Source: a bacterium
GTDB lineage: Bacteria > JAHJDO01
Direction: 5' to 3'
Assembly (NCBI GenBank): GCA_018812485.1
Contig: JAHJDO010000011.1
Location: forward strand, 1-46,603
Length of the DNA stretch: 46,603 nucleotides
Under the pieces are notes generated by a model. It made no database searches. It saw nothing but the letters and a program-made list of their open reading frames with translations, and was not told the DNA's origin. The translations under genes and the position numbers were made by a program. This document shows, in pieces, positions 1-46,603 of the stretch (position 1 is its first letter; every line of letters starts with the position of its first letter).

Positions 1-62
1 ATTAAAAAATTAAAAAATTAAGATTTGATTAAAAATTGAAAACTCAAAATTAAGAATTGTTT
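1..62. repeat. AT-rich dispersed repeat (AAAATTAAAAATT family), copy 1
   Basis: Low-complexity stretch of AATTAAAAATT-like units next to the hicA stop. The core TTGAAAACTCAAAATTAAGA recurs at about 698-720 on the far side of hicBA, so the toxin-antitoxin pair sits between two direct copies. Related stretches occur at 6626-6683, 7024-7086, 30655-30714, 33570-33600 and 34857-34890. It has no coding potential here. Confidence 0.7.
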
Positions 63-290
63 TTATTTGATTAGCTTGATGAATTCTTCTGCAGTCAGTC
101 CAGCTTGTCTGATTATTGCTCTCAAGGTTCCCTTGGCAATTTCTTTATGATTGGGAACTGTCAATCTTCTGTATGGAAAAACATTTCTTCTAAGTATCAT
201 ATGGCTGCCCGTTTGATGATCCAGCTCGTAACCAATCTTCGAAAAAGCCTTTGTAACATCCTTGCCTGATACCACAGGTAACCTGCTCAT
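63..290 (-). CDS. hicA: HicA-family mRNA interferase toxin
   Basis: A 75-residue protein of the HicA/YcfA family, whose members are small double-stranded-RNA-binding-fold ribonucleases that cleave mRNA when free of HicB. It shows the usual pattern: an N-terminal helix (VSGKDVTKAFSKIGYEL), the strand GSHMILRR with candidate catalytic His30, then VPNHKEIAKGTLRAIIRQAG. The length is typical. Its start overlaps the hicB stop by four bases, so the two are translationally coupled. The order is antitoxin first, toxin second. Flanking AT-rich repeats suggest the pair arrived as a module. The family assignment is firm; that it is active as a toxin is inferred. Confidence 0.93.
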   Translation of the reverse strand: MSRLPVVSGKDVTKAFSKIGYELDHQTGSHMILRRNVFPYRRLTVPNHKEIAKGTLRAIIRQAGLTAEEFIKLIK

Positions 291-499
291 ATAGCAACCT
301 CAACTATCTCTTCTGTAATCCCAAGCGGAACAGGTTCTCCATGTTTTTTTAAACTCTCAAGATATCCTTTAATAGCATCCTTTATGTTTTCTTCGGCTTT
401 TTCTCTTGAGCTGCCTTGAGAAATGCATCCAGGCAGACTTGGACATTCAGCCACAAAAACTCCGTCTTCATCCTGCTCTATATGGACTATATATTTCAT
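287..499 (-). CDS. hicB: HicB-family antitoxin, short form without DNA-binding domain
   Basis: The partner antitoxin of HicA. The chosen start encodes 70 residues beginning MKYIVHIEQDEDG; an upstream ATG at 526 would add nine residues, but a clear SD (AGGAG, 508-512) lies 8 nt before the 499 start. The protein holds the partly degraded RNase H-like HicB fold (VFVAECPSLPGCISQG, then EKAEENIKDAIKGYLESL). It ends soon after this (GITEEIVEVAI), with no helix-turn-helix or ribbon-helix-helix extension such as longer HicB proteins use for autorepression. It should bind and block HicA, but how the operon is repressed is unclear. An extended -10 box lies about 30 nt upstream. Confidence 0.92.
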   Translation of the reverse strand: MKYIVHIEQDEDGVFVAECPSLPGCISQGSSREKAEENIKDAIKGYLESLKKHGEPVPLGITEEIVEVAI

Positions 500-530
500 A
501 GAATTCACTCCTTTTCTTAATTTCATCTTA

Positions 531-539
531 ATTATAACA
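531..539 (-). promoter_or_regulatory. Candidate extended -10 promoter for hicBA
   Basis: On the minus strand the sequence reads TGTTATAAT, an extended -10 (TGn followed by the consensus TATAAT). It lies about 32 nt before the hicB ATG. No good -35 is visible, as the upstream DNA is an AT-rich repeat, which fits an extended -10 type. Assigned by motif only. Confidence 0.45.
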
Positions 540-570
540 TAAAACTTAATTTTTAATTACTAATTTTATA

Positions 571-673
571 ATCTCTAAGTGTCTGCTCGGCATATGTCTT
601 GCCTCCGCAGCAAACACTCTCCTGTCTCCCTTACGACGCACTGGAGCTGGCAGGCTCAACATACACCTCGCAT
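571..673. other. GC-richer intergenic island of unknown nature
   Basis: Between the hicBA promoter region and an AT-rich repeat lies about 100 nt of clearly higher GC than the flanks. On the minus strand it can be read as a short open segment (…RRVFAAEARHMPSRHLEI), but there is no plausible start codon with an SD. I do not recognise it as an RNA gene. It may be a remnant of a gene end or another repeat family. Confidence 0.35.
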
Positions 674-731
674 TCATAATTAAAGAATTAAGACTTGATT
701 GAAAACTCAAAATTAAGAATTTAAAATTGTC
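674..731. repeat. AT-rich dispersed repeat, copy 2
   Basis: Begins CATAATTAAAG and contains TTGAAAACTCAAAATTAAGA, matching the copy at the start of the window. The CATAATTAAAG edge also occurs at the start of the four-helix-bundle gene (about 7029). It lies directly downstream of the stop of the large LamG gene. Confidence 0.65.
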
Positions 732-735
732 TTTT

Positions 736-3700
736 CTATTCGCTTTCTTCTCTCCAGTACTTCACAGGATCGCTTGGAGGAGCAACGGCTGAAGGATGAG
801 CAGGATCTTCGATTGTGAATGTAACTGAGGCAGGGGTTTGGTCTGTATCTGATGCGAGGCCAGTTACAGGGTCACCGCCACTATTTGCGGCTCGCACTCT
901 AAAAGTATGATTGCCATATCCTAAAGAAGAAATCGTTACTGTGCCTGTAGTATTGTTCGTCCATGCACTTCCATCAATACTGTAAGCAAACGTGTATGAC
1001 GGTGTTCCTCCCTCTCCTTTAAATTTAAATGTTGCGCTATATGTACTTGTAGGGCTTGTTATAATCCCCGACGGCCCTGAATATATGATTGTGTTGGGGA
1101 CAGGAGTAAGGCACTGGAAATAATACACTGCGCTGTCTGCTTCGCTGCATTCGTTAAGCGCTTCATCCTTTGCCATGACAAAACACCTGTACCAATTTTG
1201 AGTAGCGGTAGTACTTAAATCTGTAAATATTGCTGAGCCCTCATCTGATGTTGGGGACCACGGCTGATAAGAGGTCCATGATCTGTAACTGGGGGCAACA
1301 CTAGCGGGGTCAGCTTTGGTGGGTCCCTGCTGCAGCATTGTCTTGAATGCAGAGAGCAGCGGGCTGTCATTAGCAGAATTATCATCAAACTCAAAGCTTG
1401 CGGATGTTGAGTAATTCGCTTCCCTTGGACCCGCTGTGATTCTTGGGTCTGGCGCTAATAAGTCAACATTAATGTAATATCCTTTACCTGTAGTAGAACA
1501 GCCCGAAGTTTGAGTTGCGTAATAGGTGGCTGCTCTGTGCGAATAACCCCAGTTGCCAGCTTTGTCTTTTTGCGCAAGCTGAATTAGAACATTCTCTCCT
1601 TTAGTAGCATAGTCGCTTGCGCCTGGATCAAGACTGGCAACTGAATAGCGATAATTGTCTGCGCCTGTACCACTATTATCTGCGGTTTTTGCCTCAGCAG
1701 GAGCATCTTTTATAACTATGTATCTATCTGTCCATATATTCGTATCAGCAAATGCCCATTCTGCTATATCAGCGCTTATGTTTGTTTCTGAAGCTGACGC
1801 ATTCCACGTGTTTCCACCGTCTAATGAATACCTATACCTTATGCTTGAGTCAGTTTCATCCAGATCTGAACAGTCAGTTGTTCTGCCTGATGCTTGATTC
1901 TGGTCAACAACCTTTACCCTTATGCCTGAATCATGCGTAACGCTGTCAATATTAAACCAGACATATTCGGAATTCGTATTATAAGAGGTATATGCCGTAG
2001 CGTTTTCAGGATAACTTATAACACTCTTTACACCCACATTTGTCCATAACGTATTTGTCCCACTGTTTGCGCAGGTAAGATAATCGTATCCTGATAACGA
2101 TGCTGTTCCGTCCACTCCCCCTGTAGTATTTGCAGAACCGGGCGGTGTAATATCTCTCATCATATATATTATTGCCGTGTCGCGCCTGTCATTATCATCA
2201 TTGGGCTGGAAATTTGTTGGATCCGGTTCTGTGCCATCGGAGGATACAGCCCTTGACTGCAGGATATATCCTCCCTCTGTTGCAAAATCCGTTGCAAGAT
2301 TTGTGGTTGAATATGTGAGTTCCCATGTTATAGTGTCTCCGCTTACCGCTCCGTAACCGCTTTCATACTGCCTCCAGTCGCTCCAATCATAATCATCTAT
2401 ATCCTCAGGCCACTCGTCTGGATAGTTGACAGCGGTTGTCTTTCTTATACCGAGTCTGAGGTCTACTCTCGAAGCTGTTGTCGGAGTAGCTACATTGACT
2501 GTTATAGCGCCATTAGGAACGCCTATATTATCGCCCTGGTTATCATAATTCTCTAGGTTGTAGCACCAAACTGTGTCTGCGCCGTCTATATCCGTATAAT
2601 TAAACTCAGCTGGTGTTATGCTAGTATCTCTTGGAGTAAGAGTTGAATATGTATACCTGTCCTGAATAATCCTGCTCCATATACTGTCATCGCTTGTTGT
2701 GTCCTCATATGTCAGTCTGACCCAGTAGAGATACGGAGTGGTGTCTCTACACACATTATCCGTAAGTGTCGCTTCGTAGCGGCAGTAGCGGTCTATTGGA
2801 AAAACCTTGAAGTCGTCAAAGCGAGCCTCCGCGTTATCAATTGTAGTACTTGCTATTAACCCTGCGTAGCCCTTGTAAGTATAAACCAAAGATGTAGAAG
2901 AAGGATATGTAATATAAATTTTATCCCCCATATACACTCTGATTCTACTTCCGTCATACTGAGCTTTGAGCGTGTACCATGTGTCTGCATTTAAGGTGTA
3001 GGTATAAGTTTTAAGAGGGGCTGCAGTAGTAACGCCGTTTGTATCCATAGCGTATAATCCGATCTGCTCTGCAGCCTCATCCAGCAGAGCTGCATAGCCG
3101 TTATTGCTTCCGGTACGGTTATAGTTCAAAATAATTCCTGCTTGACTGCCAGCTTTTAACTTTACCTTTGCCTCTACCTGATAATTATACCAGTTTGTAT
3201 TATTCGCCTGTATTATTCCCGTATCGCCTGATGTTAAGCCTGTTATCTTCAATGCCCCGGTATCTGAGATAGTATTATCTATAAGCCATGTCCCTGTTCC
3301 ATAGTCCTGCCAATAGCCTCCCATTCCCACATCTCCATCATTAAAATTATCCTTATAAAGGACAATCTCGTCCTCATCCGCATTCTTGTAATACGGCGAC
3401 CATCGCGACCAGCCACGCGCATCCATGGCAATTTGAGTAGATGAGCGGGCATAGTTGTAGATTGCAACTTCGTCTATAAGGCCTTTCCATGCATACGTCT
3501 GACCTGCTGAAGCATCGAAATGGCCAATACATGCTACACGTGTTCCTGCTGTAAATCCTAATGCCCGATCATTCTTTTCTGCCCCATCAACATATATTCT
3601 ATGAGTGGTTCCATCATTCGTTACAACTATAAAATGCCAGTCTGTATCTACGGTAACTCCGCTATCCAACCATGCACCAGTTGTTCCATTATGGGTATAA

Positions 3701-6573
3701 CTTTGCCATTTGTCAGAATATATTACAATATTCAAACCAGTACCAGCCGCTGAGCCTCTGTGAATGGTTACGATTCTTGCATCTGGATTAGCTGCAGCAT
3801 ATGAAGCATCTGCTTTGACCCAAGCAGCTAATGTAATGCCAGAGTCAGAAGCCAGCACATTAGAAGCTGGCAACTGGATATAATCGTCTGTTCCGTCAAA
3901 CTCTACGCATTTCCCGAACATCCCCCATTGATACCAAGCAGGTTCTCCTGTGCCTTTAAAGTCTCCATCATTTCCATATACTGACGAATCATAGGCAACT
4001 ACTGATGTAGAACTGTTCTCCAGATTATCAAAATGCCACAGGCCTATCGGGCTGTCAGCGCCGGTTCCGTCAAGAATGCTTGATGTTGTCTGCGTCCTGA
4101 GCCGCGTCTGCGTTCCCCGCGCGTCCTGCCAGATCTCCTCAGCTGTTTTTGCGCGGCTGTAGATGGCGACTTCGTCAATTGCGCCGTCAAAAAATGAGCT
4201 ATGACCTACACTGCAACCTATTCGGCATTTACCAGTAGTAGCACCAATAATTATATCTTGAGACTCCTTGAATTCACCATTAATATATAAATAATCTTTA
4301 TCTGTTTCTCCACCTACATGAACAACAGCAACATGATACCATTGATTTACAGACGGAAATTTATATGTAGAATTTATTATTGGAGCACTATATGCTGAGT
4401 GAAATATTCCAGAATTTCTTACTCCAATGGCGGATTGTTCTCCAACCGCATTATTACCTATCGCAACAATGTAACGATAAGCAGTACCTGTTATTGATGC
4501 TGGATAAATCCAAGCCTCAAAAGTATGGTCTCCATCTCCTACATTAAAAACACTATTAGTCCCGCAATCAACATAATCATTCGTTCCATCAAAACTCAAC
4601 GCGCTCTGAAACACTGCTGAATCCTCCGACGCATCTCCCCACACACAGCCGTGAACAATGCCTGTATTGCTGTTTGTGGATTCATCATATACCGTAGAAT
4701 CATCAGCGCTTGTCCCGCCTGTTAAATTTTCTCCTTCATCAAAGTGCCATAGACCTACCAATCCTGTTGCCTCATCCTTTCTCAGGCGAGAATCTCCTCT
4801 TTCATATGGATTAGTTAAAGTGCTAGGGTCATTCCATTCTATTGTTTTCCACACAACAGGCGAATCCGCGTCAAATGTGGAGGAAAGCAGCACACCTCTG
4901 GGAGCATTATCTCCCAGACTCTGTATTATTGATGTATCTGCATGTGCGGCTATTTCATCCGCGCTCAGAGCGTGATCATAAATTTTGACTTCGTCAATGG
5001 CGCCGTCGAAATATCTATATTCTTGATTATCTTTGCCTATAACGGTATTGCCATTACTATCACCAACATCGACACTGCTTGTTCCTGATGCAGTAAAAAT
5101 TCCATTAATATATCCATCAACATCCGTTCCGTCTCTTGTTACAGCTATATGAACCCATTCACTCGCTGGAATATTACCAGAATTTATCTCCGTAACATTA
5201 TCTAATCTTACATATAATGCCCCGTTATGCGCAGAAATCCATAAATCCTGAGAAAAGGCACTTTGCCCGTTGTGGAAAATGCTTTGATAAGAATTGAGTT
5301 CATTTTGATAAACCCACGCCTCCACAGTAAAATCGCCAGTGCCAAAATCTAAACTACTCCCACTCTCGCAATCAACATAATTATCTATACCATTAAAGTC
5401 CAAAGCTTTTCCAAATACTCCATCAACCCATGTATAAGTAGGAGGCACAGAATATAAAGAGAAGTCATCAACTACCATGCTATGGGTGGGTTTGCCACTA
5501 TTTAGCAGCATTATAACCCTGGCATATTTGGTTCCTGACCACCACTGAGTAACAGGGGAAATTCCAGAAACAAGCTCTCCTGTGATTGTTCCGCTATACT
5601 CTGTCCATACACCGGTATCGACATCAGCGTTAGAGGCAGCATTATATATATATGTACTGCCTGCTTTATGTTCTCTAACTTTAGTTCCTGCTGAATAGGA
5701 TTGTCCACAAGTCGTATTGAACTCAACCTCCCAATAGATGCCCATATCTTCGACTCTGGTAATATTGTAATTGCTCACATTTCTATTCGGTAAATCGTTA
5801 TAACTTCCGGAATCATCAACATCAAAAGCCACACAAGCATAGATGTAAACCCCCCAATTGGTTCCATCTACAATCTTAATTATCGTAGAGTCCGTACCAC
5901 AAGCTTCATATAACGTGGTCTCCGTTCCGGCAGCATACGGTAAAACATGCTGCGGTCCGATCTGAACTTTATTTTCATCATAAGGAATATAGCCGAGATA
6001 CAATTTGCCTACGCTTCCATCTCCGCCATACGCTTTAGCCCAGCCTGAAAGATAATATGTTTTATTTGTTGTATCTATTTCAATATAATCAATACCTAAG
6101 GCAGAGCCGGTAAGGTCGTGATAAAAAGCATAAGTACCCGAATGTGTAGTATCAGCAGTAACTCCATCAAAGCCACTCCAATGGTCAGTTGTGCCTTCTT
6201 CAGCTCCTCTATTTTCAAGTAGCTCTCCAGTACCATAAAGTGCTCCATCATTATCATATGAACTCAAATCATAAATATTGGTATCTCCATCTATGTTAAA
6301 ACCCCAGAAAGCAACAAGCCCTGTATCTGTCATGGAAACAGCGCCTGCGGGATTATCGCCTACAACATTAACCCCTGTATCATATCGGGTTGTCTCACAC
6401 CAGAAAAACTGCGAATCCCCGCCTGACCAGTCTGTCTGGGTCCACGAGAAACACACAGTGGGGAAAGAGAGTATTAAGATAGACAACAGACCGATTAGAC
6501 CACAGACCATGGACCATAGACCACGGTCTGTTACTGTTGTCTGTCGTCTGCCGTCTGTTTTTTTATTTCTCAT
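736..6573 (-). CDS. Very large secreted LamG-domain/carbohydrate-binding protein
   Basis: A 1945-residue exported protein. The N-terminus has a signal peptide (hydrophobic IGLLSILILSFPTVCFS) whose first part is encoded by a dispersed heptamer repeat. There are three concanavalin-like LamG units marked by GLVAFWGF/GLVGLWHF/PIGLWHF openings, (F/V)DGTNDYVDC-type cores and GAIDEVKIY-type endings. The first unit is split: after GALYGTG comes a roughly 270-residue CBM4/9-like block (ENRGAEEGTTDHWSGFDG onward) before LamG resumes at VFGKALDFNG. A further jelly-roll domain resembling DUF1080 follows (FNDGDVGMGGYWQDYGTG), then Ig/fibronectin-like repeats to the end. I see no catalytic motif and no sorting anchor. 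It probably binds or displays glycans at the cell surface. Function inferred from domains only. Confidence 0.8.
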   Translation of the reverse strand: MRNKKTDGRRQTTVTDRGLWSMVCGLIGLLSILILSFPTVCFSWTQTDWSGGDSQFFWCETTRYDTGVNVVGDNPAGAVSMTDTGLVAFWGFNIDGDTNIYDLSSYDNDGALYGTGELLENRGAEEGTTDHWSGFDGVTADTTHSGTYAFYHDLTGSALGIDYIEIDTTNKTYYLSGWAKAYGGDGSVGKLYLGYIPYDENKVQIGPQHVLPYAAGTETTLYEACGTDSTIIKIVDGTNWGVYIYACVAFDVDDSGSYNDLPNRNVSNYNITRVEDMGIYWEVEFNTTCGQSYSAGTKVREHKAGSTYIYNAASNADVDTGVWTEYSGTITGELVSGISPVTQWWSGTKYARVIMLLNSGKPTHSMVVDDFSLYSVPPTYTWVDGVFGKALDFNGIDNYVDCESGSSLDFGTGDFTVEAWVYQNELNSYQSIFHNGQSAFSQDLWISAHNGALYVRLDNVTEINSGNIPASEWVHIAVTRDGTDVDGYINGIFTASGTSSVDVGDSNGNTVIGKDNQEYRYFDGAIDEVKIYDHALSADEIAAHADTSIIQSLGDNAPRGVLLSSTFDADSPVVWKTIEWNDPSTLTNPYERGDSRLRKDEATGLVGLWHFDEGENLTGGTSADDSTVYDESTNSNTGIVHGCVWGDASEDSAVFQSALSFDGTNDYVDCGTNSVFNVGDGDHTFEAWIYPASITGTAYRYIVAIGNNAVGEQSAIGVRNSGIFHSAYSAPIINSTYKFPSVNQWYHVAVVHVGGETDKDYLYINGEFKESQDIIIGATTGKCRIGCSVGHSSFFDGAIDEVAIYSRAKTAEEIWQDARGTQTRLRTQTTSSILDGTGADSPIGLWHFDNLENSSTSVVAYDSSVYGNDGDFKGTGEPAWYQWGMFGKCVEFDGTDDYIQLPASNVLASDSGITLAAWVKADASYAAANPDARIVTIHRGSAAGTGLNIVIYSDKWQSYTHNGTTGAWLDSGVTVDTDWHFIVVTNDGTTHRIYVDGAEKNDRALGFTAGTRVACIGHFDASAGQTYAWKGLIDEVAIYNYARSSTQIAMDARGWSRWSPYYKNADEDEIVLYKDNFNDGDVGMGGYWQDYGTGTWLIDNTISDTGALKITGLTSGDTGIIQANNTNWYNYQVEAKVKLKAGSQAGIILNYNRTGSNNGYAALLDEAAEQIGLYAMDTNGVTTAAPLKTYTYTLNADTWYTLKAQYDGSRIRVYMGDKIYITYPSSTSLVYTYKGYAGLIASTTIDNAEARFDDFKVFPIDRYCRYEATLTDNVCRDTTPYLYWVRLTYEDTTSDDSIWSRIIQDRYTYSTLTPRDTSITPAEFNYTDIDGADTVWCYNLENYDNQGDNIGVPNGAITVNVATPTTASRVDLRLGIRKTTAVNYPDEWPEDIDDYDWSDWRQYESGYGAVSGDTITWELTYSTTNLATDFATEGGYILQSRAVSSDGTEPDPTNFQPNDDNDRRDTAIIYMMRDITPPGSANTTGGVDGTASLSGYDYLTCANSGTNTLWTNVGVKSVISYPENATAYTSYNTNSEYVWFNIDSVTHDSGIRVKVVDQNQASGRTTDCSDLDETDSSIRYRYSLDGGNTWNASASETNISADIAEWAFADTNIWTDRYIVIKDAPAEAKTADNSGTGADNYRYSVASLDPGASDYATKGENVLIQLAQKDKAGNWGYSHRAATYYATQTSGCSTTGKGYYINVDLLAPDPRITAGPREANYSTSASFEFDDNSANDSPLLSAFKTMLQQGPTKADPASVAPSYRSWTSYQPWSPTSDEGSAIFTDLSTTATQNWYRCFVMAKDEALNECSEADSAVYYFQCLTPVPNTIIYSGPSGIITSPTSTYSATFKFKGEGGTPSYTFAYSIDGSAWTNNTTGTVTISSLGYGNHTFRVRAANSGGDPVTGLASDTDQTPASVTFTIEDPAHPSAVAPPSDPVKYWREESE
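6481..6562 (-). repeat. Heptamer-based inverted element, copy 1 (codes N-terminus of LamG protein)
   Basis: On the plus strand, RGACCAY heptamers (GACCACAGACCATGGACCAT…) are followed by GTCTGYC heptamers (GTCTGTCGTCTGCCGTCTG), so the two arms can fold on each other. Read on the minus strand it encodes roughly residues 4-31 of the LamG protein (DGRRQTTVTDRGLWSMVCGL). It closely matches the copy that starts lpxK and shares one arm with the copy inside nfnB. Confidence 0.85.
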
Positions 6574-6625
6574 TATTTATTCCCCAACACATAAACAAGC
6601 AATTTTCATGCCAAAACGCTAGACA

Positions 6626-6683
6626 TAAATTCTTAATTTTCAATTACTAATTTCCAATCAATTACTAATTTCAGAATTTCTAA
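6626..6683. repeat. AT-rich dispersed repeat, copy 3
   Basis: TTAATTTTCAATTACTAATTTCC-like units between the LamG gene start and the stop of the four-helix-bundle gene. It is similar to the stretch at 30655-30714. With 7024-7086 it brackets the small gene. Confidence 0.6.
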
Positions 6684-7031
6684 TTATTTCTTATTCATGG
6701 TTGAGATAATCTTTGAAAATATTAATGTTAACTCTTGGGCCTCTTTCCATAATTTTCTTGTATCTTCTTTAACCTCATCGCAAGCTTTTGTCAGCATTCT
6801 TAGCCAATACTTTGTCTCTTGAATTTCTTTTTTGCAGATATGGATTTTATTTTTAAAATCTTTCTTTGAACTTGCACCTGTTGCCTCGCAGTAATTTGCT
6901 CCCGGACTTGTGCCTGCCCTTATCAATTGAGAGATAATAGGCAAGGTTACTGTATTTTGGGGCACTTTCTTGGCAAGGACAATAATATCTTCACCAAACT
7001 TTGCTGTTCTCTCTTCTAAATCGTAATTCAT
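6684..7031 (-). CDS. Four-helix-bundle protein (S23 / 23S rRNA intervening-sequence family)
   Basis: A 115-residue all-helical protein matching the four-helix-bundle family first found in 23S rRNA intervening sequences (TIGR02436-like). Diagnostic blocks are IRAGTSPGANYCEATGASS, KKDFKNKIHICKKEIQETKYWL and the C-terminal LIFSKIISTMNK. Members form pentameric bundles; the role is unknown, though the related Avd protein binds reverse transcriptase in diversity-generating retroelements. No reverse transcriptase is present here. AT-rich repeats lie on both sides, and its start codon is within one of them. It looks like a small mobile cargo cassette. Confidence 0.9.
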   Translation of the reverse strand: MNYDLEERTAKFGEDIIVLAKKVPQNTVTLPIISQLIRAGTSPGANYCEATGASSKKDFKNKIHICKKEIQETKYWLRMLTKACDEVKEDTRKLWKEAQELTLIFSKIISTMNKK

Positions 7032-7086
7032 AATTAAAGCATTAAAAAATTGATTAAAAATTTAAAATTAGAAATTGAAAATTGTC
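7024..7086. repeat. AT-rich dispersed repeat, copy 4
   Basis: CATAATTAAAGCATTAAAAA followed by TTAAAATTAGAAATTG-like units. It overlaps the start codon of the four-helix-bundle gene and runs to the stop of the sugar transferase gene. The CATAATTAAAG edge is shared with the copy at 674. Confidence 0.6.
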
Positions 7087-7089
7087 CCA

Positions 7090-8511
7090 TCAGTATGCAT
7101 GTTTATGAAAGCAGAACTCCAGAATTGTTCTTACAAGGATTTTCAGGTCAAAGGCTATAGACCAGTTCTCAATATAATACAGGTCGTATTTGGTTCTTTC
7201 TGCAATTGATGTATTGCCCCTCAGCCCGTTTACCTGCGCCCATCCTGTTATGCCCGGTTTTATCCTGTGCCTTGACATATACCCCAGTATATCATTCTTA
7301 AACTGCTCTACAAAGAATAGTCTCTCCGGTCTCGGGCCAATAAGACTCATATTTCCCCTGATTATATTTAAAAGCTGTGGAAGTTCATCAAAGCTCATCT
7401 TTCGCATGAACGAGCCAACTTTAGTCCGTCTCGGATCTTTTTCCTGCGCCCATACGGGGCCAGAATGTTCTTCTGCATCCATGCGCATTGACCGAAATTT
7501 ATACATAGTAAAAATCTTATTGTCCTGACCGACTCTCTCTTGCTTGTACAAGACAGGACCCCTTGAATTCAGCTTTATAGCTATTAAAAGAGCTAATAAT
7601 AAGGGGGAAAGTATGATCAGCAGTACAGCGGACAATATCAGGTCAAATGCTCTTTTCAGGAAAAGATTGAAACCCTGAAGAGGGGACTCCTTAAGCCCTA
7701 TTACAGGTATGCCGTCTATGTCAGCCACATTTACTTTGCTTGTTACAATTTCATACAGACCCGGTACAATGGTGAAATCTACGTTTAGCTCAGTGCATTT
7801 TAATATGATGTCTAAAGTGTCTTTGTTTGACACATTAGGTGATGCAAAGATGATTTTATCAATTTTTTTTTCTCTCGCTATTTCAGGGATTTCGGAGATT
7901 CTTCCTAGAATTTCTGGTCCCAGATTTTCTGGATTATTTTTGCTTTCTGAAGAAGCAATTTCCTTATCTGAAATATACCCGATTATTTTGTAGCCCAGCG
8001 CAATATGTTTCTGGATTTTAGACGCTATTGCTTTTGCGGTTTCGTCTGTGCCGACAATAATTACATTTCTAATGCCAAAGCCTCTCTTTATAGCTGTTAC
8101 TTGTATTTTCCTAATCACAACGCCCATAAGCGTAATACACAGGAAATTAAGTCCGGAAGAATACGCAAATGTTAATCTGGAATAAGAGAACTGGCGGTAC
8201 AGGAAGGTTATAGCCATTAAAACCAGAGTGGCAAACAAGACTGCTTTAAAGATGAGGTACACTTTATCAATCGGTGAAATGAAAGAATTCCTCTGTTTAT
8301 ACAATCCGTGATATGAAAGAGATATCAGCCAGATAGGGATTACAATTATCAGCAGTTTTAGATAAGGATGGAAAGCAGGAATGTATTCTGCAGGAACCTT
8401 GTGTATGTAAAAGCGGATATAATAAGCTAATAAGAAGGATACTGCAGTCATTAGGGTATCTGAAATCACAGAGAGTATTATAAATGGAGACTGTTTTGGA
8501 TTTTTAACCAT
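7090..8511 (-). CDS. Polyprenyl-phosphate sugar phosphotransferase (WcaJ/WbaP type)
   Basis: A 473-residue initiating transferase that moves a sugar-1-phosphate from a nucleotide sugar to undecaprenyl phosphate, the first step of an exopolysaccharide or O-antigen repeat. The N-terminal half has about four to five membrane helices, then a nucleotide-binding-like soluble domain (IVGTDETAKAIASKI). The C-terminal bacterial sugar transferase domain starts at KRAFDLILSAVLLII and keeps GPVLYKQERVG, FTMYKFRSMR, PRRTKVGSFMRK, SFDELPQLLNI, GPRPER and GWAQVNGLRG. The full architecture and length match the family. It is last in the polysaccharide operon. Its ATG follows directly on a dispersed repeat whose end (GAAGG) may act as the SD. 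The exact sugar is not readable from sequence. Confidence 0.93.
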   Translation of the reverse strand: MVKNPKQSPFIILSVISDTLMTAVSFLLAYYIRFYIHKVPAEYIPAFHPYLKLLIIVIPIWLISLSYHGLYKQRNSFISPIDKVYLIFKAVLFATLVLMAITFLYRQFSYSRLTFAYSSGLNFLCITLMGVVIRKIQVTAIKRGFGIRNVIIVGTDETAKAIASKIQKHIALGYKIIGYISDKEIASSESKNNPENLGPEILGRISEIPEIAREKKIDKIIFASPNVSNKDTLDIILKCTELNVDFTIVPGLYEIVTSKVNVADIDGIPVIGLKESPLQGFNLFLKRAFDLILSAVLLIILSPLLLALLIAIKLNSRGPVLYKQERVGQDNKIFTMYKFRSMRMDAEEHSGPVWAQEKDPRRTKVGSFMRKMSFDELPQLLNIIRGNMSLIGPRPERLFFVEQFKNDILGYMSRHRIKPGITGWAQVNGLRGNTSIAERTKYDLYYIENWSIAFDLKILVRTILEFCFHKHAY

Positions 8512-8651
8512 CCTTCGAAATCCGAAATCCGAATATCGAAATCCTAAACAAATCCGAAATCCGAATTTTCAAAATCCTAAACATTGTTTTGATCATTTGT
8601 GTTTTGGTTATTTGATATTGTTTCGTATTTCGTGCTTCGTGCTTCGAATTT
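8512..8651 (-). repeat. Long imperfect-hairpin repeat (TTCGAAGCACGAA family), copy E
   Basis: On the minus strand it starts TTCGAAGCACGAAGCACGAA, has a palindromic centre (CAAAACAATGTTT) and ends ATATTCGGATTTCG. It is the only copy on the minus strand here, as are its neighbouring genes. The first half is translated as the last roughly 22 residues of the upstream GT4. The end abuts the start codon of the sugar transferase gene. Other copies are at 13771, 16126, 18353 and 24326. Confidence 0.85.
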
Positions 8652-9749
8652 ATTCATAATCGCATCCTTAATTTCCTTCTTGAATCTTTGCTTGTTAAAA
8701 GGAAGAGCGTTTTGGCGTATTTTATCTTTGTCAAATCTCATTTTTCCAAATATTCGTACAGCTTCAATCAAAGAATGCGGATTTTGTTCTTTAAATAGAA
8801 CTCCATTTAGACCATGTTTAATTGTTTCCAGAACGCCGCCTTCGGCGTAAGCAATTACTCCTTTGCCGCATGACTGGGCCTCAATAGGAGTTATGCCGAA
8901 ATCTTCCTTGCCCGGGAATATAAAACCTTTGCACATAGCATAGTATTCGTGCAGTATATTGTCAGGCTGCCAGCCTAAAAACGTTATGTTAGGCTTTGCT
9001 AAGGCTTTCAGCCTTTTTTCTTCCGGGCCGCTGCCGATTATTACAAGGGGCAGTTTTAACTCGTTGAACGCTTTAATGGCTATATCAATTCTTTTGTAAT
9101 AGGTTAGAGCTGAGATCATAAGATAAAAGTTTTTACCCCGAGACATTGTCTGAGACATTGTCTCAGGCATCGGTGTATAGAAATCAGTGTCCACAGGCGG
9201 ATATATAACGCTTGATTCTCTTCTGTAATAATGCTTAATTCTTGTTGCAACATGTTTTGAAATAGCGATAAAATCATCTACTCTGCGGGATGACGCTTCA
9301 TCCCATACTCTTATGCGGTTCATAAAAAAAGGCACGGTAAACTTGGAAACAGGACCGAGCCGCTCGTGGGAGAAATACTCGTGATACATATCCCATGCAT
9401 ATCTCATTGGCGTGTAGCAATAGCATATATGATAGGTTTCAGGAGGTGTTAGGGCGCCTTTAGCAACACAATGGCTGCTGCTCAGGACAATGTCATATCC
9501 ACGCATATCAAATGACTCTACAGCAATAGGAAAAAGAGGCAGGTAATTTCTGTATTTTGTTTTTGAGAAAGGCATGTTCTGAATAAAGGATGTTTTGATA
9601 TTCATTCTGTTTATAGTATCTGTTATTTTTTCAGGTATATGAACAAGTGTAAAGATTCGAGCGTCAGGAAACAGCTCGCAGAATATCTCCAGACACTTTT
9701 CTCCACCTCGCATACCTGTGAGCCAATCATGGACTATTGCTATTTTCAT
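8577..9749 (-). CDS. Glycosyltransferase family 4 (GT-B fold)
   Basis: A 390-residue retaining GT-B glycosyltransferase. The N-terminus has the acceptor-side pattern MKIAIVHDWLTGMRGGEKCL; the C-terminal Rossmann domain has LMISALTYYKRIDIAIKAF, FLGWQPDNILHEYYAMCKGF, and FPGKEDFGITPIEAQSCGKG with the E-x7-E motif. It probably adds a sugar to the lipid-linked polysaccharide unit made in this operon. Two oddities: a linker holds a duplicated 12-mer read as ETMSQTMS (9140-9163), and the last roughly 22 residues (EARSTKYETISNNQNTNDQN…) come from a dispersed repeat. The start overlaps the DUF1015 stop as ATGA. Donor and acceptor unknown. Confidence 0.92.
   Translation of the reverse strand: MKIAIVHDWLTGMRGGEKCLEIFCELFPDARIFTLVHIPEKITDTINRMNIKTSFIQNMPFSKTKYRNYLPLFPIAVESFDMRGYDIVLSSSHCVAKGALTPPETYHICYCYTPMRYAWDMYHEYFSHERLGPVSKFTVPFFMNRIRVWDEASSRRVDDFIAISKHVATRIKHYYRRESSVIYPPVDTDFYTPMPETMSQTMSRGKNFYLMISALTYYKRIDIAIKAFNELKLPLVIIGSGPEEKRLKALAKPNITFLGWQPDNILHEYYAMCKGFIFPGKEDFGITPIEAQSCGKGVIAYAEGGVLETIKHGLNGVLFKEQNPHSLIEAVRIFGKMRFDKDKIRQNALPFNKQRFKKEIKDAIMNKFEARSTKYETISNNQNTNDQNNV
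9140..9163. repeat. In-frame tandem 12-mer (GAGACATTGTCT x2)
   Basis: Two exact copies of GAGACATTGTCT, itself a near palindrome. Because 12 is a multiple of three, it adds residues without shifting frame (ETMSQTMS in the GT4). It lies in the variable linker between the DTDFYTP strand and the C-terminal Rossmann domain. Confidence 0.75.
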
Positions 9750-11023
9750 AATTGATTAATTACCAGTCCAGTAAGCAATTTAGGATAGAAATATGTGGAT
9801 TTTTGAGGCATAACTTCACCTTTAAGCGATATATCCTTAATCTGGCTGAGCTTTGTCGGATTTAAGAACAATAAAAGCTCATAGGAACCATTATCTATTT
9901 GTCTGATGCCTTCTTCTTTGTCAGATACGTATTTTATGTTCTTTTGGCTCTTTACTTCCTCTTCTGTAATTCCGAGTATGTTTTCAATAATTACCTTATG
10001 CAGGATTGCAACATCGAGTTCTTTCCATGCATCAGGTATATTTTCTTGAACAAAGGGTTGAAACCCCTTGTTCAAACTTAATGCGTAAAATTCTCCTTTT
10101 CCCATGTATAGGCCAAATACATGTTTATCTTTGTTTTTCTCCATATATTTGAACAGATCTTTTTTATTAGTCTGGATTACATCAAAATAGGTAGATAAAT
10201 TTTGTTTGAATGCCTCCTTACGGAACGCAGGTAAATCTTTTATAAGCCTGTGTGTTGGGAGAACAACAAGACCTGAGTCATTCATTTCACATAGGTACGT
10301 CATGATAAAGTTATAAGGTTCATTACCTGTATGCGCACTATTAGTTTCAGCTAATTTTTTCTTATAATTAAGAGCTGTTTCATACCTGTGATGCCCGTCA
10401 GCAATAAAAACCTTTTTATTTTTTAGGACGCTGGTAATTGCAGCAATATCATTTTTGTCCCGAACTGCCCATAGTTTATGTTTTTCTCCTTTTATATCTG
10501 TAATATCTATAATAGGTGAGTCGGAAGTGTATTTTTTGAGTATTTGAGATATAGTATGATTTGTATCTTGATATAATCCGAATATTTGAGAGAGGTTCGC
10601 TTTACATGCGTTCATTAAGCGCAGTCTGTCTTCTTTAGGCGCGCTCAATGTTTTCTCATGCGGCAGAATAGTTCCATGTTTGAATTCTTCCAATTTCAGC
10701 AAACATATAAAACCTGTTCTTATTATATCTTCTCCATCAATACTAAAAATCTGCTGGTATATGTATATTGAGAGACATTCGTCTCTTTTTATAATATCAG
10801 AGCTTAACCACTGATTGAGCAGATTACGCGCGGAGTTGTATTTATCATTTTCTCCGTCAGACTCAGGCAATATAAGTCTGATGATATTATAGGGGCTGGA
10901 ATTAAGATAGTCTCTTTTTTCCTGTTCAGGGATCACATCATACGGCGGCGAAACGACATTTTCTAGGTTCTGTATTTTTTCTTTATTGTACCTAATGCCT
11001 CTAAAAGGTTTAATAATAGCCAT
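9746..11023 (-). CDS. DUF1015 family protein
   Basis: A 425-residue member of the DUF1015 family, recognised by the N-terminal IIKPFRGIRYNKEKIQNLE and SPPYDVI, the motif HEKTLSAPKEDRL, the hallmark ADGHHRYETAL and the C-terminal SQKNIKYVSDKEEG. Length is typical. The biochemical role is not established; the conserved DGHHR block suggests a catalytic site. It lies between the DegT aminotransferase and the GT4 genes with a 12-nt gap on one side and a 4-nt overlap on the other, so it is co-transcribed with polysaccharide genes. I would not assign a function from that. Confidence 0.88.
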   Translation of the reverse strand: MAIIKPFRGIRYNKEKIQNLENVVSPPYDVIPEQEKRDYLNSSPYNIIRLILPESDGENDKYNSARNLLNQWLSSDIIKRDECLSIYIYQQIFSIDGEDIIRTGFICLLKLEEFKHGTILPHEKTLSAPKEDRLRLMNACKANLSQIFGLYQDTNHTISQILKKYTSDSPIIDITDIKGEKHKLWAVRDKNDIAAITSVLKNKKVFIADGHHRYETALNYKKKLAETNSAHTGNEPYNFIMTYLCEMNDSGLVVLPTHRLIKDLPAFRKEAFKQNLSTYFDVIQTNKKDLFKYMEKNKDKHVFGLYMGKGEFYALSLNKGFQPFVQENIPDAWKELDVAILHKVIIENILGITEEEVKSQKNIKYVSDKEEGIRQIDNGSYELLLFLNPTKLSQIKDISLKGEVMPQKSTYFYPKLLTGLVINQL

Positions 11024-11035
11024 ATTTATCTCCCA

Positions 11036-12313
11036 TTAACGCATATATGCTTCTGCGACTTTTTTGAATGCATCTATCATGTATTGAATATGTTTTTCTT
11101 CATACACTGGATGAACAGGAAAGGTGCATGTTCTCTGCTCAAGCCACGAAGCATTTTTGCATATAAAGCCTGAATAGTCTACTGCTTCAGCTCGTGTATA
11201 CTCCTTTGACTCAAATGGGAATTTAGCTGTGCCAAAGCCCATATGATCAGTAAATGCTTTTTCCCTGTAGGATTGCCACCACTGAACAGGCATAACAGGA
11301 ACGCCCTCTTTTGCTATAGAATCTACAAAGGTCTGAATATCGCATGTCAAATTATCCATATTCAGTGTAATTGGAAAGAGCCAGAATGCATTTAATCTGT
11401 CAGATTTATGAGGCGGTAAATACTTAATCGCATTATGATTGGATAATGCTTTTATTATCATCTCTCCGTTTCGTCTTCTATTTTTTAAATGATAGCTGTC
11501 AAGTCTTGCCAGCTCTTTTAGTCCTATAGCTGACTGCATTTCTGTCATTCTATAATTAAAGCCGACCATCTCGTGAATATATGGGAGCCTCTTGCCCTCT
11601 GCTTGGGCTTTGAGTCTTGCCGGGATGTTATATCCATGGTCTCTGAATGACTTACATTTCCATGACAGGTCTTCATCATTTGTAATTGTGCATCCACCTT
11701 CACCACCTGTAGTGAAGTGTTTAGTTTGGCAGAAACTAAACGCTCCGGCATTGCCTATGGTGCCGACTTTTTTACCTTTGTAAACTCCTCCGAAGCATTG
11801 TGCACAGTCTTCAATTACAAAGAGGTTATTCTTTTTTGCAATCTCCATAATTGGATCCATATCGCAGACAATACCGTAGAGATGCACAACAAGAATGGCT
11901 TTAGTTTTTTTGTTTATTTTTTCTTCAATGCTCAAAGGGTCAATTGTATGATTTTCCTTTTTAACATCAGCAAAGATTGGTATAGCCCCTGCCTGAAGAA
12001 TACAAAAAGAAGATGCTATAAAGGAATATGAAGGGCATATTACCTCGTCTCCGGGTCCTATTCCTAGGCATGAAACTGCTGTATGCAGCGCAGCAGTTCC
12101 GTTCATTACGGATATACCGAATTTTGCTCCGTTCCACTGGGCAAACTTATTCTCAAATTCCATTCCCAGAGGACCTGTCCAGTAATTAGTTTTTCCATTT
12201 TTTAAGGGACCCATTGCGGCCTGAATTGTTTCCTCTTCAAAATGTGGCCATTTTGGGAATGATTCTTTGCAAACTGGTTCTCCTCCGTTTATTGCAAGTT
12301 GTTCTTTACTCAT
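11036..12313 (-). CDS. DegT/DnrJ/EryC1/StrS PLP-dependent sugar aminotransferase
   Basis: A 425-residue fold-type I aminotransferase. Members transaminate keto-sugars bound to nucleotides, using PLP and usually glutamate. Visible motifs: MNGTAALHTAV near residue 70, GPGDEVICPSYSFIASS, VIEDCAQCFGG, and SFCQTKHFTTGGEGG with Lys198 as the expected PLP Schiff-base residue. C-terminal VGFNYRMTEMQSAIGLKEL is also typical. It follows a ceramidase-like gene by 15 nt in the same operon. It probably makes an amino sugar for the surface polysaccharide, although some relatives act on inositol-type or non-sugar substrates. The family is sure, the substrate is not. Confidence 0.92.
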   Translation of the reverse strand: MSKEQLAINGGEPVCKESFPKWPHFEEETIQAAMGPLKNGKTNYWTGPLGMEFENKFAQWNGAKFGISVMNGTAALHTAVSCLGIGPGDEVICPSYSFIASSFCILQAGAIPIFADVKKENHTIDPLSIEEKINKKTKAILVVHLYGIVCDMDPIMEIAKKNNLFVIEDCAQCFGGVYKGKKVGTIGNAGAFSFCQTKHFTTGGEGGCTITNDEDLSWKCKSFRDHGYNIPARLKAQAEGKRLPYIHEMVGFNYRMTEMQSAIGLKELARLDSYHLKNRRRNGEMIIKALSNHNAIKYLPPHKSDRLNAFWLFPITLNMDNLTCDIQTFVDSIAKEGVPVMPVQWWQSYREKAFTDHMGFGTAKFPFESKEYTRAEAVDYSGFICKNASWLEQRTCTFPVHPVYEEKHIQYMIDAFKKVAEAYMR

Positions 12314-12328
12314 ATGTTCTTCTCCTCA

Positions 12329-13654
12329 CTATTCACTTTTATATAGTTTATTAAGTAATTCTACTGCTTTATCTCTTAATATATAACCTGCTTCGGGCTT
12401 GAAAGCTGCCCCGCTTGATTCATATCCTCCCTGTTCAAAAGATTCCTTTCTAGCGATATATCCAAGGTAATCTCCAGCGAGTTCTATAATGAAAGTTTTT
12501 GAGAAAGGAGATTTTTCTTTTATCTCAAGCCCGAATTCTACAAAATATTCACATGGTACAGTTACGAATGCTGTATCTCCTATTCTGATGGCAGTAATTT
12601 CTGTGGTGTATTCACCTTTGCCAAGCTCTTGAGCTCTGAGCAATCCCCGGCTCGCAAGAAATTCTTCCATATGTCCAGGCCAATCTGAACCTGCGTAATT
12701 TTTTTTACTTGATACTATTTCTCTCGCTTTCCGGATAGAATTCTCATCATAATCTTTTAAAGGAAGTTTTAGCGAAATTCTTTCTCCTGAAACGGTAACA
12801 TCCTCTCTGAATTTCTCCATTCTTGCAACAGTTTTAATTACCTCAGAACCTAGAACTCTTCCTGTGCGTAATGCATGTTCAAAATATTCGTATTTTTTAT
12901 TTGGGTCTCCTTTTACATTATGATGATTGATATTGCCCATAGCTCCTGAAGTATAAGCAAATCCTATATCTCCCATTTCTCTCGCAACAACATTGTTTAT
13001 GACTCCCGGGAAATCTGCCGATACCTCATATCCATCAACAGTATCTGTGTGCAGAGCAAAATTAACTATAAGCCCATCAATTTTATTATAGCCTTCTCCA
13101 AAAGCCAAAACTCCCACTTCAGGGTCAATTGGTCCGGCAGGCTTAACAATATCAGGATTTCCTATTCCGGGATTTGTTATGACTTTTCCATTTTTCATTA
13201 TAAATCTGCGGTTAAAGGAAACACCATGCTCTTCTCCACTCAAGCATGCTACTTTTGTTTCTTTAGTTGAACAATCTGCCTGTATTGCTGCAGAAGCTAT
13301 TTTTGATGGTAACGCTGTAAGCCATTTTTCATCCAGTCCATGTGTAATTCCAGGGTCATTTTTATATATTAATGAAGGACCTGTATGTGTGTGTGTCGCG
13401 CAGATAATGATATTCTCATCAGGGATTCCAGTTTCTTTTTCTATGAGGTTTCTGGCAGATTTAACTTCCTCCTTCTCCATTCCAACTAAATCACATGAAA
13501 CTATGCAAATTTTGTTTTTGCCGTCATCAAATACTGCGGCTTTAGCAAATAATGGATCATGGATTTTTTTAGCTATTCTTACATCAAAATGCCCTTGAAG
13601 ATAGCATCCAATATCTGGAGTGATGTCTATCTTTGAAAATCCTGCTTTTAACAT
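12329..13654 (-). CDS. Neutral/alkaline non-lysosomal ceramidase N-terminal-like protein
   Basis: A 441-residue protein matching the N-terminal catalytic domain of neutral ceramidases (MLKAGFSKIDITPDIG, DPLFAKAAVFDDG, ICATHTHTGPS with putative zinc ligands near His88 and His90, then VSFNRRF and LHTDTVDG). It lacks the C-terminal domain of true ceramidases and has no signal peptide, so it is probably cytoplasmic. Such short versions are common in bacteria, with an unproven amidohydrolase activity; in this setting an acyl or acetyl amide on a sugar is a guess. It is the first gene of the minus-strand operon, with a good SD (AAGGAG) before the ATG. Confidence 0.85.
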   Translation of the reverse strand: MLKAGFSKIDITPDIGCYLQGHFDVRIAKKIHDPLFAKAAVFDDGKNKICIVSCDLVGMEKEEVKSARNLIEKETGIPDENIIICATHTHTGPSLIYKNDPGITHGLDEKWLTALPSKIASAAIQADCSTKETKVACLSGEEHGVSFNRRFIMKNGKVITNPGIGNPDIVKPAGPIDPEVGVLAFGEGYNKIDGLIVNFALHTDTVDGYEVSADFPGVINNVVAREMGDIGFAYTSGAMGNINHHNVKGDPNKKYEYFEHALRTGRVLGSEVIKTVARMEKFREDVTVSGERISLKLPLKDYDENSIRKAREIVSSKKNYAGSDWPGHMEEFLASRGLLRAQELGKGEYTTEITAIRIGDTAFVTVPCEYFVEFGLEIKEKSPFSKTFIIELAGDYLGYIARKESFEQGGYESSGAAFKPEAGYILRDKAVELLNKLYKSE

Positions 13655-13770
13655 TTCCCCTTTTTCTCCTTTCCTTTTTTGAAGAATCTAATAAGCATTA
13701 TATCTGATATTTTATTTGTATCATAGAAAATTTTTGCGCTTGTAATTTGATAAATGCTAAAGTATATTAA

Positions 13771-13912
13771 ATTCAAAGCACGAAGCACGAAATACGAAGC
13801 ACGAAACAAATATAAATGACTAAAATGCCAATGTTCAAAACAATGTTTAGGATTTTGAGAATTAGAGTTTTGAATTTGTTTCGGATTTCGATATTCGGAT
13901 TTCGGATTTTTT
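13771..13912 (+). repeat. Long imperfect-hairpin repeat, copy A
   Basis: Lies in the divergent intergenic region before nfnA. It runs from ATTCAAAGCACGAAGCACGA through the palindromic centre CAAAACAATGTTT to ATATTCGGATTTCGG. It is oriented with the downstream gene. The 5' arm CGAAATACGAAGCACGAAAC can pair imperfectly with the 3' arm TTTCGGATTTCG. Confidence 0.85.
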
Positions 13913-13932
13913 AAGCAAGAGGGCGATTCAAT

Positions 13933-14754
13933 ATGTTTGAAATATTAGATGCAAAACAGTTATCTAAAGAAATAAAGAGCATGGTAGTCTCAGCGCCGGA
14001 AATAGCCAAAAAAGCAAAGCCGGGACAATTTATAGTGCTTAGAATAGACGAAACAGGCGAGAGAATACCTCTTACAATAAATGATTTTGATTCAAAAACA
14101 GGCAGTATTACCATAATATTTCAGGAGGTTGGAAAAACAACAAAAAAATTGGGAATGTTAGAAAAAGGGGATTACTTAATTGATGTTGCAGGGCCTCTTG
14201 GGCATCCCGGAAGAGTAGAGAAGATTGGGACAGTTGTATGTATTGGAGGAGGAGTCGGCGTAGCGGTTATATATCCTGAAGCCAGGGCATTAAAAAAAAT
14301 AGGGAACGAAGTTCTCTCAATAATTGGAGCAAGAGCTAAAGATATGGTTATTCTTGAAGACCAAATGCGGAAGATCAGTGATAAATTGTTTATTACAACA
14401 GATGATGGTTCATATGGAAGAAAAGGAGTTGTTACAGATCCGTTAAAAGAGATATTGACAGAAAGCAAGATAGATCTGGTCATAGCTATTGGGCCTATAA
14501 TTATGATGAAGTTTGTATGTCTTATGACAAAGCAGTTCAACATTCCGACAATTGTTAATCTTAACCCTATAATGGTGGATGCAACAGGTATGTGCGGTTC
14601 ATGCAGAGTGACTGTAGGGGATGAGGTAAAGTTTGCGTGTGTTGACGGACCTGAATTTGACGGGCATCTTGTTGATTTTGACGAGCTGACAAACAGAAAT
14701 GCCAGATTTTTGGACGAAGAGAAGGAGCCATGCAGGTGCAAAAAAGACTCTTAA
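13933..14754 (+). CDS. nfnA: NfnA-type FAD/NAD-binding [2Fe-2S] subunit
   Basis: A 273-residue small subunit of an NADH-dependent reduced ferredoxin:NADP+ oxidoreductase, or the equivalent sulfide dehydrogenase beta subunit. It has a ferredoxin-NADP reductase fold: FAD-binding RIPLTINDFD, the NAD-binding VVCIGGGVGVAVIYP, and a C-terminal cluster site with Cys221, Cys224 (MCGSC) and Cys236 (FACVDGPEFDGH). Asp216 just before is the likely fourth ligand, as in characterised NfnA. It overlaps the large subunit gene by 25 nt. The pair couples NADH, NADPH and ferredoxin pools by flavin-based electron bifurcation, if it works like the thermophile enzymes. It ends EKEPCRCKKDS. Confidence 0.9.
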   Translation: MFEILDAKQLSKEIKSMVVSAPEIAKKAKPGQFIVLRIDETGERIPLTINDFDSKTGSITIIFQEVGKTTKKLGMLEKGDYLIDVAGPLGHPGRVEKIGTVVCIGGGVGVAVIYPEARALKKIGNEVLSIIGARAKDMVILEDQMRKISDKLFITTDDGSYGRKGVVTDPLKEILTESKIDLVIAIGPIIMMKFVCLMTKQFNIPTIVNLNPIMVDATGMCGSCRVTVGDEVKFACVDGPEFDGHLVDFDELTNRNARFLDEEKEPCRCKKDS

Positions 14755-16118
14755 TGCCTGAACAGCTGCCGCAGGAGAGAATAAAAAACTTTAATGAAGT
14801 TGCTCTTGGATATAATGAGGATCAGGCAGTTGCAGAAGCAAAAAGATGCCTGCAATGTAAAAAAGCTCCGTGTATGGCAGGATGTCCTGTAGAAATAGAT
14901 ATTCCGGGATTTATAGAACTTGTTGCAGAACGCAAATTTTCTGAGGCGCTAGATAGAATAAGAGAGAAGAATAATCTTCCTGCTATTTGCGGTCGTGTTT
15001 GTCCTCAGGAGACACAATGCGAAGTAGTGTGTACTTTGAAGAAAAAAAATGAGCCTGTTGCAATTGGGAGGTTAGAAAGATTTGTTGCAGACTGGGGGGA
15101 AAAAAATAGACCGCAGACCATGGACCATAGACCACAGACTATAGATGATAGACCACGAGCAGCAGTTATAGGGGCAGGGCCAGCCGGGTTAGCGTGCGCC
15201 GGAGACCTTGCAAAAGCTGGTTGGAAGGTAACTATCTTTGAATCCCTGCATGCGCCTGGAGGGGTGTTAAGATACGGCATTCCTGAATTCAGGATGCCGA
15301 GAGATGTTCTTGATTATGAAATAGAATATGTTAAAAATTTGGGAGTAGAGATCAAGACAAATATTATAGTTGGAAGGACTATTACAATTGAGGAATTATT
15401 TGACGTAGGCTATAAAGCTGTGTTTATTGGCACAGGTGCAGGATTTCCGTATTTTCTTGGAATACCGGGTGAAAACTATAATGGTGTTTATTCTGCCAAT
15501 GAATTTCTTACAAGAGCAAATCTTATGAAGGCTTATAGATTCCCTGAATATGACACTCCAATCAAGATAGGAGAGAAGGTTGCTGTAGTTGGAGCAGGGA
15601 ATGTGGCCATGGATTCAGCAAGAGTTGCGAGACGTCTTGGGGCAAAAAAGGTTTGCATAATTTATCGCCGTTCGCGTTCTGAAATGCCTGCAAGAGCTGA
15701 GGAAATTCATCATGCAGAGGAAGAAGGAATAGAACTTGATCTGCTTACATTGCCTATTGAGATAATAGGGGACGGGAAAGGTTGGGTTAAGCAGGTAAAG
15801 TGCCTCAAAATGAAACTTGGAGAACCTGATGATACAGGAAGAAGAAGACCTCTTCCCATAGATGGATCAGAGTATTTAGTAGATATAGATACAGTAGTTA
15901 TTGCAATTGGGCAGGGGCCAAATCCTCTGCTTTTATCTATGACTCCCGGGTTGAAATTAACTAGAAAGGGGAATATAGTTGCTGATAATATTACAGGAGA
16001 AACCTCTCTTGAGGGAGTATATGCTGGAGGAGACATTGTAACAGGTGCAGCCACAGTAATTGAGGCTATGGGAGCAGGCAAGAGAGTTGCTAGAGCTATA
16101 GATGAGAAATATAGATAA
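14730..16118 (+). CDS. nfnB: NfnB / glutamate-synthase-small-subunit-like flavoprotein with repeat insert
   Basis: A 462-residue large subunit. N-terminal cysteines at 40, 43, 48, 52 (CLQCKKAPCMAGCP) and 87, 91, 97, 101 (CGRVCPQETQCEVVC) bind two [4Fe-4S] clusters. Then an FAD Rossmann motif GAGPAGLACAGDLAKAGW and an NADPH site VVGAGNVAMDSARVARRLGA with YRRSRSEMPAR. It is often annotated gltA/gltD, but pairing with nfnA argues for Nfn. Odd: residues 126-143 (NRPQTMDHRPQTIDDRPR) are encoded by a dispersed heptamer repeat sitting just before the FAD-binding strand. The frame is kept and all cofactor motifs are intact, so the enzyme is probably functional. Confidence 0.9.
   Translation: MQVQKRLLMPEQLPQERIKNFNEVALGYNEDQAVAEAKRCLQCKKAPCMAGCPVEIDIPGFIELVAERKFSEALDRIREKNNLPAICGRVCPQETQCEVVCTLKKKNEPVAIGRLERFVADWGEKNRPQTMDHRPQTIDDRPRAAVIGAGPAGLACAGDLAKAGWKVTIFESLHAPGGVLRYGIPEFRMPRDVLDYEIEYVKNLGVEIKTNIIVGRTITIEELFDVGYKAVFIGTGAGFPYFLGIPGENYNGVYSANEFLTRANLMKAYRFPEYDTPIKIGEKVAVVGAGNVAMDSARVARRLGAKKVCIIYRRSRSEMPARAEEIHHAEEEGIELDLLTLPIEIIGDGKGWVKQVKCLKMKLGEPDDTGRRRPLPIDGSEYLVDIDTVVIAIGQGPNPLLLSMTPGLKLTRKGNIVADNITGETSLEGVYAGGDIVTGAATVIEAMGAGKRVARAIDEKYR
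15109..15158 (+). repeat. Heptamer-based element, single arm, inside nfnB
   Basis: Seven RGACCAY-like heptamers (GACCGCAGACCATGGACCAT…) in an open frame. They encode RPQTMDHRPQTIDDRPR between the cluster domain and the FAD domain. Compared with the copies in lpxK and the LamG gene, only one arm is present, in the opposite orientation to transcription. Confidence 0.88.
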
Positions 16119-16125
16119 CAGTGTA

Positions 16126-16257
16126 AATTCGAAGCACGAAGCACGAAATACTAAACAATATCAAATAACCAAAATCTAAAATTCGAAACAGTTTGGAATT
16201 TCGAAAATTTGAATTTAGAGTTTGTTTCGAGTTTCGGATTTAGAATTTCGGATTTTT
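16126..16257 (+). repeat. Long imperfect-hairpin repeat, copy B
   Basis: Starts 7 nt after the nfnB stop (TTCGAAGCACGAAGCACGAA) and ends GTTTCGAGTTTCGGATTT… just before a repeated SD/start segment. Co-directional with both flanking genes. The centre is TCGAAACAGTTTGGAATTTCGA, a diverged palindrome. Confidence 0.85.
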
Positions 16258-16260
16258 ATG

Positions 16261-16284
16261 TAACGGAGTTCAGTGAATATTTAC
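16261..16284 (+). repeat. Repeated SD + GTG start segment, copy 1
   Basis: A 24-nt segment (AACGGAGTTCAGTG then AATATTTAC) that includes SD, GTG start and three codons of the racemase gene. Nearly identical copies begin the TlpA-like gene (18485) and lie before the 5' nuclease gene (30795). Confidence 0.8.
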
Positions 16285-16989
16285 AAAGAAAAAATAATCG
16301 GTATTCTGGGCGGAATGGGCCCTGCAGCAACATCTGACGTTTTTCGCCGAATATTACAACTCACTCCCGTTGAAGAGGATCAGGAACATATTCATATAAT
16401 TATTGATAATAATCCCAAGATTCCAGACAGATCTCAGGCAATATTCGGAAAGGGCGAGAGCCCTGTTTCTGCGTTAATAGAGTCTGGGAAAATGCTTGAG
16501 CGGGCAAAAGCAGATTTTATTATAATTCCTTGCAACACAGCGCATTTCTTCTATGATGAACTTAAGGGTCATCTTAAAATTCCGATAATTCATATGATAA
16601 AAGAAGTGGCAAAAAAGATTCACAAAGAATTCCCAGCTGTTAGGAAAGCAGGGTTACTATCTACTGTAGGTACAATAAAAGCAGGGTTGTATCAGAAAGA
16701 GTTAAAGGTTTTTGGTATAGAGGTAATCAAACCTGATGAGAGAGTACAGGACATGGTTACTGAAGCAATATTCGGCAGAGAAGGAATAAAATGCGGATGT
16801 TTGGAAGGAAAGAGCAAGAAGCTAATTTATAATGCAATTGATAATCTTATAAACAATGGTGCAGAACTTATAATAGGTGGATGTACTGAGATCCCGCTTG
16901 TGGTAGATTTTAAAACAGTCGTTCTGCCATTTATTAATTCCAATCAGGTATTAGCAGAAGTAGCTGTAAGCATAGCTAAAGGTGATTGA
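16273..16989 (+). CDS. Aspartate/glutamate racemase family protein
   Basis: A 238-residue cofactor-independent racemase. It has the family opening IIGILGGMGPAATSDVF and both catalytic-cysteine blocks, IIPCNTAHFFYD near residue 80 and GGCTEIPLVV near 205, that abstract and return the alpha proton. Best fit is the aspartate racemase group (YgeA/RacD-like) rather than MurI, because of its opening and sequence; D-aspartate or D-glutamate for peptidoglycan is likely, but the substrate is not certain. The GTG start lies within a repeated segment, so the protein begins MNIY just as the unrelated gene at 18497 does. The stop overlaps the bioA ATG (TGATG). Confidence 0.88.
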   Translation: MNIYKEKIIGILGGMGPAATSDVFRRILQLTPVEEDQEHIHIIIDNNPKIPDRSQAIFGKGESPVSALIESGKMLERAKADFIIIPCNTAHFFYDELKGHLKIPIIHMIKEVAKKIHKEFPAVRKAGLLSTVGTIKAGLYQKELKVFGIEVIKPDERVQDMVTEAIFGREGIKCGCLEGKSKKLIYNAIDNLINNGAELIIGGCTEIPLVVDFKTVVLPFINSNQVLAEVAVSIAKGD

Positions 16990-18344
16990 TGCATAAGGAT
17001 ATAAAAAAGAAGCTTAAGCAGATTGATCTGGCCCATATCTGGCATCCCTTTACTCAGATGCAGGAGTATGGAAAAGAGGAACCAGTTATAATAGAGAAAG
17101 CGTATGATTCTTTTCTTATTGATATTGACGGCAAAAAGTATCTTGATGGTGTTTCATCTCTTTGGTGTAACATTCATGGTCACAGAAAAAAAGAGATAGA
17201 CAGAGCAATAATAAAACAAATTAAGAAGGTGTCTCATACAACGCTTCTTGGATTGTCCAATACGCAGACAATATGTCTGGCTAAGAAACTTGTTGAGATT
17301 ACGCCTCCGAATCTTAAAAGGGTATTTTTCTCTGATAATGGTTCTACAGGAATAGAAATAGCCTTAAAAATAGGTTTTCAATACTGGCAGCAGAAGGGAG
17401 AATCTCAAAAAAACAAGTTTGTCTCCTTTATTGGAGGATATCATGGAGATACTTTAGGCGCAGTTAGTGTTGGCGGCATGGATCTCTTTCATAGGAAATA
17501 TAAACCGCTTTTGTTTAGTAGCTTTAAAGTACCATATCCATATTGTTATAGATGCTCAAAAACATTTCGGCTATGTAATATGGCTTGTTTAAGGAGATTA
17601 GAAAATATACTGGAGCAAAAACACGAAAAAATTATTGGTGTAATTATAGAGCCGTTAGTGCAGTGCGCAGGTGGAATTGTAGTAGCTCCAAAGGGTTTTC
17701 TGAGGGCAGTAAGCAAATTATGTAAAAAGCACGGTATTCTCTTGATAGCAGACGAAGTAGCTACAGGTTTTGGCAGAACAGGAAAGATGTTTGCTTGTGA
17801 GCATGAAAAAGTGAGACCCGACATTATGGTCGTGTCTAAGGGGATAACAGGCGGATATCTTCCTCTAGCAGCCACATTAACTACAGAAGAAATCTATAAT
17901 CAGTTTTTGGGGCAGTACGATGAGCATAGAACTTTCTATCACGGACATAGTTATACTGGAAACTCTCTTGCCTGCGCAGCTGCATTGGCAAATATAAGAA
18001 TTTTTGAAGAAGACAGAGTTCTTGAATCTCTGGAAGAAAAGATAGAATTTTTAAAGGTGGGGCTTAAAGGATTTAATAAACTGGCTCATGTAGGAGATAT
18101 TAGAGAAAGTGGGATGATAATAGGAATTGAGTTGGTTGAGAACAAAGATAGCAGGAAACGATATCCTCTAGGAGCGCGAATAGGGCATAAAGTGATTCTA
18201 GAGGCTAGAAAAAGGGGATTGATTATTCGCCCTCTGGAAGATGTCATTGTCTTAATACCTCCATTGAGTATTAGAATTAAAGAACTTAGTCAGATTCTAA
18301 AGATAACCTATGATTCTATTCAGGCAGTTACAGAGACATTATAA
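16989..18344 (+). CDS. bioA: Adenosylmethionine-8-amino-7-oxononanoate aminotransferase
   Basis: A 451-residue class III PLP aminotransferase that converts KAPA to DAPA in biotin synthesis with S-adenosylmethionine as amino donor. BioA-specific features include HIWHPFTQMQEY at the start, SSLWCNIHGH, SDNGSTGIEIALKIGFQYW, GGYHGDTLGAVSVGG, DEVATGFGRTGKMFACE and the PLP lysine in VVSKGITGGYLPLAATL. The ATG at 16989 overlaps the racemase stop; a TTG three bases upstream is also possible. No other biotin genes lie nearby. Co-transcription with a racemase is seen here, but I know no functional link. Confidence 0.93.
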   Translation: MHKDIKKKLKQIDLAHIWHPFTQMQEYGKEEPVIIEKAYDSFLIDIDGKKYLDGVSSLWCNIHGHRKKEIDRAIIKQIKKVSHTTLLGLSNTQTICLAKKLVEITPPNLKRVFFSDNGSTGIEIALKIGFQYWQQKGESQKNKFVSFIGGYHGDTLGAVSVGGMDLFHRKYKPLLFSSFKVPYPYCYRCSKTFRLCNMACLRRLENILEQKHEKIIGVIIEPLVQCAGGIVVAPKGFLRAVSKLCKKHGILLIADEVATGFGRTGKMFACEHEKVRPDIMVVSKGITGGYLPLAATLTTEEIYNQFLGQYDEHRTFYHGHSYTGNSLACAAALANIRIFEEDRVLESLEEKIEFLKVGLKGFNKLAHVGDIRESGMIIGIELVENKDSRKRYPLGARIGHKVILEARKRGLIIRPLEDVIVLIPPLSIRIKELSQILKITYDSIQAVTETL

Positions 18345-18352
18345 AGAATGTT

Positions 18353-18483
18353 AAATTCGAAGCACGAAATACGAAACAATATCAAATGACAGGAATCCAA
18401 ATGTCCAAAACAATGTTTTGAATTTTGAAAATTTGAATTTAGAATTTGTTTCGAGTTTCGGATTTAGGATTTCGGGTTTTTCT
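18353..18483 (+). repeat. Long imperfect-hairpin repeat, copy C
   Basis: Starts 8 nt after the bioA stop. Cleanest copy: 5' arm TTCGAAGCACGAAATACGAA, perfect short palindrome CCAAAACAATGTTTTG at the centre, 3' arm GTTTCGAGTTTCGGATTT. CGAAATACGAAAC pairs with GTTTCGAGTTTCG with two mismatches, so the whole element can form a long stem in RNA or single-stranded DNA. Confidence 0.87.
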
Positions 18484-18484
18484 T

Positions 18485-18508
18485 TAAAGGAGTTCAGTGA
18501 ATATTTAT
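18485..18508 (+). repeat. Repeated SD + GTG start segment, copy 2
   Basis: AAAGGAGTTCAGTG followed by AATATTTAT. It differs from the copy at 16261 in two bases. It carries the SD and the first codons (MNIY) of the lipoprotein gene. Confidence 0.8.
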
Positions 18509-19012
18509 CACAGGACTATAATTGGGTTGGCGGTGTGTGTATGTTTTCTTATTACATCATGTGCCAGAAGTAAGCCACGGGTAACACTTGACAGACATCC
18601 TCAAGCCCCGGATTTTACGCTAACGAGTCTTGATGGGGACAAAGTATCTCTTTCTTCATTCATTGGCAAAGTTGTTATTCTGGAGTTTTGGTATAGTTGG
18701 GATCCTCTTTCAAAAAAACAGGCAGAATACTTGCAGTATATAAAAAATGTTTATGATAAACGAGGTGTTGTAATTCTGGCAGTTGTAATGGATGAAGAGA
18801 GTTTATATTCTGCAAAGTTGTTCACGAAAAAATTTGGCATAACATATAAAGTTCTTATAGGGGAGAAGTATGTATATGAGCTATATGGAGGTGTTAGAAG
18901 TTTTCCGACTATATTTATGATTGATAGGCAGGGCAGAATATATGGAAAGGGATTTGGCTTGCAAAAGCTAGATGTGTTGGAACCTGCTGTTTTGAAGTTG
19001 TTGGAGGAGTGA
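18497..19012 (+). CDS. TlpA/peroxiredoxin-like thioredoxin-fold lipoprotein without CxxC
   Basis: A 171-residue exported protein. The signal peptide IIGLAVCVCFLITSC ends in a lipobox with Cys22 as the acylation site, so it should be membrane anchored outside the cytoplasm. The fold is clear: APDFTLTSLDGDKVSLSSFIGKVVILEFW, then VVILAVVMDEES and the cis-Pro block VRSFPTIFMIDRQGRI. The active site that should read W-C-x-x-C is WDPLS: Asp69 and Ser72 replace both cysteines. It therefore cannot do thiol redox and may be a binding or chaperone-like relative. Starts at GTG inside a repeated segment. Confidence 0.88.
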   Translation: MNIYHRTIIGLAVCVCFLITSCARSKPRVTLDRHPQAPDFTLTSLDGDKVSLSSFIGKVVILEFWYSWDPLSKKQAEYLQYIKNVYDKRGVVILAVVMDEESLYSAKLFTKKFGITYKVLIGEKYVYELYGGVRSFPTIFMIDRQGRIYGKGFGLQKLDVLEPAVLKLLEE

Positions 19013-19043
19013 AGCTCAATATTGTGTACGCATTTGCATTTTA

Positions 19044-19071
19044 TTGCTATTTTTGTTCATAAAAGTATGAT
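19044..19071 (+). promoter_or_regulatory. Candidate sigma-70 promoter for the nucleotidyltransferase cassette
   Basis: TTGCTA, 16 nt, TATGAT, ending 14 nt before the 61-residue ORF. Reasonable match to -35/-10 consensus in an AT-rich gap after the lipoprotein stop. Motif evidence only. Confidence 0.35.
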
Positions 19072-19085
19072 ACTATAAAGTTGTT

Positions 19086-19271
19086 ATGGATAAAAAGTAT
19101 TTTGAGGTTTTACCTTTAGGAAAAAATGATGACGATACATATTGGAAAACAAAATCTTATATAGAAAGACTTCAATGTATTGAAACGATGAGAAAGCATA
19201 TGTTTAATTATGATAACCTTTCCGAAAGACTTCAAAGAATTTATACAATTGCTCCACTCAAAAAAGATTGA
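19086..19271 (+). CDS. Small partner protein of nucleotidyltransferase cassette
   Basis: A 61-residue protein with the layout of small proteins that often precede DUF6036-type nucleotidyltransferases: a YWKTKSYIERLQCIETMRKH helix followed by SERLQRIYTIAPL. No known catalytic motif. Its last 62 nt overlap the downstream gene in another frame, which is typical of this pair. The two may form a toxin-antitoxin-like or modification module; the role is inferred from pairing, and I recognise no experimentally studied homologue. Confidence 0.7.
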   Translation: MDKKYFEVLPLGKNDDDTYWKTKSYIERLQCIETMRKHMFNYDNLSERLQRIYTIAPLKKD

Positions 19272-19668
19272 GTATCTTGTCATTGGTGGTTATGCAGTAG
19301 GTCTTTATGGTCATCCTCGCGCAACTGGTGATATGGATATATGGGTGGCAATTCACGAAAATAATGCTTTAAAATTGGTGGAAGCATTGCATGAATTTGG
19401 ATTTACTTCTCAAGAAATAAAAAAAGATTTCTTCTTGAAAAAAGCACAGATAATTCGAATGGGGGTTCCTCCACTTAGACTTGAAATTGTTACTTCCATT
19501 GATGGTGTTCTTTTTGAAGAATGCTATAAAAATAAAAACACAGTATTAATAGAGAATGCCGAAGTTGATTTCATTTCCTATGAAGACTTAATAAAAAACA
19601 AAAAAGCGAGTAAGCGACATAAAGATTTAGACGATATTGATTATTTAGAAAAAATTAATGAGACATAA
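19210..19668 (+). CDS. Nucleotidyltransferase-fold protein (DUF6036/MNT-like)
   Basis: A 152-residue minimal nucleotidyltransferase. The signature GGYAVGLYGHPRATGDMDIWV contains the G-[GS] helix and the D-x-D pair that binds metal and NTP. Then LRLEIVTSIDGVLFEE provides the third acidic strand, and the tail NKKASKRHKDLDDIDYLEK is the family ending. Such proteins may transfer nucleotides to tRNA or to a partner protein (as MNT does on HEPN toxins), but no HEPN partner is present; the neighbour is a 61-residue protein instead. Distinct from the housekeeping genes around it, so possibly acquired. Confidence 0.8.
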   Translation: MITFPKDFKEFIQLLHSKKIEYLVIGGYAVGLYGHPRATGDMDIWVAIHENNALKLVEALHEFGFTSQEIKKDFFLKKAQIIRMGVPPLRLEIVTSIDGVLFEECYKNKNTVLIENAEVDFISYEDLIKNKKASKRHKDLDDIDYLEKINET

Positions 19669-19764
19669 TAAACTGATTTACTGAATGCTATTCCAATTTC
19701 GTTCCTATCAATGCTTGCCTAAGTCGCTGATTTTGGATTTTTAACATAGAAGGAGTGAAGCTTA

Positions 19765-20883
19765 ATGAACAGTGCAATTGCTGAGAGGATGTCTTTAATA
19801 GATTCTTCTGGAATAAGGAAGGTTTTTGCTTTGGCTTCTAAATTAAAAAATCCGATAAATCTGAGTATAGGCCAGCCGCATTTTGATGTGCCGGAAGAGA
19901 TCAAAAAAGCTGCCATACAAGCAATTCAAAATGGATTGAATAAGTATACACTCACTCAGGGTATACCTGAATTGAGGGAAAAGATTAAGGCTCAGCAAAA
20001 AGAGAAAAGGAATATAAGTCTTGAGGAGATAATGATTAGTTCTGGTACATCAGGACTGCTTCTACTGGCTTTTATGTGTCTCATTAATCCTGGTGATGAA
20101 GTTATTATATTCGACCCTTATTTTGTAATGTATAAACATTTGGTCAGAATAGTTGGAGGTGTCCCCGTGTTTATTGATACATACCCATCATTTAATATTC
20201 CTGTTGATAAGATTGAAGGGGTTATATCTAAAAAAACCAAAATTATTGTAATAAACAGTCCATGCAACCCAACAGGAGCCGTATATAGCAAAGATCAGTT
20301 AAAAAATCTTGCGGATATAGCTGCGAAACACAATATTCTTATAATTTCAGATGAAATTTATAATGAGTTTGTTTACGGGGAAGATTCTATTTCAATTGCA
20401 GAAATCTATGAAAACACATTGGTGCTGAATGGATTTTCAAAGACCTATGCTATGACAGGATGGAGACTTGGCTGGGCTGGGGGTCCGAAATGGCTGATTG
20501 ATGAGATGATTAAATTGCAGCAGTATACTTTTGTTTGTGCCCCTTCAATTGTTCAATATAGTGGGCTTAAAGCCATGGATTATAATACAGCTCACTTAAT
20601 AGATTCATATAAAGAGAAAAGAGATTTGATGTATAATGGCTTAAAGGATTATTTTGAGATATTAAAACCGGAAGGCGCATTTTATATGTTTGTAAAGATT
20701 CCAAATGGGGTGACTGATGAAAAATTTATTAACGAAGCTGTGAAGAACAATTTATTAGTCATACCAGGAAGTGTGTTTTCAGAAAGAAATACCCATTTTC
20801 GCATCTGTTATGCTGCAGAGAATAAAGTGCTCTATAAAGGTATAGAGATTCTTCAAAACTTATCAAGGAAGCAATATGTCTAA
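19765..20883 (+). CDS. Class I/II pyridoxal-phosphate aminotransferase (aspartate aminotransferase-like)
   Basis: A 372-residue fold-type I aminotransferase of the AspC/AraT-type subgroup. Shows LSIGQPHFDVPEEIKKA, YTLTQGIPELREKI, SSGTSGLLLLAFM, NSPCNPTGAVYS, IISDEIYNEFVYG, and NGFSKTYAMTGWRLGW with Lys226 forming the PLP Schiff base. An excellent SD (AAGGAG) precedes the ATG. Its stop overlaps the start of the next gene by 8 nt. It probably transaminates aspartate or a related amino acid; specificity cannot be read. Not an obvious part of LPS synthesis although it shares the transcript. Confidence 0.9.
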   Translation: MNSAIAERMSLIDSSGIRKVFALASKLKNPINLSIGQPHFDVPEEIKKAAIQAIQNGLNKYTLTQGIPELREKIKAQQKEKRNISLEEIMISSGTSGLLLLAFMCLINPGDEVIIFDPYFVMYKHLVRIVGGVPVFIDTYPSFNIPVDKIEGVISKKTKIIVINSPCNPTGAVYSKDQLKNLADIAAKHNILIISDEIYNEFVYGEDSISIAEIYENTLVLNGFSKTYAMTGWRLGWAGGPKWLIDEMIKLQQYTFVCAPSIVQYSGLKAMDYNTAHLIDSYKEKRDLMYNGLKDYFEILKPEGAFYMFVKIPNGVTDEKFINEAVKNNLLVIPGSVFSERNTHFRICYAAENKVLYKGIEILQNLSRKQYV

Positions 20884-21625
20884 TTTATCCGCAATAATTT
20901 TAACCCATAATTCATCCGACACATTAGAGAAATGTCTTGAAAGCATTAAATGGATAACCGACATAGTTATAGTAGATTCCGGAAGCACAGACAGAACAAT
21001 TGAAATAGCTAAAACGTATACTGACAGAGTATATTATAACAAGTACGTAAACTATGGAAGACAACTGAATTGGGCACTGAAGAAGATAGCGAATGACTGG
21101 ATATTGGTGGTTGACTCTGACGAAGCAGTAACAACTGAGTTATCCAGGAATATAGAAAAGCTTATAAAAAGCAGGCCTGCTCTGAATGGCTATTACATAA
21201 CTCGCAAGAATTATTTTTTAGGAAAACCAGTTAACTATTGTGGATGGTATCCTGATTATGTCTTGCGACTATTTCAGTGTGAGAAAGCAGTATACAAAGA
21301 TAGAGAATTAGGTTCAAGCGTTGAGTTGAAGGGGAAAAAAGGCTATTTGTGCGGAGATCTGATTCATCAGCCATATCGTAATCTGGAACATTATTTCCAG
21401 AAGTTTAATAAATATACTGATTTGGCTGCTAAAGAGATATTAAAGAGGAAACATAGGATAGGAATATTTCATTTAGTTCTATGGCCTTTTGGTAAGTTCT
21501 TCAAAATGTATATTCTTAAAATGGGTTTTTTGGACGGAGCGGTGGGAATAGTAGTGTGCACATTAGGCGCTTTTTATACGTTCTCTAAATATGCAAAGGC
21601 GTGGGAAAGAAAGTGCCAGAGATAA
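20876..21625 (+). CDS. Glycosyltransferase family 2, WaaE/KdtX-like LPS core transferase
   Basis: A 249-residue GT-A fold inverting transferase. LSAIILTHNSSDTLEKCLES, IVIVDSGSTDRTIEIA and WILVVDSDEAVTTEL (DxD-type metal site) define the domain. The middle YYITRKNYFLGKPVNYCGWYPD and RLFQ are characteristic of the WaaE group that adds glucose to the inner heptose. A hydrophobic C-terminal hairpin (FHLVLWPFGKFF…) likely binds the inner membrane. It is followed by waaF, which supports a role in core oligosaccharide synthesis. Confidence 0.9.
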   Translation: MSNLSAIILTHNSSDTLEKCLESIKWITDIVIVDSGSTDRTIEIAKTYTDRVYYNKYVNYGRQLNWALKKIANDWILVVDSDEAVTTELSRNIEKLIKSRPALNGYYITRKNYFLGKPVNYCGWYPDYVLRLFQCEKAVYKDRELGSSVELKGKKGYLCGDLIHQPYRNLEHYFQKFNKYTDLAAKEILKRKHRIGIFHLVLWPFGKFFKMYILKMGFLDGAVGIVVCTLGAFYTFSKYAKAWERKCQR

Positions 21626-21630
21626 ATACC

Positions 21631-22653
21631 ATGCAAGTTAAAAAAATTGTTATCAGAGGTGTTAACTGGATAGGTGATGCTATTATGACTACGCCGGCAA
21701 TCACACAACTGGCAGAGAATTTCCCAGATACAAAAATTACCATTGTTGTAAAAGAATGGGTTAAAGATGTATTTATTGGCAATCCATTTATTGACGATAT
21801 TATTGTTTGCAATCCAAAGAACCTGATCGGATACATTAGATTGATTAAGAAGTTAAGAAAGGAAAAATTTGATATAGGAATAGTGTTCCCTAATTCTTTT
21901 AGTTCAGCACTATTTTTATTTCTACTTGGCGCAAAATATAGAGCGGGATATAAGACGGATTGTAGAAGCATGCTTTTAAACATAAAGACTCCACGCACAC
22001 CAGATTTGGAGTTTGAAAAGCTCAGGATAGATTATTTTTTAAATATAGCTAATTTAATAGGCAAAAAGCAAGCAGATAGAGGACTAGTTCTAAATGTTTC
22101 AAAAGAGTCGGAAATCTTTGTGGAAAATTTTCTTAAGGAAAATAAGATAGATGAAACAGATACAATAATAGGATTTAATCCTGGAGCTGCGTATGGGAAA
22201 GCAAAGTGCTGGCCTGCTAAAAAATACGCAGAATTAGGTCTCAGATTGATTAGTGCTTATAACGTAAAATTAGTTTTGTTTGGCGGTTTCCATGATCAAA
22301 ATGTTGTAAATGTACTGGCGAAAGGATTGAGAAACAAATGCGCTATAGCAGCTGGAAAAACAACTCTTCAGGATAGCATAGGTCTTGTTAATAAATGCAG
22401 ATTATTTATAACAGGAGATACAGGGCCTCTGTATATTGCATCTGCGTTAAGAGTTCCAACAATGGCAATCTTTGGTCCGACGAATCCGGATACAGTTGCA
22501 GTTCCATCTGAAAAATTACAGATAATATATAAGAGAGTTAGCTGCTCACCGTGCTTTCTTCGAGAATGTCCAAATGACCACAGATGTATGGAAGAGGTGA
22601 GTGTGGAAGAAGTGTTTGCTGAGATTTCAAGAATGATGGAGAAGTTTGCATAA
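21631..22653 (+). CDS. waaF: Lipopolysaccharide heptosyltransferase II (GT9)
   Basis: A 340-residue GT9 enzyme adding ADP-heptose to the LPS inner core. The start IVIRGVNWIGDAIMTTPAI is the classic ADP-heptose transferase opening; IGFNPGAAYGKAKCWPAKKY, the nucleotide loop ITGDTGPLYIASALRVPTMA, IFGPTNPDTVAV and the C-terminal CSPCFLRECPNDHRCM all fit WaaF. I chose the ATG at 21631 because homologues start right before the first strand; a GTG at 21601 in frame overlaps the upstream gene. The stop shares bases with the cobS start (TAATG). Confidence 0.92.
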   Translation: MQVKKIVIRGVNWIGDAIMTTPAITQLAENFPDTKITIVVKEWVKDVFIGNPFIDDIIVCNPKNLIGYIRLIKKLRKEKFDIGIVFPNSFSSALFLFLLGAKYRAGYKTDCRSMLLNIKTPRTPDLEFEKLRIDYFLNIANLIGKKQADRGLVLNVSKESEIFVENFLKENKIDETDTIIGFNPGAAYGKAKCWPAKKYAELGLRLISAYNVKLVLFGGFHDQNVVNVLAKGLRNKCAIAAGKTTLQDSIGLVNKCRLFITGDTGPLYIASALRVPTMAIFGPTNPDTVAVPSEKLQIIYKRVSCSPCFLRECPNDHRCMEEVSVEEVFAEISRMMEKFA

Positions 22654-23390
22654 TGAAAAGTCTATTCTTTGCAGTAAATTTTTTAACTATCCTTCCATTT
22701 GAGAAATTCTCAAGAAGTATTAAAGAAGAGAAAATAAAGGACTCCGTCCTGTTTTTCCCTGTTGTTGGCATACTTCTTGGATTAATGCTTTCAATCATCT
22801 ACTTAATTCTTGGGAATATGTTCTCTCCACTCGTGTTGAGTGCGTTTATTGTAACATTCCTTGCAATACTAACAGGAGGACTGCATCTGGACGGATTTAT
22901 AGATTCTGTAGACGGCTTATTTGGCGGCAAGAATAAAGATGATATTCTGAGGATAATGAAGGATCACAATGTAGGCGCGTTCGGCGTTATTGGAGTAGTA
23001 TGCTTATTAATGCTAAAATTTGTGCTTATAGGTTCTCTTTCTAAAGATATATTTGCGAAAACAATATTCATAATGCCTGTTCTTTCCAGGAGTAGCATGA
23101 GTTTTATTTTATTATTAACTCCAAGTTCAAAGAATAATGGGTTAGGAAGCATTTTTGCAGGAGAAAGGAAGGCGGTGTATTGGTTAATTCCTGTACTTAT
23201 TCCCTACATTCTTGCAATCTTGCTGTTCGGAGTAAAAGGGAATTTTCTTATTTTTTCTATTTTATTGTTTGCACTTATTGTACGAGGATATTTTTTAAGG
23301 AAGATAGGCGGTATTACAGGAGATACTCTTGGCATGTTGAATGAATTAGTGGAGGTGTTTGTTCTGTTTTGTGTGCAGGGATTTGTATGA
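22653..23390 (+). CDS. cobS: Adenosylcobinamide-GDP ribazoletransferase (cobalamin synthase)
   Basis: A 245-residue integral membrane enzyme that joins alpha-ribazole to adenosylcobinamide-GDP, the last step of cobalamin assembly. The signature is TGGLHLDGFIDSVDGLFGG followed by RIMKDHNVGAFG, with Asp residues for metal and phosphate binding, and about six hydrophobic helices. Length is normal. It is an orphan here: no cobU, cobT or cobC nearby, and it is embedded between LPS and sugar kinase genes with 1-nt and 4-nt overlaps. The organism may salvage cobinamide. Confidence 0.94.
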   Translation: MKSLFFAVNFLTILPFEKFSRSIKEEKIKDSVLFFPVVGILLGLMLSIIYLILGNMFSPLVLSAFIVTFLAILTGGLHLDGFIDSVDGLFGGKNKDDILRIMKDHNVGAFGVIGVVCLLMLKFVLIGSLSKDIFAKTIFIMPVLSRSSMSFILLLTPSSKNNGLGSIFAGERKAVYWLIPVLIPYILAILLFGVKGNFLIFSILLFALIVRGYFLRKIGGITGDTLGMLNELVEVFVLFCVQGFV

Positions 23391-24316
23391 GCATATTAGT
23401 AGTAGGTTCTGTGGCTTTGGATTCCGTCAGGACTCCGTTTAAGGAGGCGAAGGATGTTCTAGGCGGCTCGGCATCTTATTTTGCGTATGCAGCAAGCTAT
23501 TTTGGAGAAGTCAGTTTAGTAGCAGCGGTAGGAGGGGACTTTCCGCAGAAGTATGTGAATCTGTTTGCAAAAAAGGGGATAGATGTTACTGGATTGAAAA
23601 AAAATGATGGAAAAACATTCAGATGGTCTGGAGTTTATAGGGAGGATATTAATCAAAGGGAAACATTATCTGTGAATCTGGGCGTTTTAGAAGACTTCTG
23701 TCCTGAACTTTCAGATAGACACAAGAAATCAGAATATATTTTTCTCGCAAATATTGATCCTGAACTTCAGCTCCATATCTTAAATCAGATTGAAAATCCG
23801 AAACTAGTTGTCTGCGATACAATGGATATTTGGATAGAGAATAAAAAAAGCGAACTTCTGGAGGTATTTAAGCGGGCAGATGTAGTTCTGCTGAACGATA
23901 GTGAGGCAAGACAGCTGGCTAAAGAATCTAATTTTGTGAAAGCAGCTGATAAAATATTAAAGTTAGGTGCAAGATATGTGGTGATAAAAAAGGGGAAACA
24001 TGGAGTGATGCTCTTTACGGAAGATGCATGTTTTTCTTTGCCAGCATATCCAGTGAGGGATGTACTTGATCCTACAGGCGCAGGAGACAGTTTTGGAGGC
24101 GGATTCTTAGGCTATGTTTCTAAAAAGAATGATACAAGTTGCAATGCCATTCGTAACGCCCTGGTTTATGGAACAATAATGGCCTCTTTCACTGTGGAGG
24201 ATTTTAGCCTTAACAGGTTAATAACTCTTAAAGAACATGAAATAGAAAAGCGTATCAAGGAGTTCAGGAAGATACTAGAGACAGAGAATTTGACACAGTC
24301 TTTTGGCTGTGTATAA
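23387..24316 (+). CDS. PfkB-family carbohydrate kinase
   Basis: A 309-residue ribokinase-fold kinase. The N-terminal SILVVGSVALDSV and VLGGSASYFAYAASYFG bind the sugar; the C-terminal DPTGAGDSFGGGF holds the catalytic Asp and anion hole; VVIKKGKHGVMLF is the usual strand. It matches a widespread subgroup with FLANIDPELQLHIL and CDTMDIWIENK whose substrate is unknown. I reject HldE despite the nearby waaF because the VGDVMLDRYW-type opening is missing. The ATG at 23387 overlaps the cobS stop (ATGA); a longer reading from 23369 is unlikely. Confidence 0.9.
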   Translation: MSILVVGSVALDSVRTPFKEAKDVLGGSASYFAYAASYFGEVSLVAAVGGDFPQKYVNLFAKKGIDVTGLKKNDGKTFRWSGVYREDINQRETLSVNLGVLEDFCPELSDRHKKSEYIFLANIDPELQLHILNQIENPKLVVCDTMDIWIENKKSELLEVFKRADVVLLNDSEARQLAKESNFVKAADKILKLGARYVVIKKGKHGVMLFTEDACFSLPAYPVRDVLDPTGAGDSFGGGFLGYVSKKNDTSCNAIRNALVYGTIMASFTVEDFSLNRLITLKEHEIEKRIKEFRKILETENLTQSFGCV

Positions 24317-24325
24317 TAAAAGCAT

Positions 24326-24447
24326 TAAATTCGAAGCACGAAGCACGAAATACGAAACAATATCAAATGACCAAAATAGTGTTTTGAGTTTTGAAAATTA
24401 GAATTTAGAATTTGTTTTGGATTTAGATATTCGGATTTTGGAATTTA
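24326..24447 (+). repeat. Long imperfect-hairpin repeat, copy D (shortened)
   Basis: Begins 10 nt after the kinase stop with TTCGAAGCACGAAGCACGAA and ends ATATTCGGATTTTGG, just 6 nt before the tRNA gene. The central part is deleted (AAAATAGTGTTTTGAG), making it about 10-20 nt shorter than the others. Co-directional with neighbours. Confidence 0.82.
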
Positions 24448-24452
24448 AGGCC

Positions 24453-24523
24453 GCGGGTGTAGTTCAGTGGTAGAACTTTAGCCTTCCAAGCTAATAGCGT
24501 GGGTCCGATTCCCATCACCCGCT
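24453..24523 (+). tRNA. tRNA-Gly (anticodon TCC)
   Basis: Full cloverleaf by eye. Acceptor GCGGGTG pairs with CACCCGC; D stem GTTC/GAAC; anticodon stem TTAGC/GCTAA with loop CTTCCAA giving anticodon TCC (reads GGA and other GGN); T stem GTGGG/CCCAT. The T loop reads TCCGATT, so position 55 is C rather than the nearly universal T (pseudouridine). CCA is not fully encoded; the 3' side reads T-CC-G. Variable loop of four bases. Confidence 0.93.
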
Positions 24524-24544
24524 CCGGTCGGTCGCTTGTTGTTC

Positions 24545-24573
24545 TTGACAATATGAGATGACAATGATAAACT
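24545..24573 (+). promoter_or_regulatory. Candidate sigma-70 promoter for the pil operon
   Basis: Perfect -35 TTGACA, 17 nt, then TAAACT (4 of 6 to TATAAT), 23 nt before the pilM ATG and after the tRNA. A GATAAA at 15-nt spacing is an alternative -10. No other candidate is better in this gap. Confidence 0.45.
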
Positions 24574-24596
24574 CCTGCTAAAAATATGGATACTGT

Positions 24597-26180
24597 ATGC
24601 TTAAGACTAAAAGTGGAATAGGGCTCGATATTGGAAGTAATTCCGTTAAGATTGTAGAGCTTGTAAAAGCTTCTCAAGGAATAGAGCTTAAGAATGCAAA
24701 CATTGTTAGTATAAAGACAAAGGATGGAAGGCCAAAAGAGGAAAATATACTCTCAGCACTTACAGAGGCAATCGCTCCTTTCGAAAAACTTTCAAAATCT
24801 CAGCTAGTAGTATCTATGCCCGGACGTTCTGTTATTGTCAGACATTTTAAAGTTCCATCCGTAGGAGCAAGTAGGATAAGGCAGATCATAAAGTATGAAG
24901 CTCAACAACAAGTTCCCTTCCCATTAGAAGAGGTTATTTGGGACTATCAGATTTTAGAAGATGATGATAAAGCAGCCCAAGAAATAAATATTGCTTTAGT
25001 TGCTGTAAAATCAGGGCTGATTAATGATCTTCTAGCCAGAATTTCCGGACTAGGAATTGCAGCGGATCTAGTTGAAGCTACTTCATTTGCAGTATTCAAT
25101 TGTGCTAAATTTAATGATGTGTTAGATAACGGACCGATTGTGCTAATAGATATAGGAGCAACATCAGCGGATATTAGTGTTACAAAGGGGAAGCAATTAG
25201 TTTTTGCTAGATCAATACATATTGCAGGAAATGACATTACTAAAGCAATTCAAAAGGAGCAGAGCATAGGGTTTGAAGATGCCGAAAAGGTCAAGTTTAA
25301 AAAAGAAGACCTTAATGCGACTGTGTCTGTTTTAGAAACCTTGAGTAGTGAGATACATCGGTCAATTAGTTTTTATATGTCTCAGATGGATAGAAAATCG
25401 GAATTTAGGAAAGTTGTTTTAACTGGACAGACTTTTAATTTAAAAGAGATTGCAGCGTTTCTATCTAATAATCTCAAAATGGAAGTAGTCGGACTAAATC
25501 CTTTTTCAAATATTCTGATTAGTAGTAAGAGAGTACTTGATATTGTTGATCAAAACCCCAATGCTTGGAGCGTTGCTATTGGATCTGCGTTAACAGCACT
25601 TGGTGAATCTGATACAAAAGCAAATCTTCTTCCTCCAGAACTAATTACAGAGAAGAAACTTAAGAAGAAAAAAGTACCATTAATTATGTCAGCGGTTTTG
25701 CTAATATTAATCTTTATAACCGTGCATATATTTACACTCCAGAGTTATACGATTAAGGACTCCAAGCTTCAGAGGATAGATGATATATTGAAGAAATACG
25801 ACTTTTTTATCCCGAGAATAAATGAGTTAAAGGAGGAGAGAACAAAGATAAAACAAAGATTAAATGTTTCTAAGTCTGTAATTTTAAAAAGAGATTTATG
25901 GACTAGAACACTAATGGAAATAAGCAGACTTATCTCTTCTAACATTGTTATTTCACAATTTTCTTCTACTGCGAAAAAGGGAAGCAATGCTCTGTCAGTA
26001 GTCGGAGTAGCCGGCTCATACCCTGCTATAGATGATTTTATTTCTCGATTGAAATTTTCGCCATATTTTGAAGATGTTAAATTGATCAATTACAAAGAGA
26101 CTAAGGTTAAGGATGGGGCTGAGACGGGTGAACTAATTAAAGTCCAATTCGAATTAAATCTTGTGTTAAAGAAGGAATAA
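24597..26180 (+). CDS. PilM-PilN fusion protein of a type IV pilus/type II secretion-like machine
   Basis: A 527-residue protein that joins two parts usually encoded separately. Residues 1 to about 345 are PilM: an actin-like ATP-binding fold with GIGLDIGSNSVKIVEL, VSMPGRSVIVRHFKVPS, IIKYEAQQQVPFPLEEVIWDY and LIDIGATSADISV. Then a basic stretch (KKLKKKKV) and one membrane helix at about 360-378 (PLIMSAVLLILIFITVHIF) lead into a PilN-like periplasmic part with a coiled coil and a ferredoxin-like domain (ISSNIVISQFSS…, FSPYFEDVKLINYKE). The fusion would tether the cytoplasmic ring directly to the inner-membrane platform. It is the first gene of the operon. Confidence 0.88.
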   Translation: MLKTKSGIGLDIGSNSVKIVELVKASQGIELKNANIVSIKTKDGRPKEENILSALTEAIAPFEKLSKSQLVVSMPGRSVIVRHFKVPSVGASRIRQIIKYEAQQQVPFPLEEVIWDYQILEDDDKAAQEINIALVAVKSGLINDLLARISGLGIAADLVEATSFAVFNCAKFNDVLDNGPIVLIDIGATSADISVTKGKQLVFARSIHIAGNDITKAIQKEQSIGFEDAEKVKFKKEDLNATVSVLETLSSEIHRSISFYMSQMDRKSEFRKVVLTGQTFNLKEIAAFLSNNLKMEVVGLNPFSNILISSKRVLDIVDQNPNAWSVAIGSALTALGESDTKANLLPPELITEKKLKKKKVPLIMSAVLLILIFITVHIFTLQSYTIKDSKLQRIDDILKKYDFFIPRINELKEERTKIKQRLNVSKSVILKRDLWTRTLMEISRLISSNIVISQFSSTAKKGSNALSVVGVAGSYPAIDDFISRLKFSPYFEDVKLINYKETKVKDGAETGELIKVQFELNLVLKKE

Positions 26181-26184
26181 AAGA

Positions 26185-26904
26185 TTGAGACGTGTTTCTG
26201 AAAAGTATGTACTGATAGGAATAGGTGTAATTACACTGGTTATTCTTGGTGTGTTGTATTTTACATTAGCTGGGCCTATACGAAAAAAGGAGCATATTGT
26301 GGAGCGTCAATATACTTCCAAATCTTCCAAGCTGAGGGAGTATTTGTCTGGAAGCGAAGGACCTCCGTCTAAAAGGATTATCGAGGTATTGGAGGAGGGG
26401 AATAAGAGGTTAGAAAAAGAATATGAATTGGTAAAGAAACGGCTGACTTTTGAACAAAGCAATCAGATACCAACATCGGGAAACCCTGTGCTTTTTTTCC
26501 AGCAGAGACTGTTAACTGTAAGAGGAGAGATGCTTAAGCTCTCCAATAAATCAGGTGTAGAGATTCCTCCATCATTGGGATTCTCAGATGCAATGCCTGA
26601 TGGGAAACAGGTTCCTGCTTTATTAAGGCAGCTTAAAGTTGTACAGGATATTCTTAAACTGGGTATCAACAGCAACTTACTCTCGATTAGTAGCTTAGCA
26701 TTTGATGAGATTTCCGATAAATCTTATTTTGAAGAAATTCCTATAAAGCTTACTGTGACTGGCAATCTCATGGTGACTGCTCAGTTTTTATATAACGTGC
26801 AAAATGCTTCTGAATTGTATGTTATAGAGAAAATCTCTATAACTTCAAATGAAGCAAATATACTTTCGCTTGAATTGTTGATAAATACAATTGTTTGGAT
26901 TTAA
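26185..26904 (+). CDS. PilO-like inner-membrane platform protein
   Basis: A 239-residue bitopic protein: short cytoplasmic tail, membrane helix YVLIGIGVITLVILGVLYFTL, a coiled-coil (KRIIEVLEEGNKRLEKEYELVKKRL) and a C-terminal ferredoxin-like fold (EEIPIKLTVTGNLMVTAQFLYNVQ, ELYVIEKISI). This is the PilO/GspM layout, and position after PilMN supports it. PilO dimerises with PilN under the secretin. It starts at TTG, with GAAGGA as SD, 4 nt after the previous stop. Family membership is by architecture as sequence similarity in this group is weak. Confidence 0.78.
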   Translation: MRRVSEKYVLIGIGVITLVILGVLYFTLAGPIRKKEHIVERQYTSKSSKLREYLSGSEGPPSKRIIEVLEEGNKRLEKEYELVKKRLTFEQSNQIPTSGNPVLFFQQRLLTVRGEMLKLSNKSGVEIPPSLGFSDAMPDGKQVPALLRQLKVVQDILKLGINSNLLSISSLAFDEISDKSYFEEIPIKLTVTGNLMVTAQFLYNVQNASELYVIEKISITSNEANILSLELLINTIVWI

Positions 26905-26943
26905 ACCCACGATTTTTAAACCCACGATTTAAATCGTGGGTTT
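26903..26943. repeat. REP-like palindrome with extra half-copy
   Basis: A perfect 13-bp inverted repeat without loop, AAACCCACGATTT facing AAATCGTGGGTTT (26918-26943), preceded by one more direct copy AAACCCACGATTT (26903-26915). It overlaps the end of pilO-like gene and fills the gap before the next gene. Similar hairpins occur as REP elements or IS200/IS605 ends; no such transposase is present in the window. Confidence 0.8.
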
Positions 26944-26958
26944 AGAGATGTTGGAAAG

Positions 26959-27543
26959 ATGTGGAGGAAAGAAGTGACAGCGCTATTAATTCGAGTTTTA
27001 GCTATTCTCAAGGACAATTTTGAAAGAGTGATTTTTTGGCTTATTCTGGCTGTTTTTCTCTTTATTTCTGTCAGGCTGGGCATGCAGTGGGGTCATAATA
27101 AAGAAATAGGCATATCTTTGGAGGCTGAATTTGGGTTGGAACAAAGATATAATCCAGCCGTCTTGAATAAGGATATTCCAAAAGAGGAAGCTTTAGATGC
27201 TTCTGCCGGGCTTTTTACCAAAAAGCCTATTCTATACTATCGTGATTTTTATAAACGTAACGCCTTTTCTCCTGTGCCGGGGCTTAAGATTAAAGAAGAG
27301 CCAGTAATAGAAAAGAAAATGGAAAAGAAAATAAAACCGGCAGTAGAGTATGAGTATATCGGTGTTATTGATATTGGAGGACGATTGGTTGCAACGATAA
27401 GGAATAAAAGCACAGGAGAAGGATTTTATGTGGAGAAAGGTGAACTTGTTGAAAATCTTAAAGTTCTTGACATAACAAAAACTTACATGCTACTATTCGA
27501 CGAAAATAAGAAGAAGGACATAAAAATAGAAATTGGGAAGTAG
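26959..27543 (+). CDS. PilP/GspC-like periplasmic linker protein
   Basis: A 194-residue bitopic protein. One membrane helix near residues 22-42 (VIFWLILAVFLFISVRLGM), a proline- and charge-rich linker, and a small beta domain at the end (YEYIGVIDIGGRLVATIRN, GFYVEKGELVENLKVLDI). That domain looks like the homology region of GspC/PilP that contacts the N0 domain of the secretin. Unlike PilP it shows no lipobox. Its place between PilO-like and secretin genes supports the role of bridging inner membrane and outer membrane parts. Confidence 0.72.
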   Translation: MWRKEVTALLIRVLAILKDNFERVIFWLILAVFLFISVRLGMQWGHNKEIGISLEAEFGLEQRYNPAVLNKDIPKEEALDASAGLFTKKPILYYRDFYKRNAFSPVPGLKIKEEPVIEKKMEKKIKPAVEYEYIGVIDIGGRLVATIRNKSTGEGFYVEKGELVENLKVLDITKTYMLLFDENKKKDIKIEIGK

Positions 27544-27561
27544 TTTATCTTTGGGGGTTTA

Positions 27562-30500
27562 ATGATGAAAAAATGTAGTTTAAGCGTAGTTTTGCTGGCT
27601 TTTTCTTTCCTAACTGTTCACTTTACGTGTCCAGAAGCATTTAATTTTTTCCCTCAGATTTCCTCAGCATTTTCCAGTCAAGTCGCTTATGCTGATACAG
27701 CTTTGTCAGAAAGTGATCAGGGGAAAGCAAATGAATATTATAAATTAGCCGGGCAGTATTATAAGCGAGGAGACTACGAAAGAGCAATTATCGAGTGTCA
27801 GAAAGTGCTCGAGATTGACCAGTATAACGCAGGTGCTCACCGTCTTCTTAAGAAGGCGCAAGTTTGTATGCAAAAGAAAAGGGATAAAGAACTAGAGGAA
27901 CAGCGTGAGAAAGAGGAGCTGGCGAGAAAACAAGCTGAGAAGCTAAAACAGAAAAAGCTGGACGAATTGTTTGGTGTTGCAAAGAGTCTGTATTCAGACG
28001 AGAGATATGATGAGGCAATAGCGCAATGCAATGAAATTCTCAAAATTGACTCAGATAGCAGGTCTGCGCATAAACTAATTACAAAATCAGAAGAGAGAAC
28101 TCAAATTGCCAGAGAAAGGGAATTAGCTAACAAGGGAAAACTTGCTGAGCAGGCGCGCTTAGAAGCGCAGAAGCAGGCAGAAAAAGAGAGCAAGTTAAAG
28201 GAAGAAGCGCTAGAAGAACAGCGTAGAAATGAAGCGAGGATAGAGAAAGAAGCGCAGGAGCAGGCAAAGCTTAAGGAAAAGGAAGAGGTAAAGAAATTAG
28301 CAAGGATGCAAAAAGCAGAAGCAAAAGCACAAATTGCCAAAGAAAAGGAGTTAGCTGAGAAGGAAAAGCGTGCCGAAAAAGCGCGTTTAGATGAGCAAAG
28401 GCAGGCAGAGAAAGAGAACAAGTTAAAGGAAGAAGCAGAGGAATTAGCAAGACAAAAAGAGGCAGAAGAAAAATCAGCAGCCGAGACATCAAAACTTGCA
28501 AAACAAAAAGCAGAGGAGGATACAGAGAAAGAGGCGGATTTAATAGCGCTTCAAAAAAAGAAGATAGAAGAGCGCAGGCAGATTGAAAGGGATGAATTAG
28601 AGAGTAAGATAGAAACACGTTACAGGAATGGCAAAAAATTATACCGTAATGACGAATATTCTGATGCAATTAAAGAATTCAATGCTGTTTTGAGTCTTGA
28701 TTCTGCGCATGAAGGGGCAAAGGAATACTTGAAAGCCTCAGAGGAGTCGCTTAAAGAGCAGAATGAAAGGGAATCTGCTCAGCAGGCAAAGACTGCAAAA
28801 AAGCAGATAGAGAGAAAAGAGGTCTTAAAAAAGAGGGATATACAGGATAGGATTACGGATGCCAAGATAAAGGCAGACGCAGGAGAGTATGATGAAGCAA
28901 TTAAAATACTTGAAGAGATTCTCTCTGATGTTTTAGATGAAAATATTCGCAGAAGTGTAGAGCTTCTAATATCAAAGGCCAGGACAGAGAAGACTGTTAA
29001 GGAAGAGAAGATTGCTGAAAAGCGACTTCGGACTATTTCTGACGAGCGGATGTTAGAGGTCACTAAAGCGCAGTTGCCACCGGCTGAGGCGAGAAGGATA
29101 AAAGAATTAGAACGCAAGAAAGAAAGGGCAGGAGCAGCTATAGAATTAAAAGATAAGGCAAGCAGCATTAAGGTCCCGCTTGTAAAGTATACAGGTACGG
29201 ATTTAAGAGATGTAGTACTATTCTTAATAAAGCAGACTGGCATCAATATTGTTGTTGACGAAGCAATATTTTCTGGCGAAGCGTCTGCTCAGGCGGCTCC
29301 TGCAGCAGAACAGGCTGAGGGCTGGGCAGGAGAGACAGCAGCAGTTGCTCAGCAGCCAACAGGTCCTGTAAATACAAAGGTAACATGTTTTCTGCAGGAT
29401 ATGACTCTCTTAAGCGTGCTTGAAGCAATACTAAGGCCTAAGGGATTGGATTATAAATTTACAAAGGAGTATATATGGGTCTCTACCAGAGACAGGATTC
29501 TAACTCAGCCTCTTGAAGATTTGGAAACAAGAGTCTACACCTTGGAGTACGGGGCCTCAATGAATATAGTGCGTTTAGAAGATTCAGGTTTTAAGACTAC
29601 GGCTGAGGATCAGGCAACTGGATTGGGAACAGCAGGGGAAGAGACTGGCGGAGAGGCTGGTGCAGTAAGCGGCGAAAGCATAAAAGCGCTTTTAGAAGCA
29701 CTAGTTCCTCAGCCAACAGGCGCTAGCATCACTGTACAGAGCGAACTCAATAAGCTGTTTGTTAAGAACACTCCTGAGAATCTGGATAAAACAGAGAAGA
29801 TATTAGCTGAGCTCAGAACGCCCGTTCAGGTCTCCATAGAGGCAAGATATGTTTATGTAAGATTGGTGGAAGGGGAGGAAATAGGTGTTGGATTTTCAGA
29901 TATTTCAAGAACATGGAATGAAGACGCAGAAGGGCAGCACACACAGACTCATACTGTAACAGGAGATCTTCTTTCTGGTATTACAGGTCTTTCAACTGCT
30001 GGATTCTCTTTACAAAACGTAGCTGTTTTAAATAGATTACAGTTCACAGCTTATCTAAGAGCGGTCCAGTCCAGAGTAGATACCAATACTCTTTCAGCTC
30101 CAAAGCTGACAGTGCTTAATAATAAGCCTGGAATCGTCAAGTTTATTACTACAATAAGTTATGTAGATACTGTAACAAGCAGTAGTACAACTACGGATGG
30201 AGTAACTACTACGAGTTATGATTATACATTCACGGATAAGGATGTTGGTATGATACTAAATGTTACGCCGCAGGTGAATGAAGCCACAAATTGTGTTACA
30301 TTATTTCTGCAGCCTGTGGTTAGCAATGTTGACAGTTGGACAAATTATACAATTTCGACAGTAGGAACAACAGCTTATACTCTTGCTAGACCTAATTTTT
30401 ACAGCAAGGACATAGAGACATATGTAACTGTTCATGACGGCGATACAGTGGTTCTTGGCGGTTTTATGGAAGATACAAAGGGGAAAACTGTGTATAAAGT

Positions 30501-30648
30501 GCCTTTTCTTTCGGATATTCCTCTACTGGGTAAATTGTTTCAGTACAAATCCGGGTCTGGTGATAAGCAAAAACTATTGATATTTGTAACAGTGAATATA
30601 TTAGATGCCAGCGGAAATGCGCGGATTGCCTCACAAGACACACTATAA
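27562..30648 (+). CDS. Secretin with N-terminal TPR units and long charged coiled coil
   Basis: A 1028-residue outer-membrane channel protein of the PilQ/GspD superfamily. The signal peptide is followed by a TPR unit (ANEYYKLAGQYYKRGDYERAIIECQKVLEI), a second (KSLYSDERYDEAIAQCNEILKI), a TolA-like Lys/Glu/Ala-rich coiled coil from about 180 to 340, two more TPR-like units (to about 475), then an N0-like domain at about 533 (IKVPLVKYTGTDLRDVVLFL), an N1-like part, and the secretin domain from about 750 (QVSIEARYVYVRL) to VVLGGFMEDTKGKTVYKVPF and LLGKLF near 975. The long TPR/coiled-coil N-part is unusual and could span the periplasm or peptidoglycan. No AMIN domain seen. No ATPase, PilC or pilin gene is linked. 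Confidence 0.9.
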   Translation: MMKKCSLSVVLLAFSFLTVHFTCPEAFNFFPQISSAFSSQVAYADTALSESDQGKANEYYKLAGQYYKRGDYERAIIECQKVLEIDQYNAGAHRLLKKAQVCMQKKRDKELEEQREKEELARKQAEKLKQKKLDELFGVAKSLYSDERYDEAIAQCNEILKIDSDSRSAHKLITKSEERTQIARERELANKGKLAEQARLEAQKQAEKESKLKEEALEEQRRNEARIEKEAQEQAKLKEKEEVKKLARMQKAEAKAQIAKEKELAEKEKRAEKARLDEQRQAEKENKLKEEAEELARQKEAEEKSAAETSKLAKQKAEEDTEKEADLIALQKKKIEERRQIERDELESKIETRYRNGKKLYRNDEYSDAIKEFNAVLSLDSAHEGAKEYLKASEESLKEQNERESAQQAKTAKKQIERKEVLKKRDIQDRITDAKIKADAGEYDEAIKILEEILSDVLDENIRRSVELLISKARTEKTVKEEKIAEKRLRTISDERMLEVTKAQLPPAEARRIKELERKKERAGAAIELKDKASSIKVPLVKYTGTDLRDVVLFLIKQTGINIVVDEAIFSGEASAQAAPAAEQAEGWAGETAAVAQQPTGPVNTKVTCFLQDMTLLSVLEAILRPKGLDYKFTKEYIWVSTRDRILTQPLEDLETRVYTLEYGASMNIVRLEDSGFKTTAEDQATGLGTAGEETGGEAGAVSGESIKALLEALVPQPTGASITVQSELNKLFVKNTPENLDKTEKILAELRTPVQVSIEARYVYVRLVEGEEIGVGFSDISRTWNEDAEGQHTQTHTVTGDLLSGITGLSTAGFSLQNVAVLNRLQFTAYLRAVQSRVDTNTLSAPKLTVLNNKPGIVKFITTISYVDTVTSSSTTTDGVTTTSYDYTFTDKDVGMILNVTPQVNEATNCVTLFLQPVVSNVDSWTNYTISTVGTTAYTLARPNFYSKDIETYVTVHDGDTVVLGGFMEDTKGKTVYKVPFLSDIPLLGKLFQYKSGSGDKQKLLIFVTVNILDASGNARIASQDTL

Positions 30649-30654
30649 AGAAAA

Positions 30655-30714
30655 TTCTTAATTTTTAATTTCTAATTTTCAATCAATTATTAGTTCTTTA
30701 ATTCTTAATTGTAA
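30655..30714. repeat. AT-rich dispersed repeat, copy 5
   Basis: TTCTTAATTTTTAATTTCTA and similar units directly after the secretin stop; close to the copy at 6626-6683. No U-tract terminator hairpin is evident. Confidence 0.6.
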
Positions 30715-30745
30715 CCATAATAAAGATAGATATCTGAAAAACACA

Positions 30746-30780
30746 TGTCATTGCGAAGGACAAAGTCCTGAAGCAATCTC
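30746..30780 (+). repeat. TGTCATTGCGA…GCAATCTC interspersed repeat
   Basis: TGTCATTGCGAAGGAC, then AAA, then GTCCTGAAGCAATCTC. The arms TTGC/GCAA and GGAC/GTCC pair around a 3-nt loop. This resembles the widespread intergenic repeat TGTCATTGCGAGG… seen in many bacterial phyla. It lies upstream of the 5' nuclease gene. Confidence 0.8.
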
Positions 30781-30794
30781 GTTTTAGATTTATG

Positions 30795-30818
30795 CAACGG
30801 AGTTCACTGAATATTTAC
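30795..30818 (+). repeat. Repeated SD + start segment, copy 3 (inactive start)
   Basis: AACGGAGTTCACTG then AATATTTAC, matching the two active copies except that GTG is CTG. The frame then hits TAG at once, so the real gene starts later at ATG 30824. It shows that the segment is a repeat rather than a chance resemblance between two gene starts. Confidence 0.75.
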
Positions 30819-30823
30819 TAGCA

Positions 30824-31687
30824 ATGAGTCAAAAAAAATCGTTATATCTTATAGATGGTAATTCATACGCTTACAGGGCTTTTTACGCTATAAAGGAACT
30901 AAAGACGAAGGAAGGGCTTCCGACAAACGCTGTGTATGGATTCACTGTAAGTCTTACAAAAATATTGCGCATTAAGAAACCGGATTATATTGGAGTAGTT
31001 TTTGATCTGCCGGAGCCTACTTTCAGGCACAAGGAATTTGCTTCTTATAAAGCGAATCGTCCTAAAATGCCGGATGATCTAATTATCCAGTTTCCAATAC
31101 TTAAAGAGGTAATACGTGCTTTTAATATTCCTATCTTTGAGCTGGGAGGATATGAGGCAGATGATATTCTTGCCACACTTGCCAAAGAGGGAGAGAAGAA
31201 TGAATTTGATGTGTTTATTATGAGTCCCGATAAAGACCTTCTGCAGATTGTAACTGACAATATCAGGATTATACGCTCTGTTAAAGAAGGAGCTGTTTTT
31301 GATAAGAACAAGGTTCGCGAAAAATATGGTGTTGAGCCTGAAAAGCTTGTTGATATTGCAGCTCTTGGAGGGGACAGCTCTGATAATATTCCTGGAGTTA
31401 TGGGGATTGGAGAAAAAACAGCAACAAAACTGGTTAAACAGTTCGGTGACCTAGAAGGGGTTTTGGAAAATATAGACAAAATACCAAGTGAAAAGATTAG
31501 GAAAAATTTGAGCCAGTTCTCTCATCAAGCAGAATTAAGTAAAAGATTGGTTTGCCTTAGGGCAGATGTTCCTATCAAAATATGCTGGGAGGATTGTGGT
31601 TCGAAAGTTTTTAGGGAAGATTTTGACAGGAGTAAAGTTAACAGGCTTTTTGCAGAGTTGGGGTTTAATAAACTGATTTTGACGTAA
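30824..31687 (+). CDS. Stand-alone 5'-3' exonuclease domain of DNA polymerase I
   Basis: A 287-residue flap endonuclease matching only the N-terminal third of PolA. Metal-binding acids lie in YLIDGNSYAYRAFYA, GGYEADDILATLA, FIMSPDKDLLQ and GGDSSDNIPGVMGIGEKTA (helix-hairpin-helix). The protein stops at LFAELGFNKLILT, exactly where full-length PolA would enter the 3'-5' exonuclease domain. The next genes are coaE and rho, an order in which a complete polA is commonly expected. So this is either a naturally split polA or one that lost its polymerase part in place. Upstream DNA is full of repeats. Confidence 0.92.
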   Translation: MSQKKSLYLIDGNSYAYRAFYAIKELKTKEGLPTNAVYGFTVSLTKILRIKKPDYIGVVFDLPEPTFRHKEFASYKANRPKMPDDLIIQFPILKEVIRAFNIPIFELGGYEADDILATLAKEGEKNEFDVFIMSPDKDLLQIVTDNIRIIRSVKEGAVFDKNKVREKYGVEPEKLVDIAALGGDSSDNIPGVMGIGEKTATKLVKQFGDLEGVLENIDKIPSEKIRKNLSQFSHQAELSKRLVCLRADVPIKICWEDCGSKVFREDFDRSKVNRLFAELGFNKLILT

Positions 31688-31713
31688 AAAAAGCAGTATT
31701 AAGTGATAAAGAA

Positions 31714-32304
31714 ATGATAATTGGGCTAACGGGGGGAATTGCTTCGGGGAAAGATACAGTAGCTGTAATGTTTGCTGATCTTGGCGCAGAGATAATAGAT
31801 GCAGACAAAATTGCAAATAATTTAATAAAGGCTAGGATTAATAGGAATAATGTTCCTGCAAGAATAGTTGGCTTCTTTGGCAAGGATATTCTTAATAACT
31901 CTGGAATGATTGATAAAAAAAGGTTAGCAGATATTGTTTTTAAAGATAGAAAGAAGCTTGAGAGTCTTAATCGCATAATGCACCCGGAAATTATTAAGAT
32001 TATAAAAGAACAAATAACTTCACAGATTGCTTCTGTAATTATTGTTAATGCGCCTCTTATTGTAGAAGCAGAAGCTGTCTCGCTTGTTGATAAGTTAGTA
32101 GTAGTTTCTGTAAGTATGGAGAATCAGATAGCAAGATTGAGAGCAAGATCATCTTTAACCAAGGAAGAAGCTTGCCGAAGAATAAATGCGCAGTTGCCAA
32201 TAAAAAAAAAGGAAAAAATTGCCAATTTTGTAATTGACAATAATGATGGATTAGAAAAAACAGAAAAACAAGTCAAAAAAATATGGAAGGAGTTATGCAC
32301 ATGA
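31714..32304 (+). CDS. coaE: Dephospho-CoA kinase
   Basis: A 196-residue P-loop kinase for the last step of coenzyme A synthesis. Motifs: [17 protein letters not shown] (Walker A), [33 protein letters not shown] and the LID region [20 protein letters not shown]. The fold and length are normal. The 3' end overlaps the potential first codons of rho. It sits between the PolA 5' nuclease and rho. Confidence 0.94.
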
Positions 32305-33569
32305 ATAAACGTTTAAATGTTATAGAACTTAAAAAGATGAGTGTTGAAAAAGTTCAGAAAATAGCCGAAGAACTTAAAATTAAAGATTATACTAGTTTGC
32401 CTGAACAGGAACTGGTTTTAAAGGTTACTAGAGAACATGCAAAAATGGGTGGGCACATTCACGGAGAAGGGGTTCTTGAGGTATTAAATGAAGGATTTGG
32501 GTTCTTGAGGTCATCAGACTACAATTATCTTCCATGTCCTGATGATATTTATATCTCTCCATCGCAAATACGCCGTTTTAGCCTTCATACAGGCGATTTG
32601 ATATTAGGAGAGATCAGACCGCCAAAGGAAGGCGAAAAATATTTTGCTTTACTTAAGATAGAAAAAGTAAATTCTGACGACCCGGAGATTGCAAGAAAAA
32701 AGATTAAATTTGATCGTCTTACCCCGATTTTCCCGCAGCCGAGAATTGTACTTGAGACAGAACCTGATGAAATATCTATGCGGGTCATGGATATTCTAGT
32801 TCCTATAGGAAAAGGGCAAAGAGGATTAATAGTATCTCCTCCAAGAGCAGGGAAGACTGTGCTTCTCAAAAAAATAGCCAACAGTATATCAAAGAATCAT
32901 CCGGAAGTGGTTTTAATAGTATTGTTAATAGATGAACGACCTGAGGAGGTTACAGACATGCAGCGTTCTGTTAATGGGGAGGTAATAAGTTCAACCTTTG
33001 ACGAACCCCCAGAGCGTCATGTGCAAGTGGCTGAAATGGTGATTGAAAAAGCAAAAAGATTAGTTGAGTGCAAAAAAGATGTAGTTATATTGCTTGACAG
33101 TATTACAAGACTTGCCAGAGCATATAATGTGCTGGTGCCGCATAGCGGAAAAATTCTCTCAGGAGGCGTGGATTCTAATGCTCTTCATAAACCAAAGCGA
33201 TTTTTTGCAGCTGCTAGACGCATAGAAGAAGGAGGAAGCCTTTCAATAATAGCAACAGCGCTGATTGATACAGGCAGCAGGATGGATGATGTGATTTTTG
33301 AGGAATTTAAAGCAACGGGAAATATGGAAATTCATCTGGATCGGCGGCTTGTGGATAAAAGAGTTTTTCCTGCTATTGATATGGAACGTTCAGGAACAAG
33401 GAAGGAAGATCTCTTAATAGATCAAAAAGACTTAAACAAGATTTGGCTATTACGCAAGGTGTTGATTTCAATGGGTGTAACAGAAAGAATAGAATTCTTA
33501 ATTGAGAAATTGAAGAAGACCAAAACAAATAGAAAGTTTATGGAAACCATGAATCAGGTGGAGGTATAA
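32301..33569 (+). CDS. rho: Transcription termination factor Rho
   Basis: A 422-residue hexameric RNA helicase. The N-terminal helix bundle ([20 protein letters not shown]) and cold-shock-like RNA-binding domain ([16 protein letters not shown]) are complete, with no insertion. The ATPase part has Walker [12 protein letters not shown] near 180, the [10 protein letters not shown] arm, Walker [17 protein letters not shown] and the Q/R loops [15 protein letters not shown]. The SD AAGGAG within the coaE tail suits the ATG at 32301; ATGs at 32283 and 32295 are in frame but badly spaced. Confidence 0.95.
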
Positions 33570-33600
33570 ATTAAAAATTAAAAATTCAAAATTAAAAATT
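33570..33600 (+). repeat. AT-rich repeat at the start of the STT3-like gene
   Basis: AATTAAAAATTAAAAATTCA and so on, immediately after the rho stop and 6 nt after the GGAGG. It reads in frame as LKIKNSKLKI into the first membrane helix of the next gene, and the normal start codon is absent. The same peptide occurs again at 34857-34890. Confidence 0.75.
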
Positions 33601-35475
33601 ATCCTTGCCCTACTTCTCATATATCTAATCTCTGTATTTATAAGATTCCAGATACTCGACCACAGAGCAGAGGCTTATGGTTTTCTCCCTTTTTCTAACG
33701 AATCCGCTCCTCATTTTATCTATACCAAAATCATTGTTGAGACAGGTAACCTGCCCGTTATAGACAATAAAATTCAATATCCAGAAAACATTAATATTCG
33801 AAAGAAAGTTTTTGTTTTTATGGAATATTTCTATGGGTATCTGTATAGAATTTCAACATTTCTGGGCAAATTTCAACTAACTAGTTTTATAAGACACATT
33901 ATTCCTTTACTTTTTTCATTGAGTATAATTGCGGTTTTTATATTGGCATATAATGTCTCTAAAAATCGGGTTGCAGCTTTAATTTCCTCAGCATATTATG
34001 GTGTGATGCTTCCTTCTGTGCTGGAAACTACAGGAGAAATTTTCCTGAAACAGACTTTTACTTTACCGCTTATATTCCTTAATTTAAGTTTACTGTTTTT
34101 TATTTCAAATCAGTATAGATACAAAACAAGGCTGATTTTATCAATTCTGGCTGGACTATTGCTTTATATTGCTGTTATATCATGGGATCTTACCCAACTC
34201 TATTTGGGGATTTTATTTGGGTCAGTAGCGTTTTTAATTATATACAGTAAGAGCAGCTCAAATTATTTAGAATTTGTTTTTATAGGTCTTTTATTTATGA
34301 TGTTTGCAGGTTTTACCAACCTTAGGCTTAGAGAGATAGGATTTCTCTACAGTCATGGGATGCTTTTTGGATATTCTATAACTGCAATTGCTGTAGTGAT
34401 GAAATTGAAGAGATTAAACAAATTAAAAATATTATTATTACTTCTTAGTGTATTTGCTTCTTTAGAGGTTATTAATTCTCTTGTGCCAAAAAATCAGTTT
34501 AGCACGTACTCTCATATAACGTCTCTATTTCTCTACAAACTCAGGTTCTTAGGAGTAAAACCAGATAATCCAGCTCTTTTGCCTTTTGATATAAACTTCA
34601 TGTGGTTACCTGCTGATGTTACGCCTTCGCTTATAGAGATAGTAACTTTTTTTAGCTCAACTCTTTTTATTGGAATTACAGCTTTTATTTTGTTTTTCAA
34701 AGTATGCAGGAGGCGAAACTCTCTAAAAGAAGACATTCTTCTGGTATCTTTAACTTTTTTATTTCTGATTTTCTATCTTCTTTTTGCAAGAATGAGTGTA
34801 TTTCTAATCTTCTTCCTATGTTGTTCTATCTCCCTTATATATAAATACATACCCCAATTCAAAATTAAAAATTCAAAATTAAAAATTCAAGTGCTGGTTA
34901 CAGCTTTACTTCTAATGTTCCTGCCTTTTGAATATATAAAGACAGCCCATATTTGCAAAAAACTTGGATTTATTGAACATCCTTCGTCCATAATGGATGT
35001 ATGTAAATGGCTTAAAGAGAACACTCCTGAAAATAGTCCTATTGCAACAAACTTTTCAGTAGCAGGATTTATAAGGTTGTATGCAGACAGACCTGTATTA
35101 ATTCATGCAAAAGTAGAGTCGGATGATATAAGAAATAAAATAAAAAATTATATGTACTCAATGTTTTCAAGAGATGAAACTGAATTGTGGAGATTCTGTC
35201 AGGATAGGGACGCAAATTATCTTGTTTATACAATGGGGACTTATATTACTAGAGGAGTGTATTCATGGAGGTATATAACGGGCAATTTAAGATTTGATGA
35301 AGCAACAACTGCTTTTAAACTTGAATTCAAACCTGAAGAACTGAAAAAGTTCGAATTAAAGTATAAGAATAGGTATTATAAAGTTTATAAGATATTCTCA
35401 AGAGAGGAGATTGAAGAGGAGGGCAAAATAAGAAAAGCTATTGAAGCATTTAAAAAGGCGAGGATGCCTCGCTGA
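33577..35475 (+). CDS. STT3-like (GT-C) integral membrane glycosyltransferase
   Basis: A multi-pass protein of about 630 residues. In-frame coding clearly continues 5' of the first ATG (33820): ILALLLIYLISVFIRFQI is a first membrane helix, and SAPHFIYTKIIVETGNLPVI with IQYPEN matches the first loop of STT3/PglB-type oligosaccharyltransferases. No ATG, GTG or TTG exists in that stretch after the rho stop; ATT at 33577, 12 nt after GGAGG, is my tentative start. About ten more helices follow, then a soluble C-terminal part starting with VCKWLKENTPENSPIATNF. An AT-rich repeat is translated inside the gene (KIKNSKLKIQ). Probably transfers lipid-linked sugars; the WWDYG motif is not seen. Confidence 0.75.
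   Translation: MKNSKLKIILALLLIYLISVFIRFQILDHRAEAYGFLPFSNESAPHFIYTKIIVETGNLPVIDNKIQYPENINIRKKVFVFMEYFYGYLYRISTFLGKFQLTSFIRHIIPLLFSLSIIAVFILAYNVSKNRVAALISSAYYGVMLPSVLETTGEIFLKQTFTLPLIFLNLSLLFFISNQYRYKTRLILSILAGLLLYIAVISWDLTQLYLGILFGSVAFLIIYSKSSSNYLEFVFIGLLFMMFAGFTNLRLREIGFLYSHGMLFGYSITAIAVVMKLKRLNKLKILLLLLSVFASLEVINSLVPKNQFSTYSHITSLFLYKLRFLGVKPDNPALLPFDINFMWLPADVTPSLIEIVTFFSSTLFIGITAFILFFKVCRRRNSLKEDILLVSLTFLFLIFYLLFARMSVFLIFFLCCSISLIYKYIPQFKIKNSKLKIQVLVTALLLMFLPFEYIKTAHICKKLGFIEHPSSIMDVCKWLKENTPENSPIATNFSVAGFIRLYADRPVLIHAKVESDDIRNKIKNYMYSMFSRDETELWRFCQDRDANYLVYTMGTYITRGVYSWRYITGNLRFDEATTAFKLEFKPEELKKFELKYKNRYYKVYKIFSREEIEEEGKIRKAIEAFKKARMPR
34857..34890 (+). repeat. AT-rich repeat inside the STT3-like gene
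   Basis: ATTCAAAATTAAAAATTCAA followed by AAATTAAAAATTCAA in coding frame, giving FKIKNSKLKIQ between two membrane helices. Nearly identical to the repeat at the start of the same gene. The frame is preserved. Confidence 0.75.
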
Positions 35476-35542
35476 AAACAAATTTCTTGCAAGGTCTTCT
35501 AAATTGTGATATAAAATCCCGAGAAATAACCCGGCAAATAGA

Positions 35543-35572
35543 AAAGAGTGGGTGATACGTTTCCCGCTCTTT
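35543..35572 (+). promoter_or_regulatory. Leader hairpin upstream of nusA
   Basis: A 10-bp stem, AAAGAGTGGG with CCCGCTCTTT (one G-T pair), loop TGATACGTTT. Placed about 20 nt before nusA. Hairpins of this AGTGGG…CCCxCTCTTT type normally precede rimP at the head of the rimP-nusA-infB operon. Here rimP is missing and the hairpin leads straight to nusA. It could be an attenuator or leader structure, or a terminator for the upstream gene. Confidence 0.55.
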
Positions 35573-35592
35573 GTTATTAATAGAGGATTATC

Positions 35593-36795
35593 ATGAATAA
35601 AGAAATTTTTGGAATTATAACAGCGCTTTGTAAAGAGAAAAATATAAAAGAAGATATTCTTGTAGAGGCTGTCGAGACGGCTTTATTATCAGCTGCGCAA
35701 AAAAAATTGGGAGACTCTATAGACCTTAAGGTGTCTATTGGTGGAGATAGGAAAGAGATTTGTGTTTTTTTGAGAAAAAAAGTTGTACGTAGTGTAGTAG
35801 ATCCACATAAGGAAATTGGCATTAAAGAGGCAAAAAAGATAGATGAAAGCTTAAAAGTCGGCAGCATATATGTCGAGGAGATAACACCTCATGATTTTGG
35901 TAGAATAGCCGCCCAGACCGCAAAGCAGGTAATAATGCAAAAGATAAGAGATGTAGAAAATGACAATCTGTATGAAAAGTTTAGAGAGAGACAGGGCACT
36001 TTAATTAATGGAGTTGTGTATAGATTTGACTATGGAGATGTGATAATTGACCTCGGCGATGCTGAAGCTCGGATGCCGTATAGGGAGCGTTTGCAGAATG
36101 AGAGATACAGACAGGGTGATAGAATACGGGCATATATTTTAGAGGTAACAGATACCGGTAGCAAAGTTAAGATAATTGTTTCCAGAACGCATCCAGATTT
36201 TGTGAGACGATTGCTTGAGTTAGAAGTTCCTGAAATTGCTCAAAGTATAGTTGAAATAAAAGCTATTGCAAGAGAAGCAGGAGATAGAACGAAAATAGCT
36301 GTTTGCAGCAACAAAGAAAATGTTGATTGTGTCGGAGCGTGTGTCGGGATAAAAGGGACCAGGATAAAGGCAGTTATTGAGGAACTTGCTGGTGAGAGGA
36401 TTGATGTTATTGAATGGGATAAAGATCTTAAAACCTTTATTAGAAAAGCATTAGCCCCAGCTGAAATAAAAAGTGTGAAATTGGATGCGGAAAATAAAGC
36501 AGCAACTGTACTAGTTGAACAGGATCAACTTGCTATTGCAATTGGCAAAAAAGGGCAGAATGTGAAGTTAACGTCACGGTTAGTTGATTGCAGGATTGAT
36601 ATCGTTGCTGATGAAAAGAAAGATGAAAGAGAAAAAATTGACATACCGGGCATTGGTAATGGAATAATAGGCATTTTAGAAACTCATGGATATGATACAA
36701 TGAACAAGATTAGTAAGATATCAGTAAAGGATTTACTTAAATTGCCTGGTATTGGAATAAAAACAGCTGCAAAGATAAAAATGCTTAAAACTTAG
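35593..36795 (+). CDS. nusA: Transcription elongation/termination factor NusA
   Basis: A 400-residue RNA polymerase-binding factor. N-terminal domain (ILVEAVETALLSAAQKK), S1 domain (GTLINGVVYRFDYGDVIIDL), two KH domains (VGACVGIKGTRIKAVIEEL; LAIAIGKKGQNVKLTSRL) and a C-terminal helix-hairpin-helix region (IDIPGIGNGI, LLKLPGIGIKTAAKI). Complete and normal. It begins the nusA-infB-rbfA-nrnA cluster, but rimP, normally upstream, is absent. Confidence 0.95.
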   Translation: MNKEIFGIITALCKEKNIKEDILVEAVETALLSAAQKKLGDSIDLKVSIGGDRKEICVFLRKKVVRSVVDPHKEIGIKEAKKIDESLKVGSIYVEEITPHDFGRIAAQTAKQVIMQKIRDVENDNLYEKFRERQGTLINGVVYRFDYGDVIIDLGDAEARMPYRERLQNERYRQGDRIRAYILEVTDTGSKVKIIVSRTHPDFVRRLLELEVPEIAQSIVEIKAIAREAGDRTKIAVCSNKENVDCVGACVGIKGTRIKAVIEELAGERIDVIEWDKDLKTFIRKALAPAEIKSVKLDAENKAATVLVEQDQLAIAIGKKGQNVKLTSRLVDCRIDIVADEKKDEREKIDIPGIGNGIIGILETHGYDTMNKISKISVKDLLKLPGIGIKTAAKIKMLKT

Positions 36796-36807
36796 GCTTA
36801 TGAAAAA

Positions 36808-38754
36808 ATGAAAGTACACAAATTAGCGAAAAAAGTTGGTCTGCCAAGTAAAGAGGTCATAAAAGAGCTGAAAAAGTTAGGGGTTAGTGTAAAAACCCAT
36901 ATGAGTGATATAGAGGATGACGCATGTAACCTTTTTGTTGAGATGTTAAGAGAAGAAGGGAAGCTCAAAGAACAGAAAACTGTAAAGAAAGAGAAATCTT
37001 CGTTGGATTACTCGTCGGATGGTCTTTCAATACCTTCGGGTATCACTGTTGGACAGCTCGCAACAATGATTAATGTAAATGCAACTGCACTAATTAAGAA
37101 GTTAATCGAAAGAGGCATTTTTGCTAATGTTAATCAGATGCTCAATCCTGAACTTGCTGTTGAAGTTGCTATAGAGTTAGGTTACGATCCCAATCTAATT
37201 AGAGTTGATGATGAAAAAGATATTATTGTCAGGGCAAAAACAAAAACTAAGGGATCCCTCTCAAGAGCTCCTATTGTAACAGTAATGGGTCATGTGGACC
37301 ACGGGAAAACATGTCTCTTAGATGCTATTAGACATGCAGATGTTGCTGGTAGTGAAAAAGGAAGCATTACACAGCATATAGGGGCATACAAAGTAAATGT
37401 TAACAAAAGAGATGTCGTTTTTATTGACACTCCTGGGCACGAAGCATTCACCTCTATGAGAGCTAGAGGTGCACACGTTACAGATATAGTGGTATTAGTT
37501 GTGGCAGCAGATGATGGTATTATGCCGCAAACAATAGAGGCTATTAATCATGCAAAGGCGGCTAATGTGCCAGTTGTAGTAGCAATTAATAAGATTGATA
37601 AGCCGGATGCAGATGTAGAGCGAGTGAAACAGCAATTGTCAGAGCAAGACTTGACCCCTGAAGAATGGGGAGGGAAAACTGTATGCGTAGAAGTGTCAGC
37701 TATTAAGAAGCAGGGATTGGATAATTTATTGGAAATGCTGCTCCTGGAGGCTGATATGCTGGAGCTGACTGTAGACACCTCTTCTCCGGCAAAGGGCACA
37801 GTCATAGAATCTAGAATAGATAAAGGCAAAGGGCATGTAGCTACAGTTATTATACAAGAGGGAACTTTACGAATGGGAGATGCTTTTATTTCCGGGATAT
37901 GTTGTGGTAAGGTGCGAGCTTTAATAAATGATGAAGGCAAAAGAGTGTATGAAGCAGGTCCGTCTACTCCCGTAGAAATACTTGGTTTTTCAGAAGCTCC
38001 AGAAATAGGTGAAGGGTTTTTAGCAGTAGAGTCTGAAAAAGTTGCCAAAGAAATAAGTTTGAGGTTAGAAGCTGGAAAGCATGGTAAAAGAGGTAATACT
38101 ACTGATTTTAGTGGTTTGGTTCTAGACATTAAAGATAGCGGGATAAAAGTAGTTTCTCTTATAGTTAAAGGAGATGTTAGAGGATCCATTGAGCCATTAT
38201 GTAACTCATTAGAGGTTCTGAGCCTAAAAAAAGTCAAGGTAAATGTTATTCATAGCGGAATCGGAAATATTAACGAATCGGATGTTTTACTGGCATCTTC
38301 TTCTGGCGCAATAATACTGGGTTTTGGCGTTCATGCAGAATCAGGAGCGTTAGATATTGCAGAAAAAAATGATGTATCTATAAGATATTATAGCATTATA
38401 TATGAAGCTATTGATAATATTAAAAAACTGGTTGAAGGGTTGATTGAGCCTGAATATAAAAAAGTTTTAATAGGAAAAGCAGAGGTGCGTCAGATTTTTA
38501 AGATTTCAAAAACTACGTTAATTTGTGGGTCGTATGTTTTAGAAGGGAAGATCAGGAGAGATTGCGTAGCTACTTTAACAAGAGAAGGCAAACCTGTTTA
38601 TCAAGGCAAAATATCTTCTTTGCGTAGATTCAAGAATGATGCAAAAGAAGTTAAAGCAGAGCTTGAATGTGGAATTGGGCTAGACAACTGCAAAGATGTT
38701 CAAGAAGGGGATATCATAGAAGCGCATGTCATGGAAAAGGAAAAGCTGAAATAA
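36808..38754 (+). CDS. infB: Translation initiation factor IF-2
   Basis: A 648-residue GTPase that brings fMet-tRNA to the 30S subunit. Short N-terminal part ([20 protein letters not shown]), an IF2_N domain ([20 protein letters not shown]), then the G domain: G1 GHVDHGKT near 161, G3 DTPGHEAF, G4 NKIDKPDA, followed by domains II-IV to [13 protein letters not shown]. The N-terminal extension is much shorter than in enteric IF-2, with no Ala/Pro-rich region. It lies 13 nt after nusA. Confidence 0.96.
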
Positions 38755-38775
38755 TATAGAATTGGCTGAATTATT

Positions 38776-39117
38776 GTGTCAAAACGACGAACAGATCAAA
38801 TAAATCAATCCTTAAAAAGAGAAATCAGCAGGATATTGCTTATAGATATGAATGATATAGCTGTAAAACTTGTTACAATCAATAGGGTTGAAGTAAGTTC
38901 TGATCTACACTATGCTAAGGTTTATCTAATTCCTTTTGGGGAAGATAAAAATAGAGTTATGAGACATATCCGGCAAGCTAGTGGATTTATCAGAACTCGT
39001 ATTGCCAATAGTATGAATCTAAGGATTACTCCTGAGCTACACTTTATATATGATAAGGCTTTTGAAGACGGAATGCGTGTTCTAAAGAAGATAGATGAAA
39101 TTTCTAAGCAAAAATGA
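38776..39117 (+). CDS. rbfA: Ribosome-binding factor A
   Basis: A 113-residue KH-fold 30S maturation factor (SKRRTDQINQSLKREISRIL, VTINRVEVSSDLHYAKVYL, RITPELHFIYDKAFEDGMRV). GTG start. Overlaps the start of nrnA by 23 nt. Standard place after infB. Confidence 0.94.
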   Translation: MSKRRTDQINQSLKREISRILLIDMNDIAVKLVTINRVEVSSDLHYAKVYLIPFGEDKNRVMRHIRQASGFIRTRIANSMNLRITPELHFIYDKAFEDGMRVLKKIDEISKQK

Positions 39118-40078
39118 GAAGATTATAAACAGGATTATCAGTCAAATAGACTGCCACAAAAAATTTCTTATTACCACTCATGTCTATCCTGACGGAGATG
39201 CAATTGGTTCCCAAATAGCTTTATATCTGCTTTTAAAGAGAATAGGAAAAGACGTTGAGCTAATTAATTCATTTCCCTTGCCAGCAAGATATAAGTTTCT
39301 TCCAAACAGCAGGTTAATTAAGCATAATGTAACCCTGCCGTATAGTGAAATAGCGTTCGTATTAGATGTTGGGAGCAAAGGCAGGCTGGGGAATATGAGA
39401 GACCATATAAATAATATAAAAACAGTAATAAATATAGATCATCATCTGAGTAATGATTGTTTTGGCATTATAAACTGGATAGATTCTCATATGAGTTCAG
39501 TTGGTGAACAAATTTTCCATCTTTATAAGTATATGAAATTAGAGATAAGGAAACCTGAGGCGGTTTGCCTATATACAGCTATTGTAACTGATACAGGGTC
39601 CTTTCAGTATTCTAATGCCAGCGCTGAGACGCATTTGGCAGTTTCTGAACTTCAAAAAACAGGCATTGACCATACTGAGATATGTAATCAAATATATCAG
39701 AACATTCCTGTAAGTAAACTTAAATTATTACAGCTTGCGTTGGAGACATTGAGTTTTGCGGCTAAAGGAAAGATAGGTTATATGTTTGTTACATCTGATA
39801 TGTATGCAAAGGCATGTGCAAGAGAAGAGGACAGTGAGGAAATAGTTGAGTATGCGCGCAATGCGGAGGGAGTTGAGGTAGGTATTCTCTTCAAACAACA
39901 TTCTCAGGAAAGTATAAAGATAAGCTTTCGCTCAAAAGGGAAAGTCAATGTTAATAAAATTGCATCGAAATTCGGAGGAGGCGGACACCACAATGCATCT
40001 GCATGCACAATTAGCGGAAAATTGAGCAGTGTATTAAAAAATGTTTTAAGAACTACAGTGTTAGAATTGAGAGTTTAA
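39095..40078 (+). CDS. nrnA: DHH-family bifunctional oligoribonuclease/PAP phosphatase
   Basis: A 327-residue phosphoesterase degrading nano-RNA and/or 3'-phosphoadenosine 5'-phosphate. Metal-binding motifs: THVYPDGDAIGSQ, FVLDVGSKGRLGN, NIDHHLSNDCFG (DHH near residue 114), and TDTGSFQYSN; C-terminal DHHA1 domain with FGGGGHHNASA. It overlaps rbfA and ends 4 nt before lpxK. truB, which often follows, is not here. Confidence 0.93.
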   Translation: MKFLSKNEKIINRIISQIDCHKKFLITTHVYPDGDAIGSQIALYLLLKRIGKDVELINSFPLPARYKFLPNSRLIKHNVTLPYSEIAFVLDVGSKGRLGNMRDHINNIKTVINIDHHLSNDCFGIINWIDSHMSSVGEQIFHLYKYMKLEIRKPEAVCLYTAIVTDTGSFQYSNASAETHLAVSELQKTGIDHTEICNQIYQNIPVSKLKLLQLALETLSFAAKGKIGYMFVTSDMYAKACAREEDSEEIVEYARNAEGVEVGILFKQHSQESIKISFRSKGKVNVNKIASKFGGGGHHNASACTISGKLSSVLKNVLRTTVLELRV

Positions 40079-40082
40079 TACT

Positions 40083-41240
40083 ATGGACGACAGATCACAG
40101 ACGACAGACCACGGTAAAAGACTATGGTCTATGGTCTATGGTCCATGGTCTGGTAGATATTGGCACGATTTTTTTTACAGAAATATAGTGTCTGATAATA
40201 GGAGGCATAGATTATTAAAACTGTGCCTTTTCTTTATTTCATTCTTAGTGACTATTAGCCAGAGTATACTGCTTTTTATGTATTCCATGAATCTTCTAAA
40301 GAAAAGGAAACTTTCTTCAAAAGTTATAAGTATCGGAGCTATAACATTGGGTGGAGCTGGTAAAACTCCTGTTGTAGAACTTCTAGTGAAAACGCTTATT
40401 AAAAAAGGGAAAAAAGTTGCAATATTGAGCAGAGGATACAGAAGAGTCGTAGAGAGTGATATAAAACTTGTTTCTAATGGCAAAGAGATTTTGTGTAATG
40501 TAGAAGAAGCAGGAGATGAGCCATATCTCCTAGCAAAAAACCTGAAAGACGCAGTCGTTTTTGCTGGTAAGAATAGATATGAAACGGGAAAAATCGCAGA
40601 AGAAAAGTTCAATGTAGATACAGTAGTTTTAGATGACGGCTTCCAACATTGGCGTTTACATAGAGACATAAATATAGTAGTTATAAATGCTTCCAGCCCT
40701 TTTGGTAATGGGTATGTTTTCCCAAGAGGGAATTTGCGTGAGCCATATAAGTGCTTAAAAAGAGCCGATTGCTTTATAATAACAAAGACTGATATGATTA
40801 AGGACGTAGGGATAATTAAGAAAAGGCTTCTTGATGTTAACAGTTCAGCACAAGTCATAACCACTATTCATAAGCCTGTATGTTTAAAGAATATTGCTGG
40901 AGAAGAACAGCTGGATATTGAATGTATAAAAGGGGAAAAGGTAATAGCGCTTTCAAGTCTTGGAGATCCAGTATCTTTTGAGAACACATTGGAACATGTT
41001 GGAGCCGAAATAGTAGCAAAGATTGGGTATCCTGATCATCATTGGTACTCAAAAGATGATATAGATAATATACAGGCAAGGCAAAAAGCGCTTAAGGCAA
41101 AATTTATCATTACTACACAAAAAGACGCTGTAAGGTTGCAAAGGTTGAATATTAGGAATCCTGAAATACTTGTTCTCAGAATTGAAGTAGAGATTATTTC
41201 AGGAAGCGATAGATTGGAGAAGTTGATTAATGCAATATAA
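40083..41240 (+). CDS. lpxK: Tetraacyldisaccharide 4'-kinase with repeat-derived N-terminus
   Basis: A 385-residue P-loop membrane kinase that phosphorylates the 4' position of the lipid A disaccharide. A membrane helix (LCLFFISFLVTISQSILLF) is followed by VISIGAITLGGAGKTPVVEL (Walker A), ILSRGYRR, DAVVFAGKNRYETG, VVLDDGFQHWRLHRDINIV and FPRGNLREP, all LpxK hallmarks. Odd: the start codon and first about 24 residues (DDRSQTTDHGKRLWSMVYGP) are encoded by a dispersed heptamer element; native LpxK similarity starts after this. The next possible native Met is within or after the membrane helix, so translation depends on the repeat. Confidence 0.93.
   Translation: MDDRSQTTDHGKRLWSMVYGPWSGRYWHDFFYRNIVSDNRRHRLLKLCLFFISFLVTISQSILLFMYSMNLLKKRKLSSKVISIGAITLGGAGKTPVVELLVKTLIKKGKKVAILSRGYRRVVESDIKLVSNGKEILCNVEEAGDEPYLLAKNLKDAVVFAGKNRYETGKIAEEKFNVDTVVLDDGFQHWRLHRDINIVVINASSPFGNGYVFPRGNLREPYKCLKRADCFIITKTDMIKDVGIIKKRLLDVNSSAQVITTIHKPVCLKNIAGEEQLDIECIKGEKVIALSSLGDPVSFENTLEHVGAEIVAKIGYPDHHWYSKDDIDNIQARQKALKAKFIITTQKDAVRLQRLNIRNPEILVLRIEVEIISGSDRLEKLINAI
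40086..40153 (+). repeat. Heptamer-based inverted element, copy 3 (codes LpxK N-terminus)
   Basis: Left arm of GACGACAGATCACAGACGAC-type units and right arm of ATGGTCTATGGTCC-type units, complementary in part (CAGACCACGG with CCATGGTCTG). Same orientation and order relative to the gene as in the LamG gene. It provides residues 2-24 of LpxK. Confidence 0.88.
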
Positions 41241-42366
41241 ACCTAAACTTTTAAGAATAATAACATGGCTGCCAGTCGGAGGAATAGAGAAAAGGCTGGT
41301 TAGAGTACTTTCTTTATTAAGGGATAAATATGATATAACGGTCTGCTGTATTCGAGATAAACAGGGAGCTTATGAGAATGATCTGGGAGATCTTGGAATA
41401 AGAGTGTGCAAGATACATATGAAGAGTAGATTGGATCCTGTGGGATTGTACAGGCTATACAAATTTATGAAGAATGAGAAATTTGACATAGTTCATACTC
41501 ATATGTATCGGTCAAACACACCTGGCCGTATCGCTGCAAAATTTGCAGGCATACCAGCGATTATTGCCAATCTTCACAATATAGACACATGGAAAACAAG
41601 AAAACACTTTCTGATTGATAGGATGCTTTCAAGGTATACAGACAAGATAATAGCTGTTTCAGATGCCGTAAGAGAGTTTAACATTAAAAATTCAGGAATT
41701 GATCCAGATAAGTTTGTAACAATATATAATGGCATAGATATTGAAGAGTTTAATAAAGACTTTGGCTATCAGGTTAAGAAAGAGGAGCTTGGCATCGAGA
41801 AAGATGAGCTGTTAGTTGGGATTTTTGCACGTCTTTATCCACAAAAAGGGCATAAGTATTTTTTAGAAGCTGCGTCTAAAATCAATGGGATTATTGATAA
41901 TGTAAAATTCATGATTGTTGGAGAAGGTCCGTTAGAATCCGAGCTCAAGGAACAGGCAATGCAGCTGGGGATAAGAGGAAGGGTAATCTTTACAGGACTT
42001 AGGCATGATATCCCTGACCTGCTTCATATCATAGATGTTTCTGTGCTTTCCTCTTTCGTAGAGGGGTTTTCAAATATTATATTGGAATCAATGGCAGCAG
42101 GCAAGCCTGTTGTAGCAACAGATGTTGGTGGGAATAGGGAAGCAGTAATTGATACAGAAACGGGTTTTATTGTTCCTCAGGCAAACAGTGATAAACTGGC
42201 AAATGCCATTATAAAAATTTTAAATAATAAGCAATTAAGAATTGATATGGGGAAAAAAGCCAGAGAATGTGTAGCCAAATTCAGCATTCAAGAAATGGCC
42301 TGCCAAACAGACATGCTTTATAAAACCTGTTTGTCAAATAAACGAAAGACCTATACTGGAAAATAG
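41230..42366 (+). CDS. Glycosyltransferase family 4 (GT-B fold)
   Basis: A 378-residue GT4 enzyme. LRIITWLPVGGIEKRLVRVL opens the acceptor domain; VHTHMYRSNTPGRIAAKFAG, IIAVSDAVREF, IYNGIDIEEFN, GIFARLYPQKGHKYFLEAA, FMIVGEGPLESEL and SSFVEGFSNIILESMAAGKP (E-x7-E) are typical. It overlaps lpxK by 11 nt, suggesting that it works on lipid A/core or another surface glycan. Its 3' end overlaps the convergent anti-sigma gene by 16 nt. Substrate unknown. Confidence 0.92.
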   Translation: MQYKPKLLRIITWLPVGGIEKRLVRVLSLLRDKYDITVCCIRDKQGAYENDLGDLGIRVCKIHMKSRLDPVGLYRLYKFMKNEKFDIVHTHMYRSNTPGRIAAKFAGIPAIIANLHNIDTWKTRKHFLIDRMLSRYTDKIIAVSDAVREFNIKNSGIDPDKFVTIYNGIDIEEFNKDFGYQVKKEELGIEKDELLVGIFARLYPQKGHKYFLEAASKINGIIDNVKFMIVGEGPLESELKEQAMQLGIRGRVIFTGLRHDIPDLLHIIDVSVLSSFVEGFSNIILESMAAGKPVVATDVGGNREAVIDTETGFIVPQANSDKLANAIIKILNNKQLRIDMGKKARECVAKFSIQEMACQTDMLYKTCLSNKRKTYTGK

Positions 42367-42914
42367 CCTGTTTTGTTTGAGGATTGTCTTATCAGTGTTT
42401 CTGAATCTGTTGTTTGTTCCCAGAATTCTATGTCCTTTACAAGTGATTCAACAGGTTTATTGTCGTCCCAAATAAATGCTACATTCACTCCCAACTCTTC
42501 AAGGATTGTATATTCGCTAAGCATTTGCTCAGTACTGAGTTGTTTTTTATTGACAAAGATGCCTGTTGTTATAAGAGCAATTACTAAAACAAACATAGCT
42601 CCAGCCAGCTTTAATTGCAAAGAAATTTCTGTATTAAATGCTGTGTTAGGAATATGAATAGGTGCAACTTTCTCCTGTTGTGTCTTATCCCATTTCTCCA
42701 TTAGATCTTCTTTGTACTCTTCCCAGAAATCCTCAGGGAGTTTTTTAATCTCTTTATTGGAAAGTATCCTTATCAGGTTCTGGGTATCCTCATATTTTCT
42801 TTGGCATTTTGAACAGATCGATAGATGTTTTCTAATTTTATCAGCCTTTTTTTCAGATAGTTCTTTGTAACAGTATTCCAAAAGATTTTTTCTCATCATC
42901 CAGCATCTAAACAT
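42351..42914 (-). CDS. Zinc-finger anti-sigma factor (transmembrane)
   Basis: A 187-residue single-pass inner-membrane protein. The N-terminal ZAS/zf-HC2 domain has the H-x3-C-x2-C motif (KHLSICSKC) that clamps ECF sigma factors. A membrane helix follows in the middle (LKLAGAMFVLVIALITTGIF), with an extracytoplasmic C-terminal part (EELGVNVAFIWDD…). The ATG at 42914 has an ideal SD (AGGAGG, 8 nt upstream). It lies just downstream of the cognate sigma gene. The signal it senses is unknown. Confidence 0.88.
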   Translation of the reverse strand: MFRCWMMRKNLLEYCYKELSEKKADKIRKHLSICSKCQRKYEDTQNLIRILSNKEIKKLPEDFWEEYKEDLMEKWDKTQQEKVAPIHIPNTAFNTEISLQLKLAGAMFVLVIALITTGIFVNKKQLSTEQMLSEYTILEELGVNVAFIWDDNKPVESLVKDIEFWEQTTDSETLIRQSSNKTGYFPV

Positions 42915-42933
42915 ATATAACACCTCCTCTTTT

Positions 42934-43512
42934 TCATAAAAACATTCTTAATTCTTCCTGTAGTTTTCTGCAAGCTCTGTGAAGATGGCTTTTTACAGTG
43001 CCTTCAGTGCAGCCTAAGGTCTGAGCTATATTTTTTATTAATAAACCATTGAAGTTTTTTAATATAAACACGGTTTTCTGTTTCAAAGGCAATTTGGATA
43101 TTGCATTATTCAGTTTTTCATTTAGTTCCGATTCTGATGCTTTATCTCTGGGGTTATTATCCATGCTTTTTGGCATGAAGAGAGTTTCAATATTCCTTTC
43201 TGGGGCATCTTCATCATCTTTATGCCAGAACATAAATTTAAAACGCAATTTTTGCCTGTAATAATCATTACATAAATTTATGACAATTCTGTGAAGCCAG
43301 GTGTTAAAAGATGATTTTCCATTAAATGTTCCCAACGAGCGAAATACTCGCAAAAAAGCTTCCTGAGAGATGTCTTTTGCGTCTTCGCTATTTCCGGTAA
43401 GGGCATATGCAACACTATAGGTTTTTTCCATATATTTCTCTATCAGTTGGGCAAAGGCAGACTCTTTGCCTGCCTTTGCTTCTTTTATTGTTTGGCTATC
43501 TTCACAGACCAT
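42934..43512 (-). CDS. ECF RNA polymerase sigma factor (RpoE-like)
   Basis: A 192-residue group 4 sigma factor. Region 2: AFAQLIEKYMEKTYSVAYALTG, NSEDAKDISQEAFLRVFRSL and FNTWLHRIVINLCNDYYR. Region 4: NAISKLPLKQKTVFILKNFN, IAQTLGCTEGTVKSHLHRAC. No regions 1 or 3. It is held by the anti-sigma encoded 19 nt downstream and is encoded 11 nt after a small membrane protein. A sigma-E-type promoter before the operon suggests that it controls itself. Confidence 0.93.
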   Translation of the reverse strand: MVCEDSQTIKEAKAGKESAFAQLIEKYMEKTYSVAYALTGNSEDAKDISQEAFLRVFRSLGTFNGKSSFNTWLHRIVINLCNDYYRQKLRFKFMFWHKDDEDAPERNIETLFMPKSMDNNPRDKASESELNEKLNNAISKLPLKQKTVFILKNFNGLLIKNIAQTLGCTEGTVKSHLHRACRKLQEELRMFL

Positions 43513-43523
43513 GTAATCAAAGT

Positions 43524-44045
43524 TTACTTATTTTCAGATTCTTCTTCCAGCTTTTCAATATTTTTCTCTATATTGTTTTTCAGCTGTTTTAATTTGTCTA
43601 TTTCCTTATTAAAAGCTTCAGGATCTGTATTTTTTAATTCTTTTAGTCTTTTCATTCTTGCGTCTTGAAATTTCTTCTGAAGCTGCGTAAATTTTTCAGG
43701 ATCGTGCTCTTTGAGATATCCAAGCTTTTCCCTAAGATTTGATCCTCGTTTTTTCATTATCTGTTGAAATTTTTCAGGATTTTCTTCTCTCAGTCTTTTG
43801 AGTTGATCAATTTCTCTTTCTTCGGTCATAGAAACTCCGCGCTTCTCAAAAGTGCCCCTATCGTGTCTTTTTGCTTGTGGCATACGGGATTTTCTTTTAA
43901 AAAGATGTTTTTTTATTTGCTCTGCTCTTACGGCATTGGGTTTTGTGATTTTGGCAAGCTCCCTATAAATAAAGATACTCTGAAGATTCAGCCCAGCCAG
44001 TAAGATAAAACCTATTGTTATTAGAATAATATACTTTTTTGCCAT
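43524..44045 (-). CDS. Membrane-anchored periplasmic helical repeat protein, first gene of sigma operon
   Basis: A 173-residue protein with one N-terminal membrane helix (YIILITIGFILLAGLNL) and a highly charged helical rest. Three repeats of about 27 residues are marked ENPEKFQQIMKKR, HDPEKFTQLQKKF and TDPEAFNKEIDKL. This recalls CpxP/Spy-like or heavy-metal-sensor type periplasmic helical proteins but shows no LTxxQ motif, so I leave function open. Because it leads an operon with an ECF sigma and its anti-sigma, it may be the sensor or the buffer for the envelope signal. SD GGAGGG precedes the ATG. Confidence 0.75.
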   Translation of the reverse strand: MAKKYIILITIGFILLAGLNLQSIFIYRELAKITKPNAVRAEQIKKHLFKRKSRMPQAKRHDRGTFEKRGVSMTEEREIDQLKRLREENPEKFQQIMKKRGSNLREKLGYLKEHDPEKFTQLQKKFQDARMKRLKELKNTDPEAFNKEIDKLKQLKNNIEKNIEKLEEESENK

Positions 44046-44148
44046 GATAACTTCCCTCCATTTTGAATACTTAATTTACATTTTTTTAATTTTAGGGCTC
44101 CTACTTCTTCATTCCTCCTTTACGCCCTGAGATTTTCTATTTATTATG

Positions 44149-44177
44149 TTAGACGAGAAAAAAGAGAAAAAGTTTAC
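44149..44177 (-). promoter_or_regulatory. Sigma-E-like (ECF) promoter of the sigma/anti-sigma operon
   Basis: Reading the minus strand: GTAAACTT (44177-44170), 15 nt spacer, GTCTAA preceded by C (44154-44149). This fits the RpoE-type consensus (-35 GGAACTT, -10 TCTAA/TCTGA) better than sigma-70. It lies between the kdsB stop and the first operon gene, giving a leader of about 95 nt. Autoregulation by the encoded ECF sigma is the natural reading. Confidence 0.55.
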
Positions 44178-44189
44178 ATTAGAAATTTT

Positions 44190-44969
44190 TCAGGAAAGAA
44201 TTTCCCGGATCTTTCTTAAATCTGCCGGAATATCAATACTCATTGAGTCGAATTCTGTTTCTGCCATTTTTATTCTATAGCCATGTTCAAGAACTCTAAG
44301 CTGTTCAAGCTTTTCAATTTTTTCAAGATAGGTTTGAGGCATTTTTGCATACTTTAATAAGAAATGTTTTCTGTAGGCGTATATTCCTAAGTGTTTATAG
44401 AATATATCTGTCGTACCAAGAATTAGTTTAGTGTTTAGATTCTTCCATTTATCCCTTGAAAAGGGAATAGGGGAGCGGGAAAAGTATAATGCAAAATTAT
44501 CTTTATCCACAACCACTTTAACTACATCAGGACTCATTAATTCATTAATGTCAGATATTTTTGTCATTAAACTCGCCATAACGACATGTGAATCACAGGA
44601 TATTATTTTTGCAAGTTTTTCAATAGCTTGTGGATCTATTAAAGGTTCATCTCCCTGCACATTGATGATAATGTCTTCTTCTCTGATATCGGGCATTTTC
44701 TTGATTATCCATGCAATTCTGTCAGTACCTGATTTACAGCTTTTTGGAGACATCTCAGCATTAGCTCCAAATTTTTGTGCTGCTCTTAGTATCCGTCTAT
44801 CGTCTGTAGCTATGATTACTTGCTGAATAAGTTTGACATTGAATACTCTTTCATAGACATGCTGTATCATGGGCTTTCCGCAAATATCCTTGAGTACTTT
44901 TCCCGGAAGTCTGGTAGAGGCATATCTTGCAGGAATAACAGCAATTATTTTAGGCTTATGACTCTTCAT
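44190..44969 (-). CDS. kdsB: 3-deoxy-manno-octulosonate cytidylyltransferase
   Basis: A 259-residue CMP-Kdo synthetase activating Kdo for the LPS inner core. Signature: IIAVIPARYASTRLPGKVL, KPMIQHVYERV, IIATDDRRI, SGTDRIAWI, IINVQGDEPLIDPQAI, and YFSRSPIPFSRD. The ATG at 44969 fits homologues; another ATG at 44987 is in frame, neither with a clear SD. It is transcribed toward the sigma operon. With lpxK and waaF it shows that the cell makes lipid A-Kdo-heptose type LPS. Confidence 0.95.
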   Translation of the reverse strand: MKSHKPKIIAVIPARYASTRLPGKVLKDICGKPMIQHVYERVFNVKLIQQVIIATDDRRILRAAQKFGANAEMSPKSCKSGTDRIAWIIKKMPDIREEDIIINVQGDEPLIDPQAIEKLAKIISCDSHVVMASLMTKISDINELMSPDVVKVVVDKDNFALYFSRSPIPFSRDKWKNLNTKLILGTTDIFYKHLGIYAYRKHFLLKYAKMPQTYLEKIEKLEQLRVLEHGYRIKMAETEFDSMSIDIPADLRKIREILS

Positions 44970-45119
44970 AACAGTATATGCTATCATTATGCGCTGGTTT
45001 TGGCAAGGAGGAAAATCGTTGATTTTTGAAACGAACAGGAAAGATTATTTTTTTCTTGATAGCATAGGAAATTATATCAATCTATCTAATTTCAAATTAT
45101 GCTATGATTGGTAGTAGCT

Positions 45120-46415
45120 ATGTTGAATGACAGTCCTATCTACTACAAAAACAGGCTCATCCAGATATTTCGAGATCATTGGGAAGGGTTCAAAGAGTTT
45201 CATCCTGAGCATGTAGATGAAGATATTGAGGTTAATGTTCAAAAGATGCTGGGTTGTGGACTGTTCAAGAACGGCTATGCTGAATACCGTTGTAGCTGCG
45301 GTTATATCAAGAGAGTTCCTTTTAGTTGCAAATCAAGGTTTTGTCTGCGATGTTCCAAGGTATATACTGATAACTGGGTAGTCAGGATGAAGCAGACTAT
45401 ATTTGCCAAGATTGAGCATCGTCATATTATCCTTACCGTTCCAGGAAGTCTGTGGAAGTATTTCCACGATGGTCAAATACTTAAGCTTTTAGCTGACTCT
45501 GGAGCAAAACTGGTTCAAGAGGTTTGCTGTATATGCTCAAGAGGCAAGAAAATAGAGTTGGGCACTATCTTAATTACTCAGACTGCAGGGCGGAGGTCTA
45601 CATGGAATCCACACCTGCATCTTCTGGTTACAGAGGGAGGTCTGGATAAAGATAATCACTGGAAAAAGTTTTATTACTTTGACTACAAAATATTACGCAA
45701 GAAGTGGATGTATATTCTCTTAAGTGCGTTAAAGAAGGCTTTAAGCAAGGATCTAGAGGCAATGAGGTTGATTGAAGAAGTATTTGAGCAGAGAAGCGAA
45801 ACAGGGCTTATTGCCCGAGCTAAGAAAGAAAAAGTAAGAAAAACGGACATCATCGGATACTTGATCAAATACGTTGCATCGCCTCCCATAGCGTTATACA
45901 GAATAGCTGGTTATGATGGTGAATACGTGAGGTATTGGTATAGAGAGCATCCTACAGACAGGCAGGTTTTTGCCAAGGTTAATGCATATGAATTTATTGC
46001 AATGCTAATACAGCATATTCCTCCTAAGGGTTTAAAGCTTATCCGTCACTATGGTCTATATGCTCGTTGTAAGGTTAAAAAGGTAAGAGAAATAGTTGAT
46101 AAAATATTTAGATTTACAAAAGCTATTTCCAATGAATTCATTTCTTTTTTAGGTACATCGTCTTTATCTGGAGACTATAGAAGCAGACTTCGGAAGAGTT
46201 TTGGCATAGACCCATTTAGATGTCCTAAGTGTGGAGGGGAGCTTATTCTTTATGAGGTGTGGCATCCTAAATACGGAAGAGTTTATGATATCTTTAGAGA
46301 TGGGAAATGGGTAGAGGAGGAGAGAAAGGATGTGGTGGAAGAAGAGCCTAAAGAACAAAGGCCAATCAGACAGAACAATCAATTATTCTTGTTCCAAATG
46401 CAAGCATCAAATTAA
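45120..46415 (+). CDS. IS91-family transposase (HUH rolling-circle type)
   Basis: A 431-residue transposase. The N-terminal zinc-binding domain has YRCSCGYIKRVPFSCKSRFC and LRCSKVY; the HUH motif is NPHLHLLVTEGG; the catalytic tyrosine region lies around TDIIGYLIKYVASPP and further YVRYWYREH; a C-terminal zinc ribbon reads FRCPKCGGELILYE. IS91 elements move as single strands by rolling circle between oriIS and terIS and make no target duplication. The gene is intact. TTG at 45108 is an alternative start. Exact element ends are not certain. Confidence 0.92.
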   Translation: MLNDSPIYYKNRLIQIFRDHWEGFKEFHPEHVDEDIEVNVQKMLGCGLFKNGYAEYRCSCGYIKRVPFSCKSRFCLRCSKVYTDNWVVRMKQTIFAKIEHRHIILTVPGSLWKYFHDGQILKLLADSGAKLVQEVCCICSRGKKIELGTILITQTAGRRSTWNPHLHLLVTEGGLDKDNHWKKFYYFDYKILRKKWMYILLSALKKALSKDLEAMRLIEEVFEQRSETGLIARAKKEKVRKTDIIGYLIKYVASPPIALYRIAGYDGEYVRYWYREHPTDRQVFAKVNAYEFIAMLIQHIPPKGLKLIRHYGLYARCKVKKVREIVDKIFRFTKAISNEFISFLGTSSLSGDYRSRLRKSFGIDPFRCPKCGGELILYEVWHPKYGRVYDIFRDGKWVEEERKDVVEEEPKEQRPIRQNNQLFLFQMQASN

Positions 46416-46527
46416 AGTTCCAAGAGAATACATTGACCAGTTTAAACCTGGTGGTAAAGAATATCATGATGATGGTCAAAGCTATTTGCATTGTCCCAAT
46501 TGCGGCGAGATGATAGAGATAAAGTGA
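46330..46527 (+). CDS. Small zinc-ribbon protein overlapping the transposase 3' end
   Basis: A 65-residue ORF in a different frame, overlapping the last 86 nt of the transposase gene. From residue 19 it has a clear zinc ribbon (SCSKCKHQIKVP … LHCPNCGEMIEI), four cysteines in two CxxC pairs. A good SD (GGAGG, 9 nt upstream) supports translation. The first 18 residues are in the overlap and look less protein-like. It may be an IS91 accessory gene or the start of neighbouring DNA. Real but uncertain. Confidence 0.55.
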   Translation: MWWKKSLKNKGQSDRTINYSCSKCKHQIKVPREYIDQFKPGGKEYHDDGQSYLHCPNCGEMIEIK

Positions 46528-46541
46528 TTATTCTTGTGGAA

Positions 46542-46554
46542 AACCGTAACGGTT
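46542..46554 (+). other. Short hairpin, candidate IS91 end structure
   Basis: AACCGT-A-ACGGTT, a perfect 6-bp stem with a single-base loop, 15 nt after the small zinc-ribbon ORF stop and preceded by TTCTTG. IS91-like ends carry short hairpins, so this may be part of oriIS or terIS. Not provable without the boundary. Confidence 0.35.
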
Positions 46555-46570
46555 CCCCGCTTGTGAAAGC

Positions 46571-46595
46571 TTCCTGAGCAAAGCGAAGGATTTTT
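46571..46595 (+). repeat. TCCTGAGCAAAGCGAAGGAT interspersed repeat / terminator-like
   Basis: TTCCTGAGCAAAGCGAAGGA followed by TTTTTC. It resembles the widespread CTGAGCGAAGCGAAGGAT intergenic repeat, and with CTTC/GAAG pairing and a run of five Ts it could also act as a terminator. Confidence 0.5.
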
Positions 46596-46603
46596 CTTGA
46601 CAA

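Follow-up and report, generated by a model that had tools for sequence, protein, structure and literature searches.

A dispersed palindromic heptamer element encodes extra N-terminal residues of LpxK and was probably inserted in frame behind its start codon

Introduction

Rickettsia palindromic elements (RPEs) are short dispersed palindromes with an open frame that are inserted in frame in unrelated conserved genes (PMC10969869, PMC2229807). They are about 100–150 bp long, have family-specific sequences and are not described as heptamer arrays (PMC10969869, PMC2229807). Palindromic amphipathic repeat coding elements (PARCELs) are likewise palindromic DNA coding for protein repeats with a membrane-protein association; they form a 25-residue tandem repeat domain in ORFs of unassigned function (PMC2996958).

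Cyanobacteria, Xanthomonas and Geobacter are known to have heptameric repeats (PMC4692102, PMC2670836, PMC2700814). The cyanobacterial STRRs or heptameric SSRs are tandem seven-bp units, sometimes inverted or hairpin-forming, dispersed and of no known function, which are treated as intergenic or promoter repeats and not as in-frame additions with changing unit families (PMC4692102, PMC2670836). The Geobacter metallireducens element consists of four tandem heptamers of another unit and occurs in 49 copies within and between genes; it was read as regulatory, and a palindromic four-plus-four layout is not stated (PMC2700814). REP/REPIN sequences are short dispersed palindromes too, but extragenic and 20–40 bp long (PMC3733652). 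Our searches of the open-access literature found neither heptamer palindromes described as in-frame elements nor translated heptamer peptides.

Here we analyzed a stretch of 46,603 nucleotides (contig JAHJDO010000011.1, the window) from a species termed G000, and compared it with four congeneric species, G001 to G004; all five are metagenome bins. By behaviour, RPEs are the closest known kind to the element found in lpxK. Here, too, a hairpin palindrome is dispersed (eight gap-free copies), and conserved genes carry such elements in frame where relatives are empty, i.e., those for LpxK, a T2SSG prepilin, a lipoprotein and a membrane protein. In contrast to RPEs, however, the unit is built of tandem inverted heptamers over 66 bp, many unit families coexist, the units turn over, insertion behind start codons is common, and the host is not Rickettsia but a lineage presumably from cold seeps. 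Because heptamer architecture and host differ, membership in the RPEs is improbable, the two being set apart by their descriptions rather than their sequences. PARCELs differ in that we find a single 22-codon insertion in housekeeping genes.

Results

An additional 22 codons at the start of lpxK

The ORF downstream of nrnA was identified as LpxK by Pfam (PF02606, E 1.9e-85) and NCBIfam (TIGR00682). The best profile matches begin only at residues 46–54, with Pfam LpxK starting at residue 46, and residue 9 of the nearest solved structure, 4ehw, aligns with residue 50 of the window protein. The junction contains the following features:

39095–40078, plus strand: nrnA (DHH/DHHA1 oligoribonuclease), stop codon TAA at 40076–40078
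40083–41240, plus strand: lpxK ORF, 385 residues, beginning MDDRSQTTDHGKRLWSMVYGPWSGRYWHDFF
40083–40085, plus strand: ATG, favoured LpxK start codon, aligned with the native ATG of G002
40086–40151, plus strand: 66-bp palindromic heptamer element, encoding exactly LpxK residues 2–23; left arm 40086–40113 (four GACSACA), loop 40114–40121, right arm 40122–40149 (four CTATGGT), then CT
40131–40133, plus strand: alternative in-frame ATG (Met17) inside the right arm of the element, by direct reading
40152–40157, plus strand: GGTAGA (Gly24-Arg25), in the place of the native AATAAG (Asn2-Lys3) of G002
40158–41240, plus strand: native LpxK coding sequence from Tyr26, under purifying selection from its first codons onward
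40188, plus strand: in-frame GTG (Val36), ahead of the membrane-helix Met66 (40278)

The 66 bp correspond to 22 codons, a multiple of three, and are stop-free in every frame of the lpxK strand. The two arms are mutually inverted over their whole length and enclose the 8-nt loop GTAAAAGA; across the junction of element and core, the protein reads, for example, LWSMVYGPWSGR. A preliminary description had assigned residues 2–24 to the repeat. The heptamer inverted element is indeed there, but the unit ends at residue 23, and Gly24-Arg25 occupy the native Asn2-Lys3 positions.

We found the same element in lpxK of G003, with 96% DNA identity, and G000 and G003 are sister species (support 0.998). 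In contrast, the alignment with related LpxK proteins that had been suggested as a check showed the extra N-terminal residues to be absent from G001, G002 and G004. G002 has an empty site, ATG AATAAG TATTGG (MNK-YWHDFF), compared with ATG-[66 bp]-GGTAGA-TATTGG in the window, and nrnA adjoins lpxK there too. The apparent starts in G001 and G004 read GTG AATAAA TTCTG(G/C), i.e., (V)NKFCHDFF or (V)NKFWHDFF. No relative was found that shares the N-terminus without having the repeat elsewhere in its genome; G003 has both.

In G001 and G004 (L009, L011), the genes ahead of lpxK were named by eye as HicB-like and DUF2442-like, and nrnA is not among them. LpxK appears to begin with GTG there, and this is a separate rearrangement of the same lpxK junction. 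Between G000 and G002, nrnA stop and lpxK ATG are 4 nt and 11 nt apart, respectively, and nrnA ends in LELRV compared with LELESSISV. As the upstream side with its shorter nrnA tail and spacer also differs, a larger local rearrangement at lpxK is possible.

LpxK translation starts in the element or at its edge

From Tyr26 onward, dN is low and far below dS across the five species; for the 42 codons from Tyr26, G000 and G003 differ with dS 0.449 and dN 0.040. The low dN indicates that this part is translated. Between Met17 and Tyr26, ATG, GTG and TTG are all absent in frame, and the LpxK start is thus either ATG 40083 or Met17. To judge by these codons, translation must begin in the element or at its edge. 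A chance or low-complexity frame artefact with the true LpxK start further downstream would agree with the late opening of the Pfam match and with the absence of a strong Shine-Dalgarno sequence upstream of ATG 40083 (direct reading), but the substitution pattern, the missing start codons and a reading frame preserved in both G000 and G003 make it highly improbable. The preliminary description had placed the next in-frame native Met at the membrane helix; this is true of Met66, but Met17 in the repeat and the GTG at Val36 come earlier.

Did the element bring the start codon with it, as was originally proposed? The native ATG could have been lost and translation moved to Met17, which lies in frame within the right arm, or ATG 40083 could be a heptamer tail, as the trinucleotides preceding the 66-bp unit in other copies (ATA, ACA or AAA) resemble ATG. 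The nrnA tail and spacer unlike those of G002 would also fit. However, an insertion behind the native ATG pairs GGTAGA one-to-one with codons 2 and 3 of G002 and needs no loss of a start; moreover, the host ATG still precedes the element in the other N-terminal insertions, and ATG 40083 sits 4 nt past the nrnA stop. We consider a donated start possible but not likely. From the aligned sites, the element probably entered just behind the native ATG 40083. Of the initial proposal, the repeat-encoded N-terminal residues hence stand, while the ATG is more likely native.

AlphaFold2 gave confidence below 50 only at residues 1–26 of the 385 residues of the window LpxK, which partly reflects the absence of these residues from most aligned sequences, and a well-formed LpxK thereafter. 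The element-encoded peptide is predicted to be disordered in this model. It is probably tolerated rather than useful.

The 66-bp element is dispersed in the genus

Eight copies of the element, from seven non-orthologous loci in four congeneric species, align over 66 bp without internal gaps. The second copy in the window (6497–6558, minus strand) matches the lpxK element with 82% identity over 62 nt (E 1.8e-11), and a further match in the window lies at 15109–15157. Copies outside the window were found in three of the four congeneric genomes with identities far above chance; those at unrelated G003 and G004 loci share 88–89% identity with the lpxK element. The description of a dispersed repeat at the nrnA/lpxK junction was thus borne out. 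The GAC unit, i.e., the left-arm pattern, was absent from 284 genomes outside the genus; searches of Rfam gave no relevant family and plasmid records gave no match.

REP/REPIN sequences are tied to RAYT, a Y1 transposase. We checked 12 Y1 loci for such a mobiliser and found none flanked by arrays of the element kind, only two weak unrelated period-7 tracts, and within this family, the one searched, no mobilising enzyme for the element was found. As for MITE traits, the inverted arms represent terminal inverted repeats, but comparison of the lpxK site with the empty site of G002 showed no target-site duplication.

Heptamer elements occur in frame in many genes

Insertion of heptamer elements is a general process in the genus, and lpxK is only one among the many genes that families of such elements have affected. 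The window contains these further examples:

6497–6558, minus strand: GAC element copy within a LamG-domain ORF of 1946 codons, in its signal-peptide n-region, MRNKKT-DGRRQTTVTDRGLWSMVCG-LIGLLSILILS, with the first heptamer missing
8514–8653, minus strand: CGAAGCA/TTTCGGA element at the junction preceding a sugar transferase (Bac_transf), right arm in frame at the ORF N-terminus
15109–15157, plus strand: in-frame array of left-arm heptamers in the linker of a GltD-like protein (Fer4_20 and Pyr_redox_2)
33557–33608, plus strand: AAAATTA/C heptamers, another family, at the N-terminus of a membrane-protein ORF of 640 codons
34848–34895, plus strand: internal heptamer array of this membrane protein; no array in G002 and G004, AAATCCG family in G003

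The N-terminal array of the 640-codon ORF leaves no in-frame ATG, GTG or TTG ahead of the first helix.

The GAC element keeps its orientation and codon phase at several other loci. It follows the start of a T2SSG prepilin in G004, of a second prepilin in G003, of a G001 lipoprotein and of the LamG protein in the window, and it also lies in the leader of alr in G004. At the latter site (L139 5302–5376, G004:C109), it makes a short leader ORF, MTTDSKIDHRPQTMDHSKRLWSMVYRPWSSL, that ends a few bases before the alr start. Left-arm GAC arrays occur in the GltD-like linker, HisH, a PLD-like protein and others. Other heptamer families of the same design behave alike, e.g., MKSQKSKVKSQKFKEI, MSKFKIQNSKFKI and FGFRISDFGFRIS.

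For the T2SSG prepilin, the filled site of G004, M-RT-[22 aa]-KRAGFTLIE, contrasts with empty sites in G003 (MRKRSGFTLIE) and G001 (MKKKSGFTLIE). A third prepilin has an element in G000 and is empty in four species, and insertions in frame with empty sites in relatives were also seen for the lipoprotein and the membrane protein. In prepilins and exported proteins, prepilin or signal peptidase cleaves off the segment to which the added residues belong, which would explain why they are tolerated there.

In G003, the heptamer family that immediately follows the start codon differs from gene to gene in runs of adjacent prepilin-like genes (L121, G003:C44; L120, G003:C32). A non-heptamer palindromic repeat, LTLPSLDREGKGEGIFTPSLSREGGRGM, lies in frame at a prepilin N-terminus in G002 (L250, G002:C20), where G003 and G000 have heptamer elements.

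Period-7 tracts cluster on some contigs and at gene boundaries

The window contains 14 period-7 tracts and none at lags 5, 6, 8 or 10 at the same threshold; the excess at lag 7, and at its multiple 14, was found both in the window and in heptamer-rich contigs of relatives. We located 57 tracts in heptamer-rich stretches, using a simple ORF caller on loci partly selected for carrying the GAC unit. Observed compared with random numbers were 22 versus 11.4 at N-termini, 7 versus 1.2 in leaders, 8 versus 1.1 in trailers, 5 versus 5.8 at C-terminal ends and 14 versus 36.1 in ORF interiors. A start-specific preference was considered and dropped, as the enrichment concerns gene ends as well as gene starts. 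The presence of tandem 7-bp units at many loci is a trait shared with cyanobacterial STRRs and heptameric SSRs, but the tracts are not mainly intergenic as in these, with 41 of the 57 lying within ORFs.

The tracts are clustered, i.e., the 14 of the 46.6-kb window compare with none in 195 kb of other contigs from the same bin at the same threshold; unselected G003 contigs had 8 in 566 kb. Heptamer arrays are concentrated on some contigs and missing from hundreds of kilobases in the same bins (window versus L098–L117 and L125–L213). One heptamer-free contig of the window bin has a 95% partial match in G003. The heptamer-free contigs are not obviously foreign, and mixed bins are a possibility.

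Outside the genus, we found the TTTCGGA 24-mer in 7 of 380 distant genomes, with zero matches for a reversed-sequence control, and some of these matches lie in frame inside enzymes recognisable by eye. At L229, L237, L230 and L233, arrays reading FGFRISD or KSEIRNP are in frame within enzymes of distant genomes and of this genus; these were named by eye as WecA/MraY-like, carbamoyltransferase-like, IspG-like and PyrK-like.

The same site can hold different units

In the GltD-like linker, the units are GACCATA in G000, GACGACA then GAGGGCA in G003, GACCACA in G004 and ACTCATC/ACCCATC in G002, with equal protein length. The membrane-protein site has AAAATTA units in G000 and AAATCCG in G003; G002 and G004 have no array there. 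In a T2SSJ prepilin with 86% identity beginning at the FTLLE motif, the units are AAATCCA in G001 and CGAAGCA/TTTCGGA in G004. Such changes could mean either that elements inserted repeatedly at hot spots or that units were replaced in an array already present.

A CGAAGCA element gives the GltD-like protein its C-terminal residues and stop codon in G003 and G004, and G000 and G002 stop earlier (L142 5826–5867, L159, L160).

Unit changes at one site, and a single architecture shared by many unrelated heptamer units, might also suggest a local origin of the arrays, through fold-back and replication slippage in steps of seven nucleotides, instead of dispersal. Polymerase slippage has been proposed for heptamers (PMC4692102). 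However, slippage would not be expected to give the fixed length and conserved loop that the GAC element has at seven unrelated loci, and we regard it as an unlikely origin.

The hairpin shows no sign of selection on RNA structure

The element hairpin folds better than shuffled sequence (z –3.5 for the lpxK copy, –2.4 to –7.0 for others). Among the aligned copies, no base pair showed a compensatory change, and selection on RNA structure is therefore not supported. Codons 2–25 differ between G000 and G003 by three replacement changes and no silent change.

A functional insertion, in which hairpin or peptide regulates translation or membrane targeting of LpxK, with the same device on prepilins and lipoproteins, would be in line with the folding energy, the enrichment of tracts at gene starts and a location just ahead of membrane helices and prepilin signals. 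The absence of compensatory pairs, the lack of a silent excess in the encoded peptide and the enrichment of gene ends as well as starts argue against it; moreover, relatives manage without the element and unrelated heptamers fill the same sites. We find such a role quite doubtful.

Discussion

Comparison of the five species establishes 22 extra codons, an empty site in relatives, the dispersal of a 66-bp unit and conserved coding from Tyr26. We conclude, with a probability of about 0.8, that a dispersed 66-bp palindromic element was inserted behind the lpxK start codon in the common ancestor of G000 and G003, where it was tolerated as part of a spreading set of heptamer elements.

The element would have inserted directly behind the native lpxK ATG in this ancestor. 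Ribosomes ending nrnA at the stop 4 nt upstream may then re-initiate at ATG 40083, and the element would extend LpxK by an unstructured, hydrophilic tail of 22 residues, at the cytosolic side of the N-terminal membrane helix; the enzyme would tolerate this tail. Heptamer palindromes may spread in the genus and persist where the frame is kept and the peptide is harmless; such places would be linkers, gene ends and the positions that follow the start codon in prepilins and exported proteins.

Only tentatively, heptamer palindromes, made by a mechanism with a seven-nucleotide step, might form a cross-phylum in-frame class in which insertion sites are retained, the seven-base unit is exchanged from one species to another, and protein N-termini and linkers are constantly rewritten.

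In-frame palindromic elements are known above all from Rickettsia; here we describe the same behaviour with a different construction, in what is probably a cold-seep lineage. Insertions affect LpxK, an essential lipid A enzyme, and recur in prepilins, and the filled and empty sites among five species make in-frame insertion testable. That orthologous sites exchange one heptamer family for another is relevant to the origin and spread of heptameric repeats. Gene callers and structure modellers should be aware that an unusual N-terminus in a genome of this kind can be an inserted element.
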